In this document: in pieces, positions 1 to 64,000 of the stretch
Layout of the letters: the number at the start of each line of letters is the position of its first letter
Position numbering within the stretch: position 1 is the stretch's first letter
Source of the DNA: Candidatus Kuenenia stuttgartensis
GTDB lineage: Bacteria > Planctomycetota > Planctomycetia > Isosphaerales > Isosphaeraceae
DNA: 64,000 nt
Direction: 5' to 3'
Assembly: GCA_945865635.1 (NCBI GenBank)
Contig: CAMBEP010000004.1
Location: 62,001 to 126,000, forward strand
Notes under the pieces: generated by a model
Seen by the model: the letters and a program-made list of their open reading frames with translations, nothing else
Databases searched by the model: none
What the model was told of the DNA's origin: nothing
Made by a program: the position numbers and the translations under genes

Positions 1-1
1 T

Positions 2-1906
2 GATATGGCCCATGCACCGAATGGCAATATCATGGTGATCGACTGGAGTGATACAGGCGAATGCCACGAAAATACCGGAGTCCATCGTTCCAGCGGGCGA
101 ATTTATGAACTTGGCCTGAAATCGTCCTACTCGACGGCATTCAAGTCATTTCAATCCGCCTCTATTCTGGATGACCTGAAATCGAACAATATTTTTTATG
201 TGCGCCGAGCCCTCGCAAAAATTGCAGATTCGCCAGACCAGTTTCATTCTCTAAAATCGCCTTTGACAAAGATTCTACTCTCAAAAACCGACGAGGTTCA
301 TCGGTTGCGATCGCTTTGGGCCCTGAAGTCGATCGATGCCCTCTCGGAAATGCAACTCATGGACCTTTGCCGTGACCAGAATGAGCATCTTCGCACCTGG
401 GCCATCCGTTTCCTGATGGATTCGTTCCCGCTTGATACCATCATGGGCGAGCGTCGCACCGGATCCATCAGTCAACCATCATCGCAAGCCATTCAGAAAA
501 TGCTGGAAATGGCGGGCAAGGATTCCTCCGGGCTCGTTCGTCTTGTGCTGGCCTCGTCCATTCAGCGTCTGGATTTCAATGAGTCTCGAATCGCACTTTC
601 CAAAGCACTTGCAAGCAGGCCTGAAGATCGGTCAGACTCGAATTTAAACCTGATGGTCTGGTATGGAATTGCACCCTTTGCAGAGCTCAAGCCTGAAATC
701 CTGACAAATATTGCATCTGGCAGCCAGTGGCCACTTCTCAATCAGATGATTGCAAGAAAAATGGCTTCAGCAGCCGAGGCGAAAACACCCTCGGCCGCTC
801 TCGACCAATTCATGCAATCGGCTCTGAATAAGCCCGATGCGGTTCGAAATGCAATCCTGGTCGGTTTCAGAGAGGGGCTTTCCGGGCGTGACCAGGTGAC
901 TGAACCGCGATCGTGGAAGGCATTTTCCAGCAAGTTTCCCAAGTCTGAAACCCAGGATCTTGCCGCCTTGTTCGGCGATGGCATTGCCTTGGATTCCATC
1001 CGCAAGCTGGCACTTGATAACAAGATGAATATGAAGACCCGCCGGAGTGCCTTGAAGACAATCGTTGAGCGGAATCCTCCCGACTTGAATCAGATCTGTA
1101 TGACATTGCTGGGTATCAGATATTTAAATACGGATGCAATCGCAGGCCTGACGCGCAGCCCGGACCCTGCCATTGGCCAGCGCATTGTTGCAACTTACCA
1201 GAATTTTTCGGTGCCCGAGCGATCCAGGGTGATCGATGTTTTGGTGCAGCGCCAGTCGTGGGCAAAAATACTGCTGGAAGCGATCGGCGTTGATAAAATT
1301 CCGAAGCAGGATCTATCCGTGGCTCAGGCCCGCCAGATTATGGCATTTGGAAATTCCGAACTGAGCGATCTTTTGATGAAAAACTGGGGCAGGATTGGTC
1401 TTCCCAGCGAGACCAAGGCCAGATTCGTGGTTCAGGTCAAGTCGGAACTGGCGGGGTTGAATGCAAGTCCGGCGGATTTCAAAACAGGTCGCGAGCTCTA
1501 TCAAAAATCGTGCGGCCAGTGCCATTCGCTTTATGGCGAAGGTGGCCGAATTGGGCCTGATATTACTGGTGCACAGCGGCAGAATCTGGATTATCTGCTG
1601 GATAATATTGTGGAGCCTTCCGCTGTGGTCTCGCCCGACTTTCGTTTGACAAATCTGCAAATGAAAGATGGGAGGGTGCTTTCGGGGTTGGTTCGCCCGA
1701 GAGACAAGCAGTCGCTGACTCTGATCACGACGAATCAGACCGTCATTCTGCTGAAAAATGAAATTGAAGATCAAAAAGCGACAGAGCAGTCGATCATGCC
1801 GGAAGGGCAGCTTGAGGCCATGAACCCCAAGGATCGTCAAGAGCTTTTGAGGTACCTGATGACCATCTCGCCGCCTCTGATCGGTAAATCTGCTGGCGAT
1901 GATTGA
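2..1906 (+). CDS. PVC-type cytochrome c protein with HEAT-like repeats, 5' end outside window
   Basis: C-terminal part of a large secreted planctomycete cytochrome. The frame is already open at the window edge, so the N-terminal part (usually a beta-propeller sugar-dehydrogenase-like domain) is missing. The visible protein begins with an end-of-propeller stretch (DWSDTGECHE, HRSSGRIYEL), continues with about 450 residues of helical HEAT-like repeats, and ends with a mono-heme cytochrome c domain. The heme site CGQCH lies at 1511-1525, followed by a GPDITG segment and a late IMPEG stretch that can supply the distal Met. The family is thought to act in periplasmic electron transfer; its substrate is not known. 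The next gene starts 57 bases downstream on the same strand and may be co-transcribed. Confidence 0.88.
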   Translation, partial: DMAHAPNGNIMVIDWSDTGECHENTGVHRSSGRIYELGLKSSYSTAFKSFQSASILDDLKSNNIFYVRRALAKIADSPDQFHSLKSPLTKILLSKTDEVHRLRSLWALKSIDALSEMQLMDLCRDQNEHLRTWAIRFLMDSFPLDTIMGERRTGSISQPSSQAIQKMLEMAGKDSSGLVRLVLASSIQRLDFNESRIALSKALASRPEDRSDSNLNLMVWYGIAPFAELKPEILTNIASGSQWPLLNQMIARKMASAAEAKTPSAALDQFMQSALNKPDAVRNAILVGFREGLSGRDQVTEPRSWKAFSSKFPKSETQDLAALFGDGIALDSIRKLALDNKMNMKTRRSALKTIVERNPPDLNQICMTLLGIRYLNTDAIAGLTRSPDPAIGQRIVATYQNFSVPERSRVIDVLVQRQSWAKILLEAIGVDKIPKQDLSVAQARQIMAFGNSELSDLLMKNWGRIGLPSETKARFVVQVKSELAGLNASPADFKTGRELYQKSCGQCHSLYGEGGRIGPDITGAQRQNLDYLLDNIVEPSAVVSPDFRLTNLQMKDGRVLSGLVRPRDKQSLTLITTNQTVILLKNEIEDQKATEQSIMPEGQLEAMNPKDRQELLRYLMTISPPLIGKSAGDD

Positions 1907-1963
1907 TTTTCAGGCAGGTTTCTGTTGGGGTGTCCGATTTAAATCCAGAGGAGATTCTGAACG

Positions 1964-2995
1964 ATGATTCGCATGTCAAAACCGGTTCGAATTGCAATGA
2001 TTGTGACATTGCTGTTCGGATCCGTAATTCAAATTCAGGCGCAAGCTCAGACCGAGCCCGTCAAAAAGGCATCCGCCAAGCAGGCTGCCAAGGCCAAAAA
2101 TGCAACTCCGAAGCGGCCTTTGATCAAAGCCACGCAAGAGAATGTGGCTTATGGCAAGCACGAACGCCAGGTGGTTGATTTCTACAAGGCCGATTCCACG
2201 AAGCCGACTCCTGTTGTCCTGTTTATTCATGGTGGTGGCTGGGTCAATGGCGACAAGAGTGGTGTTCAGTCATCGCTGGATCTGGCCAAGCTCTTGAAAA
2301 ATGGGATTTCTGTGGTGTCGGTTCAATATCGGATGGTTCCAGATGCTCAGAAGAATGGAATTCAGCCGCCTGTGAAATGGCCTTTGGAAGATGCCAAACG
2401 AGCCTTGCAATTTGTTCGGTCCAAGTCTGGCGAGTGGAATATTGATAAAATTCGAATTGCAGCCTGTGGCGGTTCGGCTGGGGCGTGTTCTTCACTTTGG
2501 CTGGCCATGCACGACGACATGTCAGAAGCCAAGAGCGACGACCCGGTGGCTCGTGAGAGCTCCCGGCTCTGGGGAGCCGTGGTGGCCGGAGCCCAGACTC
2601 AGCTTGACCCCAAAATTACGCGGGAATGGATGCCCAATATGGCCTATGGTGGCCATGCCTTTGGGTTCAGGTCTGACAAGCAGGAACGCTCCTCGGAATT
2701 TCAAAGATTTTACGATGGGCGCGAACAGGTTTTGCCGTGGATCCGTGAATATTCGCCCATGGAGCTGCTCACCCGCGACGACCCGCCCATGATCCTCATC
2801 TACACGGGCACCGAGAAGGTGATCAAGGGGCAGCCTCAGACAGACCCGACACATTCCCCGCTCTTGGGTAAAATGCTGGCTGAAAAGGCGGAACCTTTGG
2901 GTGTGAGGGCTGTGGTGAGCTATCCCGCCGAGCCGAATCCGGACTACAAGAACTTGACGGATTCCCTCATGAAACTGTTGAATGAAAGCCGCTGA
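1964..2995 (+). CDS. Secreted alpha/beta hydrolase (esterase/lipase type)
   Basis: 343 residues with an N-terminal signal peptide (MIRMSKPVRIAMIVTLLFGS...QAQA). The alpha/beta hydrolase fold is shown by the oxyanion-hole motif HGGGW and the nucleophile elbow GGSAGA, both typical of the hormone-sensitive-lipase/carboxylesterase group. A late DDPPMILIYTG stretch and a following THS segment are in the right place for the acid and histidine of the triad. Start choice: AGGAG at 1949-1953 sits 10 bases before the ATG. It is likely a periplasmic or extracellular carboxylesterase; the substrate cannot be told. Confidence 0.85.
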   Translation: MIRMSKPVRIAMIVTLLFGSVIQIQAQAQTEPVKKASAKQAAKAKNATPKRPLIKATQENVAYGKHERQVVDFYKADSTKPTPVVLFIHGGGWVNGDKSGVQSSLDLAKLLKNGISVVSVQYRMVPDAQKNGIQPPVKWPLEDAKRALQFVRSKSGEWNIDKIRIAACGGSAGACSSLWLAMHDDMSEAKSDDPVARESSRLWGAVVAGAQTQLDPKITREWMPNMAYGGHAFGFRSDKQERSSEFQRFYDGREQVLPWIREYSPMELLTRDDPPMILIYTGTEKVIKGQPQTDPTHSPLLGKMLAEKAEPLGVRAVVSYPAEPNPDYKNLTDSLMKLLNESR

Positions 2996-3047
2996 GACCT
3001 GAAAAATATTTGCCGGTTCGCCCACGCACGACGGAAGCCAGGACACG

Positions 3048-3605
3048 ATGCTTGAAGATGATTTTCTTGAAGGTTGGCAAAAGTGGCTGGGCGAACAAGG
3101 CTGGCAGCACGACGAGGGCGAGGAGTTTCGCGACCCCGCCCTTGATATTCTAGGTTATGGTGTGAAACGAATCCGCCTGAACCGGATTCCATGGTTCGGC
3201 CGTGGGTTGGCTGTTATCGCCATTTGCCGGCATCCATTTGACTTGCGTTCTGATGCAACCGGCCTCAGGCAATGGTCGGATCGACTGGCACGCGCGGTCA
3301 ACGGCCGGTTTCCGCCCTGGAAAATTCGTAGGCCGGGTGCAATCCTGCTGATTGCCGTTCAGCTCACACCTGAGCCGATCAGGGACGAAGATGAGGAGCG
3401 ATTGAAATCTGTGCTGGGGCACTGGACAGGCACGCGTGTGGTTCCGGCGGCGGCCGTTAGAATCAATCTGGGACAGGGGGCGATGGCGTCAATTTTGGCG
3501 GAAGGCTTACCGCGTGATTTGCCTGAAATTGGTCAATTACTCGACACCTGGGCCGCAAAATTTCAGAGGTTTGTGCCGATGTGGAACGAGTCGGAAATCC
3601 TCTGA
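3048..3605 (+). CDS. Conserved hypothetical protein, 185 aa
   Basis: No family recognised. It has no signal peptide or membrane segment and looks cytosolic, with a mixed composition and several Trp/Arg-rich stretches (GWQKWLGEQGW, WFGRG). Coding is supported by a long open frame on the same strand as its upstream neighbour, a start 52 bases after that gene, and protein-like composition. It converges with the minus-strand gene at 3608, leaving only two bases between stop codons. Confidence 0.6.
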   Translation: MLEDDFLEGWQKWLGEQGWQHDEGEEFRDPALDILGYGVKRIRLNRIPWFGRGLAVIAICRHPFDLRSDATGLRQWSDRLARAVNGRFPPWKIRRPGAILLIAVQLTPEPIRDEDEERLKSVLGHWTGTRVVPAAAVRINLGQGAMASILAEGLPRDLPEIGQLLDTWAAKFQRFVPMWNESEIL

Positions 3606-3607
3606 TT

Positions 3608-4174
3608 TTATTCCGGCGGTTTATTGGAGAGAATCAATCTGCCGGTTGCCAGATCCATTTCAAATGGATCCCAGCCAAGCAGGACGCTCCATTTGCCCGC
3701 CCCAAAAATGGTGTTGCGTTCAATTTTGTCGATAAACACGCCGTCCACTCCGACATCATCCGCGGCCCAGATGATATCGGAATTGGTGTGGAACCGGAGA
3801 AGGCCGCAACTGGTCACTCCGATCAGGTAATCCTCCGAGCGTTCGATCATCATGAAATACGAAGCCGAGCCGAAGGAATCGGCCAAATCATGAAGCCGGG
3901 TTTGGTGAGTCTCCAGATTGACAAATGCAATCGAATTTCCGAAGCCCAAAACCATCCAGCCATGCCAGAGCTCTGCCCACGAGGTGAAATCAAATTCCCT
4001 GGAGTGCTGGAGATAGGCCCCGACCTGAAGAATTGGCTGATCGGCTTGGAAAAGCACTGTGACATAATCCACTTGCATGCCATCGGCATACCCACGACCA
4101 ACATGCAGGCGGGGCGTGATCAGGCTCTCCTGAAATTCGGTCTGGAAGTCGAGTCTCATGAATAAGTCGTTCAT
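3608..4174 (-). CDS. Conserved hypothetical protein, 188 aa
   Basis: Soluble protein of unknown function. The central-to-C-terminal part (GVDGVFIDKIE, then a GxGxW segment, then WDPFEMDLATGR) resembles a widespread bacterial protein of unknown function with the pattern DGVVI...G.GEWDPPGGW.PF.LD..TG, recalled rather than searched. This match is why the minus strand is chosen over the equally long plus-strand frame (3581-4165). It lies 23 bases downstream of the TlpA-like gene, which is on the same strand. Confidence 0.6.
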   Translation of the reverse strand: MNDLFMRLDFQTEFQESLITPRLHVGRGYADGMQVDYVTVLFQADQPILQVGAYLQHSREFDFTSWAELWHGWMVLGFGNSIAFVNLETHQTRLHDLADSFGSASYFMMIERSEDYLIGVTSCGLLRFHTNSDIIWAADDVGVDGVFIDKIERNTIFGAGKWSVLLGWDPFEMDLATGRLILSNKPPE

Positions 4175-4197
4175 GAATTCTTTTTCATTGCGTGGAA

Positions 4198-5454
4198 TTA
4201 TTTCAATTCTGCGAGATCTTTTCTCAGGGTTGTTGCCGGAGTGATCCCGACATGCACCGCCCTTACAATCCCGGCTTTGTCGACAAGAATTGTCATCGGA
4301 ATGGCTTCCGCGCCGAGGGCGGTGGCGCCGGCGCCGGTTTTGTCGAGTGCCAGGCTTGTTTTGGGCAGTTTTTCGATCTCGACCCCCATTTTTTTGAGCC
4401 CCTGTCGCACATGATCGGCCAGGCTGCCTTCATCGGCCTTTTGGTCGATCGAGAGTAGTATGGTCTGGAGCGGGTTTTTGGAGTCCAGGGTAGCCAGGGT
4501 CTGGGTCAGTTCCGGCAGCGATTTGCGGCATGGCCCGCACCAGGTGGCCCAGACATCGATTAAAATCGGTTGGCCTTTGAAGTCGGATATCTTGGCGGCC
4601 TTTGTTTTGCCATCTGTTGCAATGAGCTCGATGGGGAAGTCAGGTAAGGGCTTGCCAACCAAAGTGCTCTCTGGTTTCTCTTTCTTTTTTTTCTCCATGG
4701 CGGCCTTTTGGAATTCTGCCACCTGGCGATCCACAGAGGTATAACCCGCAGGAATATCCAGCGACCACGATGTGCTGCTGTTGGTTTGGGTCCGAATTTC
4801 GCCTGATTCCCAGCTCACGACCAGGCCTTTGGTCGATGCATCGCTGGCAACCACTTCAATTTTTCCGACAAGTGCCGTTTTCGGGTCGAACCAGAGGACC
4901 CAGTCGGGCCGCAAGGGGCGATTGACGCGCAGGCGGCTCCAGCTCTTGCCGGCCCAGTCCTGATCCTTCTCCAGAACCAGTTCGCCCTCGTGGGCAAACC
5001 ATTCGACAGGTTTCTTGTCGAGCAGCAGATGCAGAATCAGGGCTTGGGGCTGACCCATCGGCGACCCCAGAAGTGCGGCCCCCAGCGGACCCACCAGAAG
5101 TTCGCTGGCCTGTGGCATTCTGGCCAGAGTTTCTGTGCGGGTGGTGCGAAGGGTGTCCAGGACGGTCACCGATTTCCCATCGGCGATACTCAGGCGAATG
5201 TCGTCGGCGCTGATTTTCAGGTTGCCTGGGCGCTGGAAGTGGGTCAGGGCCTGTTGCTGGTCGCCGGGTTTGGCTGTGGGGTTGATCACACGCACCTGGC
5301 CGGAATCGGAATAGGCTTTGAGTTTGCTGTAGGTGTCGGCAATTCTCTCAAGCTGGCCCGGGCCGTCGGCGCCGAAGATTTGTCCAGCGGGTGCGAGCAA
5401 AACCAGACTGGTTATGACACGGCAGAGCAAGGCGGATTCAATCTTCTTCTTCAC
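4198..5454 (-). CDS. TlpA-like thioredoxin-fold protein with N-terminal LolA/DUF2092-like domain
   Basis: 418 residues with an N-terminal signal peptide (MKKKIESALLCRVITSLVLLAPAGQIFG). Residues about 30-245 look like the LolA/DUF2092 beta-sheet fold, including a WFDPKTALVGKIE strand. Residues about 265-418 are a TlpA/AhpC-type thioredoxin domain with the redox motif WCGPC (Cys306 and Cys309) and a cis-Pro-like AIPMTILVD stretch. Proteins of this type act outside the cytoplasm as thiol-disulfide reductases, often for cytochrome c maturation; the N-terminal domain may bind a lipid or lipoprotein. The fusion is common in planctomycetes. It is divergent from ribBA. Confidence 0.85.
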   Translation of the reverse strand: MKKKIESALLCRVITSLVLLAPAGQIFGADGPGQLERIADTYSKLKAYSDSGQVRVINPTAKPGDQQQALTHFQRPGNLKISADDIRLSIADGKSVTVLDTLRTTRTETLARMPQASELLVGPLGAALLGSPMGQPQALILHLLLDKKPVEWFAHEGELVLEKDQDWAGKSWSRLRVNRPLRPDWVLWFDPKTALVGKIEVVASDASTKGLVVSWESGEIRTQTNSSTSWSLDIPAGYTSVDRQVAEFQKAAMEKKKKEKPESTLVGKPLPDFPIELIATDGKTKAAKISDFKGQPILIDVWATWCGPCRKSLPELTQTLATLDSKNPLQTILLSIDQKADEGSLADHVRQGLKKMGVEIEKLPKTSLALDKTGAGATALGAEAIPMTILVDKAGIVRAVHVGITPATTLRKDLAELK

Positions 5455-5575
5455 GGCGACCCCCTTTTTCGGGTTTCCCTATCGGGCATGAATTTCAGGT
5501 TTCGATGGTGCCATTATTGTTTCGTATACGATAGGATAAAGTCTTAGTGATTGACAGTCATCAGGCGAGCTTTTT

Positions 5576-5580
5576 GGAGA
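5576..5580 (+). promoter_or_regulatory. Shine-Dalgarno that decides the ribBA start
   Basis: GGAGA ends five bases before the ATG at 5586. It favours that ATG over an in-frame GTG at 5547, which has no comparable site and would add 13 unconserved-looking residues. Confidence 0.55.
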
Positions 5581-5585
5581 TCTGC

Positions 5586-6812
5586 ATGCCGCTGGATTTA
5601 GACTACTCCCGGGTTGAGGAAGCGCTGGAGGCCTTGGCCCAGGGCCGCGTGGTCATCGTTGTCGACGACGAAGCCCGTGAAAACGAGGGAGATTTCATCG
5701 CTGCCGCCGAAAAGGTCACGCCTGAGATTGTCGAATTCATGATCACGCAAGGCCGAGGCCAGCTTTGCATGCCCATCATGCCCGACCTGGCCGCCCGCTT
5801 GCATCTGAGGCAAATGGTGGATCCGGCTTCCAACACCGCGCCCTATCATACCCCGTTTACCATTCCGGTGGATCACGTGAGTTGTCGCACGGGGATCAGT
5901 GCTGAGGAACGGGCCCGCACAATTCGGGCGATTATCGACCCGAAAACCGTGCCTGATGATCTGGTCCGGCCTGGGCACCTCTTCCCTCTGGTCTCGAAAG
6001 AGGGCGGAGTCTTGCGGCGGGCCGGTCACACTGAGGCCACCGTGGACCTGGCCCGGCTGGCGGGTTTGGCACCGGCCGGGATTCTGTGCGAAATTCTGGA
6101 CGGAATCGGGGTGGCCAGTCGGGAGCGGCTCAAGCAGCTCTCCGAAGAATTCCAGTTGCCGATGGTTACAATCGAGTCGCTGATCAAATATCGCAAGCGT
6201 CGCGAGAAGCTTGTGCACCGCGCGGCCGAGGCCGAAATGCCGACCCGATTTGGAATCGGACGCATTTTGGGATATACCGTCGATCACGAACCCTCAAATC
6301 AGCCCATTGCTCTGGTTCTGGGCGACCTGGCCAAGACGGAAGCCCCGCTCGTAAGGCTTCATTCCAGTTGTTTTACTGGCGATCTGCTGGCCAGCTTGCG
6401 CTGCGATTGTGGCGACCAGCTTCAAATTGCCCTTGAAATGATGCAGTCCGAAGGGGCTGGCGCCCTGATCTATCTGCCGCAGGAAGGCCGAGGAATTGGA
6501 TTGATCGAAAAGCTCAAGGCCTATGCCTTGCAGGATCAGGGCATGGACACGGTCGAGGCCAATCTGGCGCTCGGCTATCGGGCCGATTTGCGGGATTATG
6601 GCATCGGTCTTCAGATTCTTGAGGACCTGGGTCTTCACAAGGTGCGTCTGCTGACCAATAATCCGAAGAAGGTAGACGCGTTTGTGATTTCCGGATTCGG
6701 CCTTGAGGTGGTCGGGCAGGTGCCGATCATTGCTCATCATGAAGATCACCGGACTCGATACCTTTCGGCCAAGCGCGACAAGATGGGGCATCAATTGCCA
6801 GACGATGTCTGA
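5586..6812 (+). CDS. ribBA: Bifunctional 3,4-dihydroxy-2-butanone-4-phosphate synthase / GTP cyclohydrolase II
   Basis: 408 residues, the usual size for RibBA. Residues about 1-200 are DHBP synthase: the acidic DDEARENEGDF motif, DHVSCRTGIS and RAGHTEA are all present. Residues about 205-400 are GTP cyclohydrolase II: the zinc ligands appear as SSCFTGD...LRCDCG, followed by the QEGRGIGL motif and LTNNPKK near the C-terminus. The enzyme makes both precursors of riboflavin, from ribulose 5-phosphate and from GTP, in the cytoplasm. It stands alone rather than in a rib operon. No FMN riboswitch is visible in the upstream gap. Confidence 0.97.
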   Translation: MPLDLDYSRVEEALEALAQGRVVIVVDDEARENEGDFIAAAEKVTPEIVEFMITQGRGQLCMPIMPDLAARLHLRQMVDPASNTAPYHTPFTIPVDHVSCRTGISAEERARTIRAIIDPKTVPDDLVRPGHLFPLVSKEGGVLRRAGHTEATVDLARLAGLAPAGILCEILDGIGVASRERLKQLSEEFQLPMVTIESLIKYRKRREKLVHRAAEAEMPTRFGIGRILGYTVDHEPSNQPIALVLGDLAKTEAPLVRLHSSCFTGDLLASLRCDCGDQLQIALEMMQSEGAGALIYLPQEGRGIGLIEKLKAYALQDQGMDTVEANLALGYRADLRDYGIGLQILEDLGLHKVRLLTNNPKKVDAFVISGFGLEVVGQVPIIAHHEDHRTRYLSAKRDKMGHQLPDDV

Positions 6813-6828
6813 GAAAGATGGGGGTAGA

Positions 6829-7647
6829 ATGATACCTTTCAGAAAATTGAAAAATCGTATCGGTGTCTCTTGTGGTATTGGCATCCTGCATCGTGCCAGG
6901 CTGCGGCTCTTCGCCTGGCTTTTGCTGGCGATGCTCTTCTTCACCGGCCGTACATTTCAAGCGGCGGATGGCCTGCCCAAGGGGGCTCTGGATAGAACGG
7001 AGTCGTTGATGAATCCCGTATTGCTCGACTATTACCAGTCGTTTCTGAAGAGTCAGGATGTCGACAAGTTTCTTCAGAGCATTCTGGCACGTTATAACGA
7101 TGCAACCCTCCTGAGACTCATGGACTCCAGCCAGATGGAAGTGCGCCGGGCCGCCGTCCTCGCGCTCGGGCTCGTCGGTGGCCCGAAGTGCAATGGCCCC
7201 GTCGCCGCTCGCATGAAGGACTCCGATCCCGTGGTCAGAAGCTTCGCAGAACACGCCCTTTGGGGAATCTGGTTCCGATCCGATACCCCAGAACACAACC
7301 AGGAGCTCACCGAGATACGCAACCTGATCTCAGAGCAAAGGCTGGATGAAGCCATGACACGTGTCAATAAGCTCATCGACACGGCTCCCCAATTTGCCGA
7401 AGCCAGAAACCAGCGGGCCATTCTCCACTTCATACGCGGCGAACTCGACAAAAGCGTCGACGACTGCCGCGCGGTGGTCAAGCGCAATCCCTTCCATTTT
7501 GGTGCTTTGTCCGGCATGGCCCAATCACTCGTCAAACTCGGAAAACCCAAAGACGCTTTGGATGCCTTTCAAGAACTGATCAAGATCCAGCCCCATAACG
7601 AGGCTGTCATGGATGCCATCGACATGCTCCAGCGCGACCGCTTGTAA
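6829..7647 (+). CDS. Membrane-anchored or secreted TPR/HEAT-repeat protein
   Basis: 272 residues. A hydrophobic segment near the N-terminus (LRLFAWLLLAMLFFTG) is a signal peptide or anchor. It is followed by a short HEAT-like part (VRRAAVLALGLVGGPKCNG...DPVVRSFAEHALWGIW) and then TPR-type helices (ISEQRLDEAMTRVNKLI, AEARNQRAILHFIRGE, LGKPKDALDAFQELI). It is a scaffold for protein contacts; no enzymatic motif is seen. The frame opens earlier, but those starts lie inside ribBA. ATG 6829 follows a G-rich stretch and leaves a 16-base gap after ribBA. Confidence 0.72.
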   Translation: MIPFRKLKNRIGVSCGIGILHRARLRLFAWLLLAMLFFTGRTFQAADGLPKGALDRTESLMNPVLLDYYQSFLKSQDVDKFLQSILARYNDATLLRLMDSSQMEVRRAAVLALGLVGGPKCNGPVAARMKDSDPVVRSFAEHALWGIWFRSDTPEHNQELTEIRNLISEQRLDEAMTRVNKLIDTAPQFAEARNQRAILHFIRGELDKSVDDCRAVVKRNPFHFGALSGMAQSLVKLGKPKDALDAFQELIKIQPHNEAVMDAIDMLQRDRL

Positions 7648-7675
7648 GCAAGCCCCTTATCTTCAATCGAGCCCA

Positions 7676-10270
7676 ATGCCAAATCTTGCTCCGAATCGGA
7701 CTCCGCTGCCGGTCGACGATTATCTGAGCCTGATTCAGGACGCCCTGGTCCTTCATCAATGTGTCGTGGTCGTGGCCGAACCCGGCGCTGGTAAAACTAG
7801 CCGCGTTCCACCCGCTCTGCTCGCAGATCCACGAATCGTTCCGCCCGGCCAATATCTTGTCATGCTTCAGCCGAGACGCACCGCGGCCCGATCGGCTGCC
7901 GAATGGATCGCTCATGAGCAGGGCTGGCGACTGGGCGCAGAAGTCGGCTACCAGGTCCGATTCGAAAGCCGAATCGGACCCGAAACCCGCCTGCAAGTCG
8001 TCACCGAAGGAATTCTCACTCGCCGATTGCTCAACGATCCCGCCCTCTCGGGCTGCTCTGCCGTCATCCTCGATGAATTTCATGAACGAAGCCTCGACGC
8101 CGACCTGGCCCTGATGCTCCTCGCCGAAACCCGCTCAGCGCTCAGGCCCGAACTGTCTGTAGTCGTCATGTCCGCCACAATCGATGCCAAACGTATCGCC
8201 CAACACCTGGGCGGCTGCCCCATTGTGACCGTCCCAGGGCGGACCTTCCCCGTCTCTGTCACATACGACCAGACCGCCCCCCATCTCCCACCAATCCCAC
8301 GCACCGCCAAAGCCGTGGAAGCGGTTCTGGCAACCGAGCCCGCAGGCGATGTTTTGGTCTTCTTGCCCGGCGCCCGCGAAATTCGCGAGGTCGATCGTCA
8401 GCTTCGTCCACTGATCGACTCGCAACTGCTTAAAAATACCGAAATCCTTAGCCTTTTTGGGGCCATGTCCCTCTCCGAACAAATCACGGTTTTGCAGCCA
8501 GGACCAAAGCGGCGGGTCATTCTCAGCACGAATATCGCTGAAACATCGCTCACCATCCATGGAGTCACCACCGTGGTCGATAGTGGACTGGCTCGTCAGG
8601 CTGGGTTTGACGATGTCAGTGGTGTCGACACCCTAAAAATTCGTCGCATCAGCGCGGCATCCGCAAGCCAACGAGCCGGCCGCGCCGGCCGAACCGCTCC
8701 GGGCCGATGTGTTCGTCTCTGGTCCGCCCAGGAAACTCTCGATCCATTCGACCCGCCTGAAATGCAACGACTCGATTTGTCAGGCTTTATCCTCGCTTGC
8801 CTAAGCTGGGGCTGGCGGGATCTGGAGACAATCGACTGGCTCTCCGCTCCATCGCCCGATCACCTCAAATCTGCCTTGGAACTCTTGCAAAAACTCGGAG
8901 CCATTGAGCCGGAAACCAATCGCCTCACCCCCATCGGCCGAGCCCTGGCCACCATGCCAGTGCATCCACGACTCGGCCGGATTTTGCTCGAATCGCGCCA
9001 GCTTGGCCGCGTTTCTGATGGTGCCATGGCCGTCGCCCTGATCTCAGAACGCGACTTCCTGACCGACGACCTCGCTCGCCGTCTGGCAGGCCGGGCGGGG
9101 CATAAGTCCGACATCCTCCTGCGTTTGGACATTATCAAGCGAGACTTCGGCGGACCCATGTCAGGCATCGATACGGAAGCCCTTGCGCGGGTCCGACAAG
9201 TTGCAAGCCAGTTGGAGCGAATCGCATGGAACCTTGCCGACGTCGATCGACCAGTGGATCCGCCAATTCCTTCTCGGGCTGACCACTCCGACGAGGAATC
9301 GATCCTTGCCAGGCTCCTGCTCACAGGCTTCTCGGACCGAGTCTGCCGACGCACAAAACGTGGCAACCGAACCGCCTTCATGGCCCGCGGGCTCGGCGTT
9401 CGCCTGGCCCCCGCAAGCCTTGAAACCGACTCGGAATTCTTTCTGGCTCTCGACCCGCGCCGAGAGGAAGCCACAATTCATGGCTCAGAGCCACTTGTGC
9501 GCATCGCCATCGGACTCGAAAAGGAATGGCTCGAAAACTGGCTCAAAGATCGTATCGAAACCCACAAAAGTCTGGATTACGATGAGCCGTCCGGCAGGGC
9601 CAGGTGGTTCATTGAAAAGCGGTTGCATCAACTCGTCATCAGCACCTCCCAAACGCAAGCAAGCGATCTGGAATTGGCAGGCGCCTTTCGCCTCTGGGCA
9701 GCAGATCATGCCGAGGAATTGCTCCGCGAATCGCCCGAGGTTGCTGACTGGATGAGACGTTATGATACGCTTCGCAAGTTCAGGCCTGAAATCAACCTGC
9801 CAGACCCTGACTGGCCTGATGCGGCCACCAACTGGAGCTCGGGTTGCATGACCCGAAATCAGCTCAGATCCAGGCCCGGCCTGAGCTGGGTTCAAGCCAC
9901 TTTGCCGATCCATGCCGTGCGAATGGTCGATGAAGAGCTTCCCGAGACGATCACTTTGCCCAACGGGCGAACGGCCAAGATCGATTACAACTCGGGATTG
10001 GATCAGCCAATGATTCAGGCTCGCGTACAAGACTTTTTTGGATGGCAACAATCGCCGACCCTGGCAGGTGGCAGATTGCCAATTTTGCTAGAAATTCTGG
10101 CCCCCAATCATAAGCCGGTGCAGCGCACACTTGACCTCAGGAGTTTTTGGGCCAATACCTATCCTCAAGTTCGCAAAGACTTGCGCGGACGATACCCTAA
10201 GCATCACTGGCCTGAAGACCCCTGGTCAGCCACAGCAGGCCCTTCCATACGAAAAAAAACGGACCATTAA
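7676..10270 (+). CDS. hrpB: ATP-dependent helicase HrpB (DEAH-box family)
   Basis: 864 residues from this ATG. All superfamily 2 helicase motifs are visible: Walker A GAGKT around residues 37-41, Walker B as DEFH at 133-136 (the HrpB variant of DEAH), SAT in MSATIDA, then NIAETSLTI and QRAGRAGR. The C-terminal half carries the HrpB-specific regions, ending in EILAPNHKPVQRTLDLRSFW and HHWPEDP. HrpB is a conserved predicted RNA helicase with a poorly known role. A 21-residue longer start at 7613 would overlap the upstream gene and is less likely. Codon use in this gene is richer in C-ending codons than in its neighbours. Confidence 0.95.
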   Translation: MPNLAPNRTPLPVDDYLSLIQDALVLHQCVVVVAEPGAGKTSRVPPALLADPRIVPPGQYLVMLQPRRTAARSAAEWIAHEQGWRLGAEVGYQVRFESRIGPETRLQVVTEGILTRRLLNDPALSGCSAVILDEFHERSLDADLALMLLAETRSALRPELSVVVMSATIDAKRIAQHLGGCPIVTVPGRTFPVSVTYDQTAPHLPPIPRTAKAVEAVLATEPAGDVLVFLPGAREIREVDRQLRPLIDSQLLKNTEILSLFGAMSLSEQITVLQPGPKRRVILSTNIAETSLTIHGVTTVVDSGLARQAGFDDVSGVDTLKIRRISAASASQRAGRAGRTAPGRCVRLWSAQETLDPFDPPEMQRLDLSGFILACLSWGWRDLETIDWLSAPSPDHLKSALELLQKLGAIEPETNRLTPIGRALATMPVHPRLGRILLESRQLGRVSDGAMAVALISERDFLTDDLARRLAGRAGHKSDILLRLDIIKRDFGGPMSGIDTEALARVRQVASQLERIAWNLADVDRPVDPPIPSRADHSDEESILARLLLTGFSDRVCRRTKRGNRTAFMARGLGVRLAPASLETDSEFFLALDPRREEATIHGSEPLVRIAIGLEKEWLENWLKDRIETHKSLDYDEPSGRARWFIEKRLHQLVISTSQTQASDLELAGAFRLWAADHAEELLRESPEVADWMRRYDTLRKFRPEINLPDPDWPDAATNWSSGCMTRNQLRSRPGLSWVQATLPIHAVRMVDEELPETITLPNGRTAKIDYNSGLDQPMIQARVQDFFGWQQSPTLAGGRLPILLEILAPNHKPVQRTLDLRSFWANTYPQVRKDLRGRYPKHHWPEDPWSATAGPSIRKKTDH

Positions 10271-10299
10271 GCGGATACGTCCGAATCCACGCATCCGCA

Positions 10300-10332
10300 G
10301 TCGGCCCGATGCCCTCATCGGGCGCGCACGAC
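10300..10332 (+). repeat. Palindromic repeat A, copy 1
   Basis: 33-bp unit starting GTCGGCCCGATG and ending GCGCACGAC. It contains the hairpin CCCGATG-ccct-CATCGGG. It is identical to copies 2 and 3. Confidence 0.85.
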
Positions 10333-10356
10333 CAGATAAAATTTCGCCAAACGATT

Positions 10357-10389
10357 GTCGGCCCGATGCCCTCATCGGGCGCGCACGAC
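10357..10389 (+). repeat. Palindromic repeat A, copy 2
   Basis: Identical to copy 1 over 33 bp, starting 57 bases after it. It retains the 7-bp stem and 4-base loop. Confidence 0.85.
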
Positions 10390-10435
10390 AATTAATCCCC
10401 GACAATCTGAATCATCCTCCGCCCCCTGGCCACCA

Positions 10436-10486
10436 GATCGCGCGAGCCCGGTCAGGGGACCGTGCCTACACTTGAAAACACAAACC
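10436..10486 (+). repeat. Repeat B, copy 1
   Basis: 51-bp unit beginning GATCGCGCGAGCCCGG and ending AACACAAACC, with the small hairpin CGGTC-aggg-GACCG. An identical copy is at 10574-10624. Each B unit is followed within a few bases by an A unit, so A and B form a larger tandem duplication. Confidence 0.8.
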
Positions 10487-10489
10487 AAT

Positions 10490-10522
10490 GTCGGCCCGAT
10501 GCCCTCATCGGGCGCGCACGAC
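10490..10522 (+). repeat. Palindromic repeat A, copy 3
   Basis: Identical to copies 1 and 2. It sits immediately downstream of repeat B copy 1 and is followed by CCATAAGCCC, which is also found after copy 4. Confidence 0.85.
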
Positions 10523-10573
10523 CCATAAGCCCGGCTGATTCGAAATAAATCCAAAAAAACTGCCAAGCCCCCT

Positions 10574-10624
10574 GATCGCGCGAGCCCGGTCAGGGGACCG
10601 TGCCTACACTTGAAAACACAAACC
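10574..10624 (+). repeat. Repeat B, copy 2
   Basis: Identical to 10436-10486 over 51 bp. Together with the following A unit it repeats the 10436-10530 block at an offset of about 138 bp. Confidence 0.8.
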
Positions 10625-10626
10625 CT

Positions 10627-10659
10627 GTCGGCCCGATGCCCTCTTCACGCACGCACGAC
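10627..10659 (+). repeat. Palindromic repeat A, copy 4, degenerate
   Basis: Same ends as the other A copies, but the downstream stem arm is changed (CTCATCGGGCGC replaced by CTCTTCACGCAC), so the hairpin is lost. This suggests the duplication is old enough for one copy to have decayed. Confidence 0.75.
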
Positions 10660-10759
10660 CCATAAGCCCAGCTTAATTCAAAATTCCGGTACTCCTGAAA
10701 ATTTTGGGCTAAGGTCTTGAAACGAAATAGCCGAACTGTGATAATTATGTACTCAACAA

Positions 10760-10831
10760 GGTGCCGTAGCCAAGTGGTAAGGCAGTGGTTTGCAAAACCA
10801 TTATCCGGCGGTTCGAATCCGCCCGGCACCT
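10760..10831 (+). tRNA. tRNA-Cys (anticodon GCA)
   Basis: 72 bases fold as a cloverleaf. The acceptor stem GGTGCCG pairs with CGGCACC, the anticodon arm GTGGT-TTGCAAA-ACCAT gives anticodon GCA, and the T arm is GGCGG-TTCGAAT-CCGCC. The discriminator is T and CCA is not encoded. A T-rich tract follows directly and probably ends the transcript. Confidence 0.96.
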
Positions 10832-10977
10832 CTTTTTTGTCTTTTTTTTGTAAGGTTACGGCAGAAATTTTCAGTATCAACCGATTTTCTTCTGACCTGA
10901 TCAAGCTTGATCGTCTGGTTTTTGCTAAGATGGAAAGGATTAATGAATCCGTCGAATTTTGAGACTTCAGAGAGTCT

Positions 10978-13461
10978 ATGAAACCCTGCTGGCAATCACT
11001 AGCTCTGATTTTCCTGAGCCTGCTGGGCAGCAGTTGCGGCAAGCCAGATAAGCCGGAAGTGCAAAATATCCCGGTGATTGCGCCGTCTATGGAGGTTGTT
11101 GGTCCTGCCACTGGTGCCGCCCTTGCCGAGCCGATGGTCATTCCGGAACTGGTCCTGACGCTTTTGGACCCAGGCATCGTGGCGCCTTTGGGCCTGGACG
11201 GATCGGCAAGCGCTTGGAAGGTCCGTCAGGGAAACGCCTTGGAGATGGATCGAGACGCTCTTTTTCAGCCGGTAAGGCCAGGGCCAGCCATCTTGGAGTC
11301 CATTGGCAGTCAGGGTCAGGTGCAGCTTCAGCCGGTGCGAGTGGTTGAGCCGGAATCGGTGGATTTTACCAACGACATCATGCCTTTGCTGACTCGTCAC
11401 GACTGCAATTCCGGTGGCTGTCATGGCCGGCTTGACGGCCAGAATGGCTTCAAGCTATCGCTTTTTGGGTATGCCGCCGAGCAGGATTATCAGGCCATCA
11501 CGCGTGATTCCGCGGGTCGCCGGATCGACAGGATGCGTCCTGTTAGCAGTTTGATTCTGCTGAAGGCGTCTGGTCGCGTTTCGCATGGCGGAGGCCAGGC
11601 GATGTCAGCCTCGTCAGCCGACTATGACAGGTTAAAACGCTGGCTGGAGGCGGGTGCGTCAGAGGGAAATCCAAATGGCAGGCGGTTGAAATCTCTGCGG
11701 GTCTCGCCCACAACGATACAGGCGAGCGAGTCAGGCAAGTTTACGGCCCATGCGATTGCCGAGTTCAGCGATGGTTCGCAGCGAGATGTTTCCGCTTGGT
11801 CTGATTGGAAATCGCTTGACGACCGGGTGGCCCAAGCGGATCAGTTTGGGCGTCTGAAAGTGCTTGAGCCTGGCGAAACCGATCTTGTTGTGCGGTATGG
11901 ATCTTATGTGACAACCGCCAGGATTTCGTATGCAGGCCCGGCCATTGGTCCAGGGGTTTTCGAATCACTGGCGTCGGGTACGTTTATTGATAAGGCTGTG
12001 GCGAGTCATCTTCAGAGTCTCAACATCGAGCCCAGCCCATTGGCCGACGATTCTGCCTATCTTCGCCGGGCGACACTCGACTTGGTCGGGCGATTGCCAG
12101 AGCCGGTCGAGATCCGCCGATTCCTGAAGTCGACCGACCGGGAAAAACGCCGAAAAGTCGTCGAGGATTTGTTGATGGACTCGGATTTCACGAAATTCTG
12201 GTCCTTGAAGTTCGGTGATCTGTTGCAGATCAGCACGGCTCGCCAAGGCAATTCCGCGCCGTTTTATCTGCTCTGGCTTCAGGAGCAGTTGGACCGTGGT
12301 ACGGCTTGGGACAAAATCGTCCGCGACCTGCTGACCACTCGTGGCGACCCGGCATCCAAACAGCAGGCTCCGGCCGCTTACAGCCTTGAGAATATCGACC
12401 CGGTTGCTGCCAGCCAGTCGACGGCCCAGCGGCTTTTAGGCATCAGGCTTCGCTGTGCCCAGTGCCACGACCATCCCTTTGACGTCTGGACACAGACGCA
12501 GTCGCACCAGTTTGCGGCCTTTTTTGCCAAGGTGAGGCCAATTGCCCCATCCCCCGGCCAGATGATGGCCCGCCAGCGGATTGGCTATTTTGCTGACGGG
12601 CAGGTCCTCCACCCGCTCACTCAGAAAAGCGTTTCGCCGTTGGTGCTCAGTGGCAATCAGCCTCTGATCAAGCCGGATACCGACCCCCTGGCCGCCCTGG
12701 CCGACTGGATTACTTCGGCTGAAAACCCTTTCATGACCAGGGCTTTCGTCAATTGGCTCTGGGCCCAGTTCTTTGCGACCGGCCTTGTGGATCCGCTCGA
12801 CGACCTCTCGGCAGCCAATCCGCCAAGCCATCCCGCCCTTCTCGATGCCCTGGCCAGGCGCTTTATAGAGCTAAAATTTCAGATCCGTCCGATGATTGTC
12901 GAAATTCTCCAGTCCAAGGTTTACCAAACCGCCAGCCAGCCCACCTTGACCAATGCCCGATTCGCCCGCCTGAATGCCTTTCAGGCCCCGCGAATGATGT
13001 CGGCACAGCAGCTTGCAGACTCGCTCGCGCAGGCCACTGGCATGCCCAACCGATACACAAACAAGCCCACCGGGACCAGAGCCCTGGAGATTCAGGACCC
13101 AGCCACCCCCAGCGCCCTGCTGGACACTTTGGGCCGGTGTGGCCGTGTTGATTCGTGCGGCTCCGGGATTGGTGGAAGTGCTTCTTCAAGCTTGCGCCAA
13201 AGTCTTCTTTGGATCAGCTCCGACACGGTCGATGGCAAGCTCGGCGCCCCTTCCGGCTATCTCAGGCAATTGCTCGACCTCGAGCCCGAGCCTGTGGAAA
13301 TTGTCGAAAGCCTCTTTCTGCGATCCCTTTGCCGGTTTCCAACCGATTCCGAAAAACAGCATTGGTCCAGCGCCATTCAGGCATCCCCGAATCGCCCTGA
13401 GATTGTCGAAGACCTCTTCTGGGCCCTGCTCAATACGCGTGAATTTCTATTTAACCATTAA
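10978..13461 (+). CDS. PSCyt-type lipoprotein with DUF1549 and DUF1553 domains
   Basis: 827 residues. The N-terminus is a lipoprotein signal (LIFLSLLGSSC, lipobox Cys near residue 20). An early CNSGGCH motif (Cys143, Cys148, His149) matches the planctomycete-specific cytochrome-like domain; a bacterial Ig-like stretch (FTAHAIAEFSDGSQRDVSAW) follows. DUF1549 covers about residues 335-540, including a CAQCH site at 493-497, and DUF1553 covers about residues 570-800. These proteins are found in large numbers in planctomycetes, almost always followed by a DUF1501 protein, as here (next ATG 24 bases after the stop). A role in envelope-located polymer degradation or electron transfer is suspected, not proven. 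Confidence 0.92.
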   Translation: MKPCWQSLALIFLSLLGSSCGKPDKPEVQNIPVIAPSMEVVGPATGAALAEPMVIPELVLTLLDPGIVAPLGLDGSASAWKVRQGNALEMDRDALFQPVRPGPAILESIGSQGQVQLQPVRVVEPESVDFTNDIMPLLTRHDCNSGGCHGRLDGQNGFKLSLFGYAAEQDYQAITRDSAGRRIDRMRPVSSLILLKASGRVSHGGGQAMSASSADYDRLKRWLEAGASEGNPNGRRLKSLRVSPTTIQASESGKFTAHAIAEFSDGSQRDVSAWSDWKSLDDRVAQADQFGRLKVLEPGETDLVVRYGSYVTTARISYAGPAIGPGVFESLASGTFIDKAVASHLQSLNIEPSPLADDSAYLRRATLDLVGRLPEPVEIRRFLKSTDREKRRKVVEDLLMDSDFTKFWSLKFGDLLQISTARQGNSAPFYLLWLQEQLDRGTAWDKIVRDLLTTRGDPASKQQAPAAYSLENIDPVAASQSTAQRLLGIRLRCAQCHDHPFDVWTQTQSHQFAAFFAKVRPIAPSPGQMMARQRIGYFADGQVLHPLTQKSVSPLVLSGNQPLIKPDTDPLAALADWITSAENPFMTRAFVNWLWAQFFATGLVDPLDDLSAANPPSHPALLDALARRFIELKFQIRPMIVEILQSKVYQTASQPTLTNARFARLNAFQAPRMMSAQQLADSLAQATGMPNRYTNKPTGTRALEIQDPATPSALLDTLGRCGRVDSCGSGIGGSASSSLRQSLLWISSDTVDGKLGAPSGYLRQLLDLEPEPVEIVESLFLRSLCRFPTDSEKQHWSSAIQASPNRPEIVEDLFWALLNTREFLFNH

Positions 13462-13485
13462 ACTGGCCACTTGCTGAGAATCCCG

Positions 13486-14793
13486 ATGCTCCCAACCACC
13501 CCACACGCTCAAATGTGCCTTACGCGCCGCACCTGGCTGGGCCTTGGCCTTGGTGGATTGTTCGGCATCAAGGCCGGCGGTTTTTCGATGGCTCAATCGC
13601 CACCGGGCAGCAATCGGCCAAGATCGTGCATTCTGGTCTGGCTGGGCGGCGGCGCTTCGCATGTGGATACGTGGGATCCCAAGCCCGACGCCGATAGCGG
13701 TGTCAAAGGCGAATTCCAATCCATTCAGACATCGTTGGCCGGGGTCCGCATCAGCGAAATCATGCCCCATATGGCCCGAATGATGGACAAAACGGTCCTG
13801 ATTCGAAGCCTGACCAGCCCTGAGGCCGATCACGGCCGAGCCAGCCATCATATCCTGACCGGATGGCGGCCCAATCCTGCTCTGGTTTATCCTTCTGTTG
13901 GCAGCGTTTACACCAAAAAATACGGCGGCATGGCAGGTGCCCTGCCCAATCAGGTGGCCATCCCGTCCAGGCCTTTGTTTGGTGGCAGTGGATATCTCTC
14001 GCCGGAATTTGATCCGCTCGAAATTCCGGGCGATCCAAGCCAGCCAAATTTTCGCGTTCGTGATCTGACTCCCCCGGATCAAGTCACTTACGATCGGCTC
14101 AAGCGGCGCAGAGGCATGGTAGAGACCTTAAACCGCGACTCCCAGGCCGGTCAGTCGGAGATCACCCGCGCACGAGCTGCTTTCGACTCTCAGACCTATG
14201 CCCTCCTGACCAGCTCTGCCACTCAGGAAGCCTTCAAAATTCACGAAGAATCGGACCCCACCCGCGATCATTACGGGCGCAATGCCCTTGGCCAAAGCCT
14301 CTTGCTGGCGCGCCGGCTTGTCGAGCGAGGGGTCGGTTATGTCACCATCAACGACCGATCCGGCGGCCTTGGCTGGGATACCCATGTCCAAAATTTCCCG
14401 GCCCTCAGGGATCGGCTCATGCCGCCTTTGGATCAAGGCCTGGCGGCATTGATTCAGGACCTGGACGCCCGCGGCCAGCTTGACGACACCTTGGTCGTCG
14501 TCTGTGGCGAATTCGGCCGAACCCCTAAAATCAATGCCCAGGCTGGCCGGGATCACCATGGCCGGGCCAGCTCCATGCTCTTGGCTGGCGGAGGGCTCAA
14601 GCGTGGCCTTCTCCTGGGCCGAACTGATCGCAATGCCGCCGCTCCTGTGGAGAGGCCCGTTGCCCCATCGGAAGTCACCGCCACTCTCTTCAGCCTGCTC
14701 GGTATCAATCCTGAATCCCGATTCCAAAGCCCCGACGGCAGGCCCATCTCGCTTGTGGATCACTCCAGTCCCATCACTGAAATCATCGCCTGA
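13486..14793 (+). CDS. DUF1501 family protein, Tat-type signal
   Basis: 435 residues. The N-terminus has a twin-arginine-like motif (CLTRRTWLGLGLGGLFG), consistent with export in folded form. The body shows the DUF1501 hallmarks: LVWLGGGASHVDTWDPKP near the start, ADHGRASHHILTGW, and a late VVCGEFGRTPKIN plus GRDHHGRA metal-site-like stretch. The fold belongs to the alkaline-phosphatase/sulfatase superfamily, and the His/Asp-rich motifs suggest metal binding. It partners the upstream PSCyt gene and is very probably in the same operon. A TTG five codons upstream is an alternative start. Confidence 0.92.
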   Translation: MLPTTPHAQMCLTRRTWLGLGLGGLFGIKAGGFSMAQSPPGSNRPRSCILVWLGGGASHVDTWDPKPDADSGVKGEFQSIQTSLAGVRISEIMPHMARMMDKTVLIRSLTSPEADHGRASHHILTGWRPNPALVYPSVGSVYTKKYGGMAGALPNQVAIPSRPLFGGSGYLSPEFDPLEIPGDPSQPNFRVRDLTPPDQVTYDRLKRRRGMVETLNRDSQAGQSEITRARAAFDSQTYALLTSSATQEAFKIHEESDPTRDHYGRNALGQSLLLARRLVERGVGYVTINDRSGGLGWDTHVQNFPALRDRLMPPLDQGLAALIQDLDARGQLDDTLVVVCGEFGRTPKINAQAGRDHHGRASSMLLAGGGLKRGLLLGRTDRNAAAPVERPVAPSEVTATLFSLLGINPESRFQSPDGRPISLVDHSSPITEIIA

Positions 14794-14919
14794 TGCCATC
14801 CAAGCCCAGCTTTTTTTCGAATTTCGAGAAACTTACCCGAAATTTCGATATGATGCGTGCATATTCCCCAATCCGCACCAAAATCTCCCTGATTTTGAAT
14901 CCCAGCCTGCGACAATCAT

Positions 14920-16872
14920 ATGACCCAATGGATTGAATCCGAAAACGACTCCGATTACCGAATCCAGAGCCATGCAGCCGGCCCACAAGGCAAGCTGCCT
15001 CTGACAGAAGAAATGCTCAGCCACTGGCCTTCTGGCGACCTGTTTGGCATGAGCCAAAATGCCGGGATGGGCTGGTCGCCCGACCTCACAGCAGGCGACC
15101 CCTACCTCATCCTTTCCACTCAGGGCGGCCTTCGAGCCGAAGATGGCTCGCCGATTGCACTTGGCTATCACACAGGCCACTGGGAAATTGGCCTGATGGT
15201 CAAGGCCGCCGCGCTGCGGCTCCGGGAACGCGGAGTCCTCCCCTTCGCCGGCGCGGTCTCCGACCCCTGCGATGGCCGCACCCAGGGCACAGCCGGAATG
15301 ATGGACAGCCTCCCCTATCGCAATGATGCCGCAATCGTCTTTCGCCGATTGATTCGCTCTTTGCCACGCCGGAAAGGGGTCCTGGGCGTCGCGACTTGCG
15401 ATAAAGGCCTGCCAGCCATGATGATGGCTCTAGCCGGAACGCTTAACCTACCCGGCGTGATCGTCCCCGGCGGCGTCACCCTCCCACCCACCCATGGAGA
15501 GGACGCCGGCAAGGTCCAGTCCATCGGTGCCCGCTTCTCTCACGGTGAAATCACCCTTGAGGAAGCCGCTGAAATGGGGTGCCGGGCCTGCGCCAGCCCA
15601 GGCGGGGGTTGCCAGTTTCTGGGCACTGCCGCCACCAGCCAGGTCGTGGCCGAAGCTCTCGGAATGACCATCCCGCATGCCGCCCTCTGCCCAAGCGGCC
15701 AGCCCCTCTGGCTCGACATGGCCCGCCGATCCGCCGATGCGTTAATTGGTATGTCCAAGGCCGGCCTGACCATGCGCGATGTGCTCACCAGCCGGTCCAT
15801 TGAAAATGCCATGGTCGTTCATGCTGCATTCGGTGGCTCCACCAACCTCCTTCTCCACATCCCGGCAATCGCTCATGCCGCCGGGTTGCCACGCCCCACA
15901 GTCGAAGACTGGGCCCGGATCAATCGCAAAGTTCCGCGCCTTGTCAGCGTTCTGCCCAATGGGCCATGGTCCCACCCGACCATCCGCGGATATCTCGCTG
16001 GCGGAGTGCCTGAGGTCATGCTCCACCTGAGAGACCTCGGCCTGCTCCATCTGGACTCCATCACCGTCACAGGCCAGCCCCTCGACTCGATCCTCACCGA
16101 ATGGGAAAGTTCCAATCGTCGCAAGGTCTTGCGTGATCTTCTCATGTCAAGCGATGGTGTCGACCCCGGCCAAGTCATCCTTTCGCCCAAAGCTGCTCAC
16201 GAAGCTGGCCTGACCAGCACTGTCTGCTTCCCATCCGGAAATCTCGCGCCTCAGGGCTCTGTCATCAAGTCAACCGCCATCGACGCCTCTGTCGTCGATG
16301 CCGATGGAGTCTACCGGAAAACAGGTCCGGCAAGAGTCTTCACTCGCGAGAAAGAAGCCATTGCAGCCATCAAGGGTCAGTCCGAGACTCCCATCCGGGC
16401 CGGCGATGTCATCGTCCTCATCGGCCGCGGGCCAGCAGGTGCTGGAATGGAAGAAATCTATCAGATCACCGCCGCACTCAAGCACTTAAGCTTTGGCAAG
16501 CATGTCGCCGTTCTCACCGATGCCCGCTTCTCGGGCGTTTCCACCGGCGCCTGCATCGGGCATATCGGACCTGAGGCCCTCGCTGGTGGCCCCATCGGCA
16601 AAGTTCGCGATGGCGACCGAATCCAGCTCATCATCGACCGCCTCAGCCTCACAGGCACCATGAATCTCATCGGTTCCTCTGAATCCGGCGACCTTGATAT
16701 CGACGCCGGTACGAAGATCCTGGCCAATCGGCAAATGCATCCCCAACTCTCCGCCGATCCCGATATCCCTGACGACACCAGACTCTGGGCCGCCCTTCAA
16801 ACCGCCAGCGGGGGCACCTGGGGCGGCTGTGTTTATGATGTCGATGCAATCCTGAAACGATTGGCAAATTGA
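14920..16872 (+). CDS. yjhG: YjhG/YagF-type dehydratase (probable D-xylonate dehydratase), IlvD/Edd family
   Basis: 650 residues, close to the roughly 655 usual for the YjhG/YagF branch and longer than IlvD. The iron-sulfur ligands of the family are visible: [11 protein letters not shown], then [12 protein letters not shown], then [16 protein letters not shown]. Further conserved stretches are [19 protein letters not shown] and [16 protein letters not shown]. The family removes water from sugar acids such as D-xylonate in the cytoplasm to give 2-keto-3-deoxy acids. No other xylonate-pathway gene is adjacent, so the substrate is by family analogy only. Confidence 0.88.
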
Positions 16873-17161
16873 CAGACTCAGCCAAGACCTCTCTTCAGAA
16901 TCCTTTTAACGCACTTCGTATGGCAAATTGAGGATTCTGGAATTTATGGGCAAAATGTATCGCTTTTTCGTCCGGCAAATGAGGCCATGAATGGTTTGGG
17001 AGCCACGCATGGCCCATGGTTTCGCGAATATTTAAGAAGGGCACTTCATGAGGCTTTGGGCAACGGTGCAATGTGTTGTTTGAACAGCTTTTTTTTGTTT
17101 TTTTGCAGGCACGGGCTCTTGGCATCTCAATCGACGGCATCGAAGTGACTTTGGAAGGTTG

Positions 17162-18556
17162 ATGAAAATGATTCGAATAACTCTCAACGAAAAAAAAAGT
17201 GGCAAAGACATGTCAATAATAACCAATCTTTACGCTTGCAAAGGTTTTATGGTTCTGGGGCTCTGGGTAGGATGTGCGATTTTTCTATCGCCTCAGCCTG
17301 CAAAATCTCAGCTGTTGAAGCCTGCTTCTCCCTATGTTCCAGGGCGTTACATTGTCCTGTTTCATGAAGGTCACGCAGAATCGGTTCCCGGGGTGATCAC
17401 ACAAATGTCGGCTGAGATCGGGCTTCATGTTGTGCATCATTATGATGGACAAGGCTTTGCGGGGCACTTGAGCGATTCGGCCCTGGCCCGGTTGAGAAAT
17501 GACCCACGAGTGGCCCATATTGAGCAGGATCAGGAAGTCAGGATTCAGGCCCAGCCTGATGGGCAACGGATCCGCACTGCCAAAGGGGTCCCCAGCAATC
17601 TGGTAAAGCCAAAACCGAAAGCCGCACCGGTTCGGAATTCGCAGACGATTCCTTGGGGAATCACTCGGATCAATGCCGGAAATAGTTCTACAAAATCAGG
17701 TGATGGAGCAGGTTCCGTCGATATTGACGTGGCCGTGATCGACACCGGAATTGACTTGAAGCATCCGGATTTGAAGATTGTCGGTGGCAAGAATTTTACC
17801 AATGGAGGGATCAGCAATTATGGCGATGGATATGGCCATGGAACCCACGTAAGTGGCATTATCGCTGCGATGGATAATACGATTGGAGTGGTTGGAGTAG
17901 CCCCTGGAGCGCGGCTTTGGTCGGTGCGCGTCATGGATAACACGGGTTCAGGATACATGTCAGGTGTGATTGCAGGTGTGAATTATGTGACTTCCAACGC
18001 CAGGACGATCAAGATCGCCAACATGAGCCTGGACGGTGGCGAGAGCAAGGCCCTCCAGATGGCAATTGATAAAGCGGTTGCTGCCGGTGTCACGGTTGTG
18101 GGGGCCGCCGGTAATGAATCCACCGATTGCCGAACCAGTTGCCCAGCCAATAGCATTAACACGGGTTTTATAACGGCATCAGCCTTGGATTTGGACGGAA
18201 ACCTTGCGGATTATAGCAATTATGGCAGGAATTATCAGGATGATGGTGGAGCCGAAAATGGTGTGGATGTGATCGCCCCCGGCTCGAATATTTATTCCAC
18301 CTACAAGGGGGGCACCTATGCGACATTAAGCGGGTCGTCGATGGCGACGGCCTATGTCACAGGCGTGGCGGCTCTTTGCAAGGTGGCAAACCCGTCATTC
18401 AAGCCCGACCAGATTCGAGCGTCTCTGATGCGGTCCGCGCCGCCCTCATTTCTCGGGACCAGTGGCAAAGCCATTTTTGGAATCAGTCCGTGGAGCGCCG
18501 CCAAGGGCGACCCCGACAATTTCTATGAACCCCTGGTCAATGCCGGTGCCTATTGA
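17162..18556 (+). CDS. Secreted subtilisin-like serine protease (S8) with I9-type prodomain
   Basis: 464 residues: signal peptide (hydrophobic GFMVLGLWVGCAIFLSPQPAKSQ), then an inhibitor-I9-like propeptide of about 90 residues (YIVLFHEG...VAHIEQDQEVRI), then the S8 catalytic domain. The triad is Asp194 (VIDTGID), His226 (GHGTHVSG) and Ser393 (SGSSMATAYVTG), with the oxyanion Asn in GAAGNES. A CRTSC pair may form a disulfide. The overall layout is that of a self-processing extracellular protease. GGAAGG at 17153-17158 fits either ATG 17162 or ATG 17168. The gene stands between a dehydratase and a repeat region. Confidence 0.93.
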   Translation: MKMIRITLNEKKSGKDMSIITNLYACKGFMVLGLWVGCAIFLSPQPAKSQLLKPASPYVPGRYIVLFHEGHAESVPGVITQMSAEIGLHVVHHYDGQGFAGHLSDSALARLRNDPRVAHIEQDQEVRIQAQPDGQRIRTAKGVPSNLVKPKPKAAPVRNSQTIPWGITRINAGNSSTKSGDGAGSVDIDVAVIDTGIDLKHPDLKIVGGKNFTNGGISNYGDGYGHGTHVSGIIAAMDNTIGVVGVAPGARLWSVRVMDNTGSGYMSGVIAGVNYVTSNARTIKIANMSLDGGESKALQMAIDKAVAAGVTVVGAAGNESTDCRTSCPANSINTGFITASALDLDGNLADYSNYGRNYQDDGGAENGVDVIAPGSNIYSTYKGGTYATLSGSSMATAYVTGVAALCKVANPSFKPDQIRASLMRSAPPSFLGTSGKAIFGISPWSAAKGDPDNFYEPLVNAGAY

Positions 18557-18567
18557 CGTCAGGAACC

Positions 18568-18642
18568 GTGCTTTTTTTATTCGCCACAAAGTCTTGTAGA
18601 ATCAAGAGAACAGATCGCCCTGCGAAACAGCGGATGGGGTTG
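18568..18642 (+). repeat. Diverged repeat C, copy 1
   Basis: About 75 bp: GTG + T-run + ATTCGCCACAAAGTCTTGTA, then CTGCGAAACAGCGGATGGGG. It is about 85-90% identical by eye to copy 2 at 18719. Confidence 0.75.
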
Positions 18643-18718
18643 GGGTTTGAAGGTGGGGGCCGTGTCGTCAACGGCTGATGACGATTGGTCATGGGGTGGC
18701 AGGTGGGGGTCAAAAAAG

Positions 18719-18793
18719 GTGCTTTTCTATTCGCCACAAAGTCTTGTATAGTCATGAGAACGGGTCGCCCTGCGAAACAGCGGATGGGGCTGG
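18719..18793 (+). repeat. Diverged repeat C, copy 2
   Basis: Begins 151 bases after copy 1 with the same order of elements. Differences are scattered single bases, not indels in one place. Confidence 0.75.
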
Positions 18794-18936
18794 TGATTGA
18801 GGCTCTGGCACTCAGAAATCAAAAAAAGGCGAGCAGATCAAAGGGCATTCTTGGGGCGGGGGAATCGAGAATCAGGCCTGCAAAAAAGTTGTTCTCAGGC
18901 GGGCTGCCGATGGGCGGTCAGGCGCATGCAAAACGG

Positions 18937-19000
18937 GTGTTTTTTTAGTGGCCATAACATCTTGCTCTGTCATAAGAACGGTCTCAGGTGCGAAACAAGA
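18937..19000 (+). repeat. Diverged repeat C, copy 3, degenerate
   Basis: Shares GTG + T-run, GGCCATAACATCTTG, GTCATAAGAACGG and TGCGAAACA with the other copies, but has many substitutions. It ends about 230 bases before thyX. Confidence 0.5.
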
Positions 19001-19227
19001 ATGGCAAGTGTGGGTTGCTGGTCGAGGGGTAATCGGGATGGTCATTCTGGCAGGATGGCCGGATTAAAAATCTGGCGGTTTGAACCCGCTTTTGGGAATG
19101 ACCAACATGGACTTACGGAATTGGGGAGTGGCACGTTTCACGGTGATGGATTGTTGGACAGGCTTGAAAACTACTATGATGTTGCAATCAATTTTTCCAA
19201 AACCAAAAACAATGAGCCGAGCGTCCC

Positions 19228-20031
19228 ATGAGTGCATCTGATCAAGAGCAAGTCCTAAAAATTCTGACGGACCCCAAGGTCTATCTGGTGGGCCAGCAAG
19301 TGACGGATGAGTCGGCGATTGCCGAATTTTTGCAAGACCACGAAGTCGAGCAATGGACGACAGACACCGAGATGGGTGGCGAGAAGCTGGTGGAAGTGGC
19401 AGGCCGTCTGTGCTACATGAGTTTTGCCAAGCCAAGGCCAGGGGGGAATCATGCTTACATTCACCACATTTTGGAAGTGGGCCACGGATCGGTCCTGGAG
19501 CACGCGATCTATAGCCTGGTGATTACAGGCGTATCAAGGTCATTGACACACGAGTTGGTGCGGCACCGGGCTGGATTTGGTTATTCGCAGTTGTCTCAAC
19601 GGTTTGTGGATGAGTCGGACTGTTCGTTTGTCGAGCCGAAGGTCATTGCGGAAGATCCGGAATTGCATGCCATCTGGATGGAGTCGGTTCGTTCGGCTCA
19701 GGAGTCGTACAAGAAATTGTCGGATGGCTTGGCGGCCCGGATGGCGGATATTGAGGATCGGACGCTGAGGCGGAAGCGGGCGCGAGAAGCGGCCCGGAGC
19801 ATTTTGCCGAACGCGACCGAGACGAAGATATTTGTGACGGGCAATGCGCGTGCGCTGCGGCACTTTGTCGAGATGCGAGGCTCAGAGCACGCCGACGCGG
19901 AAATTCGTCGCCTGGCGGTGGCCGTTTTGAGGGTTCTTCAGGAGGTTTCGCCGAACTTGTTTGGCGACTATGTTCTTACAGACTTGGCAGATGGTTCGGT
20001 GGCGGTGGATACCCAATTCAAGAAGGTCTGA
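19228..20031 (+). CDS. thyX: Flavin-dependent thymidylate synthase
   Basis: 267 residues. The ThyX signature RHRAGFGYSQLSQRF begins at residue 112 (RHR plus the Ser and Arg at the expected spacing). The flanking HGSVLEHAIYSLVITGVSRS and the late GNARALRHFVEMRGSEHAD stretches are also family hallmarks. The enzyme makes dTMP from dUMP using FAD and methylenetetrahydrofolate in the cytoplasm, replacing ThyA. It converges with the large subtilase gene; the strong terminator between them belongs to that minus-strand gene. Confidence 0.96.
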   Translation: MSASDQEQVLKILTDPKVYLVGQQVTDESAIAEFLQDHEVEQWTTDTEMGGEKLVEVAGRLCYMSFAKPRPGGNHAYIHHILEVGHGSVLEHAIYSLVITGVSRSLTHELVRHRAGFGYSQLSQRFVDESDCSFVEPKVIAEDPELHAIWMESVRSAQESYKKLSDGLAARMADIEDRTLRRKRAREAARSILPNATETKIFVTGNARALRHFVEMRGSEHADAEIRRLAVAVLRVLQEVSPNLFGDYVLTDLADGSVAVDTQFKKV

Positions 20032-20065
20032 TTGAGGGGTGATCGGGGAAACGACCATAAAAATC

Positions 20066-20120
20066 AAAAAAAAACGCCGTCGGCCCCGCAATTTTGGTGC
20101 GGAGCCTTGGGCGTCTGGCG
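20066..20120 (-). terminator. Rho-independent terminator of the large subtilase gene
   Basis: Read on the minus strand: stem GGCTCCGCA pairs with TGCGGGGCC (one T-G wobble) around a 7-base loop, flanked by an outer CGCC/GGCG pair, and followed by nine T. Confidence 0.85.
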
Positions 20121-20144
20121 AAAAAAGACTTGGTCTGATTCGGA

Positions 20145-23100
20145 TCAGATGAACTTGCTGATCCCGATCTTGTCAGCGAATGACTGGAAGACATTCTTGG
20201 ACTTGACCGGCTTGGCCTGAGCCAGATGGTTGGCCTGAGCCTGATTGACATTGGCAATCAGGGGCTTTTTCTGGTTCATGTTGGATGCGCCATTAAGAAC
20301 GGGTGTTCCCGTGGTGCCGGTTGGCTTCGGGGTACCGAGTCCGCCTGAGGCCAGGCTTTTCAGGGTGGCCAGAAGGGCGGCCTGAGTGTCCGGGGCGGAA
20401 GGGGTAGTGGATGGAGTGGTAGGCGTTGACGTGGCAGCCGCACCTGTGTTGACAGGTATGGAGTTGGTCGTGGTCACGACAGGGTTGCTGTTGGCGGATC
20501 CAGACGAGCTTGGCTTGCTGGCGGCTTTGGCAGTGACCTTGGGAGGAGCACCGTCAAAGAGCACGTAGGTTGGGTTCGTCCGATCGTTTTGGCCCTTGTT
20601 CACACCATATTGAGCAGGCGAGAAGCCACTGAACTTCTTCAGGGTGCTTTGCCACTGGGTTCGTGAGGCATAAACCCAGCTATAGTTCAGAGTGGTGATG
20701 GTATTGTAGTTGCGCAGAGCCTGAGGGTCGAGCAGGTAAGAGTTGGCCGAAGCCCGAGTCCTGTCGATGATGGAGAAGCTGCTTGGTGAAGGCAGAAGGT
20801 TTTGGGCCAGGACTTTGATCTGGTCCATCGTGATGAAGCCATTGAGCTGGCCATCCGAGGCATAGTCAAAGAAGTTGAAGCGGCGGGAGAGTGCACCGGC
20901 CGGGTTGGGGACATCGTTTGCTGCCGTGGCCCCGACTGTGAAAGTCGCGGTTCCGCCAAGCAGACGAGCCATTGATCCAGCTTCTGCCATTCCCATGGCA
21001 CTTGCGTTGTCCTGGAAGTATTGCAGCTCTGAGGCGGTAATCATACCGTTCTTGTTGGTGTCGATCACCGGGAAGGTGCCGTTCTTCAAGAGCCACTGAA
21101 TGGCTTGCTCGCCTTCAATCGCAGCGATGGCGTTACCGACATCGATACGGCTGTAGGCATTGGTGGTCTGTGGCAGATAGGCATCGCCGATTCCAGTGCC
21201 GGTGGTACCACCGTTTCCACCGTTTCCACCATTTCCACCATTGGTATTTCCGCCGGTGGTTGAGGTGTTGGAGCCGAGGTCGGTCAAGTCATTGTAAGTG
21301 ACCGGTACGGCAGTCCATTGGAGGATGGAGTTGACACCGTCGGGATTGGCGTAGGAGGTCATGTCCTTCAACGCCTGCTTGCCGAAGTTGAGAGTGGTGG
21401 CACCGACTGGCTGAGTCAGATAGGCGTCGGAAGTGGCCCCTACCTTATTCAGGTTGATCCAGTAATTCAGGGCTGAGGTGACCACAGCAAACGAGCCGGT
21501 GGTGACGGCAGCCGACATGGATGTGCCAGCTTGATCAAAGACCAGAGGGTCGTTGCCCCTTGCGGAGCTGACTTGTGCGAAGGTCGGGACATCGACAGCG
21601 GGAGCCATGTAATCCGTAGTAATGCTGGCATTACTGGCATAAAGGATGTCGTCGGAATAGAAGTTGGTCTGGCCATTCATGAGGGTTGCCACCTGGCCAG
21701 TCCCGACGGTCGGGGTGGTTGTGGTCGAGGCGGCTGAGCTCGTGAACTGGACAGGAATGAAGGCGCGTGGATAGGCACCAACGGTCGGGTCGGTTGGATC
21801 CGTGTTGGGTGTCAGGTAGAACGGCATGGCCGTTGTACCACCCACCGAGACCACTTCATTCAGGACAGCAGGCATGGACATGCCATAGAAGTCGCCTGTG
21901 GTTCCGGTCGTGGTTGTGCCAGTCCCGGTGGACGATGATGATGAGGCTTGTGGGGTACCGAATTGACCGGCGGCGGCGACGGTTGTGATCCCCAGATGGC
22001 GGATCTTGGCGAGCTGCTGCTTGAAGCTTGCCACAACCTGAGGATAAGCCTTGTAGGCTTGCCCTTCGGTCGGGAAGCTGGTCTGAGTGCCCCATGCCAT
22101 GGTGGCTCCAATGACACGATCCCTCTGCCCCGGGCGTACCGGATCATTGACATAGGGATTCTTGCTGAGGTATTGCAGGGCCTTGAAAATGGCTTGATTG
22201 GAGGTGTAGCCAAATGTGGCCGTAGTGGTGCCTGTGCTAGCAGAACCAGGCACTGCACCAGGGATAAAGAGGTTGATAGGCATGATGGTTGCCTCAGGCA
22301 CGAATTGGCTGACCACACCTGCGACGGGTGTACCGTGGCCGGAGGAATTGCTGCCTCCGGTTGTCGTGGTTGTGGTTCCACCGAGGCCTGCGTAGTCGAT
22401 GTTTCCAGCGGCATTGCGTTTGCCGATGTTGGTGCCACGTGCAACGCGACCCCGGAATGAGGTGTTGGCGGCATCGACACCAGTATCGAGCACAGCCACG
22501 GCTGTGTTCTGGCCTTCGTAAGGCACGCCGAGCGTTCTGAGGTCATTGAGCCCGACAATATTGCCGGTGGTCGAGCCTGCGAGGCTGAGAGTGGAGGCGA
22601 ATTGCCAGATCCCGTCGTTATCGGCCACCCACATGGCGGTTCCGTCGGCAGAGAAAGTCACACTGAAGCTGCTGTCGAGAAAGGCCTTGTTCGTGTCAGC
22701 GGTGCTGACATTGAAGTTCTCGGCAAAGGGCGTCATGGTGCCGTCGGTACCGATCCGCATGATCCGTCCTGAGTAATAGGACGATGCGTTGTAGGTATAG
22801 TTGTTGGTGCCCGTAATGACCAGGGTTCCAGGGCCCGGAACTGGCAGGTAGAAGTTGGTTGCGACGGTATTGAGCGTCACAGCGCCCGTTGCGGCCAGGC
22901 CCGGTGAAAGGTCGGCAACGAACAGGCTTCCTACGAAGGCTGGTGTGCCTACTGTGGGCGATGCACCTGCAAGGCCAGCGGTGTAGGTTGAGCCATAGGA
23001 GAAGTAGCCGAACGAATCAAAGGCTATGTCTTCGAACCGGCGGAACGAGGATTGAGCCACACCATAGGTGTCAACGGCCGTGGTCAGCCCGGCAGGCAAG

Positions 23101-24179
23101 GCCGCCGTGGTGATGATGCTGGTCGGGAACGGAGCGACAGCCGACTGATTGCCAATCTGAAGCCCGGAGGTAGTTCCTGAGAGCCACTCAACGCCACTGA
23201 GACCAGCGGCACCAGGGAGCCCACCGGCAGGGCCACCTTCAAGGTTTGTGAAGGCTGAGAAAAGCTCATTGCCATACATGGCATTGGATGCGGTCAGGCC
23301 CACCTGAGGGCCTCGAACCAAACCAGTATTGAAGACACCTGGAGGTAGGATCGTCTGGTTCAGGGCTTGGCCTGGACGATAGGTGTTGGCATCAAAGAAG
23401 AGGGTTGTCCAGGTGTTCGTCGTGGTGTCCTGGGTTCCATTGCCCACGAACAGGCCGCGAACTTTGGTCTGGTACTCGACCGGAGTGACCAGTGTGGCTG
23501 TCGGAGTGACCGTGAATCTTTGGTTCACCGTGCTGGTGTTGTTGAATTGTGCCAGGGCACCGATCAAAGATCCATCGGATCCGATCGCATAGACAGTGTT
23601 CTTGGCGGCATCGTTAGAGTCTGCCATGCTGACAAGCATGGCCGGCCTGCCAAAGAAATAGCCTTCCGGATCAAAGGAGATGTCATACCAGTTCTTCAGC
23701 CCACTAGAGGCCGAAACCACGCTGGCCGCACTTGCAGTCGGGTCGTTTTCGATCTTCTGAATCATGGTGTTCAGGTCGAAGAAGGTAGAGGCCTTGCCCG
23801 TAGCAGGGTCAACCCGATAGATCACCCCCGGTGTGTTGACAGCCGCTGCATTAGAGCCTGCACCACGAGAGATGGCATAGACGCCCTTGCCGAAGTCGCC
23901 GCCAGGACCCGCCTGGATACGGACCATATCGCCGCCAAATTGTGAGGAGTCCGCCAGCTTTGTCACCGAAGTGAAGCCTGCTGCCGACTGGTCAAATGCG
24001 GTTCCCGTGACGGCAACCGTCCCCGAAGGCGAGGAAGCATTAGCGGTAAATGTGGTCGCATATGTCTGGGTCGAGATCACAGGCGTGAGGACTTCACGCT
24101 GTTCGAGATTCTCAACCGAGGCCTGCAGAGCACGCTTGTTACGGCGATCCGTTATGTTGGATCTTGAGGAGTGAGCCAT
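20145..24179 (-). CDS. Giant secreted S8-like protease with EF-hand/dockerin-type repeats
   Basis: 1344 residues. Near the N-terminus is ASVENLEQREVLTPV, a form of the short motif (LExRxxL) seen at the start of many large exported planctomycete proteins. Residues about 35-550 are beta-rich and unassigned. The S8 domain follows, with Asp565 (AVLDTGVD), His615 (GHGTPVAG) and Ser887 (GTSMSAA); the 272-residue His-Ser spacing is long. Then come an NGG-repeat linker, an EF-hand (DTNKNGMITASE, about residues 1040-1051), a second, poorer Ca-binding-like loop, and a Thr/Ser/Pro-rich tail. It is probably a cell-surface or extracellular Ca-dependent protease. Catalytic activity is likely but not certain given the unusual spacing. 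Confidence 0.85.
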   Translation of the reverse strand: MAHSSRSNITDRRNKRALQASVENLEQREVLTPVISTQTYATTFTANASSPSGTVAVTGTAFDQSAAGFTSVTKLADSSQFGGDMVRIQAGPGGDFGKGVYAISRGAGSNAAAVNTPGVIYRVDPATGKASTFFDLNTMIQKIENDPTASAASVVSASSGLKNWYDISFDPEGYFFGRPAMLVSMADSNDAAKNTVYAIGSDGSLIGALAQFNNTSTVNQRFTVTPTATLVTPVEYQTKVRGLFVGNGTQDTTTNTWTTLFFDANTYRPGQALNQTILPPGVFNTGLVRGPQVGLTASNAMYGNELFSAFTNLEGGPAGGLPGAAGLSGVEWLSGTTSGLQIGNQSAVAPFPTSIITTAALPAGLTTAVDTYGVAQSSFRRFEDIAFDSFGYFSYGSTYTAGLAGASPTVGTPAFVGSLFVADLSPGLAATGAVTLNTVATNFYLPVPGPGTLVITGTNNYTYNASSYYSGRIMRIGTDGTMTPFAENFNVSTADTNKAFLDSSFSVTFSADGTAMWVADNDGIWQFASTLSLAGSTTGNIVGLNDLRTLGVPYEGQNTAVAVLDTGVDAANTSFRGRVARGTNIGKRNAAGNIDYAGLGGTTTTTTGGSNSSGHGTPVAGVVSQFVPEATIMPINLFIPGAVPGSASTGTTTATFGYTSNQAIFKALQYLSKNPYVNDPVRPGQRDRVIGATMAWGTQTSFPTEGQAYKAYPQVVASFKQQLAKIRHLGITTVAAAGQFGTPQASSSSSTGTGTTTTGTTGDFYGMSMPAVLNEVVSVGGTTAMPFYLTPNTDPTDPTVGAYPRAFIPVQFTSSAASTTTTPTVGTGQVATLMNGQTNFYSDDILYASNASITTDYMAPAVDVPTFAQVSSARGNDPLVFDQAGTSMSAAVTTGSFAVVTSALNYWINLNKVGATSDAYLTQPVGATTLNFGKQALKDMTSYANPDGVNSILQWTAVPVTYNDLTDLGSNTSTTGGNTNGGNGGNGGNGGTTGTGIGDAYLPQTTNAYSRIDVGNAIAAIEGEQAIQWLLKNGTFPVIDTNKNGMITASELQYFQDNASAMGMAEAGSMARLLGGTATFTVGATAANDVPNPAGALSRRFNFFDYASDGQLNGFITMDQIKVLAQNLLPSPSSFSIIDRTRASANSYLLDPQALRNYNTITTLNYSWVYASRTQWQSTLKKFSGFSPAQYGVNKGQNDRTNPTYVLFDGAPPKVTAKAASKPSSSGSANSNPVVTTTNSIPVNTGAAATSTPTTPSTTPSAPDTQAALLATLKSLASGGLGTPKPTGTTGTPVLNGASNMNQKKPLIANVNQAQANHLAQAKPVKSKNVFQSFADKIGISKFI
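21208..21243 (-). repeat. 9-bp tandem repeat encoding Asn-Gly-Gly
   Basis: Four units (ccaccgttt twice, ccaccattt, ccaccattg on the plus strand) encode a flexible NGG linker in the large subtilase between the catalytic part and the EF-hand region. It is a candidate site for length variation. Confidence 0.8.
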
Positions 24180-24403
24180 CCTAGAACTCCTTCGACTAAG
24201 TTTCGGTCCATCCTGAACCGAGGCTTTTCAGCCTGGCCGCCCGTAACCGTTTTGAAATCGCCAGATTCCATGGTACCAGGCTGAAAATGCGAAATAGGTC
24301 TTGAACGGCTATCCGCGCCGATCGACCGTGTCTTCCTTCATAATCGGACAGAACCCATGTGGAAAATCAAGAAAATCGTTAAATTCCTGCAAACCACCAT
24401 AAT
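24180..24403. other. Upstream region of the large subtilase gene
   Basis: No open frame of interest. It holds the untranslated leader and presumed promoter of the minus-strand subtilase gene; no clear promoter boxes could be assigned by eye. Confidence 0.4.
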
Positions 24404-24406
24404 AAT

Positions 24407-24439
24407 AAAAAAAACCTTCGCACCAATCACGGTGGAAGG
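24407..24439 (-). terminator. Rho-independent terminator of the DUF3467 gene
   Basis: On the minus strand CCTTC+CACC pairs with GGTG+C+GAAGG (one bulged C) around a GTGATT loop and is followed by eight T. Confidence 0.82.
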
Positions 24440-24484
24440 ATCTTCGAGCTTTGTTTTTGGCTGGTTCTACCAGGAGCCTGATGA

Positions 24485-24796
24485 TCAGGATTGGGCGTGG
24501 GTGTTCGCACGACGCTGAACGTCGAGCTCAATACCGCCAAATGTGCCTTCATGGCGTTGAACAGTCATGCCTAAAGCCGTTAGCAATCGCTTGGCTGTAT
24601 AGAAGTTCATGACAATGCGCTGATTGGCTTTGACATCCTGGCGACCCATCGCAAACGGCTGTGGATTCAAGCCGAAGTCAAGAATGACTTCTTCTGGAGT
24701 CGCAGTCACGCGGCAAAAGTTCGAGTAAGATGGCAATACGCCGGTATCGTCAACCACAACTTCAACGCGATTCTGATTCTCTTGTTCGTCAGCCAC
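24485..24796 (-). CDS. DUF3467 family small protein
   Basis: 103 residues, no signal peptide. The stretch YSNFCRVTATPEEVILDFGLNPQ is the signature of DUF3467, a small widespread bacterial family of unknown function, and the FYTAKRLLTALGMTVQRHEGTFG part fits its C-terminal half. It has its own terminator and seems to be a single-gene unit. It is probably a cytosolic housekeeping-type protein, judging by its broad conservation. Confidence 0.85.
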   Translation of the reverse strand: MADEQENQNRVEVVVDDTGVLPSYSNFCRVTATPEEVILDFGLNPQPFAMGRQDVKANQRIVMNFYTAKRLLTALGMTVQRHEGTFGGIELDVQRRANTHAQS

Positions 24797-24979
24797 AAAA
24801 AACTCCTTTGTCCCTTAAATGGCGGCCCAGTCCGGCTTGTCTCACCGAAAGACTAGAACGGCTTGACCACCCTTACGGATAACTCCTAGCCTATACCAGA
24901 TCCACTCGCTCGACAAGGCCTGTTTTTACTGATTTTCGCAGTATAAGTCTTAAATAAACACTCATTCTACCTAGTCTAC

Positions 24980-26284
24980 TCAGTTGTACCCATGCGCCCG
25001 TTCCATGAGCCGTTCCAGCTCGACCACCGTTCGAGATGTCGCGCCAACCTGTGCCATCACAAGCTCTCTCGCCCTCATTCCTCTAAGAAGCCGCTCCGTC
25101 TTGTTTTTAAGGTCTTCCTGAATTGCCTTTGAAAGCGCATCGCCATCGGCTACAATCGTCGCCGCACTACGGCTCATCAATAACTGGACCGTGTCGCGAA
25201 AATTCGACGTGTGTTCACCAAAATAAACCGATGCTCCAAACGCCGCTGGCTCCATCATGTTCTGGCCACCTCTGCCTGGAAGCAGGCTGCCACCCACAAA
25301 CGCCAGGTCTGCAAGCCCCCAGACCGCCGAAAGCTCGCCGAGCGTGTCTACCAGAATGACCGCGTCCTGGCATTGTTCCGGCATGGGACGGTCGCCCAAT
25401 TGACTCCGACGAATCATCGGCATCCCATTTTGCTCAATCATTCGGGCCACTTCATCAAACCGCTCTGGATGCCTTGGTACCATAATCAGCCTGAGCTCGA
25501 CTCCTTCTGCCACTAAATCCCGGTAAACGCTCAGAATGATCGACTCCTCGCCCGCCATTGTCGAGCCGGCCACCCAGACAACCTCGCCTTTGGTCAATCG
25601 CAGCAACTGCCTAAGAGCAGACGTCTTGGGATGATTGCGATCCGTTTCGAGATTGTCGTATTTGATCGATCCTGTCACCTTCAGCTTTGGTTTCGGGAAA
25701 CCAAGTGTCCCAAACCGCTCGGCGTATTCTTCGGTTTGAACCGCAACCATGTCAATTCGTGCCAGTGTCGAACCGAGCCAGCGTTTGGCCCGCTGGTAGC
25801 CCCTTTGGCTTTTTACACTCAGGCGACCATTGAGCAGGCATACCCGAGCCCCCGATTCCTGAGCCGTCCGAATCAGGTTGGGCCACAACTCCAGCTCAAC
25901 CAGAGCCAATGTTGTCGGCCTGATCCTTGAGATTGCCCGACGCGTGGCCCAACTGAAATCCAAAGGCGCGAAGAAGGTCAGCAATTCCGGAAAGAGTTGT
26001 CGGGCTTGAGCCAGACCAGTTTCTGTCGTGGATGAAATCACAATGTCCCAGTCAGGCCGGCGTCGTTGCAACTCGGCCACCAACGGTTGAAGCAGCCTGA
26101 CTTCACCCACTGAGACCGCATGAAACCAGATGCATTCGCCCCTGCCCACTCGTTCCGGGCATCGGCCAAGAAACTTCTCTCCCCAGCCATCCCGATACTT
26201 TCCCGTCTTCCATGAGCGATAAATCAGCCAAGGGGCTGCAACCACCAGCAGGACGATGTAAATCAGGTTGAATATTCGCGACAT
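24980..26284 (-). CDS. waaA: 3-deoxy-D-manno-octulosonic acid transferase
   Basis: 434 residues from the ATG at 26284, chosen because AAGGAAGG lies eight bases upstream of it; an earlier ATG at 26350 would add 22 residues. The N-terminus is a membrane anchor (NLIYIVLLVVAAPWLIY). The glycosyltransferase-B fold of KdtA is shown by WFHAVSVGEVRL (catalytic Glu), ISSTTETGLAQA, VAGSTMAGEE, and the C-terminal GGSLLPGRGGQNMMEPAAFG. It transfers Kdo from CMP-Kdo to lipid A at the inner face of the inner membrane. Its presence implies a lipopolysaccharide-type outer membrane. Confidence 0.95.
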   Translation of the reverse strand: MSRIFNLIYIVLLVVAAPWLIYRSWKTGKYRDGWGEKFLGRCPERVGRGECIWFHAVSVGEVRLLQPLVAELQRRRPDWDIVISSTTETGLAQARQLFPELLTFFAPLDFSWATRRAISRIRPTTLALVELELWPNLIRTAQESGARVCLLNGRLSVKSQRGYQRAKRWLGSTLARIDMVAVQTEEYAERFGTLGFPKPKLKVTGSIKYDNLETDRNHPKTSALRQLLRLTKGEVVWVAGSTMAGEESIILSVYRDLVAEGVELRLIMVPRHPERFDEVARMIEQNGMPMIRRSQLGDRPMPEQCQDAVILVDTLGELSAVWGLADLAFVGGSLLPGRGGQNMMEPAAFGASVYFGEHTSNFRDTVQLLMSRSAATIVADGDALSKAIQEDLKNKTERLLRGMRARELVMAQVGATSRTVVELERLMERAHGYN

Positions 26285-26292
26285 CCTTGCAG

Positions 26293-26300
26293 CCTTCCTT
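26293..26300 (-). promoter_or_regulatory. Shine-Dalgarno that decides the waaA start
   Basis: AAGGAAGG on the minus strand, eight bases before the ATG at 26284. The more upstream ATG at 26350 has no such site. Confidence 0.55.
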
Positions 26301-26384
26301 GACTTCGAGCTATCAAGCCCATGAATGATTGTCCTAAGATGTTTATTCATGCAGATGTCATGCCGATAATTAGGAATTGTGAAA

Positions 26385-26416
26385 TAAAAAAAGACAGATG
26401 CCGTAACATCTGTCTT
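26385..26416 (-). terminator. Rho-independent terminator of secA
   Basis: Perfect 10-bp stem AAGACAGATG / CATCTGTCTT with a 6-base loop, followed on the minus strand by a T tract. It separates secA from waaA. Confidence 0.88.
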
Positions 26417-26450
26417 AATTGTGTTTTATCGTAGATAGGTTCCCAAGACT

Positions 26451-29400
26451 TTAATAATTGTCGAGGTTTTCCATCTGTTTCATGTGGCAAGCCTTGTATT
26501 TTTTACCAGAACCGCATGGGCACGGGTCGTTTCGGCCGACTTTTTGCCCAGTTCGTCGGACAGGCTCTTTTTTGTTTGTTCCCGGCTCGGACGAATTGGT
26601 TGAGGCCTGGTCTGGCTCTCCAGCGTCGTCGTAGGCAGACGGGGCCGCTTCGTGAATTGTCTTGGCCCGCTCCAGTGTACGGCTTCGGCCCAGGGATCCA
26701 ATAAAGTTGTTGTCGAACTGCTCCATCCGGAAGATGAGGTCCGTGACTTTATCGGCCACCCCGTCCCACATTTCCTGGAAGATCCTCAGCCCTTCACGCT
26801 TGTATTCAACTTTCGGGTCCACCTGGGCGTAACCTCTAAGCCCGACTGAGCTTCGAAGGTGGTCCATTGTGCGGAGATGTTCCATCCAGGAGCCGTCCAG
26901 AATATGCAGCAGAACCACTTTCTCAAGTTCCCGCATTTCTGGGCGATAGATTGCATCGACTTTGTTCTGGATGGCCGCAAGAAGTGCTTTCGAGCCTCCA
27001 AACGCAACCTCTTCCATTTGCAGGTCAAGATCAAGCGATGACTTGGCCTGAGTGATCAGTTGCTTGATGACTTCAGGCTGAGCCACTTCTTTGGCTCGCT
27101 TGCCGCGACCTGACTTGACAAAAGCCTTCTCGGCAAGGTCAAGGAGTGGCTTGGAGATTTTGCCGCCCTCATAATGGTCGGCGGCGATCTTCAGGAATTC
27201 CGCCTCGATTTCAGGCTTGAATTTGTCCTGAATGCTTGCGGGATCAACCTCGATTCCATATCGTTCGGAGAACCATTTGGCAAACCCTTCGCGATCATAA
27301 TGCGGGGTTTGTCCTGCGGTGGCTTCGCGGAAGTGGCGAGCGATATGAACATGGACCGGGAAATGCGAGTCCCAGTGATTGTAGAGCTGGCGGACAGCTT
27401 CCTTGAGCGATGCAATGACCTGGGCATTGTCCATCTCGGCCCAGACTTCCGGTGCGGCCATCACATTGAACTTGTGATTCAGCCAGCCAGCCAGGCTCCG
27501 ACGGCCCCAGGTGTTATCGAGGAATTCAGCGGATCCGCTGAGGTCTTTCGCCTCAATGGCCGGGCGAATTTTGTCGAGGAACATTTCGCGGATGTCGCCA
27601 CGAATGCGATGCATTTCGCCATCGCGGGGCACCATGCGCTGGAGGTCTCGATCCTTGACATCCACTCCATAACGGGAATTGACCCAATTGGATAAGGCTT
27701 GTAGGTTCCAATCCGAAAGCTCTGCATCGATAGGCAGATGTTCCTCGATTGCTTCGTCAAGCTGTGGCTCGCATTGATGAAGTGCCTTGACTTTTGCCAA
27801 TTCGACGGCATCGCTGAACTTCAGGTTGCGGAACTCTTTAGTGCTCAGCTCGGCGCCGAGCCGGGGCCCTGCCCAATCCGTAAAGCTTGATATGCCGTAA
27901 TCCGGGTCGAGGAATTGCTTGACTGAGGCTTCCACCTGGCGGTCGATCATTTCCAGGATCGCCAAACAGGGTGGCTCATTGTCCAGCAGACCTTGGCGAA
28001 AACCATAGACGCGCTTGCGCTGCTCGTCCATGACTTCATCGTATTCAAGTAGGTTTTTGCGGATGTCGAAGTTCCGCTCTTCCATCTTCTTCTGATTGGC
28101 TTCAATCCGGCGGCTGACCATGGGGCTCTCAATGGCATCGTTCTCCTGCATGCCGATCAATCGGCTTGAGAGTACGTTTTTCAGCCATTCACCGCCAAAT
28201 TTGCGCATCAGGTCATCTTCCAGTGAGAGGAAGAACCGGCTTGAGCCGGGGTCGCCCTGGCGGCCTGATCGGCCACGAAGCTGGTTGTCGATACGCCGGC
28301 TTTCATGACGCTCCGTGCCAATGATGTGCAGGCCATCGGCTTCGGCCACTTCCCGGCCCTCTGCCTTCATGGCGGGCTCATATTTCAGAACGGCCTGTCG
28401 CCAGACTTCCGGAGGCACTTCCAGCCTGGTCGGGTAAAGCAGTCGCCCATCGGCATTTTTCAGGTTCTTCAGGTCGGCCCAGGCCATGAATTCCGGGTTG
28501 CCACCAAGAATGATGTCCGTGCCCCGGCCGGCCATGTTGGTTGCAATGGTGACCGCACTCTTGCGGCCAGCCTGGGCCACGATGTCGGCTTCGCGCTCGT
28601 GATATTTGGCGTTCAGGACTTCGTGTACAATCCCATGCCGTTTGAGAACATCAGAGAGCAGCTCTGATTTTTCGATCGAAGTGGTGCCGACCAGGATTGG
28701 CCTTTGATTTTTGTGGACCTCACGGATTTCGTCCACAATCGCGTGGAACTTCTCCTTTTCGGAACAATAGATCACGTCGGCATAGTTGACCCGCTTCATG
28801 CCGCGATTGGTTGGAATCGCGATCACGTCCAGGTTGTAGACCTTCATGAATTCGTTGGCTTCGGTCATGGCCGTTCCGGTCATGCCGGAAAGCTTCTTGT
28901 AGAGCTTGAAAAAGTTTTGCAGGGTCACTGTGGCCAGTGTCTGGTTCTCTTCCTTGATCTTGACCTTTTCCTTGGCTTCCACCGCCTGATGAAGACCATC
29001 CGACCATTGCCGGCCGGTCATCAGTCGGCCTGTGAATTCATCGACAATGATGATTTCACCCTTCATGACCACATATTCGCGGTCGCGTTTGTAAAGGTAG
29101 TGGGCCTTCAGGGCATTGTCCAGCAGGTGCGGCCAGTCCATATTTCCGAGCGTGTAGAAGCTTTCCACTCCCGCCAGTTTCTCGGCCTCGCGCACTCCGT
29201 CTTCTGTCATGTGGCAGGTGCGTTCCTTTTCTTTGATCTCATAGTGAACGTCCTGCCTGAGCAGACGGGCCACCCGGTCGGCCTCCACATAGCGGGTCAC
29301 ATCGTCGTCGGCCGGGCCGGAAATGATCAGGGGGGTCCGGGCCTCGTCGATCAGGATCGAATCCACTTCGTCAATGATCGCATAGTGGAGTTGCTGCTGG

Positions 29401-30056
29401 CATTGCTGCTCGCGGGTCGGCTTCATGTTATCGCGCAGATAATCAAAGCCGAATTCATTGTTGGTGCCGTAGGTGATGTCCCGGCGATAGATTTCGAAAC
29501 GCTCCTGAGGCTCCATGTCGGACTGGATCGCACCCACGCTCAGGCCCAGCGAACGATAGAGCGGGCTCATCCATTCTGCATCGCGGCGGGCAAGATAGTC
29601 GTTGACCGTCACGACATGCACGCCTTTGCCTTCCAGAGCATTCAAATAGGCAGGCAGGGTCGCGACCAGGGTTTTGCCCTCACCTGTGACCATTTCGGCG
29701 ATATTGCCGCCATGCAGCACCATCCCGCCGATCATCTGGACATCATAATGACGCATGTTCAGGAACCGGCGACCAGCCTCCCGACAAAGCGCAAAGGCTT
29801 CTGGAAGGATGTCGTCAAGTGTCTGGCCACTGGCAAGCCGACGCCGGAACTCCGCCGTTTTTTCTTCGAGCTGAGTATCAGAAAGAGCCTGAAAGGCTGG
29901 CTCAAAGGTGTTGATGATGGACGCAGTGGCCCTGTGCCGACGCACAACGCGCTCATTGGAATTGCCCAGAAGCCGAACAAGGCCATTGGAAAGCCATTCG
30001 GTCACGGTGCCCGCAGTATCTGTGGTCTTATCCCACAAGTCCGTCAATAGGTCCAT
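26451..30056 (-). CDS. secA: Preprotein translocase ATPase SecA, enlarged form
   Basis: 1201 residues, against about 850-900 in most bacteria. Motor motifs are intact: Walker A VTGEGKT (Lys128), [35 protein letters not shown] and [10 protein letters not shown]. The helical-scaffold signature [19 protein letters not shown] is near residue 1055. About 380 residues separate MDEQRKRVY from that signature, where E. coli SecA has roughly 130, so the extra length is an insertion in the wing/scaffold region. The C-terminus is a SEC-C zinc motif ([13 protein letters not shown]), which normally binds SecB or the ribosome. SecA drives Sec-dependent export at the membrane. It stands alone, with its own terminator. 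Confidence 0.97.
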
Positions 30057-30409
30057 GGTCGGCTCGGAACTCCAGCGATTCGAAACAGATATATCCGCCT
30101 GATCTTGACGTAAACCACCACGATCGTCAAGGTGAGCATCTTCGGTAGAACTGGTAAATGTTGCCAGAAGCTGGCAGAATGAAATGTTACAACGCGATGC
30201 TTAATCTTCTGGATGGTCGAACAGATCGGGATTTAGAACTCGCTCGATGCGATGAATTCAAGAATTTCTCAATGCAGACAAATTCGTTGGAGCCAGATGA
30301 GAATTTAGCCTCACAGTTCGCAATCCATGGAACTTTTCGGTCGGAATCGTTAAGATCACTAGTATCACCTCTCTGATCTTGATTTGAGAATTTACCGACT
30401 GTCCACTCC
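30057..30409. other. Divergent intergenic region, secA / MBL hydrolase
   Basis: 353 bases between divergent genes, presumably holding both promoters. A 72-residue frame (30158-30376) has no recognisable features or ribosome site. No repeat or clear hairpin was seen. Confidence 0.4.
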
Positions 30410-31279
30410 ATGACCGAACTGACTCCCGCATGCCCTGAGTTTGAACTGATTTTTCTGGGCTGTGGAACTTCCACAGGTGTGCCGATGATTGGCTGCGACT
30501 GTGTCGTCTGCCAGTCGGAAGATCCTCGTAATCAGCGCACCAGGCCCAGTGTCCTGCTGCGCACACCACGCGGCAATATTCTGATCGACACCTCGCCTGA
30601 AATGCGTCTCCAGCTCCTGCGAGAGAAGGCCGGCCCGGTTCATGCCATTCTTTATACCCATGGCCATGCGGACCATCTCTTCGGGCTCGACGATTCCCGG
30701 CTTTTCGCACGGGCTCTGGGCGGCAAGCCTGTGCCGGTCTATTGCGAAACCGAAGTGGAAACGCTGATAAGGACCGTTTTTTCCTATGCCTTCGTTGAAG
30801 AGACCAAGCGGTTTCCATCAGGCGGTGTCCCGCGATTGACACTGACGAATATTGAGCCTTTCAAGCCTTTCGACGTGATTGGCTATGAGGTCATTCCTAT
30901 GCGGCTGGATCATGGCAAGTTCAAGGTTCTCGGTTTTCGGTTCGGCGATCTCGCCTACTGCACGGATGTCAGTCGGATTCCTGACGAGTCTTTCGCCTTG
31001 CTTCAGGGCCTGGAAGTGCTAGTGATCGATGCTCTGAGATTCGAAAAGCATCCCACACATTTCAGCCTTGCCGAAGCGCTGGCCGTGATCGAAAAACTTC
31101 AGCCTCGCCAGGCCTTTTTGACTCACATGTCGCACTCGTTCGACTATCACGCAGTTTCGGCAAATCTGCCGCCCAATGTTCAGATGGCCTACGATGGTTT
31201 GAGAGTCGGCTGGTCAGGAATCCAGCCGAACCTGATCGTCAGTCTTGATAACCCGGTTTCAGATGTTGTGAACTTATGA
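30410..31279 (+). CDS. MBL-fold metallohydrolase, PhnP/RNase Z-like group
   Basis: 289 residues, cytosolic. The metallo-beta-lactamase motif THGHADH gives the metal ligands, followed by MRLDHGKFK, CTDVSRIP and THMSHSFDY with the later His residues. The N-terminal LGCGTSTGVPMIGCDCVVCQ stretch, with a Cys cluster, is typical of the PhnP-like branch, which has phosphodiesterase activity on cyclic phosphate compounds. No phosphonate genes are nearby, so the real substrate is open. Its stop overlaps the start of the next gene (ATGA). Confidence 0.88.
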   Translation: MTELTPACPEFELIFLGCGTSTGVPMIGCDCVVCQSEDPRNQRTRPSVLLRTPRGNILIDTSPEMRLQLLREKAGPVHAILYTHGHADHLFGLDDSRLFARALGGKPVPVYCETEVETLIRTVFSYAFVEETKRFPSGGVPRLTLTNIEPFKPFDVIGYEVIPMRLDHGKFKVLGFRFGDLAYCTDVSRIPDESFALLQGLEVLVIDALRFEKHPTHFSLAEALAVIEKLQPRQAFLTHMSHSFDYHAVSANLPPNVQMAYDGLRVGWSGIQPNLIVSLDNPVSDVVNL

Positions 31280-32703
31280 CCCATCCCCGTGCTCAGAAAT
31301 GGCTTGATTTCTTTGAGGAATATGCGAAAAACCTTTCGCAGCCAGACCAAGGGCAATTCCTGCAACAGGTTTCAAGCGTGGACTGGCCCCAGGTGGCCCA
31401 ACTGGTCGAGGCGAATCTCATGGGCCAGTCCAGTGAGGCATCGGCCCTGGATGCCAGCCTTTTGAAGCCCGCCGATTTTGTAGGTTTGCCAAGTTCGGAA
31501 TCGGAGGACGAATCTGCTCGCCAGGCTTCGATTGAGGGCCAGTCGATGCTTCGGGCCGGAGCGGTCGGGGTCGTGATTGTGGCCGGTGGGCAAGGCTCCC
31601 GGCTTGGTTTTGAGGGCCCCAAGGGGGTCTACCCGATCGGGGCGGTGACAGGGGCCAGTCTCTTCTTTTTTCATGCCCGAAAAGTGCTGGCCCTGAGCCG
31701 TAAATATGGCAAGCCCGTGCCATTGATGATCATGACAAGCCCGGAAAACGATGCGGCCAGCCAGCTCCATTTTCAAAGCAATGATTATTTTGGTCTGAAT
31801 CCGGAGCACGTCCGGTTTTTCACGCAAGGTCAAATGCCGGCCGTGGACCGAATCACGGGCGAGCCGCTTTTTGCGTCCAGTTCCCGGCTGGCACTTGCGC
31901 CCGATGGGCATGGTGGCTGCCTTTATGCACTTTCACGGGCCGAAGGTTCCGATGGGCTCTCGGCGATCGATTGGGCCGAGCAGTTTGGAGTCAGGACCCT
32001 CTTCTATTTCCAGGTGGATAACCCTCTGGTAAAAATTGCAGACCCTCTATTTTTGGGTCTCCACCGCCAGGCGGCGGCCGAGGTCAGTTTCAAGGTGGTC
32101 TCCAAGCAGCAGCCCGAGGAGAAGGTCGGCGTGGTCTGCCAATCGCTGGATGGCCGCAAGCTGGTGATCGAATATTCGGATCTGCCCGAGACACTGGCCC
32201 GGCAACGAGCGACTTCCGGAGCGTTGGCCTATCGATCCGGTTCGATTGCCGTTCATCTTTTTGAGACCGAATTTCTGAAGCGACTGGCGGTCGGGGCCAC
32301 GCGTTTGCCGTTTCATAAAGCCATCAAGAAAGTCTCGCACTGGGACCCGCATGCAGGTCAGTTTCATGAGGTGCAAGCCCCGAATGCCGTGAAGTTTGAG
32401 GCCTTTATTTTTGACACGTTGCCCTTGGCAGAACGGTCCTTGATTGTAGAGACGGATCGGCTTCAAGAATTTGAGCCGCTTAAAAATGCCACAGGGCCTG
32501 ATTCACCCTCAACAGTACGTGCGGCCATGAGCAGAATTGCAGCCAGGTTGGTCGCGGAGTCAGGCGTCGAGGTGCCTTTGGATGATCAGGGCGAGCCCCT
32601 GTTTGCCATCGAGCTTGACCCATGCTTTGAAGTGGATTTAAATCAACTGAAAACAAGACTTGGACCGGGCTTGAAACTGACAGGCGATCTGGCACTGGGC
32701 TGA
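31276..32703 (+). CDS. UDPGP-family nucleotidyltransferase (UDP-GlcNAc/UDP-sugar pyrophosphorylase type)
   Basis: 475 residues. The nucleotide-binding signature VIVAGGQGSRLGFEGPKGVYPIG is that of the eukaryote-like UAP/UDPGP group rather than of bacterial GlmU or GalU. Other hallmarks are MIMTSPEN, FFTQGQMPAVD, PDGHGGCLYALSRAEG, FQVDNPLVKI and the Lys in FHKAIKKVSHWD. It joins UTP and a sugar-1-phosphate to give a UDP-sugar; GlcNAc-1-P or Glc-1-P are both possible. It overlaps the upstream MBL gene by four bases and is co-directional with manC, ruvX and an epimerase. Confidence 0.9.
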   Translation: MTHPRAQKWLDFFEEYAKNLSQPDQGQFLQQVSSVDWPQVAQLVEANLMGQSSEASALDASLLKPADFVGLPSSESEDESARQASIEGQSMLRAGAVGVVIVAGGQGSRLGFEGPKGVYPIGAVTGASLFFFHARKVLALSRKYGKPVPLMIMTSPENDAASQLHFQSNDYFGLNPEHVRFFTQGQMPAVDRITGEPLFASSSRLALAPDGHGGCLYALSRAEGSDGLSAIDWAEQFGVRTLFYFQVDNPLVKIADPLFLGLHRQAAAEVSFKVVSKQQPEEKVGVVCQSLDGRKLVIEYSDLPETLARQRATSGALAYRSGSIAVHLFETEFLKRLAVGATRLPFHKAIKKVSHWDPHAGQFHEVQAPNAVKFEAFIFDTLPLAERSLIVETDRLQEFEPLKNATGPDSPSTVRAAMSRIAARLVAESGVEVPLDDQGEPLFAIELDPCFEVDLNQLKTRLGPGLKLTGDLALG

Positions 32704-32840
32704 TCGGGCGGGATTTTATGAGAAGAGTAACTGTGGTTTTGGTTGAACAGGCACTGAATGAATGACTTTCATAAATTGAAGAGATTTGGCTACTATAGTG
32801 ACTGGTAAATCACACTCAGTTACGGAGGTCGCTTAGACAG

Positions 32841-33920
32841 ATGCTTCATGCAATCATTATGGCGGGCGGTAGCGGGACACGGTTTTGGCCCAAGAGCCGG
32901 CGGAACCGGCCGAAGCAGCTTTTAACGCTTTCAGGCGATTTGAGTTTGATTCAGCAGACATTTAACCGCGTATTGCCGCTGGTCAGTACCGATCAGATTC
33001 GGGTGGTGACAGGCTCGGATCAGGTAGACGCCATCGAAGAGCAACTTCCACAGTTGCCAAGAACGAATATTCTTGCCGAGCCCACGCCGCGCGACACGGC
33101 CGCCTGTGTTGCCCTTGCCGCCATGGCCGTGGCTTATGCAGACCCGGACGGGATCATGATTGTGATGCCGTCGGATCATGTGATCGAACCGGAGGAAGCG
33201 TTTGCACGGACAATTCAGTCGGCCCTGAAAGTCATTGAGAAAGATCCTCTGGCTCTGGTCACGTTTGGTGTCAAGCCGACTCGGCCTGAGATTGGTTACG
33301 GTTATATTGAACATGATGAAATGCTGGATGATCCGAACGGTGTGGTCGTTTATCGCGTGAAGCAGTTTCGCGAAAAGCCTGATCGCAAGACGGCTGAAGA
33401 GTTTCTCTCGACAGGGCGATTTTCGTGGAACTCAGGGATTTTTGTGTGGAAGGCACGGACGATTCTGGACGCTCTGGCCCTCTATCAGCCAAGCCTTTAC
33501 AAGGCCATGAAGCCGATTGAAGACGCTTTTGGGACGCCTTATTTTGAAAACGTCCTGAAAAATGTCTTCCCGAACCTCGAAAAACTTCCAATCGACAAGG
33601 CTGTGATGGAGAAGTCGGACCATGTCCGGATGCTGGAAGTTCTGTTCAACTGGAACGATGTGGGCGACTGGCGAGCCCTCGGCGATCTTGAAGCGAAAGA
33701 CATCAACGGCAACGTGATCCAAGGCTTGGTACAGGCCATGGACTGCACGGGTTCGATTATCGTGAATGAAGATGGCAAGCTGGTGGCCGCACTGGGGCTT
33801 GACGATATTGTGGTGGTGCAGTCGGGCGGAGTCACCCTGGTTGCCAAAAAGGACAAGCTGGATGCCTTGAAGGCACTTGTGGAATCGCTCCCGAATGCAG
33901 GGCACGGAAAGACGTTGTAA
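32841..33920 (+). CDS. manC: Mannose-1-phosphate guanylyltransferase
   Basis: 359 residues, the short form without a fused phosphomannose isomerase domain. The signature MAGGSGTRFWPKSRRNRPKQLL at the N-terminus, then EPTPRDTAACVALAA, PSDHVI, FGVKPTRPEIGYGYIE, FREKPD, WNSGIFVWKA and FNWNDVGDW are all characteristic. The enzyme makes GDP-mannose from GTP and mannose-1-phosphate for surface polysaccharides or glycoconjugates. A GGAGG site lies 12 bases before the start. Its stop codon overlaps the ruvX start by one base. Confidence 0.94.
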   Translation: MLHAIIMAGGSGTRFWPKSRRNRPKQLLTLSGDLSLIQQTFNRVLPLVSTDQIRVVTGSDQVDAIEEQLPQLPRTNILAEPTPRDTAACVALAAMAVAYADPDGIMIVMPSDHVIEPEEAFARTIQSALKVIEKDPLALVTFGVKPTRPEIGYGYIEHDEMLDDPNGVVVYRVKQFREKPDRKTAEEFLSTGRFSWNSGIFVWKARTILDALALYQPSLYKAMKPIEDAFGTPYFENVLKNVFPNLEKLPIDKAVMEKSDHVRMLEVLFNWNDVGDWRALGDLEAKDINGNVIQGLVQAMDCTGSIIVNEDGKLVAALGLDDIVVVQSGGVTLVAKKDKLDALKALVESLPNAGHGKTL

Positions 33921-34441
33921 TGGAAGCTCCTGAGGGGCGGTCCAAACTGTTGCCTCCCGGAGTCGTTCTTGGTGTGGACTGGGGCCGCAAGCGCGTCGGG
34001 CTGGCGGTGTGCGACTCCTCACAGACCATGGTCTTCCCGTTGAAAATCATGCCTTGCAGCGGACTCCAAGGCGACCTCTCAGGCCTTCGGCGAGCCGCCA
34101 CCGAGAATGGTGTGAAGTCGATCGTTGTCGGCTGGCCGACTCATGCCAACGGCGACCCCGGACAGAACTGCCCAGAAATTCTCAGGTGGGTTCAGGCCGT
34201 CTGCTCGCCCCTGGGTTTGCCGGTTTTTATGGCCGATGAACGCTATAGCTCGGTTCTGGCCGACGAAGTCCTCAGGGAATCAGGCCGTCGGGCCAGCCAG
34301 CGTAAGGGGCTGCTTGACTCGATGGCCGCCCGCGAATTTTTACAGGATGTTTTGACAGGCGGTTGCCGAGTCTGGCCTTTGGGTCAAAATCCACCGCAAT
34401 TAGACATGCTCGAACCAAAACGCCGCCCCGGAAGATATTGA
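33920..34441 (+). CDS. ruvX: RuvX/YqgF Holliday junction resolvase-like nuclease
   Basis: 173 residues with the RNase H-like fold of YqgF: GVDWGRKRVGLAVCD at the N-terminus (first catalytic Asp), VVGWPTHANGDPG in the middle, and ADERYSSVLADEVL followed by DSMAAREFLQDVL at the end. The family processes pre-16S rRNA ends or Holliday junctions. It overlaps manC by one base and is followed three bases later by the epimerase gene, so it is in an operon with unrelated functions. Confidence 0.93.
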   Translation: MEAPEGRSKLLPPGVVLGVDWGRKRVGLAVCDSSQTMVFPLKIMPCSGLQGDLSGLRRAATENGVKSIVVGWPTHANGDPGQNCPEILRWVQAVCSPLGLPVFMADERYSSVLADEVLRESGRRASQRKGLLDSMAAREFLQDVLTGGCRVWPLGQNPPQLDMLEPKRRPGRY

Positions 34442-34444
34442 CCC

Positions 34445-35308
34445 ATGACGATTGCTGATCCCGCAAAATCGCTTCTGGTGGTCGGGTTCGGATACCTTGG
34501 CCAGAAAGCTGCCGCCAAGGCACTCCAAGCCGGCTGGAAAGTCTATGCCACATCGCGCCAAATTGAAAAAAAAGCGGTGATTGAAGCGGCCGGTGCAGAA
34601 TTTGTCCACTTCGATATTACTTGCCCGCAAAACCATGATCCGCTTCCAGCAAGCTCTGCCTGGCTTTGGTCTCCTGCATTTGACAGGCGTCAGGGTTTGC
34701 CGGTTCATGAGGTCATTGTAGTGGGTCTGGAGCGGGCATTGAATTTGTCTCCCTGGCTTCCACAAAAGGTGATTTATACAAGTACCACAAGCGTTTACCA
34801 CCAGTCGGATGGTGACTGGGTGGATGAAACTTCGCCCACTTGGCCACGAACCGATTCCGGCAAGGCGAATCTCGAAGCCGAACAGCTCTTGAAAAGTTGG
34901 GACATGGAACCAGACAGGCAGGCAATTATCCTAAGACTTTCTGGTCTATATGGCCCTGGCCGCTGGATTCGCAGGGCATCGATTCAGGCCGGCGAGCCGA
35001 TCGCATGCGAGCCGGAGACGTGGCTGAATCTTGTTCATATTGACGATGCGGCAAGTGCTTGTCAGGCCGCATTGGAAAGCAAAGAGTCAGGCACATTCTG
35101 CATCACCGACAATCAGCCGATTTTGCGCCGCGATTTCTATGAAACATCTGCCCGATTGCTCCAGGCCCCAGCCCCTTCATTCACTCCACCGACATCGCCC
35201 GATTTTGCAGGCAACAAGCGTGTGAGCAATCGGAAGGCCCGAAAAACGCTTGGCTGGGAGCCACGATTTGGGGATGTAAACTCTGGATTATTGGACTGCT
35301 TCAACTGA
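34445..35308 (+). CDS. NAD(P)-dependent epimerase/dehydratase, YeeZ-like
   Basis: 287 residues, extended-SDR fold. The nucleotide site is VVGFGYLGQKAA at residues about 12-23. The typical substrate-site stretch is YTSTTSVYHQSDGDWVDETSP, but the usual YxxxK is not clear: the segment reads SGKANLEAEQLL, so the active-site Tyr seems to be replaced. LRLSGLYGPGRW and LVHIDDAASA fit the family. The reaction is unknown. It is the last gene of the 30.4-35.3 kb run. Confidence 0.82.
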   Translation: MTIADPAKSLLVVGFGYLGQKAAAKALQAGWKVYATSRQIEKKAVIEAAGAEFVHFDITCPQNHDPLPASSAWLWSPAFDRRQGLPVHEVIVVGLERALNLSPWLPQKVIYTSTTSVYHQSDGDWVDETSPTWPRTDSGKANLEAEQLLKSWDMEPDRQAIILRLSGLYGPGRWIRRASIQAGEPIACEPETWLNLVHIDDAASACQAALESKESGTFCITDNQPILRRDFYETSARLLQAPAPSFTPPTSPDFAGNKRVSNRKARKTLGWEPRFGDVNSGLLDCFN

Positions 35309-35489
35309 CTTGCCTGAATAATCGCCTGACTCATACAACTGCTAGAACCTTTCTGGATTACCTAAATATCAGAATCATTGCCTGGACTCTCTTGATGGTA
35401 TGACTCCTAATCGCTTAATTTGAGCTCATCCGGCTGTTTAGCTTGAGTTCCCATATCCATTCGACGCCCCCTTCAACAATCACAGTCAT

Positions 35490-35495
35490 AGGTGA
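35490..35495 (+). promoter_or_regulatory. Shine-Dalgarno supporting the TTG start of the LodA-like gene
   Basis: AGGTGA four bases before TTG 35500. The spacing is short, but no other candidate start in this frame has a better site. Confidence 0.4.
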
Positions 35496-35499
35496 CATT

Positions 35500-37377
35500 T
35501 TGAACACGAATCGCCGACAGGTCCTGAAATACGGTTTGATTGCTCCATTTGCTGCCCTGAATGCTACACCAACCACTTTGAGTGCTGAGCAACTTGGTCG
35601 CGTCGTTCGATGTGCGATTTATCCACCGGTTGGATTTGCCCGAATTGGCAACTCGACTGAAGGTTATATTTTTGCTCCCGAAGTACCTGGAACTTTCCCT
35701 CCACCGGCCAAAGGTTACAAAGATTCAACGGGTCGAATTTATCCACAAGCCGTCAGATTCAGGGTATATGGATTCGACTCCAAGGGCCGGGTGGTGGGAG
35801 AACTCAACGCCAGTTTCGCTAAAATCCAGTGGAAAGTTCAGGTTGCCAACCGCAAAGCCGCTTGGTACGACTTTGATCAGGCGTTTGATATCCCTGAATC
35901 CGCAGATATCAAAAGCACTCCGCGAAATGCAAAATTCACTGGTAATGACCGATCAAAATTGGTGATTGATCCCGGCCCTCGAACGATTCAGGGCAGGAGT
36001 GTCAACCCGCACGGAAGCGTTGCAGAATATCAGTTCAGTGGTGGCGATTTTTGCGGAATTCCAGTGAATCTTGGCGATATTCGTACCGATCCACAAGGCC
36101 GATTGATCGTTTTGGGCGGTCAGGGCAAATCCGCTTCAATCGTTCCCAACCAGCCAGCTTATACGTTCGCAAATAATGACAACTGGTATGACGATACGTC
36201 AGATGGCCCAGTCGATGCCACTGTCACGTTCAATGGCCAGACCATGCAGGCTGAAGGGGCGTGGGTGGTCACGGCACCGCCGAACTATGCGCCCGGTATT
36301 CAAGGCGTGGTCACACTTTACGACGTCATGTACGAAGTCGGTATGTCGATGGGCATTGAGGCCCCTGCCCGCCCCTCGTTCACCCGCCAGATCATGCCAC
36401 TGCTTCAGCGTGTGGTGCAGTATCAATGGACAAACAAAGGCGTTTTGCAGCAATACGGCTGGGCGACTCCTGGGGATTTCATGAGGCCAGGATATTTGCT
36501 CAGGCTCGCCAGCCCAGCCCCCCGATTCAAGGCCTTGCGGGAAAGCGTACTGGCTCAATTTCGCAACCCTGATTTTGCAACCTACGAACCTGACAAACTT
36601 CCGCCGTGTTATGGCGATAATACGAATCTGCCTCCCACCTCTCCTCGACAATTCCAGGCGGTTTTGCAGAACCAGTACGTGTGGCTCCAACAATGGGCAG
36701 CCGGTGACTTTGTAGCGGATCTGCCGTCGAACTTAAAGCTCCCGCAATGGCCACCTTATCTCGAACAATTGCCGCTCTCGGAGCAGCCTGAGGCTTTGAA
36801 CAGAGCCTCGCTTGATAGCTGCTTGGGTGGCCCGTTCCACCCAGGATGTGAACTGACCTGGCCAGTGCGTCAGGAATTGCTTTACGACGCCCCGTTTCGG
36901 ATCGCCCGCCGCAATGGCCCTGAAAAAGATTTTGGCCCAGTGCTTACACAGCCCATTGCTCTTTCAGACACAGGCCCGCTCGATGGCAGTGGTCCAGGCG
37001 ATATTTCGCGATGGATGGCCGTTCCTTGGCAGTCAGATACATCAAGCTGCCTTTATGCTTATGACGAGCCGGAAGATGTTTACCTGCCGACATTCTGGCC
37101 TGCCCGGGTGCCAAATAACGTGCTCACTTCCAAAGATTTTGCGATTATCCAGAATCGTAGGTTACCACTTGCCAACCGGGTAGAAGCCTTCCGTCGAAGA
37201 GCGGACTGGTTCCGGCTAAAGCCAAAAAACGGTGCGGAAAAATTAAAAATGGTGAACAATTTCATCGCAAACTGGAGCCAGATCGGCGTTGTCAGCCTGC
37301 GGCCCGGCCCCGGCGATGATGCCAACTTCCCAAGCCATTTCTGGGTTGAAGAAGGCGCCAACTTCCAACCCTTATGA
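35500..37377 (+). CDS. LodA/GoxA-family cysteine-tryptophylquinone (CTQ) oxidase
   Basis: 625 residues from TTG 35500; a TTG at 35443 would add 19. The N-terminus NTNRRQVLKYGLIAPFAAL looks like a Tat signal. The family opening motif is AIYPPVGFARIGNS. The CTQ-forming residues can be placed: Cys441 in DSCLGGPFHPGCE and Trp510 in RWMAVPWQSDTSSC. Their separation (69 residues) is close to that in Marinomonas LodA (Cys516, Trp581). Known members oxidise L-lysine at the epsilon amine or glycine, releasing H2O2 and ammonia, and can be antibacterial. The next gene is the expected maturation flavoprotein, overlapping by four bases. Which amine is used cannot be told. Confidence 0.9.
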   Translation: MNTNRRQVLKYGLIAPFAALNATPTTLSAEQLGRVVRCAIYPPVGFARIGNSTEGYIFAPEVPGTFPPPAKGYKDSTGRIYPQAVRFRVYGFDSKGRVVGELNASFAKIQWKVQVANRKAAWYDFDQAFDIPESADIKSTPRNAKFTGNDRSKLVIDPGPRTIQGRSVNPHGSVAEYQFSGGDFCGIPVNLGDIRTDPQGRLIVLGGQGKSASIVPNQPAYTFANNDNWYDDTSDGPVDATVTFNGQTMQAEGAWVVTAPPNYAPGIQGVVTLYDVMYEVGMSMGIEAPARPSFTRQIMPLLQRVVQYQWTNKGVLQQYGWATPGDFMRPGYLLRLASPAPRFKALRESVLAQFRNPDFATYEPDKLPPCYGDNTNLPPTSPRQFQAVLQNQYVWLQQWAAGDFVADLPSNLKLPQWPPYLEQLPLSEQPEALNRASLDSCLGGPFHPGCELTWPVRQELLYDAPFRIARRNGPEKDFGPVLTQPIALSDTGPLDGSGPGDISRWMAVPWQSDTSSCLYAYDEPEDVYLPTFWPARVPNNVLTSKDFAIIQNRRLPLANRVEAFRRRADWFRLKPKNGAEKLKMVNNFIANWSQIGVVSLRPGPGDDANFPSHFWVEEGANFQPL

Positions 37378-38489
37378 CGGAAAAAGTGAATCGTCATCAA
37401 GAAAGACTGCCAATCGTAATCGCCGGTGGTGGTCCGGCTGGACTGGCGTCTGGAATTCGCCTGTGCCAGCTTGGATATCAGCCCCTGATTCTGGACCGAC
37501 CCCGAAAACCGGCTGAACGCAAGATTGGCGAATCACTGGCTCCGTCGGCTTGGGCGATCATTCATAAGCTGGGAATCAGTCATCTGGTCTCTGAGCCAAG
37601 CCATCTGGCCTGCCCTGGTCATCGGTCAAGCTGGGGCCACGATGGACTGATTTCAAAAGACTTTTTGTTCGACCCATACGGCCACGGCTGGCACCTGGAT
37701 CGCATTCAATTTGAGAAAGATCTTCGCAAAGAGGCTCAGATTGCTGGTTGCCAGTTTCTTGATCAGTCAATCCAGCGGCTGAAACATCTGGATTCAGGTG
37801 GTTGGGAAATCTCATCCGAGGCACTCCAGAATCCACTTCAGGCCAGCTTTCTGATCGATGCCACAGGTCGGCCGAGCACGGTGGCCCATGCGGCGGGTGC
37901 CAGAAGAATGCGGGAAGATCAACTCGTGGCGTGGTACGGGTTTCTGAAGCCTTCATCCAAACCATCAAAAGATGCCACTGGCTTGATTGAAGCCCGTCCT
38001 GAAGGCTGGTGGTACAGCGCCCTGTTGCCAGACGGTTGTATGGTCGCGGCATTTCTGACAGACCCAGACTTATTGCCGGCCACAGGTTTTCAAACATCTG
38101 CCGAATGGGAAAAGTGGCTTGATCTGACTGTTTATACCAAACACCAAATCAGAGCCAATGGCTATCGTTTGATCGACAATCCGCAGGTGGCTCCGGCTGG
38201 CAGTTCGATTCTTGACTCGATTCATGGCCCTGACTGGGTCGGGTGCGGAGATGCAGCAGCATCCTACGACCCACTGTCATCTCATGGAATTGCCACAGCA
38301 TTGGCCTCTGCCATGGACTCTGCTCAGGCTTTTCATGACCTTTCATGCGGCAATCCACTGACCATGGAACGATATGGCAATCGGGTCAATAAGAGTTTTG
38401 AACTTTACAAAAAGCTCCGAACCGAATTTTACGGGCAAGAGAATCGATGGCCGGATTCACCGTTTTGGAAGCGTAGGAACGGCCATTGA
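37374..38489 (+). CDS. LodB-like FAD-dependent maturation protein for the CTQ oxidase
   Basis: 371 residues. FAD-binding motif VIAGGGPAGLASGIRL at the N-terminus, the group motif RKIGESLAPSAW, and GCGDAAASYDPLSSHGIATAL near the C-terminus place it among tryptophan-halogenase-like/PHBH-fold flavoproteins. In characterised lod and gox operons the second gene is such a flavoprotein and is needed to build the quinone cofactor in the oxidase. The start overlaps the stop of the LodA-like gene (ATGA), which implies coupled translation. Its function here is inferred from family plus context. Confidence 0.88.
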   Translation: MTEKVNRHQERLPIVIAGGGPAGLASGIRLCQLGYQPLILDRPRKPAERKIGESLAPSAWAIIHKLGISHLVSEPSHLACPGHRSSWGHDGLISKDFLFDPYGHGWHLDRIQFEKDLRKEAQIAGCQFLDQSIQRLKHLDSGGWEISSEALQNPLQASFLIDATGRPSTVAHAAGARRMREDQLVAWYGFLKPSSKPSKDATGLIEARPEGWWYSALLPDGCMVAAFLTDPDLLPATGFQTSAEWEKWLDLTVYTKHQIRANGYRLIDNPQVAPAGSSILDSIHGPDWVGCGDAAASYDPLSSHGIATALASAMDSAQAFHDLSCGNPLTMERYGNRVNKSFELYKKLRTEFYGQENRWPDSPFWKRRNGH

Positions 38490-38571
38490 GGTCAACCACT
38501 CGATATGTGTGATTCCCATCGTCTGACGATTAAATCAATCGGCTCACGCTCAATCCATTTCATCGCAGCTT

Positions 38572-39522
38572 TTAAATCTTGTGCGGTTCGATCGGGAGCA
38601 GCGTCGAACGATTTCGGCCTGAATGTTTTGATTGATAGAGCGCCAGATCCGCTCGCTTGAGAACCGAATCGGTGGTTTTATCTCTTGGATCGACCACCGC
38701 GATACCAATGCTGATGGTCACTTTCAGGGGCCCTGAGGGGAGGTTGATTGGCGTGTTTTCGATCGTTGTACGGATTCGTTCCGCAACATTCAAGGCCTGT
38801 TCAAGTGTCACGTGTGACAAAATCATGGAGAACTCCTCGCCACCGATACGTGCCACTAGATCCTCTTCAGTGCAGACGCTTTGGAGTAGATGAGCGATAT
38901 GCTGAAGCACGATGTCGCCTGTGTCGTGCCCATAGGTGTCGTTGACCGATTTAAAAAAGTCGATGTCAAAGTCGAGGATTGCAAACGCCTCTTTGGACTC
39001 GACATAGGCGTTCCAGGAGAGAGCGGTTTTCTCAAAGAACCGGCGACGGTTGTAAAGCCCTGTCAATGGGTCGCGTTCTGCCTGTTCTGCCAATTGCTGC
39101 TGAAGCACTTTTTGAACAGAGACATCGCGCTCAATGGCCACGAAATGGCTGACTTTTCCGTCACGGTTTCTTAAAGGCATGATACTCAGATCAAGCCAGT
39201 AAGTTTTTCCGTCTTTGGTGTAATTTTGGATGGCAACGTGGATTGGCTCGTTTTTGTTGAGCCCTGCCCTGATTTTGTGAGTCGTTTCATGGTCGGTTGC
39301 CAGCCCTTGAAGGATTCGAGGGTTTTGGCCCATGGCTTCTTCGTAAGTGTAACCTGTGAGTTTAGTGAAAGCGGGATTGACGTAGACGATGACCGGGCCT
39401 GGGGGGTCGAGAGGCTCCGCCAGGGTCACAATGATCACATCCTGGGCCAGTTCCACAATGTCCCTGAAAGAAAATTTATCGTCCATGTCAGAGCCCGGGT
39501 TTCTTGAGAAAAGGCCATCCAT
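38572..39522 (-). CDS. PAS-GGDEF protein, probable diguanylate cyclase
   Basis: 316 residues, no membrane segment. Residues about 18-135 are a PAS domain of LOV-like shape (NPAFTKLTGYTYEEAMGQNPRILQG). The photoactive Cys of true LOV domains is a Pro here, so it is not a blue-light sensor of that kind. Residues about 150-310 are GGDEF, with the active-site variant GGEEF and the DPLTGLYNRRRF and DIDFFKSVNDTYGHDTGD motifs intact. It should make cyclic di-GMP from GTP. No RxxD inhibitory site is obvious five residues before GGEEF. A second in-frame ATG at 39486 is also possible. Confidence 0.9.
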   Translation of the reverse strand: MDGLFSRNPGSDMDDKFSFRDIVELAQDVIIVTLAEPLDPPGPVIVYVNPAFTKLTGYTYEEAMGQNPRILQGLATDHETTHKIRAGLNKNEPIHVAIQNYTKDGKTYWLDLSIMPLRNRDGKVSHFVAIERDVSVQKVLQQQLAEQAERDPLTGLYNRRRFFEKTALSWNAYVESKEAFAILDFDIDFFKSVNDTYGHDTGDIVLQHIAHLLQSVCTEEDLVARIGGEEFSMILSHVTLEQALNVAERIRTTIENTPINLPSGPLKVTISIGIAVVDPRDKTTDSVLKRADLALYQSKHSGRNRSTLLPIEPHKI

Positions 39523-39726
39523 CGGCTTTGATCATACAGGAAAAACGGGAACGGATTCGACAAAAAAAGGTTGATTTGTGCTGGATTTTGTGCATTTGGA
39601 TCAAGACTCAATAGAAATCGGCTGAAAATTGGGGAATTGTCTGTTATATTGGAGCATTGGAAAAATGAAGAACACACATACTCCCATGCGGGCCCTGCCT
39701 GCAAGTTCAAAGCAAGTCATAGAATC

Positions 39727-40113
39727 ATGAGCCGCCCACCTGCCAGCCCCGGTGCCTTTTTGCGTGACATTCAGCATGCAACAACCCGTATGAAAAAGGC
39801 CCGACGGATGATGTCCGAGCTTCGTCGAGCCAATCCCCGTGAAAGCGACTGGGCCAAAGCCGCAGAGCTCTCGATTGATTCCGTCAAGGGTGCAGCCATG
39901 CTGGTTGCAGGTGTCACGCCGGAATTGTCCGACCCTGACATGCTTTTGAAAATGATCCAGATGCAGCGGTTTGCGACATCCTTGCTGGTTCGGGCCAGGC
40001 GTGTCAAGACGGCTCTTGCCAGCGAAGAAGGCATTGCCAGGCTGGCGTCCCAGGGCGATGAAGAGCCTTACAGGGAGTCGGATTCTGACGATGAGTGGAC
40101 AGGCGAAGAATGA
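39727..40113 (+). CDS. Hypothetical helical protein, 128 aa
   Basis: No family recognised. It is a largely alpha-helical protein rich in Arg, Lys and Met with an acidic tail (ESDSDDEWTGEE). The open frame extends further upstream, but the ATG at 39727 is preferred because the upstream part reads like untranslated sequence. Its stop overlaps the start of the RlmI-type methyltransferase (ATGA), so the two are probably translated together and it may act with that enzyme or in RNA metabolism; this is context only. Confidence 0.6.
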   Translation: MSRPPASPGAFLRDIQHATTRMKKARRMMSELRRANPRESDWAKAAELSIDSVKGAAMLVAGVTPELSDPDMLLKMIQMQRFATSLLVRARRVKTALASEEGIARLASQGDEEPYRESDSDDEWTGEE

Positions 40114-41396
40114 CCCGACCCCTGACCGAGCGTCGATCACCGGAACTTCTGCCGGATCGCCCGCTGGATGAATCGCCCGACAACCTGGGCGAAGTGCAGC
40201 TTACAGGCAGGCACAGCCCTGCCTTGATCTACGACAAAATGGTGGATCGCGTTGTGGGGCGCAGGCCTCGGGATGGCGATCTTGTCCACATTGTTGATGG
40301 CGAGAACAAGGGGATCGGCTGGGGGCTTTACAATGTGCGCTCCGGCATCCGGGTTCGCCGATTGACCCGCAGGGCGGCTGTTCCAGACAAAACCTGGTGG
40401 AGCAACCGGATTGACGATGCGCTTGACTTTCGCCAGCGCACGATTCCGGATGTGGTCGAAGGCCGAACCCAAGTGGGTCAAAAGGTTTATGGGCCAGCAT
40501 ACAGGGTGATTCACGCTGAAGGCGATGGATTGCCAGGCCTGATCGTAGACCGCTATGACAGCACCCTTTCGGTAGAGTGCTTCAGTCTTGGGGTGTTCCA
40601 CCGGGTCGGGCCGATTCTTGAGCTGATTCAGGAGAAGCTTGGCACGAAGCACTGGATTGTCCGGTTCGACGAGCGTGCGGCACGTGCTGAAGGAGTGGTA
40701 CCGCAGGAGTTTCGGTCGCCCAACTGCCCGAACCGTGCGATGATTCAAGAGGACGGTGTCCTGTTCATGGTCGACTTTGAAACGGGCCATAAAACCGGTT
40801 TCTTTTGTGATCAGAGGGAGAATCGCAAGCGGCTGACCGAGGCAGCGGCAGGTAAAACCCTGCTTGACATGTGTTGTTATACGGGCGGATTTGGTCTGGT
40901 GGGTGGCCGCAAGGCGAGCCATGCCACATTGGTGGATCTTGACGAGACTGCGGTGGCACTGGCGGAAGAGAACGCCAAGGTGAACCAGTATTTTGGTTCG
41001 AGGGCTCGCTACCGATTCATTCAGTGCGACGTGTTCAATTACATGCGTCAGGTGGAAGCGATCAACCAGAAATTTGATGTGGTGGTTCTTGATCCGCCCA
41101 AGCTGATCGGGACCCGTGCCGAGTTTGAAGAAGGCCGGCGGCGATATTCGGATCTGAACAGTCTGGCGATGGGGTTGGTCGAGCCGGGCGGACTTCTGGT
41201 GACCAATTCGTGCTCGGGGTTGATGGTCGAAGAGGAATTTCTGAAGGTGCTGAAAGTGGCATCCTGGCGTAGTGGCCATGAATTCCGGGTCGAGCGGGTC
41301 ACAGGCGCAGCGATTGATCATCCTGTGCGTGTGGATGTTCCGGAATCGGGATATTTGAAAGCCGTCTGGCTGAGGCGCACAACCGACGAACAATAA
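40110..41396 (+). CDS. rlmI: Class I rRNA methyltransferase, RlmI-like (PUA + SAM domains)
   Basis: 428 residues. The N-terminal PUA domain (GRRPRDGDLVHIVDGENKG...GIGWGLYN) is followed by a linker with GLIVDRY and the Rossmann methyltransferase domain: motif I LLDMCCYTGGFGL, acidic loop LVDLDETAVALAEENAK, and motif IV VVLDPPKLIG. The late TNSCSGLM stretch supplies a Cys, as in m5C methyltransferases. The E. coli relative modifies C1962 of 23S rRNA. About 30 extra residues precede the PUA domain. Confidence 0.88.
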   Translation: MTRPLTERRSPELLPDRPLDESPDNLGEVQLTGRHSPALIYDKMVDRVVGRRPRDGDLVHIVDGENKGIGWGLYNVRSGIRVRRLTRRAAVPDKTWWSNRIDDALDFRQRTIPDVVEGRTQVGQKVYGPAYRVIHAEGDGLPGLIVDRYDSTLSVECFSLGVFHRVGPILELIQEKLGTKHWIVRFDERAARAEGVVPQEFRSPNCPNRAMIQEDGVLFMVDFETGHKTGFFCDQRENRKRLTEAAAGKTLLDMCCYTGGFGLVGGRKASHATLVDLDETAVALAEENAKVNQYFGSRARYRFIQCDVFNYMRQVEAINQKFDVVVLDPPKLIGTRAEFEEGRRRYSDLNSLAMGLVEPGGLLVTNSCSGLMVEEEFLKVLKVASWRSGHEFRVERVTGAAIDHPVRVDVPESGYLKAVWLRRTTDEQ

Positions 41397-41503
41397 AAGT
41401 TGTTACTAGTGGGGTGAATCGCTTTAAAAAGATTGAACCTGAGTCTATGGCCGATTATGATCTTGCCAGTTGTCATTCCTAAATAGAATCAAGAGATTTG
41501 AAC

Positions 41504-42187
41504 GTGGCAAGCCTGACTGTTGAAAACTACGTAAAGACGATTCATCAGATCGCGGCACGGGAAGCGGGTACTGATGGCCGCTCGGTGGTTTCAACCGGGC
41601 AGATTGCCAAAGAGATGGGTGTTTCGCCTGGCACGGTGACTGGCATGATCAAGACCCTTACGGAAGCGGGCCTGACCACGCACACACCCTATGAAGGGGT
41701 TCGATTGACAGAGCCAGGCCTGCGACTGGCTTTGAAAGTCATTCGCAGGCATCGGCTGTTGGAAACTTTTCTGGTTCGGACCCTGAATATGCCTTGGGAC
41801 GAGGTGCACGAAGAAGCTGAGCATATGGAACATGCCGTGAGCGACAGGCTGATCGACCGCCTGGATGATTACCTGAATCTGCCCGTGGTGGACCCGCATG
41901 GCGATCCGATTCCCCGGGCCGATGGCACAGTTCCTGCGGTTCTGGGGTATCCACTCAAGGACATGGTGGCTTTGAATTCTTTTCGGGTGGTGCGCGTGAT
42001 CGATCAGGATCCAAAATTCCTGCGTTATCTGACCGATTGCGGAGTGATTCTGGGCGCTATGGGCAAGGTGATCGAGAATCGCCCCGAAGCAGGAGCCGTT
42101 TTGTTTGAGATTGACGGAAAGCGACAAATGCTGGGCCAGGAAGCCGCCGGCCGGGTGATTGTGGATCTGGTTCCCGCTGCAACCTGA
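41504..42187 (+). CDS. DtxR/MntR-family metal-dependent regulator
   Basis: 227 residues. The N-terminal winged helix (VENYVKTIHQIAARE...VSTGQIAKEMGVSPGTVTGMIKTLTEAGL) and the metal-binding/dimerisation helices (HRLLETFLVRTLNMPWDEVHEEAEHMEHAVSDRLIDRLDDYL) are clear. The C-terminal part is an SH3/FeoA-like domain. The family represses iron or manganese uptake genes when the metal is bound. Start: GTG at 41504 is seven bases after AAGAGA; TTG at 41498 is an alternative. No metal transporter is adjacent. Confidence 0.9.
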   Translation: MASLTVENYVKTIHQIAAREAGTDGRSVVSTGQIAKEMGVSPGTVTGMIKTLTEAGLTTHTPYEGVRLTEPGLRLALKVIRRHRLLETFLVRTLNMPWDEVHEEAEHMEHAVSDRLIDRLDDYLNLPVVDPHGDPIPRADGTVPAVLGYPLKDMVALNSFRVVRVIDQDPKFLRYLTDCGVILGAMGKVIENRPEAGAVLFEIDGKRQMLGQEAAGRVIVDLVPAAT

Positions 42188-42310
42188 TTTTGTTTACTGA
42201 GGACGTTTTTTTTTATTGAGACCGATCGTAAGATCGAACAGCCGAGATTCAGAAAAACCAAGATGGACGTTGGAATGACCGATGAGGCCTGATCTTTTTG
42301 GGTTTGTGGG

Positions 42311-43447
42311 TCATGATCGCACGGCTTCATCCCTTCTGGGAGCCGCCTCACGAGCGACGCTGTAGCCATCGAGTGCGATTCGGGTGGGTTGGCCGGTGAT
42401 CAGGTCGGCCATGGATTCAGCGGTTCCGGGCGAAAGCGAAAGGCCGGCTCGCTGGTGGCCTGTTGCGACATAAAGCCCTGAAAAACCTGGCACCTGACCA
42501 AGGTAAGGGCGTGAATCCTTTGAGCCAGGCCGGAAGCCGCACCAATGGTTGACTATGCGCGACTGGGCCAGCTTCGGGACGAGTGAGATGGCCTCGTTCC
42601 AGAGATAGCCCTTGGCCGAGTCCGTCAGCGAATCTTCAAAACCGACATGTTCTTCGGTGGCGCCCGCCAGGACGAGGCCTTCGTCGCGTGGGACAAGATA
42701 GCACTTTTCGTGCTCGATGATTCGGTGGATCAAAATTTGGCCGGGGTCAAGCAATAACATTTGTCCTTTTACAGGAGTCGTAGGCATATGGATACCGAGA
42801 TTGCCGAGCAATGGGCCTGACCAGGCTCCGGCGGCGACGACGATCTGCCTGGCGGCGAATTCTCCGTGATTGGTTTTGATGCCTTCAATGGAGTTGTTTT
42901 TGACGAGTAGTTGTTGGATGGGCACGTGTGGGTGCATGGTGACACCGAGATTCTGGCATGCCGATTGGAGGGCTCGGAGGTGCCATGGGTTTCGGATTTG
43001 GGCACGTTCCGGGAGATAAAAGGCTCGCGAAAAGTCTTTGGTGAGTTCTGGCTCGAGTTGGGCGGCACGAATGTCGTCGACCAGTTCAAAACGAATGCCT
43101 TGTTTTCGCCATCGGCCGGTCATGGATTGGAGGGCTGGCTCTTCTCTGGAGTTCAGAGCGACATCGAGGCCGCCTGAGATGCGGAATCCGTTGTCGATTC
43201 CAGTTTGATCGAGCAATCGCTGGGACCAGATTGGGTAAAGGTCTGCCGACCGGGCGCGGAGCATGCAGGTGGGGTCGTTGAGGTCTTTGGCGCGGTGTGG
43301 TGGTGGGACAAGGCCAGCGCCCGCCCAAGAGGACGCGCGGCCGATTGGCCCTTGGTCAAACACTTGGCTGACCAGCCCGCGACCAGCCAATTCCCAAGCC
43401 AGGGAGAGGCCGATGACTCCTCCGCCGATGATGATCAGGTCCGCCAT
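42311..43447 (-). CDS. thiO: ThiO-like FAD-dependent glycine oxidase
   Basis: 378 residues from the ATG at 43447. FAD motif MADLIIIGGGVIGLSLAWELAGRG at the N-terminus; D-amino-acid-oxidase-type features are WAGAGLV near residue 45, VVAAGAWSG, VKGQMLLLDPG, and the C-terminal CGFRPGSKDSRPYLG and VATGHQRAGLSLSPGTAE. In thiamine synthesis ThiO turns glycine into the imine used for the thiazole ring; similar proteins act on other amines. No thi genes adjoin. A start 20 codons earlier (43507) is possible but lacks a better ribosome site. Confidence 0.85.
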   Translation of the reverse strand: MADLIIIGGGVIGLSLAWELAGRGLVSQVFDQGPIGRASSWAGAGLVPPPHRAKDLNDPTCMLRARSADLYPIWSQRLLDQTGIDNGFRISGGLDVALNSREEPALQSMTGRWRKQGIRFELVDDIRAAQLEPELTKDFSRAFYLPERAQIRNPWHLRALQSACQNLGVTMHPHVPIQQLLVKNNSIEGIKTNHGEFAARQIVVAAGAWSGPLLGNLGIHMPTTPVKGQMLLLDPGQILIHRIIEHEKCYLVPRDEGLVLAGATEEHVGFEDSLTDSAKGYLWNEAISLVPKLAQSRIVNHWCGFRPGSKDSRPYLGQVPGFSGLYVATGHQRAGLSLSPGTAESMADLITGQPTRIALDGYSVAREAAPRRDEAVRS

Positions 43448-43696
43448 GCCAATAGGATTTCTTGTGCAGTGTCGTAGGGTCGCGACAGGACTTGGTCGAG
43501 AAGTCATTGCCTGCGTGTAGGCCGTTGAATCGCTTCCCGATTATGAATATAAACAAATTTGGTCTGAAGCCGCCAACGATAAGCGGATTTTTCTTGTTGT
43601 GGTGCCTTGTGGAGAACGCTTGGTGTTGGCAAGATATGAGAAGTACTCGTGAATCCTCTATCCACCGATGGCGTCCGCAGAATCAAAAAAAACATC

Positions 43697-43975
43697 ATGG
43701 ACACACCCACGATTCGTCCCGGCAAAGTCGAGCCTTCCTCTCAGATGCCCCGTGTTTTGGCTTATTTCGCCAATTCTGCGATGGGCAATACGGTGATCCA
43801 GGTGCTGCCGCAAATGGGCGTCAGGGCGGATCAATTAGGGGAGACTCCACCCGATCTGATGCCAAAGTTTCAGGGGATGGTTTTGTCGATCCCGTGCGAG
43901 ACACCTGAGCTGATGGCCCAGGTTGAAAAACTGTGTCGTTCGCAGGGTGCCCGGGTTCACCGTTCGCGTGGCTGA
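43697..43975 (+). CDS. Small hypothetical protein, 92 aa
   Basis: No family recognised. Predicted soluble, with a ...MPRVLAYFANSAMGNTVIQVLPQMGVRAD... core and a C-terminal CETPELMAQVEKLCRSQGARVHR segment that reads like a beta-alpha-beta unit. The start is uncertain: ATG 43697 lacks a clear ribosome site and a GTG at 43649 would add 16 residues. Confidence 0.5.
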   Translation: MDTPTIRPGKVEPSSQMPRVLAYFANSAMGNTVIQVLPQMGVRADQLGETPPDLMPKFQGMVLSIPCETPELMAQVEKLCRSQGARVHRSRG

Positions 43976-44047
43976 TTGATCGTGCTTGGCAGTGATTGTT
44001 TGAGCCCCACCCCAGCCCTCTCCTAGTTCCGCAACTTCTGTTATGAA

Positions 44048-44053
44048 AAGGGA
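44048..44053 (+). promoter_or_regulatory. Shine-Dalgarno deciding the DUF1080 start
   Basis: AAGGGA, seven bases before ATG 44061. It lies inside the longer frame that begins at ATG 44043 and makes that earlier start unlikely. Confidence 0.45.
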
Positions 44054-44060
44054 ATGCTTC

Positions 44061-44912
44061 ATGAGACGCAATTTGACTCCCGGTTCTTTCGGCTTCATTG
44101 CGATGTTTCTCTGGGTTTGCAGTGCTGTGGAGCATGTGCAGGCGCAGGACTTGGTGAGGGCCAATGCGCCAGCCTTTGCCAAAAAGCTTCCGCAGGTACG
44201 GTCTGGGGACCCGGTTCTGGAATTCAACGGCAAAGATCTGACCGGCTTTTACACCTACACGCACAGGAATAAGCTTGAGGATCCGCAGAAGGTCTTCACG
44301 GTCAAGGATAGGCTTCTGATTGTGAGTGGCGAGGACTTTGGAGCGGTCACGACAACCAATTCCTATAAGAATTATCACTTGATTACGGAATGGCGATGGG
44401 GGCCACGCACGTTTCCTCCGCGGGTGAAAAACACGCGTGATTCCGGCATTCTGCTGCATTGCGTGGGTGCTGATGGGGCAGTGGGTGGCCACTGGATGGA
44501 GTCGGTGGAGTGCCAGATTATTGAAGGTGGGTGTGGTGATTTCATCATGGTGGCGGGCAAGAACCGGCCGAGTTTGAACTGTGTGATTCGAAAATCGGGT
44601 TCAGCAATGATTTATGATCCTGTCAACGGCAAGGATGAGGCTCATAATTCGGGCCGGTATGACTGGTGGGGGCGTGACCCGAAGTGGAAAGATGTGATTG
44701 GTTTTCGTGGAGACCGCGATGTGGAGTCTCCGTTTGGCGAATGGAACCGGATCGAAGTCGTGTGCGATGGCGACACGATCACGAACATTGTGAATGGTTA
44801 TGTGGTGAATGTCGGCACGAAGTCGAGCCACACGGAAGGCAAGTTGCAGTTTCAGTCGGAAGGTGCAGAGATCCAGTTCCGCAAGATAGAGATTCGGCCA
44901 TTGACGAAATGA
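44061..44912 (+). CDS. Secreted DUF1080 (3-keto-disaccharide hydrolase fold) protein
   Basis: 283 residues with a signal peptide (FGFIAMFLWVCSAVEHVQAQ). The lectin-like jelly-roll of DUF1080 is shown by EFNGKDLTGFYTY at the start, the internal WRWGPR...NTRDSGILLHCVG, HWMESVECQIIEGGCGD, and the C-terminal WNRIEVVCDGDTITNIVNGYVV and LQFQSEGAEIQFRKIEIRPL. Members hydrolyse 3-keto-disaccharides or bind glycans, and the family is strongly expanded in planctomycetes. Its substrate here is unknown. It lies 63 bases before the next gene on the same strand. Confidence 0.92.
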   Translation: MRRNLTPGSFGFIAMFLWVCSAVEHVQAQDLVRANAPAFAKKLPQVRSGDPVLEFNGKDLTGFYTYTHRNKLEDPQKVFTVKDRLLIVSGEDFGAVTTTNSYKNYHLITEWRWGPRTFPPRVKNTRDSGILLHCVGADGAVGGHWMESVECQIIEGGCGDFIMVAGKNRPSLNCVIRKSGSAMIYDPVNGKDEAHNSGRYDWWGRDPKWKDVIGFRGDRDVESPFGEWNRIEVVCDGDTITNIVNGYVVNVGTKSSHTEGKLQFQSEGAEIQFRKIEIRPLTK

Positions 44913-44975
44913 CGCATGTTTGATGTGGTCAAGCCGGAATTTGGTAGGCATTTAGAATCAGACACGGTGGTACCC

Positions 44976-46679
44976 ATGGATTGGCGGGTCAAGTGGCTTA
45001 CAACTGGACTTCTCCCGCTTTTGGCGGCAACCACTTCGTTTGGTTTTCAGGGTGCCCTGGGCGATCCGACGAAAGAATTTACGAACCCGATTGCCAAGGT
45101 GATCATCGATCGGGGCAGCCCGCAATTGCTTGCGAAACTCTCAGGCGATTCCCGGCCGGGTTATTTGGCGATGTGCACATTGGCCCTGATCAAATGCGGG
45201 CAACCGAAGGGTAGCCCTGAGATATCGTCCGCATTGGATGTTTTGTCAAAGCGGGTCACATCGTCGGCTTATGATGCTGTTGAGGGCGAGGACAAGTCGG
45301 TTTATGAAGCGGCGGCGATATTGATTGTGCTTGCCAATGCGGAACCAGAAAAGTATTTGAAACAGATTGAGAATCTGGCAGCATTTATTGTCGCCAATCA
45401 GACACCAAGTGGCTCGTGGGGGTATGCAGGTTTTGCGGCAACACCGGGTGCGGGCGATACGTCGATGACCCAGTTTGCCTTGCTGGGTCTTTGGGAAGCG
45501 ACAAATCTGGAAATACGCATTTCGCCGAATGTTTTTGACAAAGCGGCGAACTGGCTACTTAAAACACAGAGGAGCTCCGGTGGATTTACGTATCAGCCGT
45601 TGAAAGCGGAGCGTGAGCCGAGCATTTCCTTGACAGCGGCGGGCGCGAGTGGCCTTTTGATTTGCCAATCGCAATTGACACAGTTGCGGGCCCGGGTTGT
45701 GGAGAAAATCGGGAACAAGCCGAAGAGCAAGCTGCTGGTAAGTATAGACCCTGAAGGCAATGAGAGCAGTGCGACGGATCAGCCCAAGGCCCGTGGCCTG
45801 TCGACATCGTCGGATGAGATGCGGCGAGGGATTGAGCGAGCCATGGGGTGGCTGGCGTCCAATTTTGGTGTTGAGAACATGTGGGGCGAGACGCCGTATT
45901 ATGGGCTTTATTCGATGGAGCGGGTGGCGTCGCTGAGCGATGTGGAAGTGATTGGCTCCAAGGCATGGTATGACATGGGCCTGAGTTACATCAATTCGCA
46001 TTTGAATTCGACGGGGATGGTGGAATCGGCTTATGGGGCAGAAGTGAACACGGCCTGGGCCATGCTTTTTGCAGCCCGGAGCACACGGGACTCGATCCAG
46101 AAGGCTGAGAAGCGGCGGCTGGGTGCTGCCAACATGCTGGGCGGTCGGGGTTTGCCTAAGAATCTCAATGATCTAGTGATTCGGGCAGGTCGGGTGGGAG
46201 TGAGCCCCATGACCGGAGCCGTGGAAGGCATGCTGGACGCACTCTCGGATCCAAAACTTCAAGACACAGCGGCCGCCGAAGCGGGTCTGATGGATGCCTA
46301 CAGTCGACAGGGTGCAGCCGCACTGAGGCCATTCAAGGATCGATTGATTCGGCTGGTGCGGTCGCCTGACCCGCAATTGCGGCTGATATCGATCTGGTGT
46401 CTTTCCAGGCTGGGTGAGCGAAGTGTTTTGCCATTGATTTTGGATAGCCTGGCGGATGAGCAGGACAGTGTTGCTGTGGAGGCTGGCAAGGGGCTCCAGT
46501 ATCTGTCGCGCCGGCTGGTAGGGTTTGGCCCTGAGATCAGTGATTCAGCGGATCGAACCGTGGCGGCGAACAAGAAAGCCGAGGCTGCCAGAGAGTGGCG
46601 AATCTACTTCCGCGATGCCCTCGCGTCCTCAAGTTCCGATGATAAACCGGTGGCCAAAGCCCCGGGGGCCAAACCATGA
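44976..46679 (+). CDS. Secreted prenyltransferase/squalene-cyclase-like alpha-barrel protein with HEAT repeats
   Basis: 567 residues with a signal peptide (LTTGLLPLLAATTSFGFQ). Repeats of the alpha/alpha-barrel type are visible, with QW-like motifs (QTPSGSWGYAGFA, QRSSGGFTYQ). The Asp-rich catalytic motif of true cyclases is not seen, so it is a binding or structural relative. The C-terminal part holds HEAT-like helices (LVRSPDPQLRLISIWCLSRLGERSVLPLILDSLADEQDSVAVEAGKGL). It is the first gene of the 45-55 kb cluster and overlaps the next by four bases. ATG 44976 is favoured by GGTGG upstream and by the signal peptide starting there. Confidence 0.8.
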   Translation: MDWRVKWLTTGLLPLLAATTSFGFQGALGDPTKEFTNPIAKVIIDRGSPQLLAKLSGDSRPGYLAMCTLALIKCGQPKGSPEISSALDVLSKRVTSSAYDAVEGEDKSVYEAAAILIVLANAEPEKYLKQIENLAAFIVANQTPSGSWGYAGFAATPGAGDTSMTQFALLGLWEATNLEIRISPNVFDKAANWLLKTQRSSGGFTYQPLKAEREPSISLTAAGASGLLICQSQLTQLRARVVEKIGNKPKSKLLVSIDPEGNESSATDQPKARGLSTSSDEMRRGIERAMGWLASNFGVENMWGETPYYGLYSMERVASLSDVEVIGSKAWYDMGLSYINSHLNSTGMVESAYGAEVNTAWAMLFAARSTRDSIQKAEKRRLGAANMLGGRGLPKNLNDLVIRAGRVGVSPMTGAVEGMLDALSDPKLQDTAAAEAGLMDAYSRQGAAALRPFKDRLIRLVRSPDPQLRLISIWCLSRLGERSVLPLILDSLADEQDSVAVEAGKGLQYLSRRLVGFGPEISDSADRTVAANKKAEAAREWRIYFRDALASSSSDDKPVAKAPGAKP

Positions 46680-47620
46680 GCACAGATGCTGCAATGGCGC
46701 CTCGGGAATCGATTGGTACAGGCCGGATTATACGGGGAGAGACCCAGTATGACCGAACGGTTTCGGGCTTGATAGCGATGATTCTTGGTGTGGCATCGGT
46801 CGTGGGCTGGCTGTTTATTCAGTATATGGCGATGCAGGCGTTTAATGGTCCGATGTCGGCGCCTCTGGAGATTATTGAAGTTTCTGGAGGTGGCGGCGGG
46901 AGTCTTGAGGGTAATGTTGGCGATTCCGAGACGATCGAGGTTCCGGGAGCGGCTTATGGGGCAGCGGCGTCGAATAATGAGTCGAATGCATCGGACTTTG
47001 AGGAGCCAAGTGTGGCGATGACGCCGAACCTGGTTTTTGATGGTCTGGTGGGCGATGGTGAATCCGTGATGACGCAGGATCTTGGCCCTTCGGTGAATTC
47101 TGGAGGGGCTCTCTCCACAGGGCGGAGGTCGAGCCAGAAAGGCACGGGGCGGGCGGGTTATGGGTTTGGTCCAGGCACGGGTGGCGTGCCTCGGGAGCAG
47201 CGCTGGAATATCATCTACGATTCGGGCCAGACGGCGGATGAATATGCCAAAGCCCTTGATGCAATGGGAATTGAGGTTGCCGTTTCGAATGGCAATGAGC
47301 TGACCTATGCCAAGAATTTATCGAGCCCCAAGCCCCAGGTGCGCAAGGGCGCGCCTGATACGGAACAGAGGCTCTATTTTCTTTGGCTGGGCGGTGGTCG
47401 CAAAGCGATTGATCAGCAGCTTTTCCGCAATGCGGGGATCGATCCTGGGCAGGGTGCGATTTTCCATTTTTATTCGAAGGAATTGGCGGATCGTCTGGCT
47501 CAGCTTGAGGTTGGTTATGCCAAGCGTCAGCCTGGCCAGATCAAGCGGACACGATTTCGGGTGTCGAAGAATGGGAACAGTTACGACTTGGTTGTGGCAT
47601 CGCAGGAACCGCTTCGGTGA
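46676..47620 (+). CDS. Membrane-anchored protein of unknown function, Gly-rich linker
   Basis: 314 residues. One transmembrane helix near residues 30-52 (GLIAMILGVASVVGWLFIQYM), then a low-complexity Gly/Ser/Asn linker (about 60-180), then a folded C-terminal domain starting ERW-like (QRWNIIYDSGQTADEYAKALDAMGIEVAV) and ending RTRFRVSKNGNSYDLVVAS. The shape resembles proteins that sit beside ExbB/ExbD-like genes in other planctomycetes (recalled, not searched), but no such genes are present here. It overlaps the upstream gene by four bases (ATGA). Confidence 0.7.
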   Translation: MSTDAAMAPRESIGTGRIIRGETQYDRTVSGLIAMILGVASVVGWLFIQYMAMQAFNGPMSAPLEIIEVSGGGGGSLEGNVGDSETIEVPGAAYGAAASNNESNASDFEEPSVAMTPNLVFDGLVGDGESVMTQDLGPSVNSGGALSTGRRSSQKGTGRAGYGFGPGTGGVPREQRWNIIYDSGQTADEYAKALDAMGIEVAVSNGNELTYAKNLSSPKPQVRKGAPDTEQRLYFLWLGGGRKAIDQQLFRNAGIDPGQGAIFHFYSKELADRLAQLEVGYAKRQPGQIKRTRFRVSKNGNSYDLVVASQEPLR

Positions 47621-47695
47621 GTGGAACGGATTGGGGTCGAGGGATCTTTTTCCGTTCAAAAGGCTTCGTGCAACTAGAAAATCAGGAACTTTCGA

Positions 47696-50600
47696 ATGGC
47701 TCACTTGGAATTGCATGGTTCCGGAACCAAGGTTCAATCTGTAGATCTGCCCAAGGCAGGCAATCTGCTGATTGGATCTGATGCCGTCTGCGATATCCAA
47801 ATTCTTGATACGGAAGTTCAGCCGATTCATGCCCGCCTGAGAATACAGCAGGGGCAGATGCAGGTCGAGGCCACACCGGAAGGCAAGTCGTTTCGTCATA
47901 ACGGCCGGCGAGTGGCTCAGTGTATGGTGGCGGCGGGCGATGAGCTTGGTTTTGGTGGTTATAGGGCGATTTATTTTGCAGGCGAACCCGATTCTAAACC
48001 CGCTCAAAAGCCTGTTGAAAAGCCTGTTCAAAAGCCGGCTCCGGCACCCGCTCCTACGCCGCAGAAGTCTGCCGCCGCGCGGCCAGAGCCTGTGAAGGCG
48101 AAGCCGGCCGCTCCGGTTGAGCTTTCCTGGGACGATTTCTCAGAGCCCGTGCCGGTCAGCCCCAAGACAGCCAAGACATCAGCCAAGCCTGAGAAAATAT
48201 CAGATTCCAGTGCCAGTTCCGCACCCTTATCTGCCGAAACGGGCCAGCGTTCCTGGCTCGACCGACTGCTTGGCAAGGCCGCAGTGAAGCCTTTGACTGA
48301 AGGGGAGCCGATTGTGGCGGTGGCCGGTGGCCGGGGCCTGACCACTTTTGCTGATGAGGAAGCCACGGGCCGCAAGCTGGCCACAGCCCCTTTGATTGTC
48401 CTGCTGGTGATGACGCTGGCGGGCCTGAGTGTAACGGCTTTTGGGCTTTGGTGGGTGATAGACCGGACGCGGGCAAACCGGGCTTTTGATTCAGGCGTTG
48501 CGGCTTATGAAAACGGGGATTTTCGATCCGCTTCGGAGCGTCTGACGGGCTTCTTGCGAATGCGGCCCGAAGAAAAGAGGTCCTCCAAGGCACATGTTCT
48601 GGAGACTTTGTCAAGGGTTCGGGAGCTCACCTCCGGCGCATCTCCGCAGCTTGCGGGCGGCTTGACGATCGCGCTGAAGGAATTGCCACCACTTGTGGAT
48701 GAGCCTGCCTGGAAGGACCTCCAGATGGATACGTCGGAGGCCGTTGCGACACTGACACGTGACCTTGCGGCCAAGGCCAAGCAAAATGGGTCGGTTGAGA
48801 CAGTGGATCAGGCCCGATCCGCTTACCGCCTGCATACAGAGCTGGCAGGCGATGCGGCGGCTCAGCAGCGAACCCGTCTGAAGGTGGATCAGTTCATGGC
48901 CGAGGCGGAAGCGGCGGTTGCCAAGGGAGAGGCCCGTACCCAGGCCTTGGCGGCGATGGACGATGCGCTCAAGGCTCGCGACAGTCAATCGGTTTTTCAG
49001 ACCCGGGATGGGCTTTTGGCGAAATATCCGGAACTCTTGACCGATTCGGTGATTTCCAAAAAGCTTGAGACGGCCAACCAGCAAGTGCAAGAGAATGTCA
49101 AGCTTTTGAAGATCAGTCGGGAGGCCTCTCGCGAGGAATTCCCAAAGACTCTTGGTATGCCACAAACCCTTTTTACTCGGGGCGCTTTTACAGACTCTGA
49201 GACGGTCAGGCTTGAGAGTCCGCCCGCACCCAACCAGATTGCTGTGGTTTCGGGCGGTGGATTGATTGTCGGCCTCGACCAGCGTTCGGGTTCCGTCCTG
49301 TGGCAGAGGCCATCAGGAAGTCAGTCTGGATTCGAGCCACTTTTGATTCCGGAAGAGTCTCCGCCCTCGGTTCTGGCTTACGATGACCGTGATCAATCCA
49401 TTCTGAGGCTGGCGCTGGCGGATGGAAAGTTGATCTGGAGGCAGCCCTTGGGCGATACGCCCAGGACGGCTCCGCTAGTGCTTGGAAACAGGTTGATTTT
49501 GGCCTTGCCCGTGAAGGGCCAGCTGGTTTGGGTCGACCTGGGCACAGGCCGCGTGAATGATGGCCTGGACCTGAAGTGGCCCTTGACAGGGTCTGTGATT
49601 GCATCTGCCAACAATCAGACACTTTACGTGCCTGCCGATCAATCGGTTCTGTTCATGATCCAGGTGGAGCCGAAAGCCTGCCTGAGAAGCATCTATCTGG
49701 GGCATCGAACAACGGCCTTGAGGGTTCCCCCGATTCGTTCCGGGCGATTTCTGATTTTTCCTGAGAATCGGGATCTGAATCTTGGATCATTGCAGACCTG
49801 GCTGATTGACGATCGCGGAACCAATATGCAGAGGCTTCAGCAGGAGCCGCTTGAGGGCTGGTCGTGGTTCAAGGTGGGTCAGCAGGGCAATCTGCTTTGG
49901 GCGTCGCATGATCGGGGCGGGTTCAGCATCTTCAGCATTGGCGACTACACGCTGGCCAAGCCGTTGTCCAAAGTGGGGCATAGCGCTGCGACCAAATCGC
50001 CTTCGCATTCGACATCGACGATCTCTGTGGGTCAGCGGGAGGCACTGGTTCTGGACCGAACCATCAAGCATTACAGGCTTGACCCGCAGTCAGGCCGTTT
50101 GGATGTCCTGCGTTCGTGGGAGCTTCCCGATGGGCTTCCAGCAAGCTCGATCAAGAAGTTCGATGATTACGTCTATCTCGTTTTTCTCTCTGTCAACAGG
50201 GATTTGGGCCGCACCGTGATGGCGATCGATTTGCGACAGGATCAACCACTTTGGACAACATCGTGGGGGCTGCCTTTGGAGTTGGCCAACCCGTCGGTGA
50301 TCGACTCGAAATTGAGCTGGCTGGATCCCTCTGGGCAGATGATCGATTCGGGTCTCAAGCAGTCCGATGAATCGGTCGCGGTGGAATGGAAATCGAGGCC
50401 GCTCAAGCCCGGCCCGCAGTCGGGAGAGGCTGGAGCGTCAGAAATCGAACAACGGTGGGTCTGGCACGATGACGGAACATTACGCATTGGTCTTTCCGAT
50501 AGCCACCCGAACCAGATTCAGATTCAGGAACCCGGTCAGCCTCAGCCGCACACTCTGACTTTACCGATTCCGACCAGGCTGGCACCGGTGAAGCTCGACA

Positions 50601-51355
50601 ATCTGCTTTTCATTGCCGGCGAAGGTGGCGAGGTTGCGATCGCTTCGGCTGAGGATGGCTCGCCGAAGGGGCAGCCGTTTGTGCCGGACTATGAAAAATC
50701 GGCACTTTGGTCTTGGTCCGCGATTGTGGTTCTGGAAGACAGGTCGGTGGTTCTAGCAGACACCACGGGCCGCTTGGTCAGGCTGGTTGTGGAGCAGGAT
50801 CCGCCACGGCTCCGGCAGACGGCCCGAGTCCAGGTTGAGGGCAAGTTTGCAGGCACTCTGGTCTCCACAGGTAGGGCAGTGCTCGCCCTGTTGGCCGATG
50901 GGTCGGTTTTCTCGTTGGCAGGGCGGGACTTGTCCGTCCAGACAAAATGGACATTTCCAGGTGCAGGAACGCGTCTGACGCGCGTCTCTGACAACAAGAG
51001 CATGATTTTTCATCCGACCGGGATCGTGCGAGTGATTGACGCATCCGGGCAGAGTGAGATTGAATCGAAAACAGCTTCGGTCATGCCGCTAGGCAAGCCT
51101 CTGCTCAAGAGCAACCAATTGGTCTGGCTGACTCAGGCCAACCAGACGGAATTGGTGGTCTGGTTGCTGAGCGAACCGAACCCCGTGAAATATCCTCTGA
51201 AGACCTGGGTGCTTGGTCCATTGATTCCGGATCAGGATGGCTGGATTGTCGTCGAGCGGCCCGGTGTTTTACGGCGGATTCCCAAATCGGTGCTGCAAGG
51301 GCAGAATCCCGCCGCAACGGCCGCAGTCTCATTGAAGGTTGAGGGCAAGCCATGA
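47696..51355 (+). CDS. FHA domain - transmembrane - PQQ-like beta-propeller protein
   Basis: 1219 residues. Residues about 1-95 are an FHA phosphothreonine-binding domain (LIGSDAVCDIQILDTEVQPIHARL). A Pro/Ala/Lys-rich linker follows (KPVEKPVQKPAPAPAP), then one transmembrane helix near 230-255 (LIVLLVMTLAGLSVTAFGLWWVI). Next is an alpha-helical region of about 200 residues. The rest is a beta-propeller of PQQ-like blades (VSGGGLIVGLDQRSGSVLW, LADGKLIWRQPLGDTP, LVLGNRLILALP). So a cytosolic FHA sensor is tied to an extracytoplasmic propeller. AGGAA lies seven bases before the ATG. Its stop overlaps the next start. Confidence 0.82.
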   Translation: MAHLELHGSGTKVQSVDLPKAGNLLIGSDAVCDIQILDTEVQPIHARLRIQQGQMQVEATPEGKSFRHNGRRVAQCMVAAGDELGFGGYRAIYFAGEPDSKPAQKPVEKPVQKPAPAPAPTPQKSAAARPEPVKAKPAAPVELSWDDFSEPVPVSPKTAKTSAKPEKISDSSASSAPLSAETGQRSWLDRLLGKAAVKPLTEGEPIVAVAGGRGLTTFADEEATGRKLATAPLIVLLVMTLAGLSVTAFGLWWVIDRTRANRAFDSGVAAYENGDFRSASERLTGFLRMRPEEKRSSKAHVLETLSRVRELTSGASPQLAGGLTIALKELPPLVDEPAWKDLQMDTSEAVATLTRDLAAKAKQNGSVETVDQARSAYRLHTELAGDAAAQQRTRLKVDQFMAEAEAAVAKGEARTQALAAMDDALKARDSQSVFQTRDGLLAKYPELLTDSVISKKLETANQQVQENVKLLKISREASREEFPKTLGMPQTLFTRGAFTDSETVRLESPPAPNQIAVVSGGGLIVGLDQRSGSVLWQRPSGSQSGFEPLLIPEESPPSVLAYDDRDQSILRLALADGKLIWRQPLGDTPRTAPLVLGNRLILALPVKGQLVWVDLGTGRVNDGLDLKWPLTGSVIASANNQTLYVPADQSVLFMIQVEPKACLRSIYLGHRTTALRVPPIRSGRFLIFPENRDLNLGSLQTWLIDDRGTNMQRLQQEPLEGWSWFKVGQQGNLLWASHDRGGFSIFSIGDYTLAKPLSKVGHSAATKSPSHSTSTISVGQREALVLDRTIKHYRLDPQSGRLDVLRSWELPDGLPASSIKKFDDYVYLVFLSVNRDLGRTVMAIDLRQDQPLWTTSWGLPLELANPSVIDSKLSWLDPSGQMIDSGLKQSDESVAVEWKSRPLKPGPQSGEAGASEIEQRWVWHDDGTLRIGLSDSHPNQIQIQEPGQPQPHTLTLPIPTRLAPVKLDNLLFIAGEGGEVAIASAEDGSPKGQPFVPDYEKSALWSWSAIVVLEDRSVVLADTTGRLVRLVVEQDPPRLRQTARVQVEGKFAGTLVSTGRAVLALLADGSVFSLAGRDLSVQTKWTFPGAGTRLTRVSDNKSMIFHPTGIVRVIDASGQSEIESKTASVMPLGKPLLKSNQLVWLTQANQTELVVWLLSEPNPVKYPLKTWVLGPLIPDQDGWIVVERPGVLRRIPKSVLQGQNPAATAAVSLKVEGKP

Positions 51356-53775
51356 CGACCACTTTCAGCATTTTGAGACGACTTCCAGCAATTGCCGTTT
51401 CCATGCTTTTTTGGGCTGGTTTGTATTCAGGTTCAAGCTCTTCCGGGCAAGCGGTTGCTGCCAAGCCGGCCACGAAAGCGGTGGCATCCGCAGCCGGCCC
51501 GGAAACACTTTTGACGAAATCGCCCTTCGATCGGATCAGCCTGACGGACGGGTCAGAGGTGGAGGTCGAGCCGCTTGCTCCGCGGCCCCTGCCGGCGGCC
51601 CGGAAGTCGCCATTCAATCGCGTTGCGCGAAGGCAAAGAACCCCCGAGGAAGAGGCCAAGATCAAAGAGGTGGAAAAGGACCCTGCCATTCGGATCACCG
51701 TTCAGCCGGTCGAAGCGGACGGAGCCGAATATTTGTTATACAGGGAAGACATAAAATCGATTCTCTATTTCGACGACATGCTTCTGCTGGAAGCCAACCG
51801 GCTGATCGCCATTTCCGATTTTGCCAAAGCCTTTGAATACCTGCTTCTGGTACATGGCCGGGACCCGAAATGGAATGGCTTGGTCGATAGCTATCTGAGT
51901 CTACTTATGGCTGAGGCTCGCCAGCGGTTTGATGCATCGGACCATTCGGCCGGCTTGCAGTACATCACTGAGGTGCTCGTAAAAAAACCGGGAGATTCGG
52001 AAGCGAAACGACTTGCGATCAAGGGGCTGGAGCAATTGGCGGCGGCGGATCTGACCAATTCCCGATTCGAGCGTCTGCGCGAAGTTCAGCAGAGAATGCA
52101 GAACATTGATAAATCGGCTGCGGCCATTGGGACACTCTCAGCCAAACTTCAGACTGTCGCGACACAAAGGCTGGCGACGGCCTCGGCAGATGGCCCTGAA
52201 CGGCTCGATCAATTGAATGAAGCGTATCGGGCCTGGCCAGAGACTCCGGGTTTGTCCGAAGCCCTGGCCGAGGCACAAAAGCGATGGCCCACGGTTCGGG
52301 TCGCTGTGCGGGAGTCGATCCAGCAGCCCTCGCGTGTGTGGGGGGTATCAAAACCGAACCAGCGAGCCACCAAGCTCGGTTTTTTGCCGCTTTTGGCCGA
52401 CCTTCAGGAGGATTCGTTCAAGGGCCGATCCGCTCACCAATTGCTTGAGCGATTTGAAATGTCGGACCTGACCACGGCCAGCCTGATTTTAAAGCCTGGC
52501 CTGAAATGGTCGAATGGGCGAGCCATCAACTCAAGGGATGTGGTGGCGGCCCTAAGCTCTTGGGCATTGCCTTCAAGCCCGGCTTACAACGGAGTCTGGG
52601 CCAGTCTTGTAGACTCCGTATCAGCCTCTGATGAGCGCAAGATTCAAGTGAAATTCACACGCCCGATTTTTCAGCCCGAGAGCTGGTTTTTGAGGCCAAT
52701 CGGACCGGCTGAAACCAGTCAGGCCGAGAAAATCTCGGCCGCTGCCTGGATCGGTTCCGGGGCGTATCGGTGGGCCGGCCAGCGCGTGGAATCTCTGGGT
52801 CCTGAAAGTATTTTTGAGCGGATTGGGGATCAGACTTCGGGTCTGTTCCGAATTCGCGAACTGATTTTTGACGACGATCTGGACGGCTGGCAGGCCTTGC
52901 TCGACGGACGGGTAGATGTCCTGGAGCATCTTCCGACCTTCCTTACGGCGGAAAAGTCGCCCAGCGACCAGGTCGCAATCGCCTCTTATTCCGTGCCTGA
53001 AATTCATATGCTGGCCCTTGACGGGCGTCAGGAACTGCTGGCCAACCGGTCGCTTCGCCGGGCACTTGGATATGCCTTGAACCGCGCCGAAGTGCTTGAA
53101 GAGCAATTTCTTGGCCGCCCCCCCACTGTCGAGGAATTTGTAGCCGATGGGCCGTTTCCCAAGGGCTCTGCCTGGGACGACCCTGAGACCAAATCGCAGC
53201 CAGCCGATCCGGCCATGGCCGCCCTTCTGTTTGCTTCTGCTCGCAGGGAAATGAAAGTGGAGCGAATCAAGCTGACTCTGGATCATCCGAGGCGTCCCGA
53301 TATCAATCGTTCGATCGCGAAAATTGCCGACCTTCTTAGAGGTTACGGCCTGGACATCTCTTTGAAGAGCTGGTCCGCCAGCGAGCTTGAAGAGCGTCTG
53401 GCATCAGGCCAGCCGTTCCAGATGGCCTGGCGATTTGTGAGCCCGTCGACAAATCATTTTGAGATCGGAGGCTGGATTAGTCCATCGCTTTACGCCCCTC
53501 CATCCGCCAATGGTCTGGCCGCCCTGGCGAGCCCGCTCGCCCTCTCCCAAGTGCTGGATGTGGAACGCACCTGGAATGAGAATCTGGTGCGTCAGTCAGG
53601 CCGCTTCATTGATCGCCTGTGTCGCGAGGAAGTGCCCCTGATTCCGCTCTGGCAAGTGCCTCGCCGCTTTGCCTGGCGTAAAAGTGTCGCGGGCCTAAAG
53701 CCGGGCCTTGATGGGATTTATCAAAATATTCACGACTGGTCGGTGGCGTCCGAGGTGAAAGTCAAAAAGCCATGA
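51352..53775 (+). CDS. Solute-binding protein family 5-like protein with N-terminal helical domain
   Basis: 807 residues with a signal peptide (LPAIAVSMLFWAGLYSGS). Residues about 100-320 are helical and TPR-like (ANRLIAISDFAKAFEYLLLVHGRD, AGLQYITEVLVKKPGDSEA). Residues about 320-790 resemble the family-5 (DppA/OppA) periplasmic binding fold: LKPGLKWSNGRAINSRDVVAAL and NRSLRRALGYALNRAEVLEEQFLG are the usual landmarks. No ABC permease or ATPase gene is near, so it is probably not a transporter component but a ligand sensor or scaffold within this cluster. It overlaps both neighbours by four bases. Confidence 0.8.
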   Translation: MTTTFSILRRLPAIAVSMLFWAGLYSGSSSSGQAVAAKPATKAVASAAGPETLLTKSPFDRISLTDGSEVEVEPLAPRPLPAARKSPFNRVARRQRTPEEEAKIKEVEKDPAIRITVQPVEADGAEYLLYREDIKSILYFDDMLLLEANRLIAISDFAKAFEYLLLVHGRDPKWNGLVDSYLSLLMAEARQRFDASDHSAGLQYITEVLVKKPGDSEAKRLAIKGLEQLAAADLTNSRFERLREVQQRMQNIDKSAAAIGTLSAKLQTVATQRLATASADGPERLDQLNEAYRAWPETPGLSEALAEAQKRWPTVRVAVRESIQQPSRVWGVSKPNQRATKLGFLPLLADLQEDSFKGRSAHQLLERFEMSDLTTASLILKPGLKWSNGRAINSRDVVAALSSWALPSSPAYNGVWASLVDSVSASDERKIQVKFTRPIFQPESWFLRPIGPAETSQAEKISAAAWIGSGAYRWAGQRVESLGPESIFERIGDQTSGLFRIRELIFDDDLDGWQALLDGRVDVLEHLPTFLTAEKSPSDQVAIASYSVPEIHMLALDGRQELLANRSLRRALGYALNRAEVLEEQFLGRPPTVEEFVADGPFPKGSAWDDPETKSQPADPAMAALLFASARREMKVERIKLTLDHPRRPDINRSIAKIADLLRGYGLDISLKSWSASELEERLASGQPFQMAWRFVSPSTNHFEIGGWISPSLYAPPSANGLAALASPLALSQVLDVERTWNENLVRQSGRFIDRLCREEVPLIPLWQVPRRFAWRKSVAGLKPGLDGIYQNIHDWSVASEVKVKKP

Positions 53776-55400
53776 GAGATCGATTCGTTTTGAACCTCAT
53801 CCCACTGACCATATTCGCGATCCTGACCATGGTCTCGCCCCACTCCTCAGGCCAGACTTCGGCGGCAGTGGCGCCGCCCCAGACGGATGCCAAAACTTCG
53901 TCGGCAAGCGCCAAGCCTGCCGAACCAGCCAAATCTTCCAGTCCGTTGCCTGGCTCGAATGACATTTCGCTGGAACGTCAGCCGTATCGGATTGAGATAC
54001 GCTTTTCTGTGGCTGAGAATGTGCCACTCGACTCCGCATCCGCAAGTCGGGCACTTTTTGACCTCAAAGCCTTGGCCGAACGCGTGGTGGGCCAGCCCTG
54101 GAAGCTTCAGGCCCGCTGGGTGGAGGGTGAGACCTGGGATGCGGATTTTGATCTCTGGCAGCAATGGCCGGAGCCAATCGCCTATGAGCGAAAAACCCAG
54201 TTTCCAGCCGACAAGATCTTGTTGATTCGGGCCCGCCCTGGCGATGACGCGAGCAGCCTGGAGCTTGTGGCACGTGAATTTGATTATCGCTGCGGGATTC
54301 TTGGTCCGATGCGTCGGCGCACAGCAAGCATCTCCGACCTTGCCAGAGGCTTGCTACTAATCAGCAGGGATGTCTTCCGGCCGTTGGCTGAAGTCACTGG
54401 GAACGAGGGTGGTCAGGTCCGATTGCGGGTGCAAGGCGTGGCCCTGAAGCCCGCCAGTCCGGAAGGCTCGATAGTGCGCATGGGGCAATACTTCCAGCTT
54501 GTGCGTCTGTTTTATGAACGGTCTGGCAAGTTTGTTGCAAGTTCGATTGAGCCTTGGACTTATCTAAAGGCAGCAGACCTTGGTGAATCGGGGGTTTCGT
54601 GCCAGATCATCAGCAGTTTCCGGGACCCTGTCGGACGTAAATACAGGCAATCCAACAAGCTCGTGGCCTTGGCATTCAATGCCTCTGACACACCAACGCA
54701 GCTCCAGTTCAGTCAGTTGATCCAGACCAATGGCCAGTCTGTAAAGCACCCGGTGGCGGGCTATAAAGTCGAGATTCACCGTTGGCCTGATGGCGAGGTC
54801 AGCAGCACACACCTGACCGATCGCGAAGGCAGGCTGAAGGTGGATCCGCCTGTGGGGCTGGAATTTTTCGGAGTCAGGCTGGTGGGTGGCTCGATTGAGC
54901 CTCTGCTCGATGTGCCTGTATTGGCTGGAGATCAGGTTCCATCGATTTTGGCCGACACGAAACCCCTGGCCGTAGAATTTGAGCAGCAACTGATCGCGTT
55001 TCGCGACGAAGTACTGGATGTGATCGCGCGCCGCCTGATTCTTGAAGCCCGTCTTGCGGATCGGACCCGGGCCGATGACTGGGAAAAGGTCGACCAGTGG
55101 ATCAAGGCCTGGAAGTCCACGCCCCTGGGTTCAGTCTATACCGCCAGGGTTGCAGACTGGAAAATTGTGGCCCAGAAGCGTCAGATTCAGGAAAAAAAGG
55201 CGATATTGACCCCAACCGCGCAGTCCATGCTGGCCGAGCTTGAGGCCTTGGTATCGCGTTATGAGGGTCAGGATATCGATATTTTTGAAGAATCTCTGCA
55301 AAAGAAGTCCAACACGCCCTACCTTCGGGAGGCTGCGGATCGTGAAAAAGAGAAGCCGAAAGCAAAATCTGTAGAAAAGCCGGTCGCAAAATCGAAATAA
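53772..55400 (+). CDS. Secreted protein of unknown function, 542 aa
   Basis: Signal peptide (FVLNLIPLTIFAILTMVSPHSSGQ), then an Ala/Pro/Ser-rich stretch, then a mixed fold with no family recognised. Landmarks are RIEIRFSVAENVPLDSASASRALFDLKAL, AREFDYRCGILGPMRRRT, a beta-rich middle (VAGYKVEIHRWPDGEVSSTHLTDREGRLKVDPPVG, Ig-like) and a charged helical tail rich in Lys/Glu. It overlaps the upstream gene by four bases and is the last of the cluster. A 275-base gap follows. Confidence 0.7.
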   Translation: MRDRFVLNLIPLTIFAILTMVSPHSSGQTSAAVAPPQTDAKTSSASAKPAEPAKSSSPLPGSNDISLERQPYRIEIRFSVAENVPLDSASASRALFDLKALAERVVGQPWKLQARWVEGETWDADFDLWQQWPEPIAYERKTQFPADKILLIRARPGDDASSLELVAREFDYRCGILGPMRRRTASISDLARGLLLISRDVFRPLAEVTGNEGGQVRLRVQGVALKPASPEGSIVRMGQYFQLVRLFYERSGKFVASSIEPWTYLKAADLGESGVSCQIISSFRDPVGRKYRQSNKLVALAFNASDTPTQLQFSQLIQTNGQSVKHPVAGYKVEIHRWPDGEVSSTHLTDREGRLKVDPPVGLEFFGVRLVGGSIEPLLDVPVLAGDQVPSILADTKPLAVEFEQQLIAFRDEVLDVIARRLILEARLADRTRADDWEKVDQWIKAWKSTPLGSVYTARVADWKIVAQKRQIQEKKAILTPTAQSMLAELEALVSRYEGQDIDIFEESLQKKSNTPYLREAADREKEKPKAKSVEKPVAKSK

Positions 55401-55675
55401 TCGATTGTTTTCAGGTGGAATGTTTTTTGGCCATCAGGTTGCCAATCCGGCTTGATTGATAGGCTTGCAGTGATTTTATCGGTGTGAAAGATTGGTGAAA
55501 AATCCAACAAATGCCGAATCATGGTCGGTGGGTACTTGATTCGGCTTGTGTGCTCGATCAAGATATCCGAGTAGCTTTCATCCCTCATCACAACCGATAC
55601 GACCCAAATTCAGACACCTTTGATCGACAGTGGTCGTCTTTCGATTGACATGTGAACCCGTGGGGAACAATCCCA

Positions 55676-56302
55676 ATGCGCGACAACGCTTCCAGTTTGA
55701 ATTCCAGTAATCGCCGTGATTTTCTTCGCGGATCGGGTGTTGCTGCGGCAACGGCCGTATTAACCCAGACCGCTCAGGTCGGAATGGATGAAGCCTCAGC
55801 CGAAGCTCTTGCAGCTCAGGATGTGGCGGTCCAGTCAGGCTCGATGAAGATCACGCTTCAGGTCAATGGTCAGTCCATGACATCCGAGGTCGAGCCGCGC
55901 AGCACATTGCTGGACGTGCTCAGGCACCGTCTGGATGTCACGGGCCCCAAGCGTGTGTGCGATCGTTCAAGCTGTGGTGCCTGCACCATATTGATCAATG
56001 GCCAGTCGGTCTATAGCTGCACGACACTGGCTGTGGCGGCCCAGGGCAAAGAGATTCGGACCTTGGAATCGTTTGACACCGGCCCGAAAAGTGTGGCGCA
56101 TGCGTTCCACCAGAACGATGGCCTGATGTGCGGTTATTGCACACCAGGATTTGTCACGGCGTGTCAGGCCCTGCTAGAGAAGAATCCCAACCCGACTTTG
56201 GAAGAAGTCAAAAAAGGGCTGGACGGAAATATCTGTCGATGTGGAACTTATGTCGGTGTCATCCAGGCTGCTCTGGATGCTGCCAAGGCCATCAAAGTCT
56301 AA
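55676..56302 (+). CDS. Molybdenum hydroxylase [2Fe-2S] subunit, Tat-exported
   Basis: 208 residues. A twin-arginine signal (NSSNRRDFLRGSGVAAATA) precedes a plant-type ferredoxin domain (Cys95, Cys100, Cys103, Cys115: CDRSSCGAC...C) and a helical [2Fe-2S] domain (Cys152, Cys155, Cys187, Cys189: CGYC...CRC). This is the electron-transfer subunit of xanthine-dehydrogenase-family enzymes. The Tat signal indicates a periplasmic enzyme, as in E. coli PaoABC, with the partner subunits carried along. ATG 55676 is preferred over an earlier GTG because a GGGGA site precedes it. Confidence 0.93.
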   Translation: MRDNASSLNSSNRRDFLRGSGVAAATAVLTQTAQVGMDEASAEALAAQDVAVQSGSMKITLQVNGQSMTSEVEPRSTLLDVLRHRLDVTGPKRVCDRSSCGACTILINGQSVYSCTTLAVAAQGKEIRTLESFDTGPKSVAHAFHQNDGLMCGYCTPGFVTACQALLEKNPNPTLEEVKKGLDGNICRCGTYVGVIQAALDAAKAIKV

Positions 56303-56326
56303 TATTACGGGAAAGGAGCAAACGAC

Positions 56327-58471
56327 ATGGCTGCGAACTCTTGGCCCGAACAGACCAAGCTGATCAACACGCGGATCCCGCGTCTGGACGGCATTGCAAA
56401 AGCTTCTGGGAAAGCCAAATACCCATCGGATGAACGACCTGACGGGATGCTTTTTGGGGTGGTGCTTTACAGCCTTCACCCGCATGCCAGAATCAAGTCG
56501 CTGGACACCACGGTTGCCGAAAAAATGGCTGGCGTGAAGGCGATTGAAGTGATTGCCGGCCCGGGCAAGATCGTCCGGTATCATGGCGACGACATTGCCA
56601 TCGTAGCGGCCGAAACAGAAGAGCAAGCCCGCGATGCCGTGCGGGCCATCAAGGTGGAATATGAGATTCTGCCACATGCGGCAACAGAATTGCAGGCGAT
56701 GGCGGCCAATGCGCCCGAGGTTGTCAAAGGTGGCAATGTGCGTAAGGGGCGTGCCCAGATCACTGGCAAGCCGGATGACGCCTTTGCGAAGGCAGATGGC
56801 ATGATTGAGGCGGCTTATTCGGTACCAGTGGTCACGCACGTCTGCCTGGAAACACATGGCCTGACGGCCCGCTGGGACGACAAAAATCACATCACCGCCT
56901 GGGCCAGCACGCAAGCCGTGACCGCCACGGCCAATGAGCTTGCGGAATCGAACGAGATTCCAGTCAGCAACGTGACCGTTTTGACGGAAGTGATGGGTGG
57001 CGGATTTGGTTCCAAATTCGGGGCCGACATCTGGGGCACCTCAGCGGCCCGGCTTTCAAAGAAGGTCAATGGCCGTCCGGTCAAGATTTTCCTCGACCGG
57101 ATTCAGGAACACCTGGCCGGTGGCAATCGTCCGTCCGCCTCTGCCAAGATTAAACTGGCAGGCACCAAGGACGGCAAGATCACGGCCATGGTGGCTCAGA
57201 CGCACGGCACAGGTGGGGTGGCTCGTGGAGCCCAGTTCCCCCTGCCCTATGTTTACAGCATTGCCAATTTCAGCCGCGAGCATTCGGATGTTTTCGTGAA
57301 TGGTGGAAATGCCCGAGCCATGCGAGCCCCCGGTCACCCGGAAGGCTGTATCATCATGGAGTCGGCAATTGATGATCTGGCGGCCAAACTTGGCCTTGAT
57401 CCAGTCGAGATTCGCAAGGCGAACCTGGCACCTGCGGACTTCCGGACCAAGATCTATCTTGATGAGATTGCGATTGGTGCTGAACTGATCGGCTGGAAGC
57501 AGAACTTCAAGCCGCGTGGGACTCAGAAGGGGATCATGCGACGTGGTCTTGGTCTGGCCCTGCATCAGTGGGGTGGTGGCGGAGCGAACGACAAGCAGGT
57601 CAGTTGCACGATTTCATCCGATAGCACCATTGAGCTGAAGTCGGCCACTCAGGATATTGGAACAGGTATCCGGACGGTTCTGGCGATCATTGCCGCCGAA
57701 GTTTTTGGGCTGAAGCCAACGGATATCAAGTCCAACATAGGTAACAGCACGTTCCCACCGGGTCAGTCGTCGGGTGGCTCGACGACCACACCGTCGATGA
57801 GCCCTCCGTGTTACAATGCCTGTCTGGAAGCACGTGACGAGCTTTTCAAAAAGATTGCTCCAAGCCTTCCTGGCAGTCCTTCGGCAACGGATCTTTCACT
57901 GGCTGATGGCCAGTTGTTGATCAAAGGCCAGCCGGCCATGAGCTTCAAGGATGCGTGCCGCAAGATTGGGATGAACTCGATCTCGACACTTGGCAAGTCG
58001 TCACCGGGATTGGCGTCCAATGGTGTTGGCGGTGTCCAGTTTGTGGATGTGACCGTCGACACGGAAACGGGCGTGGTCAAGCTCAACAAAATCGTTGCAG
58101 TGCAGGATTCAGGCCTGATCATTGACAAGCTGACATGGGAAAGCCAGGTCTTGGGTGGTGTCATTGGTGGCTTGAACTATGGCATGTTTGAAGAGCGGAT
58201 TGTGGATCCGACTTCAGGCCGGATGCTGAATCCGGATATGGAGCTGTATCAACTGGCCGGAGCTTCGGATATTCCGGAGATCATTGTGCATGCCTATGAG
58301 CCCGCTGACCAGAAGAAGCGTGGTGTGATCGGCATTGGCGAGCCTCCGACCATAGGCACGGCCGCTGCGATCGGCAATGCTGTTTCCAATGCCATTGGCG
58401 TGCGTGTCACGCATTGGCCCATGACCCCGATGAATGTTTTAAATGCTCTGGCTCAAGAAGGGAAGGCCTGA
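56327..58471 (+). CDS. Molybdenum hydroxylase large subunit (molybdopterin-binding)
   Basis: 714 residues without its own export signal. The N-terminal ald-xan-dh domain (IPRLDGIAKASGKAKYPSDE) and the Mo-binding domains are clear: VMGGGFGSKF, NARAMRAPGHPEGCIIMES, ALHQWGGGGANDKQV, QSSGGSTTTPSM, and Glu672 in GVIGIGEPPTIG, matching the catalytic Glu of the family. It oxidises an aldehyde or heterocycle; the substrate is not predictable. AAAGGAG lies eight bases before the ATG. It is 24 bases from the Fe-S gene and six from the FAD gene. Confidence 0.94.
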   Translation: MAANSWPEQTKLINTRIPRLDGIAKASGKAKYPSDERPDGMLFGVVLYSLHPHARIKSLDTTVAEKMAGVKAIEVIAGPGKIVRYHGDDIAIVAAETEEQARDAVRAIKVEYEILPHAATELQAMAANAPEVVKGGNVRKGRAQITGKPDDAFAKADGMIEAAYSVPVVTHVCLETHGLTARWDDKNHITAWASTQAVTATANELAESNEIPVSNVTVLTEVMGGGFGSKFGADIWGTSAARLSKKVNGRPVKIFLDRIQEHLAGGNRPSASAKIKLAGTKDGKITAMVAQTHGTGGVARGAQFPLPYVYSIANFSREHSDVFVNGGNARAMRAPGHPEGCIIMESAIDDLAAKLGLDPVEIRKANLAPADFRTKIYLDEIAIGAELIGWKQNFKPRGTQKGIMRRGLGLALHQWGGGGANDKQVSCTISSDSTIELKSATQDIGTGIRTVLAIIAAEVFGLKPTDIKSNIGNSTFPPGQSSGGSTTTPSMSPPCYNACLEARDELFKKIAPSLPGSPSATDLSLADGQLLIKGQPAMSFKDACRKIGMNSISTLGKSSPGLASNGVGGVQFVDVTVDTETGVVKLNKIVAVQDSGLIIDKLTWESQVLGGVIGGLNYGMFEERIVDPTSGRMLNPDMELYQLAGASDIPEIIVHAYEPADQKKRGVIGIGEPPTIGTAAAIGNAVSNAIGVRVTHWPMTPMNVLNALAQEGKA

Positions 58472-58477
58472 TCAACC

Positions 58478-59464
58478 ATGAAAGCCTTTGAATACGTAGG
58501 CGCGAAGAGCGTCGATCAGGCCGTCAAGGCCCTCACATCTGGTTCCGCCGCAATGGCTGGCGGAACAGACCTGATCAACCGGATGAAAGATTATGTCACC
58601 AGCCCGGATCGCGTTGTCTATCTCAACGATGTCAAGGAACTGGCAGGCATTTCTGGCGACTCCGGCACGGGATTGACCATCCTCTCTGGAACCCGTCTTT
58701 CGGACTTGCTGGCTAACGACTCGATCAAAAAGTCGTATCCGGCGCTCTGGCAGACAGCCAGCGAAGTGGGTACTCCACAAATTCGTAACATGGCCACTAT
58801 CGGCGGCAATCTCATGCAGCATCCACGCTGCTGGTATTACCGGTCTGGGTTTGGCCTTATTCCCAAGTCTTCCGATGGCAAGCACATGCTGCGGGAAGGC
58901 GACAATCGGTACGCGTCGATCTTCATGACCGATGGCGATGCCCTTTACGCCCATCCATCAAGCCTTGCCATCCCTTTGATTGCTTTGGGGGCCAAGGCCA
59001 CTTTGATAGGCCCTGATGGGGAGCGGACGATGGATGTGGCGGAACTCTATAAAGTTCCTACATCCAATACGGAGAGCCCGTTTGCATCCAGGCCGGGGGA
59101 AATTCTTAAAAGTGTTTCCGTGCCTGCTGCGGCTGGCAAGAATGGCTCGTTTGAGGCTCGCCACAAGCAGGCCCACGACTGGCCATTGGTCATGGCGTCC
59201 GCAAGCCTGACATTTTCAGGTGACACGGTTTCTGATGCCCGTGTGGTTGTCTATGGTGTGGCTCCTTTGCCTTGGCGCTCCAAAGCGGCAGAAGAGGCCA
59301 TTAAAGGCAAATCGGTGACACTCGATTCGGCACGTGCTGCTGGCTCGGCAGCGGCTGAGGGTGCCAAGCCTCTCTCGATGAATGGCTACAAGGTCGCCAT
59401 GCTCAAGACGGTCATCACGCGCACCCTGTGTGTGACGGTCGGAAATCGGTATTGGGAGGTCTGA
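58478..59464 (+). CDS. Molybdenum hydroxylase FAD-binding subunit
   Basis: 328 residues. The FAD site is shown by MAGGTDLINRMKD and RNMATIGGNLMQ, followed by the C-terminal CO-dehydrogenase flavoprotein domain (MASASLTFSGDTVSDARVVVYGVAPLPWRSKAAEEAI). After GGNLMQHPRCWYYR the members related to PaoB normally carry further Cys ligands for a [4Fe-4S] cluster; here only the Cys in RCWYYR remains and the positions before AHPS are non-Cys (GDALYAHPS). The extra cluster is therefore probably absent. It completes the enzyme with the two preceding genes. Confidence 0.92.
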   Translation: MKAFEYVGAKSVDQAVKALTSGSAAMAGGTDLINRMKDYVTSPDRVVYLNDVKELAGISGDSGTGLTILSGTRLSDLLANDSIKKSYPALWQTASEVGTPQIRNMATIGGNLMQHPRCWYYRSGFGLIPKSSDGKHMLREGDNRYASIFMTDGDALYAHPSSLAIPLIALGAKATLIGPDGERTMDVAELYKVPTSNTESPFASRPGEILKSVSVPAAAGKNGSFEARHKQAHDWPLVMASASLTFSGDTVSDARVVVYGVAPLPWRSKAAEEAIKGKSVTLDSARAAGSAAAEGAKPLSMNGYKVAMLKTVITRTLCVTVGNRYWEV

Positions 59465-59472
59465 ATCAAGTC

Positions 59473-59733
59473 ATGAGCCAGCCTGACCAAGAACCAACTG
59501 TCCCTGAATCGCCGGAAAATGTTCCGGAAACGCCTTTGGGGCCCATGTGTCGTCATCTAAGGTCGAAGGGCATGTATGTCTATACCGATGGTGTGGACAT
59601 GGGATTCGACCACGATTACGACAACACGATTTACTGGTGCCTGAAGACCATGAAATCATTTGGCCCCGACGATGACATGGTCGAAAAACAGTCGTGCTGC
59701 TCAACAGAGCGGGCCTGTTATCAGCCAGTTTAA
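59473..59733 (+). CDS. Small Cys-containing protein, 86 aa
   Basis: Begins eight bases after the FAD subunit gene and is probably co-transcribed. Seen: an acidic Pro/Glu-rich N-terminus, then MCRHLRSKGMYVYTDG, YWCLKTMKSFGPDD and a KQSCCSTERACY end, giving five Cys and a His. The spacing suggests a small metal- or cluster-binding domain. Similar small proteins (C.yLRSKGMyv...yWC.kT...GPD) occur in planctomycetes as recalled, function unknown. It may be an accessory of the hydroxylase. Confidence 0.65.
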   Translation: MSQPDQEPTVPESPENVPETPLGPMCRHLRSKGMYVYTDGVDMGFDHDYDNTIYWCLKTMKSFGPDDDMVEKQSCCSTERACYQPV

Positions 59734-59765
59734 CGTCTCAGATTTCAGTAGAATAATCACAAGCG

Positions 59766-59892
<127 letters not shown>

Positions 59893-60826
59893 TGAATTTC
59901 GCACAGTCAAGTTTCTCTTCAAAGCCAATGTCCCAGTCCGAGCGATTGACAAAACGAAGTAATTCGATAACCACTTATTAGAAAAGGCCTTGCAAATGCC
60001 CCTTTCATGGAATGAAATTCGCGATAATGCCATCCGTTTTTCCAACGAATGGAAAGATGCCCAAAGCGAACAGGCCGAGAAGCAATCATTCTGGAATGAC
60101 TTTTTTGATGTCTTCGGCATTAAACGCCGCATGGTGGCCAGCTTTGAAAATCCAGTCAGAAAATTATCTGGAACGTACGGCTTTATCGACCTCTTTTGGA
60201 AGGGAACCCTCTTAGTCGAGCACAAAAGCCGGGGCCAGTCGCTTGAGAAAGCGCATAGCCAAGCTTCCGACTACATTCAATCGCTACTTACGGAAGGCAG
60301 AAATGATGAATGTCCGCGATATATAATAATATCCGACTTTGAAAATATTGCACTCCACGACCTTGAAGAGAACACATCGCTCGTAATTCGCCTTGAAAAT
60401 TTCCATAAACATATCAATGCCTTTGCTTTCATTCCCGGCTATAAACAGCACAAGCTCGGCGCAGTGGAAGACCCAATCAACGTCAGGGCCGTGGAATTCA
60501 TGGGCGAACTGCACGACGCCCTCGAAATCGGTGGCTACTCCGGCCACGACCTGGAACGCTTCCTCGTTCGTATTCTCTTCTGCCTCTTCGCCGACGACAC
60601 TGGGATTTTTGAGCGTAACGCATTTACACTATTAATTGAAAATCACACCAAAGACGACGGCAGCGACCTTGGGCCACAACTCGCCCAGCTTTTTCAGGTA
60701 CTCAACACGCCGATCGAAAAACGCCAGAAAAGTCTGCCGGAAGATATTGCGGCTTTGCCCTATGTCAACGGCAAACTATTTGCCGAACATCTCGGTTTCG
60801 CCAGCCTTAATCGCCCGATGCGGGAA

Positions 60827-60829
60827 TAA
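60827..60829 (+). other. In-frame TAA that splits the Type IIG gene
   Basis: Reading GAA-TAA-CTT-TTA keeps the frame on both sides, with no shift and no further stop until 62758. Bases around it (RPMRE * LLKCCRLDW) fit continuous family sequence with a single missing residue. Confidence 0.85.
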
Positions 60830-61449
60830 CTTTTAAAATGCTGCCGCCTTGACTGGAGCCGCATCTCGCCCGCCGTCTTCGGATCGCTTTTTCAAAGCGT
60901 GATGGAGCCCAAGGAACGCCGACAAATTGGAGCCCATTACACCAGTGAACGCGATATTCTTAAACTGATCAATTCCCTCTTCATGGACGATCTCAGGGCC
61001 GAATTCGAGAAAATCAAAGAGAATAAAAACCGTCTCCGCGAATTTCAAGAAAAACTCGGTGCCCTCAAATTCCTTGATCCCGCTTGTGGTTGTGGCAACT
61101 TTCTCGTCGTTACCTACCGCGAAATTCGCCTGCTCGAACTGGATGTCATTAACATCCTCTACAAAGGCCAACAAGTCACTTCGGTAGAATTTCTACTCAA
61201 AGTTGATGTCGATTCAATGCACGGCATTGAAATCAATGAATTCCCTGCCCTCATCGCCGAAGTGGCCATGTGGCTGATCGACCACCAGATGAATCAGCGA
61301 CTCTCTGAAGCCTTTGGCAAATACTACGTCCGCCTGCCACTACGTAAAAGCGCCAAAATCGTCCTGGGTAACGCCCTGCGACTCGACTGGAACGAAGTGA
61401 TAAAGCCGTCGGAATGCTCGTATATTTTAGGGAATCCGCCGTTTGTTGG

Positions 61450-62440
61450 TAAAAAAGAAAAAGAAGAGGAACAGCGGAAGGATTTGATAGCGATCTGGGG
61501 AGATATAAATAACGGAAGTAATTTAGATTATGTAACCTGCTGGTACAGGTTGGCAGCAAAGTTTATTGCCAATTCAAAATGTGAAGTCGGATTTGTATCA
61601 ACCAATTCAATTTGTCAAGGCGAACAAGTTAGCATACTTTGGGGTGTTCTTTTAAATAAATACACATTAGCAATTAACTTTGCTCATAGAACTTTTGCTT
61701 GGGAGAGTGAGGTGAAAGGCAAAGCGCATGTCCATTGCGTTATAGTTGGATTTGGAGAACAATCAAGGCCAATGAAAAAAATATATGAACATGATGCTAA
61801 AACTGGAAAACAATATGCGTCTATAGCAAGTAATATTTCTCCATATTTGGTGGAAGGGTCAAATATTGTAATATCAAAAAAAACCAAACCAATATGCTCT
61901 GTTCCAATAATGGATTTTGGAAGCAAAGCTGCGGATTTTGGATTTTTGACACTTTCCCCAGAAGAAACTAAAGATCTTACTGAAAATTATCCAAAATCAA
62001 AAAACTGGATTAAACAGTTTATTGGTTCTTATGAATTCATTAACAATAAGAAACGCTACTGTTTATGGCTAAAAGATGTTCAACCTGAGGAACTAAGAGA
62101 TTGCCTACCAGTTATGGATAGGCTTGAAAAGTGCCGTAAAGCTCGTCTAGCCAGTGTCGACCAGAATACTCGTCGCTGGGCAGCTTACCCAGCATTGTTT
62201 CAGGCAGATAGGCAACCTCAATCAGAATACTTATTATTTCCAAAAGTCTCATCTGAAAGAAGGCAATATGTGCCACTTGGTTTTCTACCTCCAGAAATAA
62301 TAACAAATCCAACTGTATTGGTCGTTCCAAATGCTCAGATTTATCATTATGGTATCTTGTCTTCTAGTATGCATATGGATTGGATGCGACAAGTTTGCGG
62401 AAGAATGAAAAGTGATTATCAATATTCTAATACAATTGTT
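61450..62440. other. AT-rich segment inside the Type IIG gene
   Basis: Several consecutive 60-base lines fall to roughly one-third GC, while the flanking parts of the same gene are clearly richer. The segment covers the region after NPPF up to about codon 815, i.e. the end of the methyltransferase domain and the target-recognition domain. Confidence 0.7.
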
Positions 62441-62788
62441 TACAACAACTTCCCCTGGCCGCAATCACCCACAGAGGCCCAAAAAGCCAAGGTCGAAGCT
62501 AAAGCCCAGGCCGTGCTCGACGCCCGCGCGGCTTACCCGGATGCATCGCTGGCCGATCTCTACGACCCTTTGACCATGCCGGCCATCCTTGTGAAAGCTC
62601 ACTCTGAACTCGACCGCGCCGTCGAACAATGCTACCGTGCCAAACCGTTCGCCTCCGACCGCGAACGGGTCGAATTCCTCTTCGCCCTCTACGAAAAACT
62701 TTTTGCCCCACTTCAGGCACTATTAGAAACTAAAGTCAAAGGAAAAAAGAAGTCGTAATCTATGATCTATAGTTGTCGCGGCCACACA

Positions 62789-62803
62789 TGATACATCGTA
62801 TCA
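62789..62803. repeat. Short hairpin TGATAC-atc-GTATCA
   Basis: 6-bp perfect inverted repeat with a 3-base loop just outside the larger nested element. Confidence 0.6.
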
Positions 62804-62807
62804 GAAT

Positions 62808-62992
62808 GATGCCGTAGGCATCAAAGCAAGTAGCCGGTGGTTGAGCGAAGCGACACCTTCCGGTCATGAGGTCTAAAAAAAAGCTGCTGGCACCCCGGCA
62901 AGGGTGCAAGACCTTATGACGCGTCGTCGTCCGGTGGTGTCGTCGCTGACGCTCCTCAACCACCGGCTACAGGCTGCGATGCCTCCGGCATC
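62808..62992. repeat. Nested inverted-repeat (REP/REPIN-like) element
   Basis: Outer hairpins GATGCC-gta-GGCATC (62808-62822) and GATGCC-tcc-GGCATC (62978-62992) bracket a perfect 16-bp inverted repeat GTAGCCGGTGGTTGAG (62830-62845) / CTCAACCACCGGCTAC (62955-62970). Inside are a second pair, GTCATGAGGTCT (62863-62874) / AGACCTTATGAC (62909-62920, one mismatch), and a central hairpin GCACCC-cggcaa-GGGTGC (62890-62907... with a 6-base loop). The element fills most of the 394-base gap between the Type IIG gene and the next gene and contains no convincing frame. Confidence 0.85.
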
Positions 62993-63152
62993 GTTTTGAT
63001 CAAAAAGTGCCATTCATGACCGCAAAGAGTATAAAACAGTTCGAATTCGACCAGTTTGCTGCCAATCTCAAGCGATTGGCAGCGAACTTTGCATTTTAGG
63101 CTGAAACAGGGATTTGTGAAGGTTGACAATGGAATCATATTTGCAAAATCTT

Positions 63153-64000
63153 TTAAGATTGACCGTTCAAACCGGTAGCAAAAGTCTGTTCCGACCAGGC
63201 TCTGATGAAGGGGTGATTTGCAACCACCCGGGCAGGATCATTTAAATCGGTGGCAATTCTGGCGGCGGCGCGTGCAAGGCCTGTCAATTCCTGCTGATGC
63301 ATGACATCCGATTCTGCAAGTGCCAGCCAAAAATAGCTCATTGCCGATAGGTTTGTGATCAGATCGCCGATCTTGGGGCCCAAGGTTCGTTCAAACCAGA
63401 CCCGGACCGCACTTTGAAGCCGGTCCTCGGAAACAGGGCCTGATTTGCGATGAAACTCGCTCGCAAGCTCGATGGCCAGTTCATCAGGCCTGAACCAGTG
63501 CGGCAAGGCCTTGCAGATCAGCTCCGAATCGTGTTTCAAGGCCTCTGCGGAAACATTCAATGGGTTTTTATCCACCAGGATCTCGGTCCAGTTTTCCCAA
63601 TTGGTTTCATCTTCGTCAGTCCATGTCAGAATCTCATGACGTAAATAACCCGCTGTCCAGGCCGAGGGGCCCGATTTAAATTCCTTATGCCAGCCTGCTT
63701 CCAAAAGTGCACTGATCCAGAATTTTACCAATGTGATATGTGTACATACCATGCGCGGAAGAGCCAGTTCCGGGACAAAATCCGTGCAGTCTTGGGTCGC
63801 TTCAATTCGTTCAAATATTCGGATTCCACGGCTCCAGGAGCCGCCCAGGATGAATCGGCATGCCGTTTCTCCGGCCGTTTCGAGACCTGTGCCGAACTGG
63901 CCTGCGGCTGTGAGGTCGGTGACCCAGCCAGTGCATCCAGCGTCTTGGGTTTCTGGGGTACCGGCAGGTGTCGTGGTTCGTTTTTCAATTGGGGAATCGG
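63153..64000 (-). CDS. Hypothetical protein, N-terminus outside window
   Basis: Open on the minus strand from the window edge (first full codon at 63998) to the stop at 63153, about 281 codons with no stop. The internal ATG at 63752 is not needed as a start: the reading upstream of it (GQFGTGLETAGETACRFILGGSWSRGIRIFERIEATQDC then DFVPELALPRMVCTHITLVKFW) is protein-like and continuous with the downstream part (HKEFKSGPSAW, WTDEDETNWENWTEIL). No family, signal peptide or membrane segment is recognised. It has several Trp and Cys and a helical C-terminal half. A competing frame at 63725-63988 is judged a shadow. Confidence 0.65.
   Translation of the reverse strand, partial: DSPIEKRTTTPAGTPETQDAGCTGWVTDLTAAGQFGTGLETAGETACRFILGGSWSRGIRIFERIEATQDCTDFVPELALPRMVCTHITLVKFWISALLEAGWHKEFKSGPSAWTAGYLRHEILTWTDEDETNWENWTEILVDKNPLNVSAEALKHDSELICKALPHWFRPDELAIELASEFHRKSGPVSEDRLQSAVRVWFERTLGPKIGDLITNLSAMSYFWLALAESDVMHQQELTGLARAAARIATDLNDPARVVANHPFIRAWSEQTFATGLNGQS

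Follow-up and report, generated by a model that had tools for sequence, protein, structure and literature searches.

A lodAB/goxAB-type gene pair of a planctomycete predicted to encode a Tat-exported cysteine tryptophylquinone oxidase and its flavoprotein partner

Two overlapping genes on the forward strand of the window (the whole stretch of 64,000 nucleotides that was analysed) very probably form a lodAB/goxAB-type operon whose first product is an H2O2-making oxidase carrying a cysteine tryptophylquinone (CTQ) derived from Cys517 and Trp533, completed by the partner protein and exported by the Tat pathway. The first gene would give rise to an oxidase precursor, and the joining and oxygenation of its Cys517 and Trp533 would yield CTQ. 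On the model of LodA and GoxA, Asp513 would aid the first hydroxylation of the tryptophan and a cytosolic FAD protein encoded by the adjoining gene would finish the cofactor. The folded enzyme would then leave the cytoplasm via Tat. Its substrate, a primary amine or an amino acid, would be oxidised outside to an aldehyde or an oxo-acid with release of ammonia and H2O2. Cofactor formation, the order of events, export and the oxidase chemistry are what we infer here. Killing and biofilm dispersal, roles that the initial annotation of this DNA had evoked, would be carry-overs from the distant group I and II enzymes.

The gene pair itself is real and represents an ordinary two-gene set of a known family. 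The lodA/goxA-like gene (35500..37377, + strand; hereafter lodA-like) encodes 625 aa from a TTG start, and the lodB/goxB-like gene (37374..38489, + strand; lodB-like) encodes a 371 aa FAD protein with a predicted role in cofactor maturation. Both frames were found as initially described, including their 4-base overlap formed by the ATGA at 37374-37377. We place the start of the lodA-like gene at 35500 because a Shine–Dalgarno-like AGGTG lies a few nucleotides upstream of the TTG codon and because the copy of a sister species starts at the equivalent place, with a possible GTG codon. An alternative TTG start at 35443 was dropped on these grounds and also because a signal peptide begins right at 35500. 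The window further encodes PSCyt2, PSD1 and DUF1501 proteins, in agreement with the planctomycete host that had been proposed.

The lodA-like product is a LodA/GoxA-family protein, with a match far beyond chance. It scores 263 bits against LodA_N (3e-78, cut-off 26.3) and 133 bits against LodA_C (1e-38, cut-off 25), and its best sequence matches among solved chains are GoxA and LodA. The opening motif of the LodA family, noticed from the start, is indeed present in the N-terminal part (IYPPVGFARIGNS). All 50 structure hits with E ≤ 0.001 obtained with the AlphaFold2 model (pLDDT 87.9, pTM 0.90) are GoxA or LodA; GoxA gives the best TM-score (0.76 by query length), followed by LodA (0.64).

The adjoining gene encodes a protein with a CmlS/QhpG-like FAD fold. 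Its two best profile models are GoxB and LodB (NF038174 and NF038171, 308 bits with 7e-92 and 239 bits with 1e-70, respectively), yet both scores stay below the 400-bit cut-off, and the QhpG model gives 178 bits. The structural model (pLDDT 93.2) matches CmlS and QhpG best, with TM-scores of 0.84 and 0.78. Profile scores and model thus bear out the flavoprotein partner of the initial annotation as one of the GoxB/LodB/QhpG type. LodA and GoxA acquire their CTQ only with the help of LodB and GoxB, and QhpG dihydroxylates the peptidyl Trp of a CTQ precursor (PMC7876137). QhpG (7ctq, a peptidyl tryptophan dihydroxylase) shares the FAD monooxygenase fold with the partner, which is likewise predicted to act on a CTQ precursor. 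However, the score of the partner with the QhpG model is below the cut-off of 240 bits, and the CTQ protein encoded beside it belongs to the oxidase family while that of QhpG is a QhpC-type subunit. The LodB-type partners on an Azospirillum plasmid (L110) and a Pseudoalteromonas plasmid (L107) are annotated as tryptophan 7-halogenase and are probably misnamed; on the former a ferritin-like gene lies just upstream of the LodA-like gene.

CTQ, formed by Cys517 and Trp533, is the best prediction that can be made for the cofactor from the alignments. The family alignment comprises 107 rows, 105 of them ungapped at the cofactor and maturation positions, and LodA residues are given in native (PDB) numbering taken from 3weu via Pseudoalteromonas LodA, which scores 1132 bits on the LodA model. 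In LodA, C516 and D512 lie within PWQADFFNC, and of the two W in YSYWWPP the second one is W581; the equivalents in the lodA-like protein are C517 and D513 in PWQSDTSSC and W533 in PTFWPA. The predicted CTQ cysteine (codon 37048..37050, + strand), the predicted CTQ tryptophan (37096..37098, + strand) and the maturation aspartate Asp513 (37036..37038, + strand; LodA Asp512, GoxA Asp678) are each invariant in 105/105 ungapped rows. Conservation of both CTQ positions throughout the LodA-like proteins had been noted in a survey from 2015 (PMC4417212). Together with the LodA_N/LodA_C matches and the fold, these invariant residues uphold the original assignment as a likely LodA-like CTQ oxidase. Apart from the N-terminal signal, the model has low confidence only at residues 533-535 (37096-37104), which include the predicted CTQ tryptophan; the unmodelled crosslink may be the reason.

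Judged by its sequence, the lodA-like protein is an equivalog of neither LodA nor GoxA; in the tree it appears to fall on the side of the uncharacterised group III. We do not call it LodA or GoxA proper since it falls below both equivalog cut-offs, with 476 bits for GoxA (NF038173, cut-off 750) and 216 bits for LodA (NF038172, cut-off 600). GoxA/GoxB, known from Marinomonas mediterranea and from P. luteoviolacea structures (e.g. 6byw), is a CTQ glycine oxidase, and it is unlikely, though the best of the alternatives, that the lodA-like protein is a true GoxA specific for glycine. GoxA is the best NCBIfam model, and the two proteins have in common the fold, an adjoining flavoprotein gene, a Tat signal (found in Marinomonas and Martelella GoxA) and a near-equal spacing of the CTQ cysteine and tryptophan (16 residues here and 15 in GoxA, C682/W697). 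GoxA Phe316 and His583 of the pocket and the conserved GoxA Asp678 all have equivalents, namely Phe223 (36166..36168, + strand), His447 (36838..36840, + strand) and Asp513, whereas LodA has Tyr211 and Cys448 at the first two positions. However, Phe and His occur there in 90/107 and 94/107 family rows, and a pair so common across the family is weak evidence for GoxA identity. Martelella GoxA reaches 1189 bits on the GoxA model, far from the 476 bits obtained here, and according to the alignment the lodA-like protein lacks the loop with GoxA Tyr766 and His767, two residues known from PDB titles that name them as mutated sites. Finally, in our own tree, which is distinct from that of PMC4417212, the clade of the query includes species listed as group III in that survey and excludes the long-branched Martelella GoxA with an SH-aLRT of 97.

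Within this clade the query sits on its own branch. A sister species with 70% identity groups with it in the trees, and six sequences from Chloroflexota/Thermomicrobiota, about 50% identical, are found nearby; tree support for the exact sister group is weak. The closest large clade, at about 44-48% identity, is that of the group III LodA-like proteins (PMC4417212), for example those of Streptomyces afghaniensis and Oceanospirillum beijerinckii. They have the same invariant residues, but many of them carry an N-terminal catalase-type fusion, which the query lacks; its own N-terminus bears a Tat-like signal.

Export of the oxidase by Tat is likely, judging from the N-terminal sequence. Residues 1-29 (35500..35586, + strand; the cleavage end is approximate) resemble a Tat signal peptide, with NRRQVLKYG followed by a hydrophobic stretch. 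The Tat-like motif, which had been pointed out before, lies at the start codon and is present in 8/8 of the sequences formed by the query, the sister species and the six Chloroflexota/Thermomicrobiota relatives (e.g. MNRRQLLKYGAFG), and the genome encodes TatC. Shuffling the protein's own N-terminus produces the motif by itself in about 3% of cases. A real CTQ oxidase that stays in the cytoplasm, its arginine pair being a non-working Tat signal, would agree with the lack of a recognisable Tat motif in most of the family; conservation of motif and hydrophobic stretch at the start codon in the nearest relatives, and the presence of TatC, make this distinctly improbable. Tat-signalled members of the family are not new, as a twin-arginine signal has been published for Marinomonas GoxA, an enzyme that was also detected in the supernatants of cultures (PMC3948610), and most group II LodA-like proteins have Tat signals (PMC4417212).

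Tat export of the oxidase also bears on the order of events. In the model of the flavoprotein the first strand of the FAD domain begins at residue 12, which leaves no room for a signal peptide. If the predictions of a Tat-exported oxidase and a cytosolic partner both hold, it would follow by inference that CTQ formation precedes export. The published Tat signals already imply as much for Marinomonas GoxA and for the majority of group II.

LodA/LodB of M. mediterranea (3weu/2ymw) is a lysine epsilon-oxidase. The family domains, the CTQ cysteine and tryptophan, the maturation aspartate and the operon order are shared with the pair described here, but a lysine epsilon-oxidase like LodA is very unlikely given the score of 216 bits and the lack of LodA Tyr211 and Cys448. 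Missing as well is the long insertion between the CTQ cysteine and tryptophan that accounts for the spacing of 65 residues in LodA. The query also differs by its Tat-like signal, which is absent from the Pseudoalteromonas LodA gene taken for the comparison.

There is next to no chance that the cofactor is made from Cys441 and Trp510, as the initial annotation had it: both residues are present and their distance of 69 is numerically near LodA's 65, but their counterparts in LodA are Cys442 and Trp509, neither of which belongs to the cofactor, instead of Cys516 and Trp581, and position 441 is not a cysteine in 15/107 family rows. The similarity of the spacings is a coincidence, the real value being 16. 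It had been stated that other residues at the CTQ positions would speak against the whole proposal. To the letter this is what the alignment to LodA and GoxA gives, because the residues named were wrong; in substance the proposal stands, because a cysteine and a tryptophan do occupy the real CTQ positions. The correction changes which residues a mutagenesis study of the lodA-like protein would target.

The comparison of active sites forecasts that the lodA-like protein should not act like LodA and need not act like GoxA. In the literature found, lysine- and glycine-type activities are the only ones established for the family, and for group III LodA-like proteins we found no reported activity, including in PMC4417212. 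We consider the chances evenly balanced that the planctomycete genus and its Chloroflexota/Thermomicrobiota relatives represent a branch of Tat-exported CTQ oxidases whose substrate is neither lysine nor glycine, which would be a third activity of the family. The pair adds a compact 625-aa member with a Tat-like signal from an uncharacterised part of the family.

Planctomycete members of the family have been known since 2015, when they were counted in the survey (PMC4417212). They are rare in the phylum: we detected LodA-like genes in 4/392 genomes sampled, compared to 3/40 in that survey. The genome under study has one LodA-like gene and one strong GoxB-like gene. LodA-like members from its own taxonomic family are spread over several branches of the tree, which fits patchy gain and loss. 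Four Thermomicrobiota/Chloroflexota loci (L013, L014, L016 and L017) have lodA-like genes without an adjacent intact lodB: in L013 lodB is split by a frameshift, in L014 it lies on a different contig, and in the genomes of L016 and L017 no lodB above 50 bits was found. Since these are metagenome bins, the missing genes may reflect incompleteness. A LodA-like gene with 43% identity is also present on an IMG/VR contig (L112, 5001-6725), which is listed as viral and may be host DNA.

In the window the pair is flanked by a gene of the SDR type and by a PAS-GGDEF gene in convergent orientation. Gene order and the 4-nt overlap are retained in the sister species, while all other neighbours differ; the pairing is the only conserved feature because the sister-species pair sits among unrelated genes, and a functional link to the PAS-GGDEF or SDR neighbours was ruled out on this basis. 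At the pair, promoter and terminator scans gave nothing above chance and PADLOC gave no match for anti-phage defence. Third-position GC is 0.53 in lodA and 0.50 in lodB, compared to 0.58-0.68 in most neighbours. This is a weak sign of foreign origin because the SDR gene is similarly low (0.53), and a recent foreign origin was not retained.

Two further oxidoreductase loci were noted in the window. A three-gene molybdopterin (xanthine-dehydrogenase-like) set occupies 55652-59464, and its small subunit starts with the Tat-like NRRDFLRG. A gene for an unrelated ThiO-type FAD glycine oxidase (282 bits, cut-off 251) lies at 42311-43507, some 4 kb away from the lodA-like gene.
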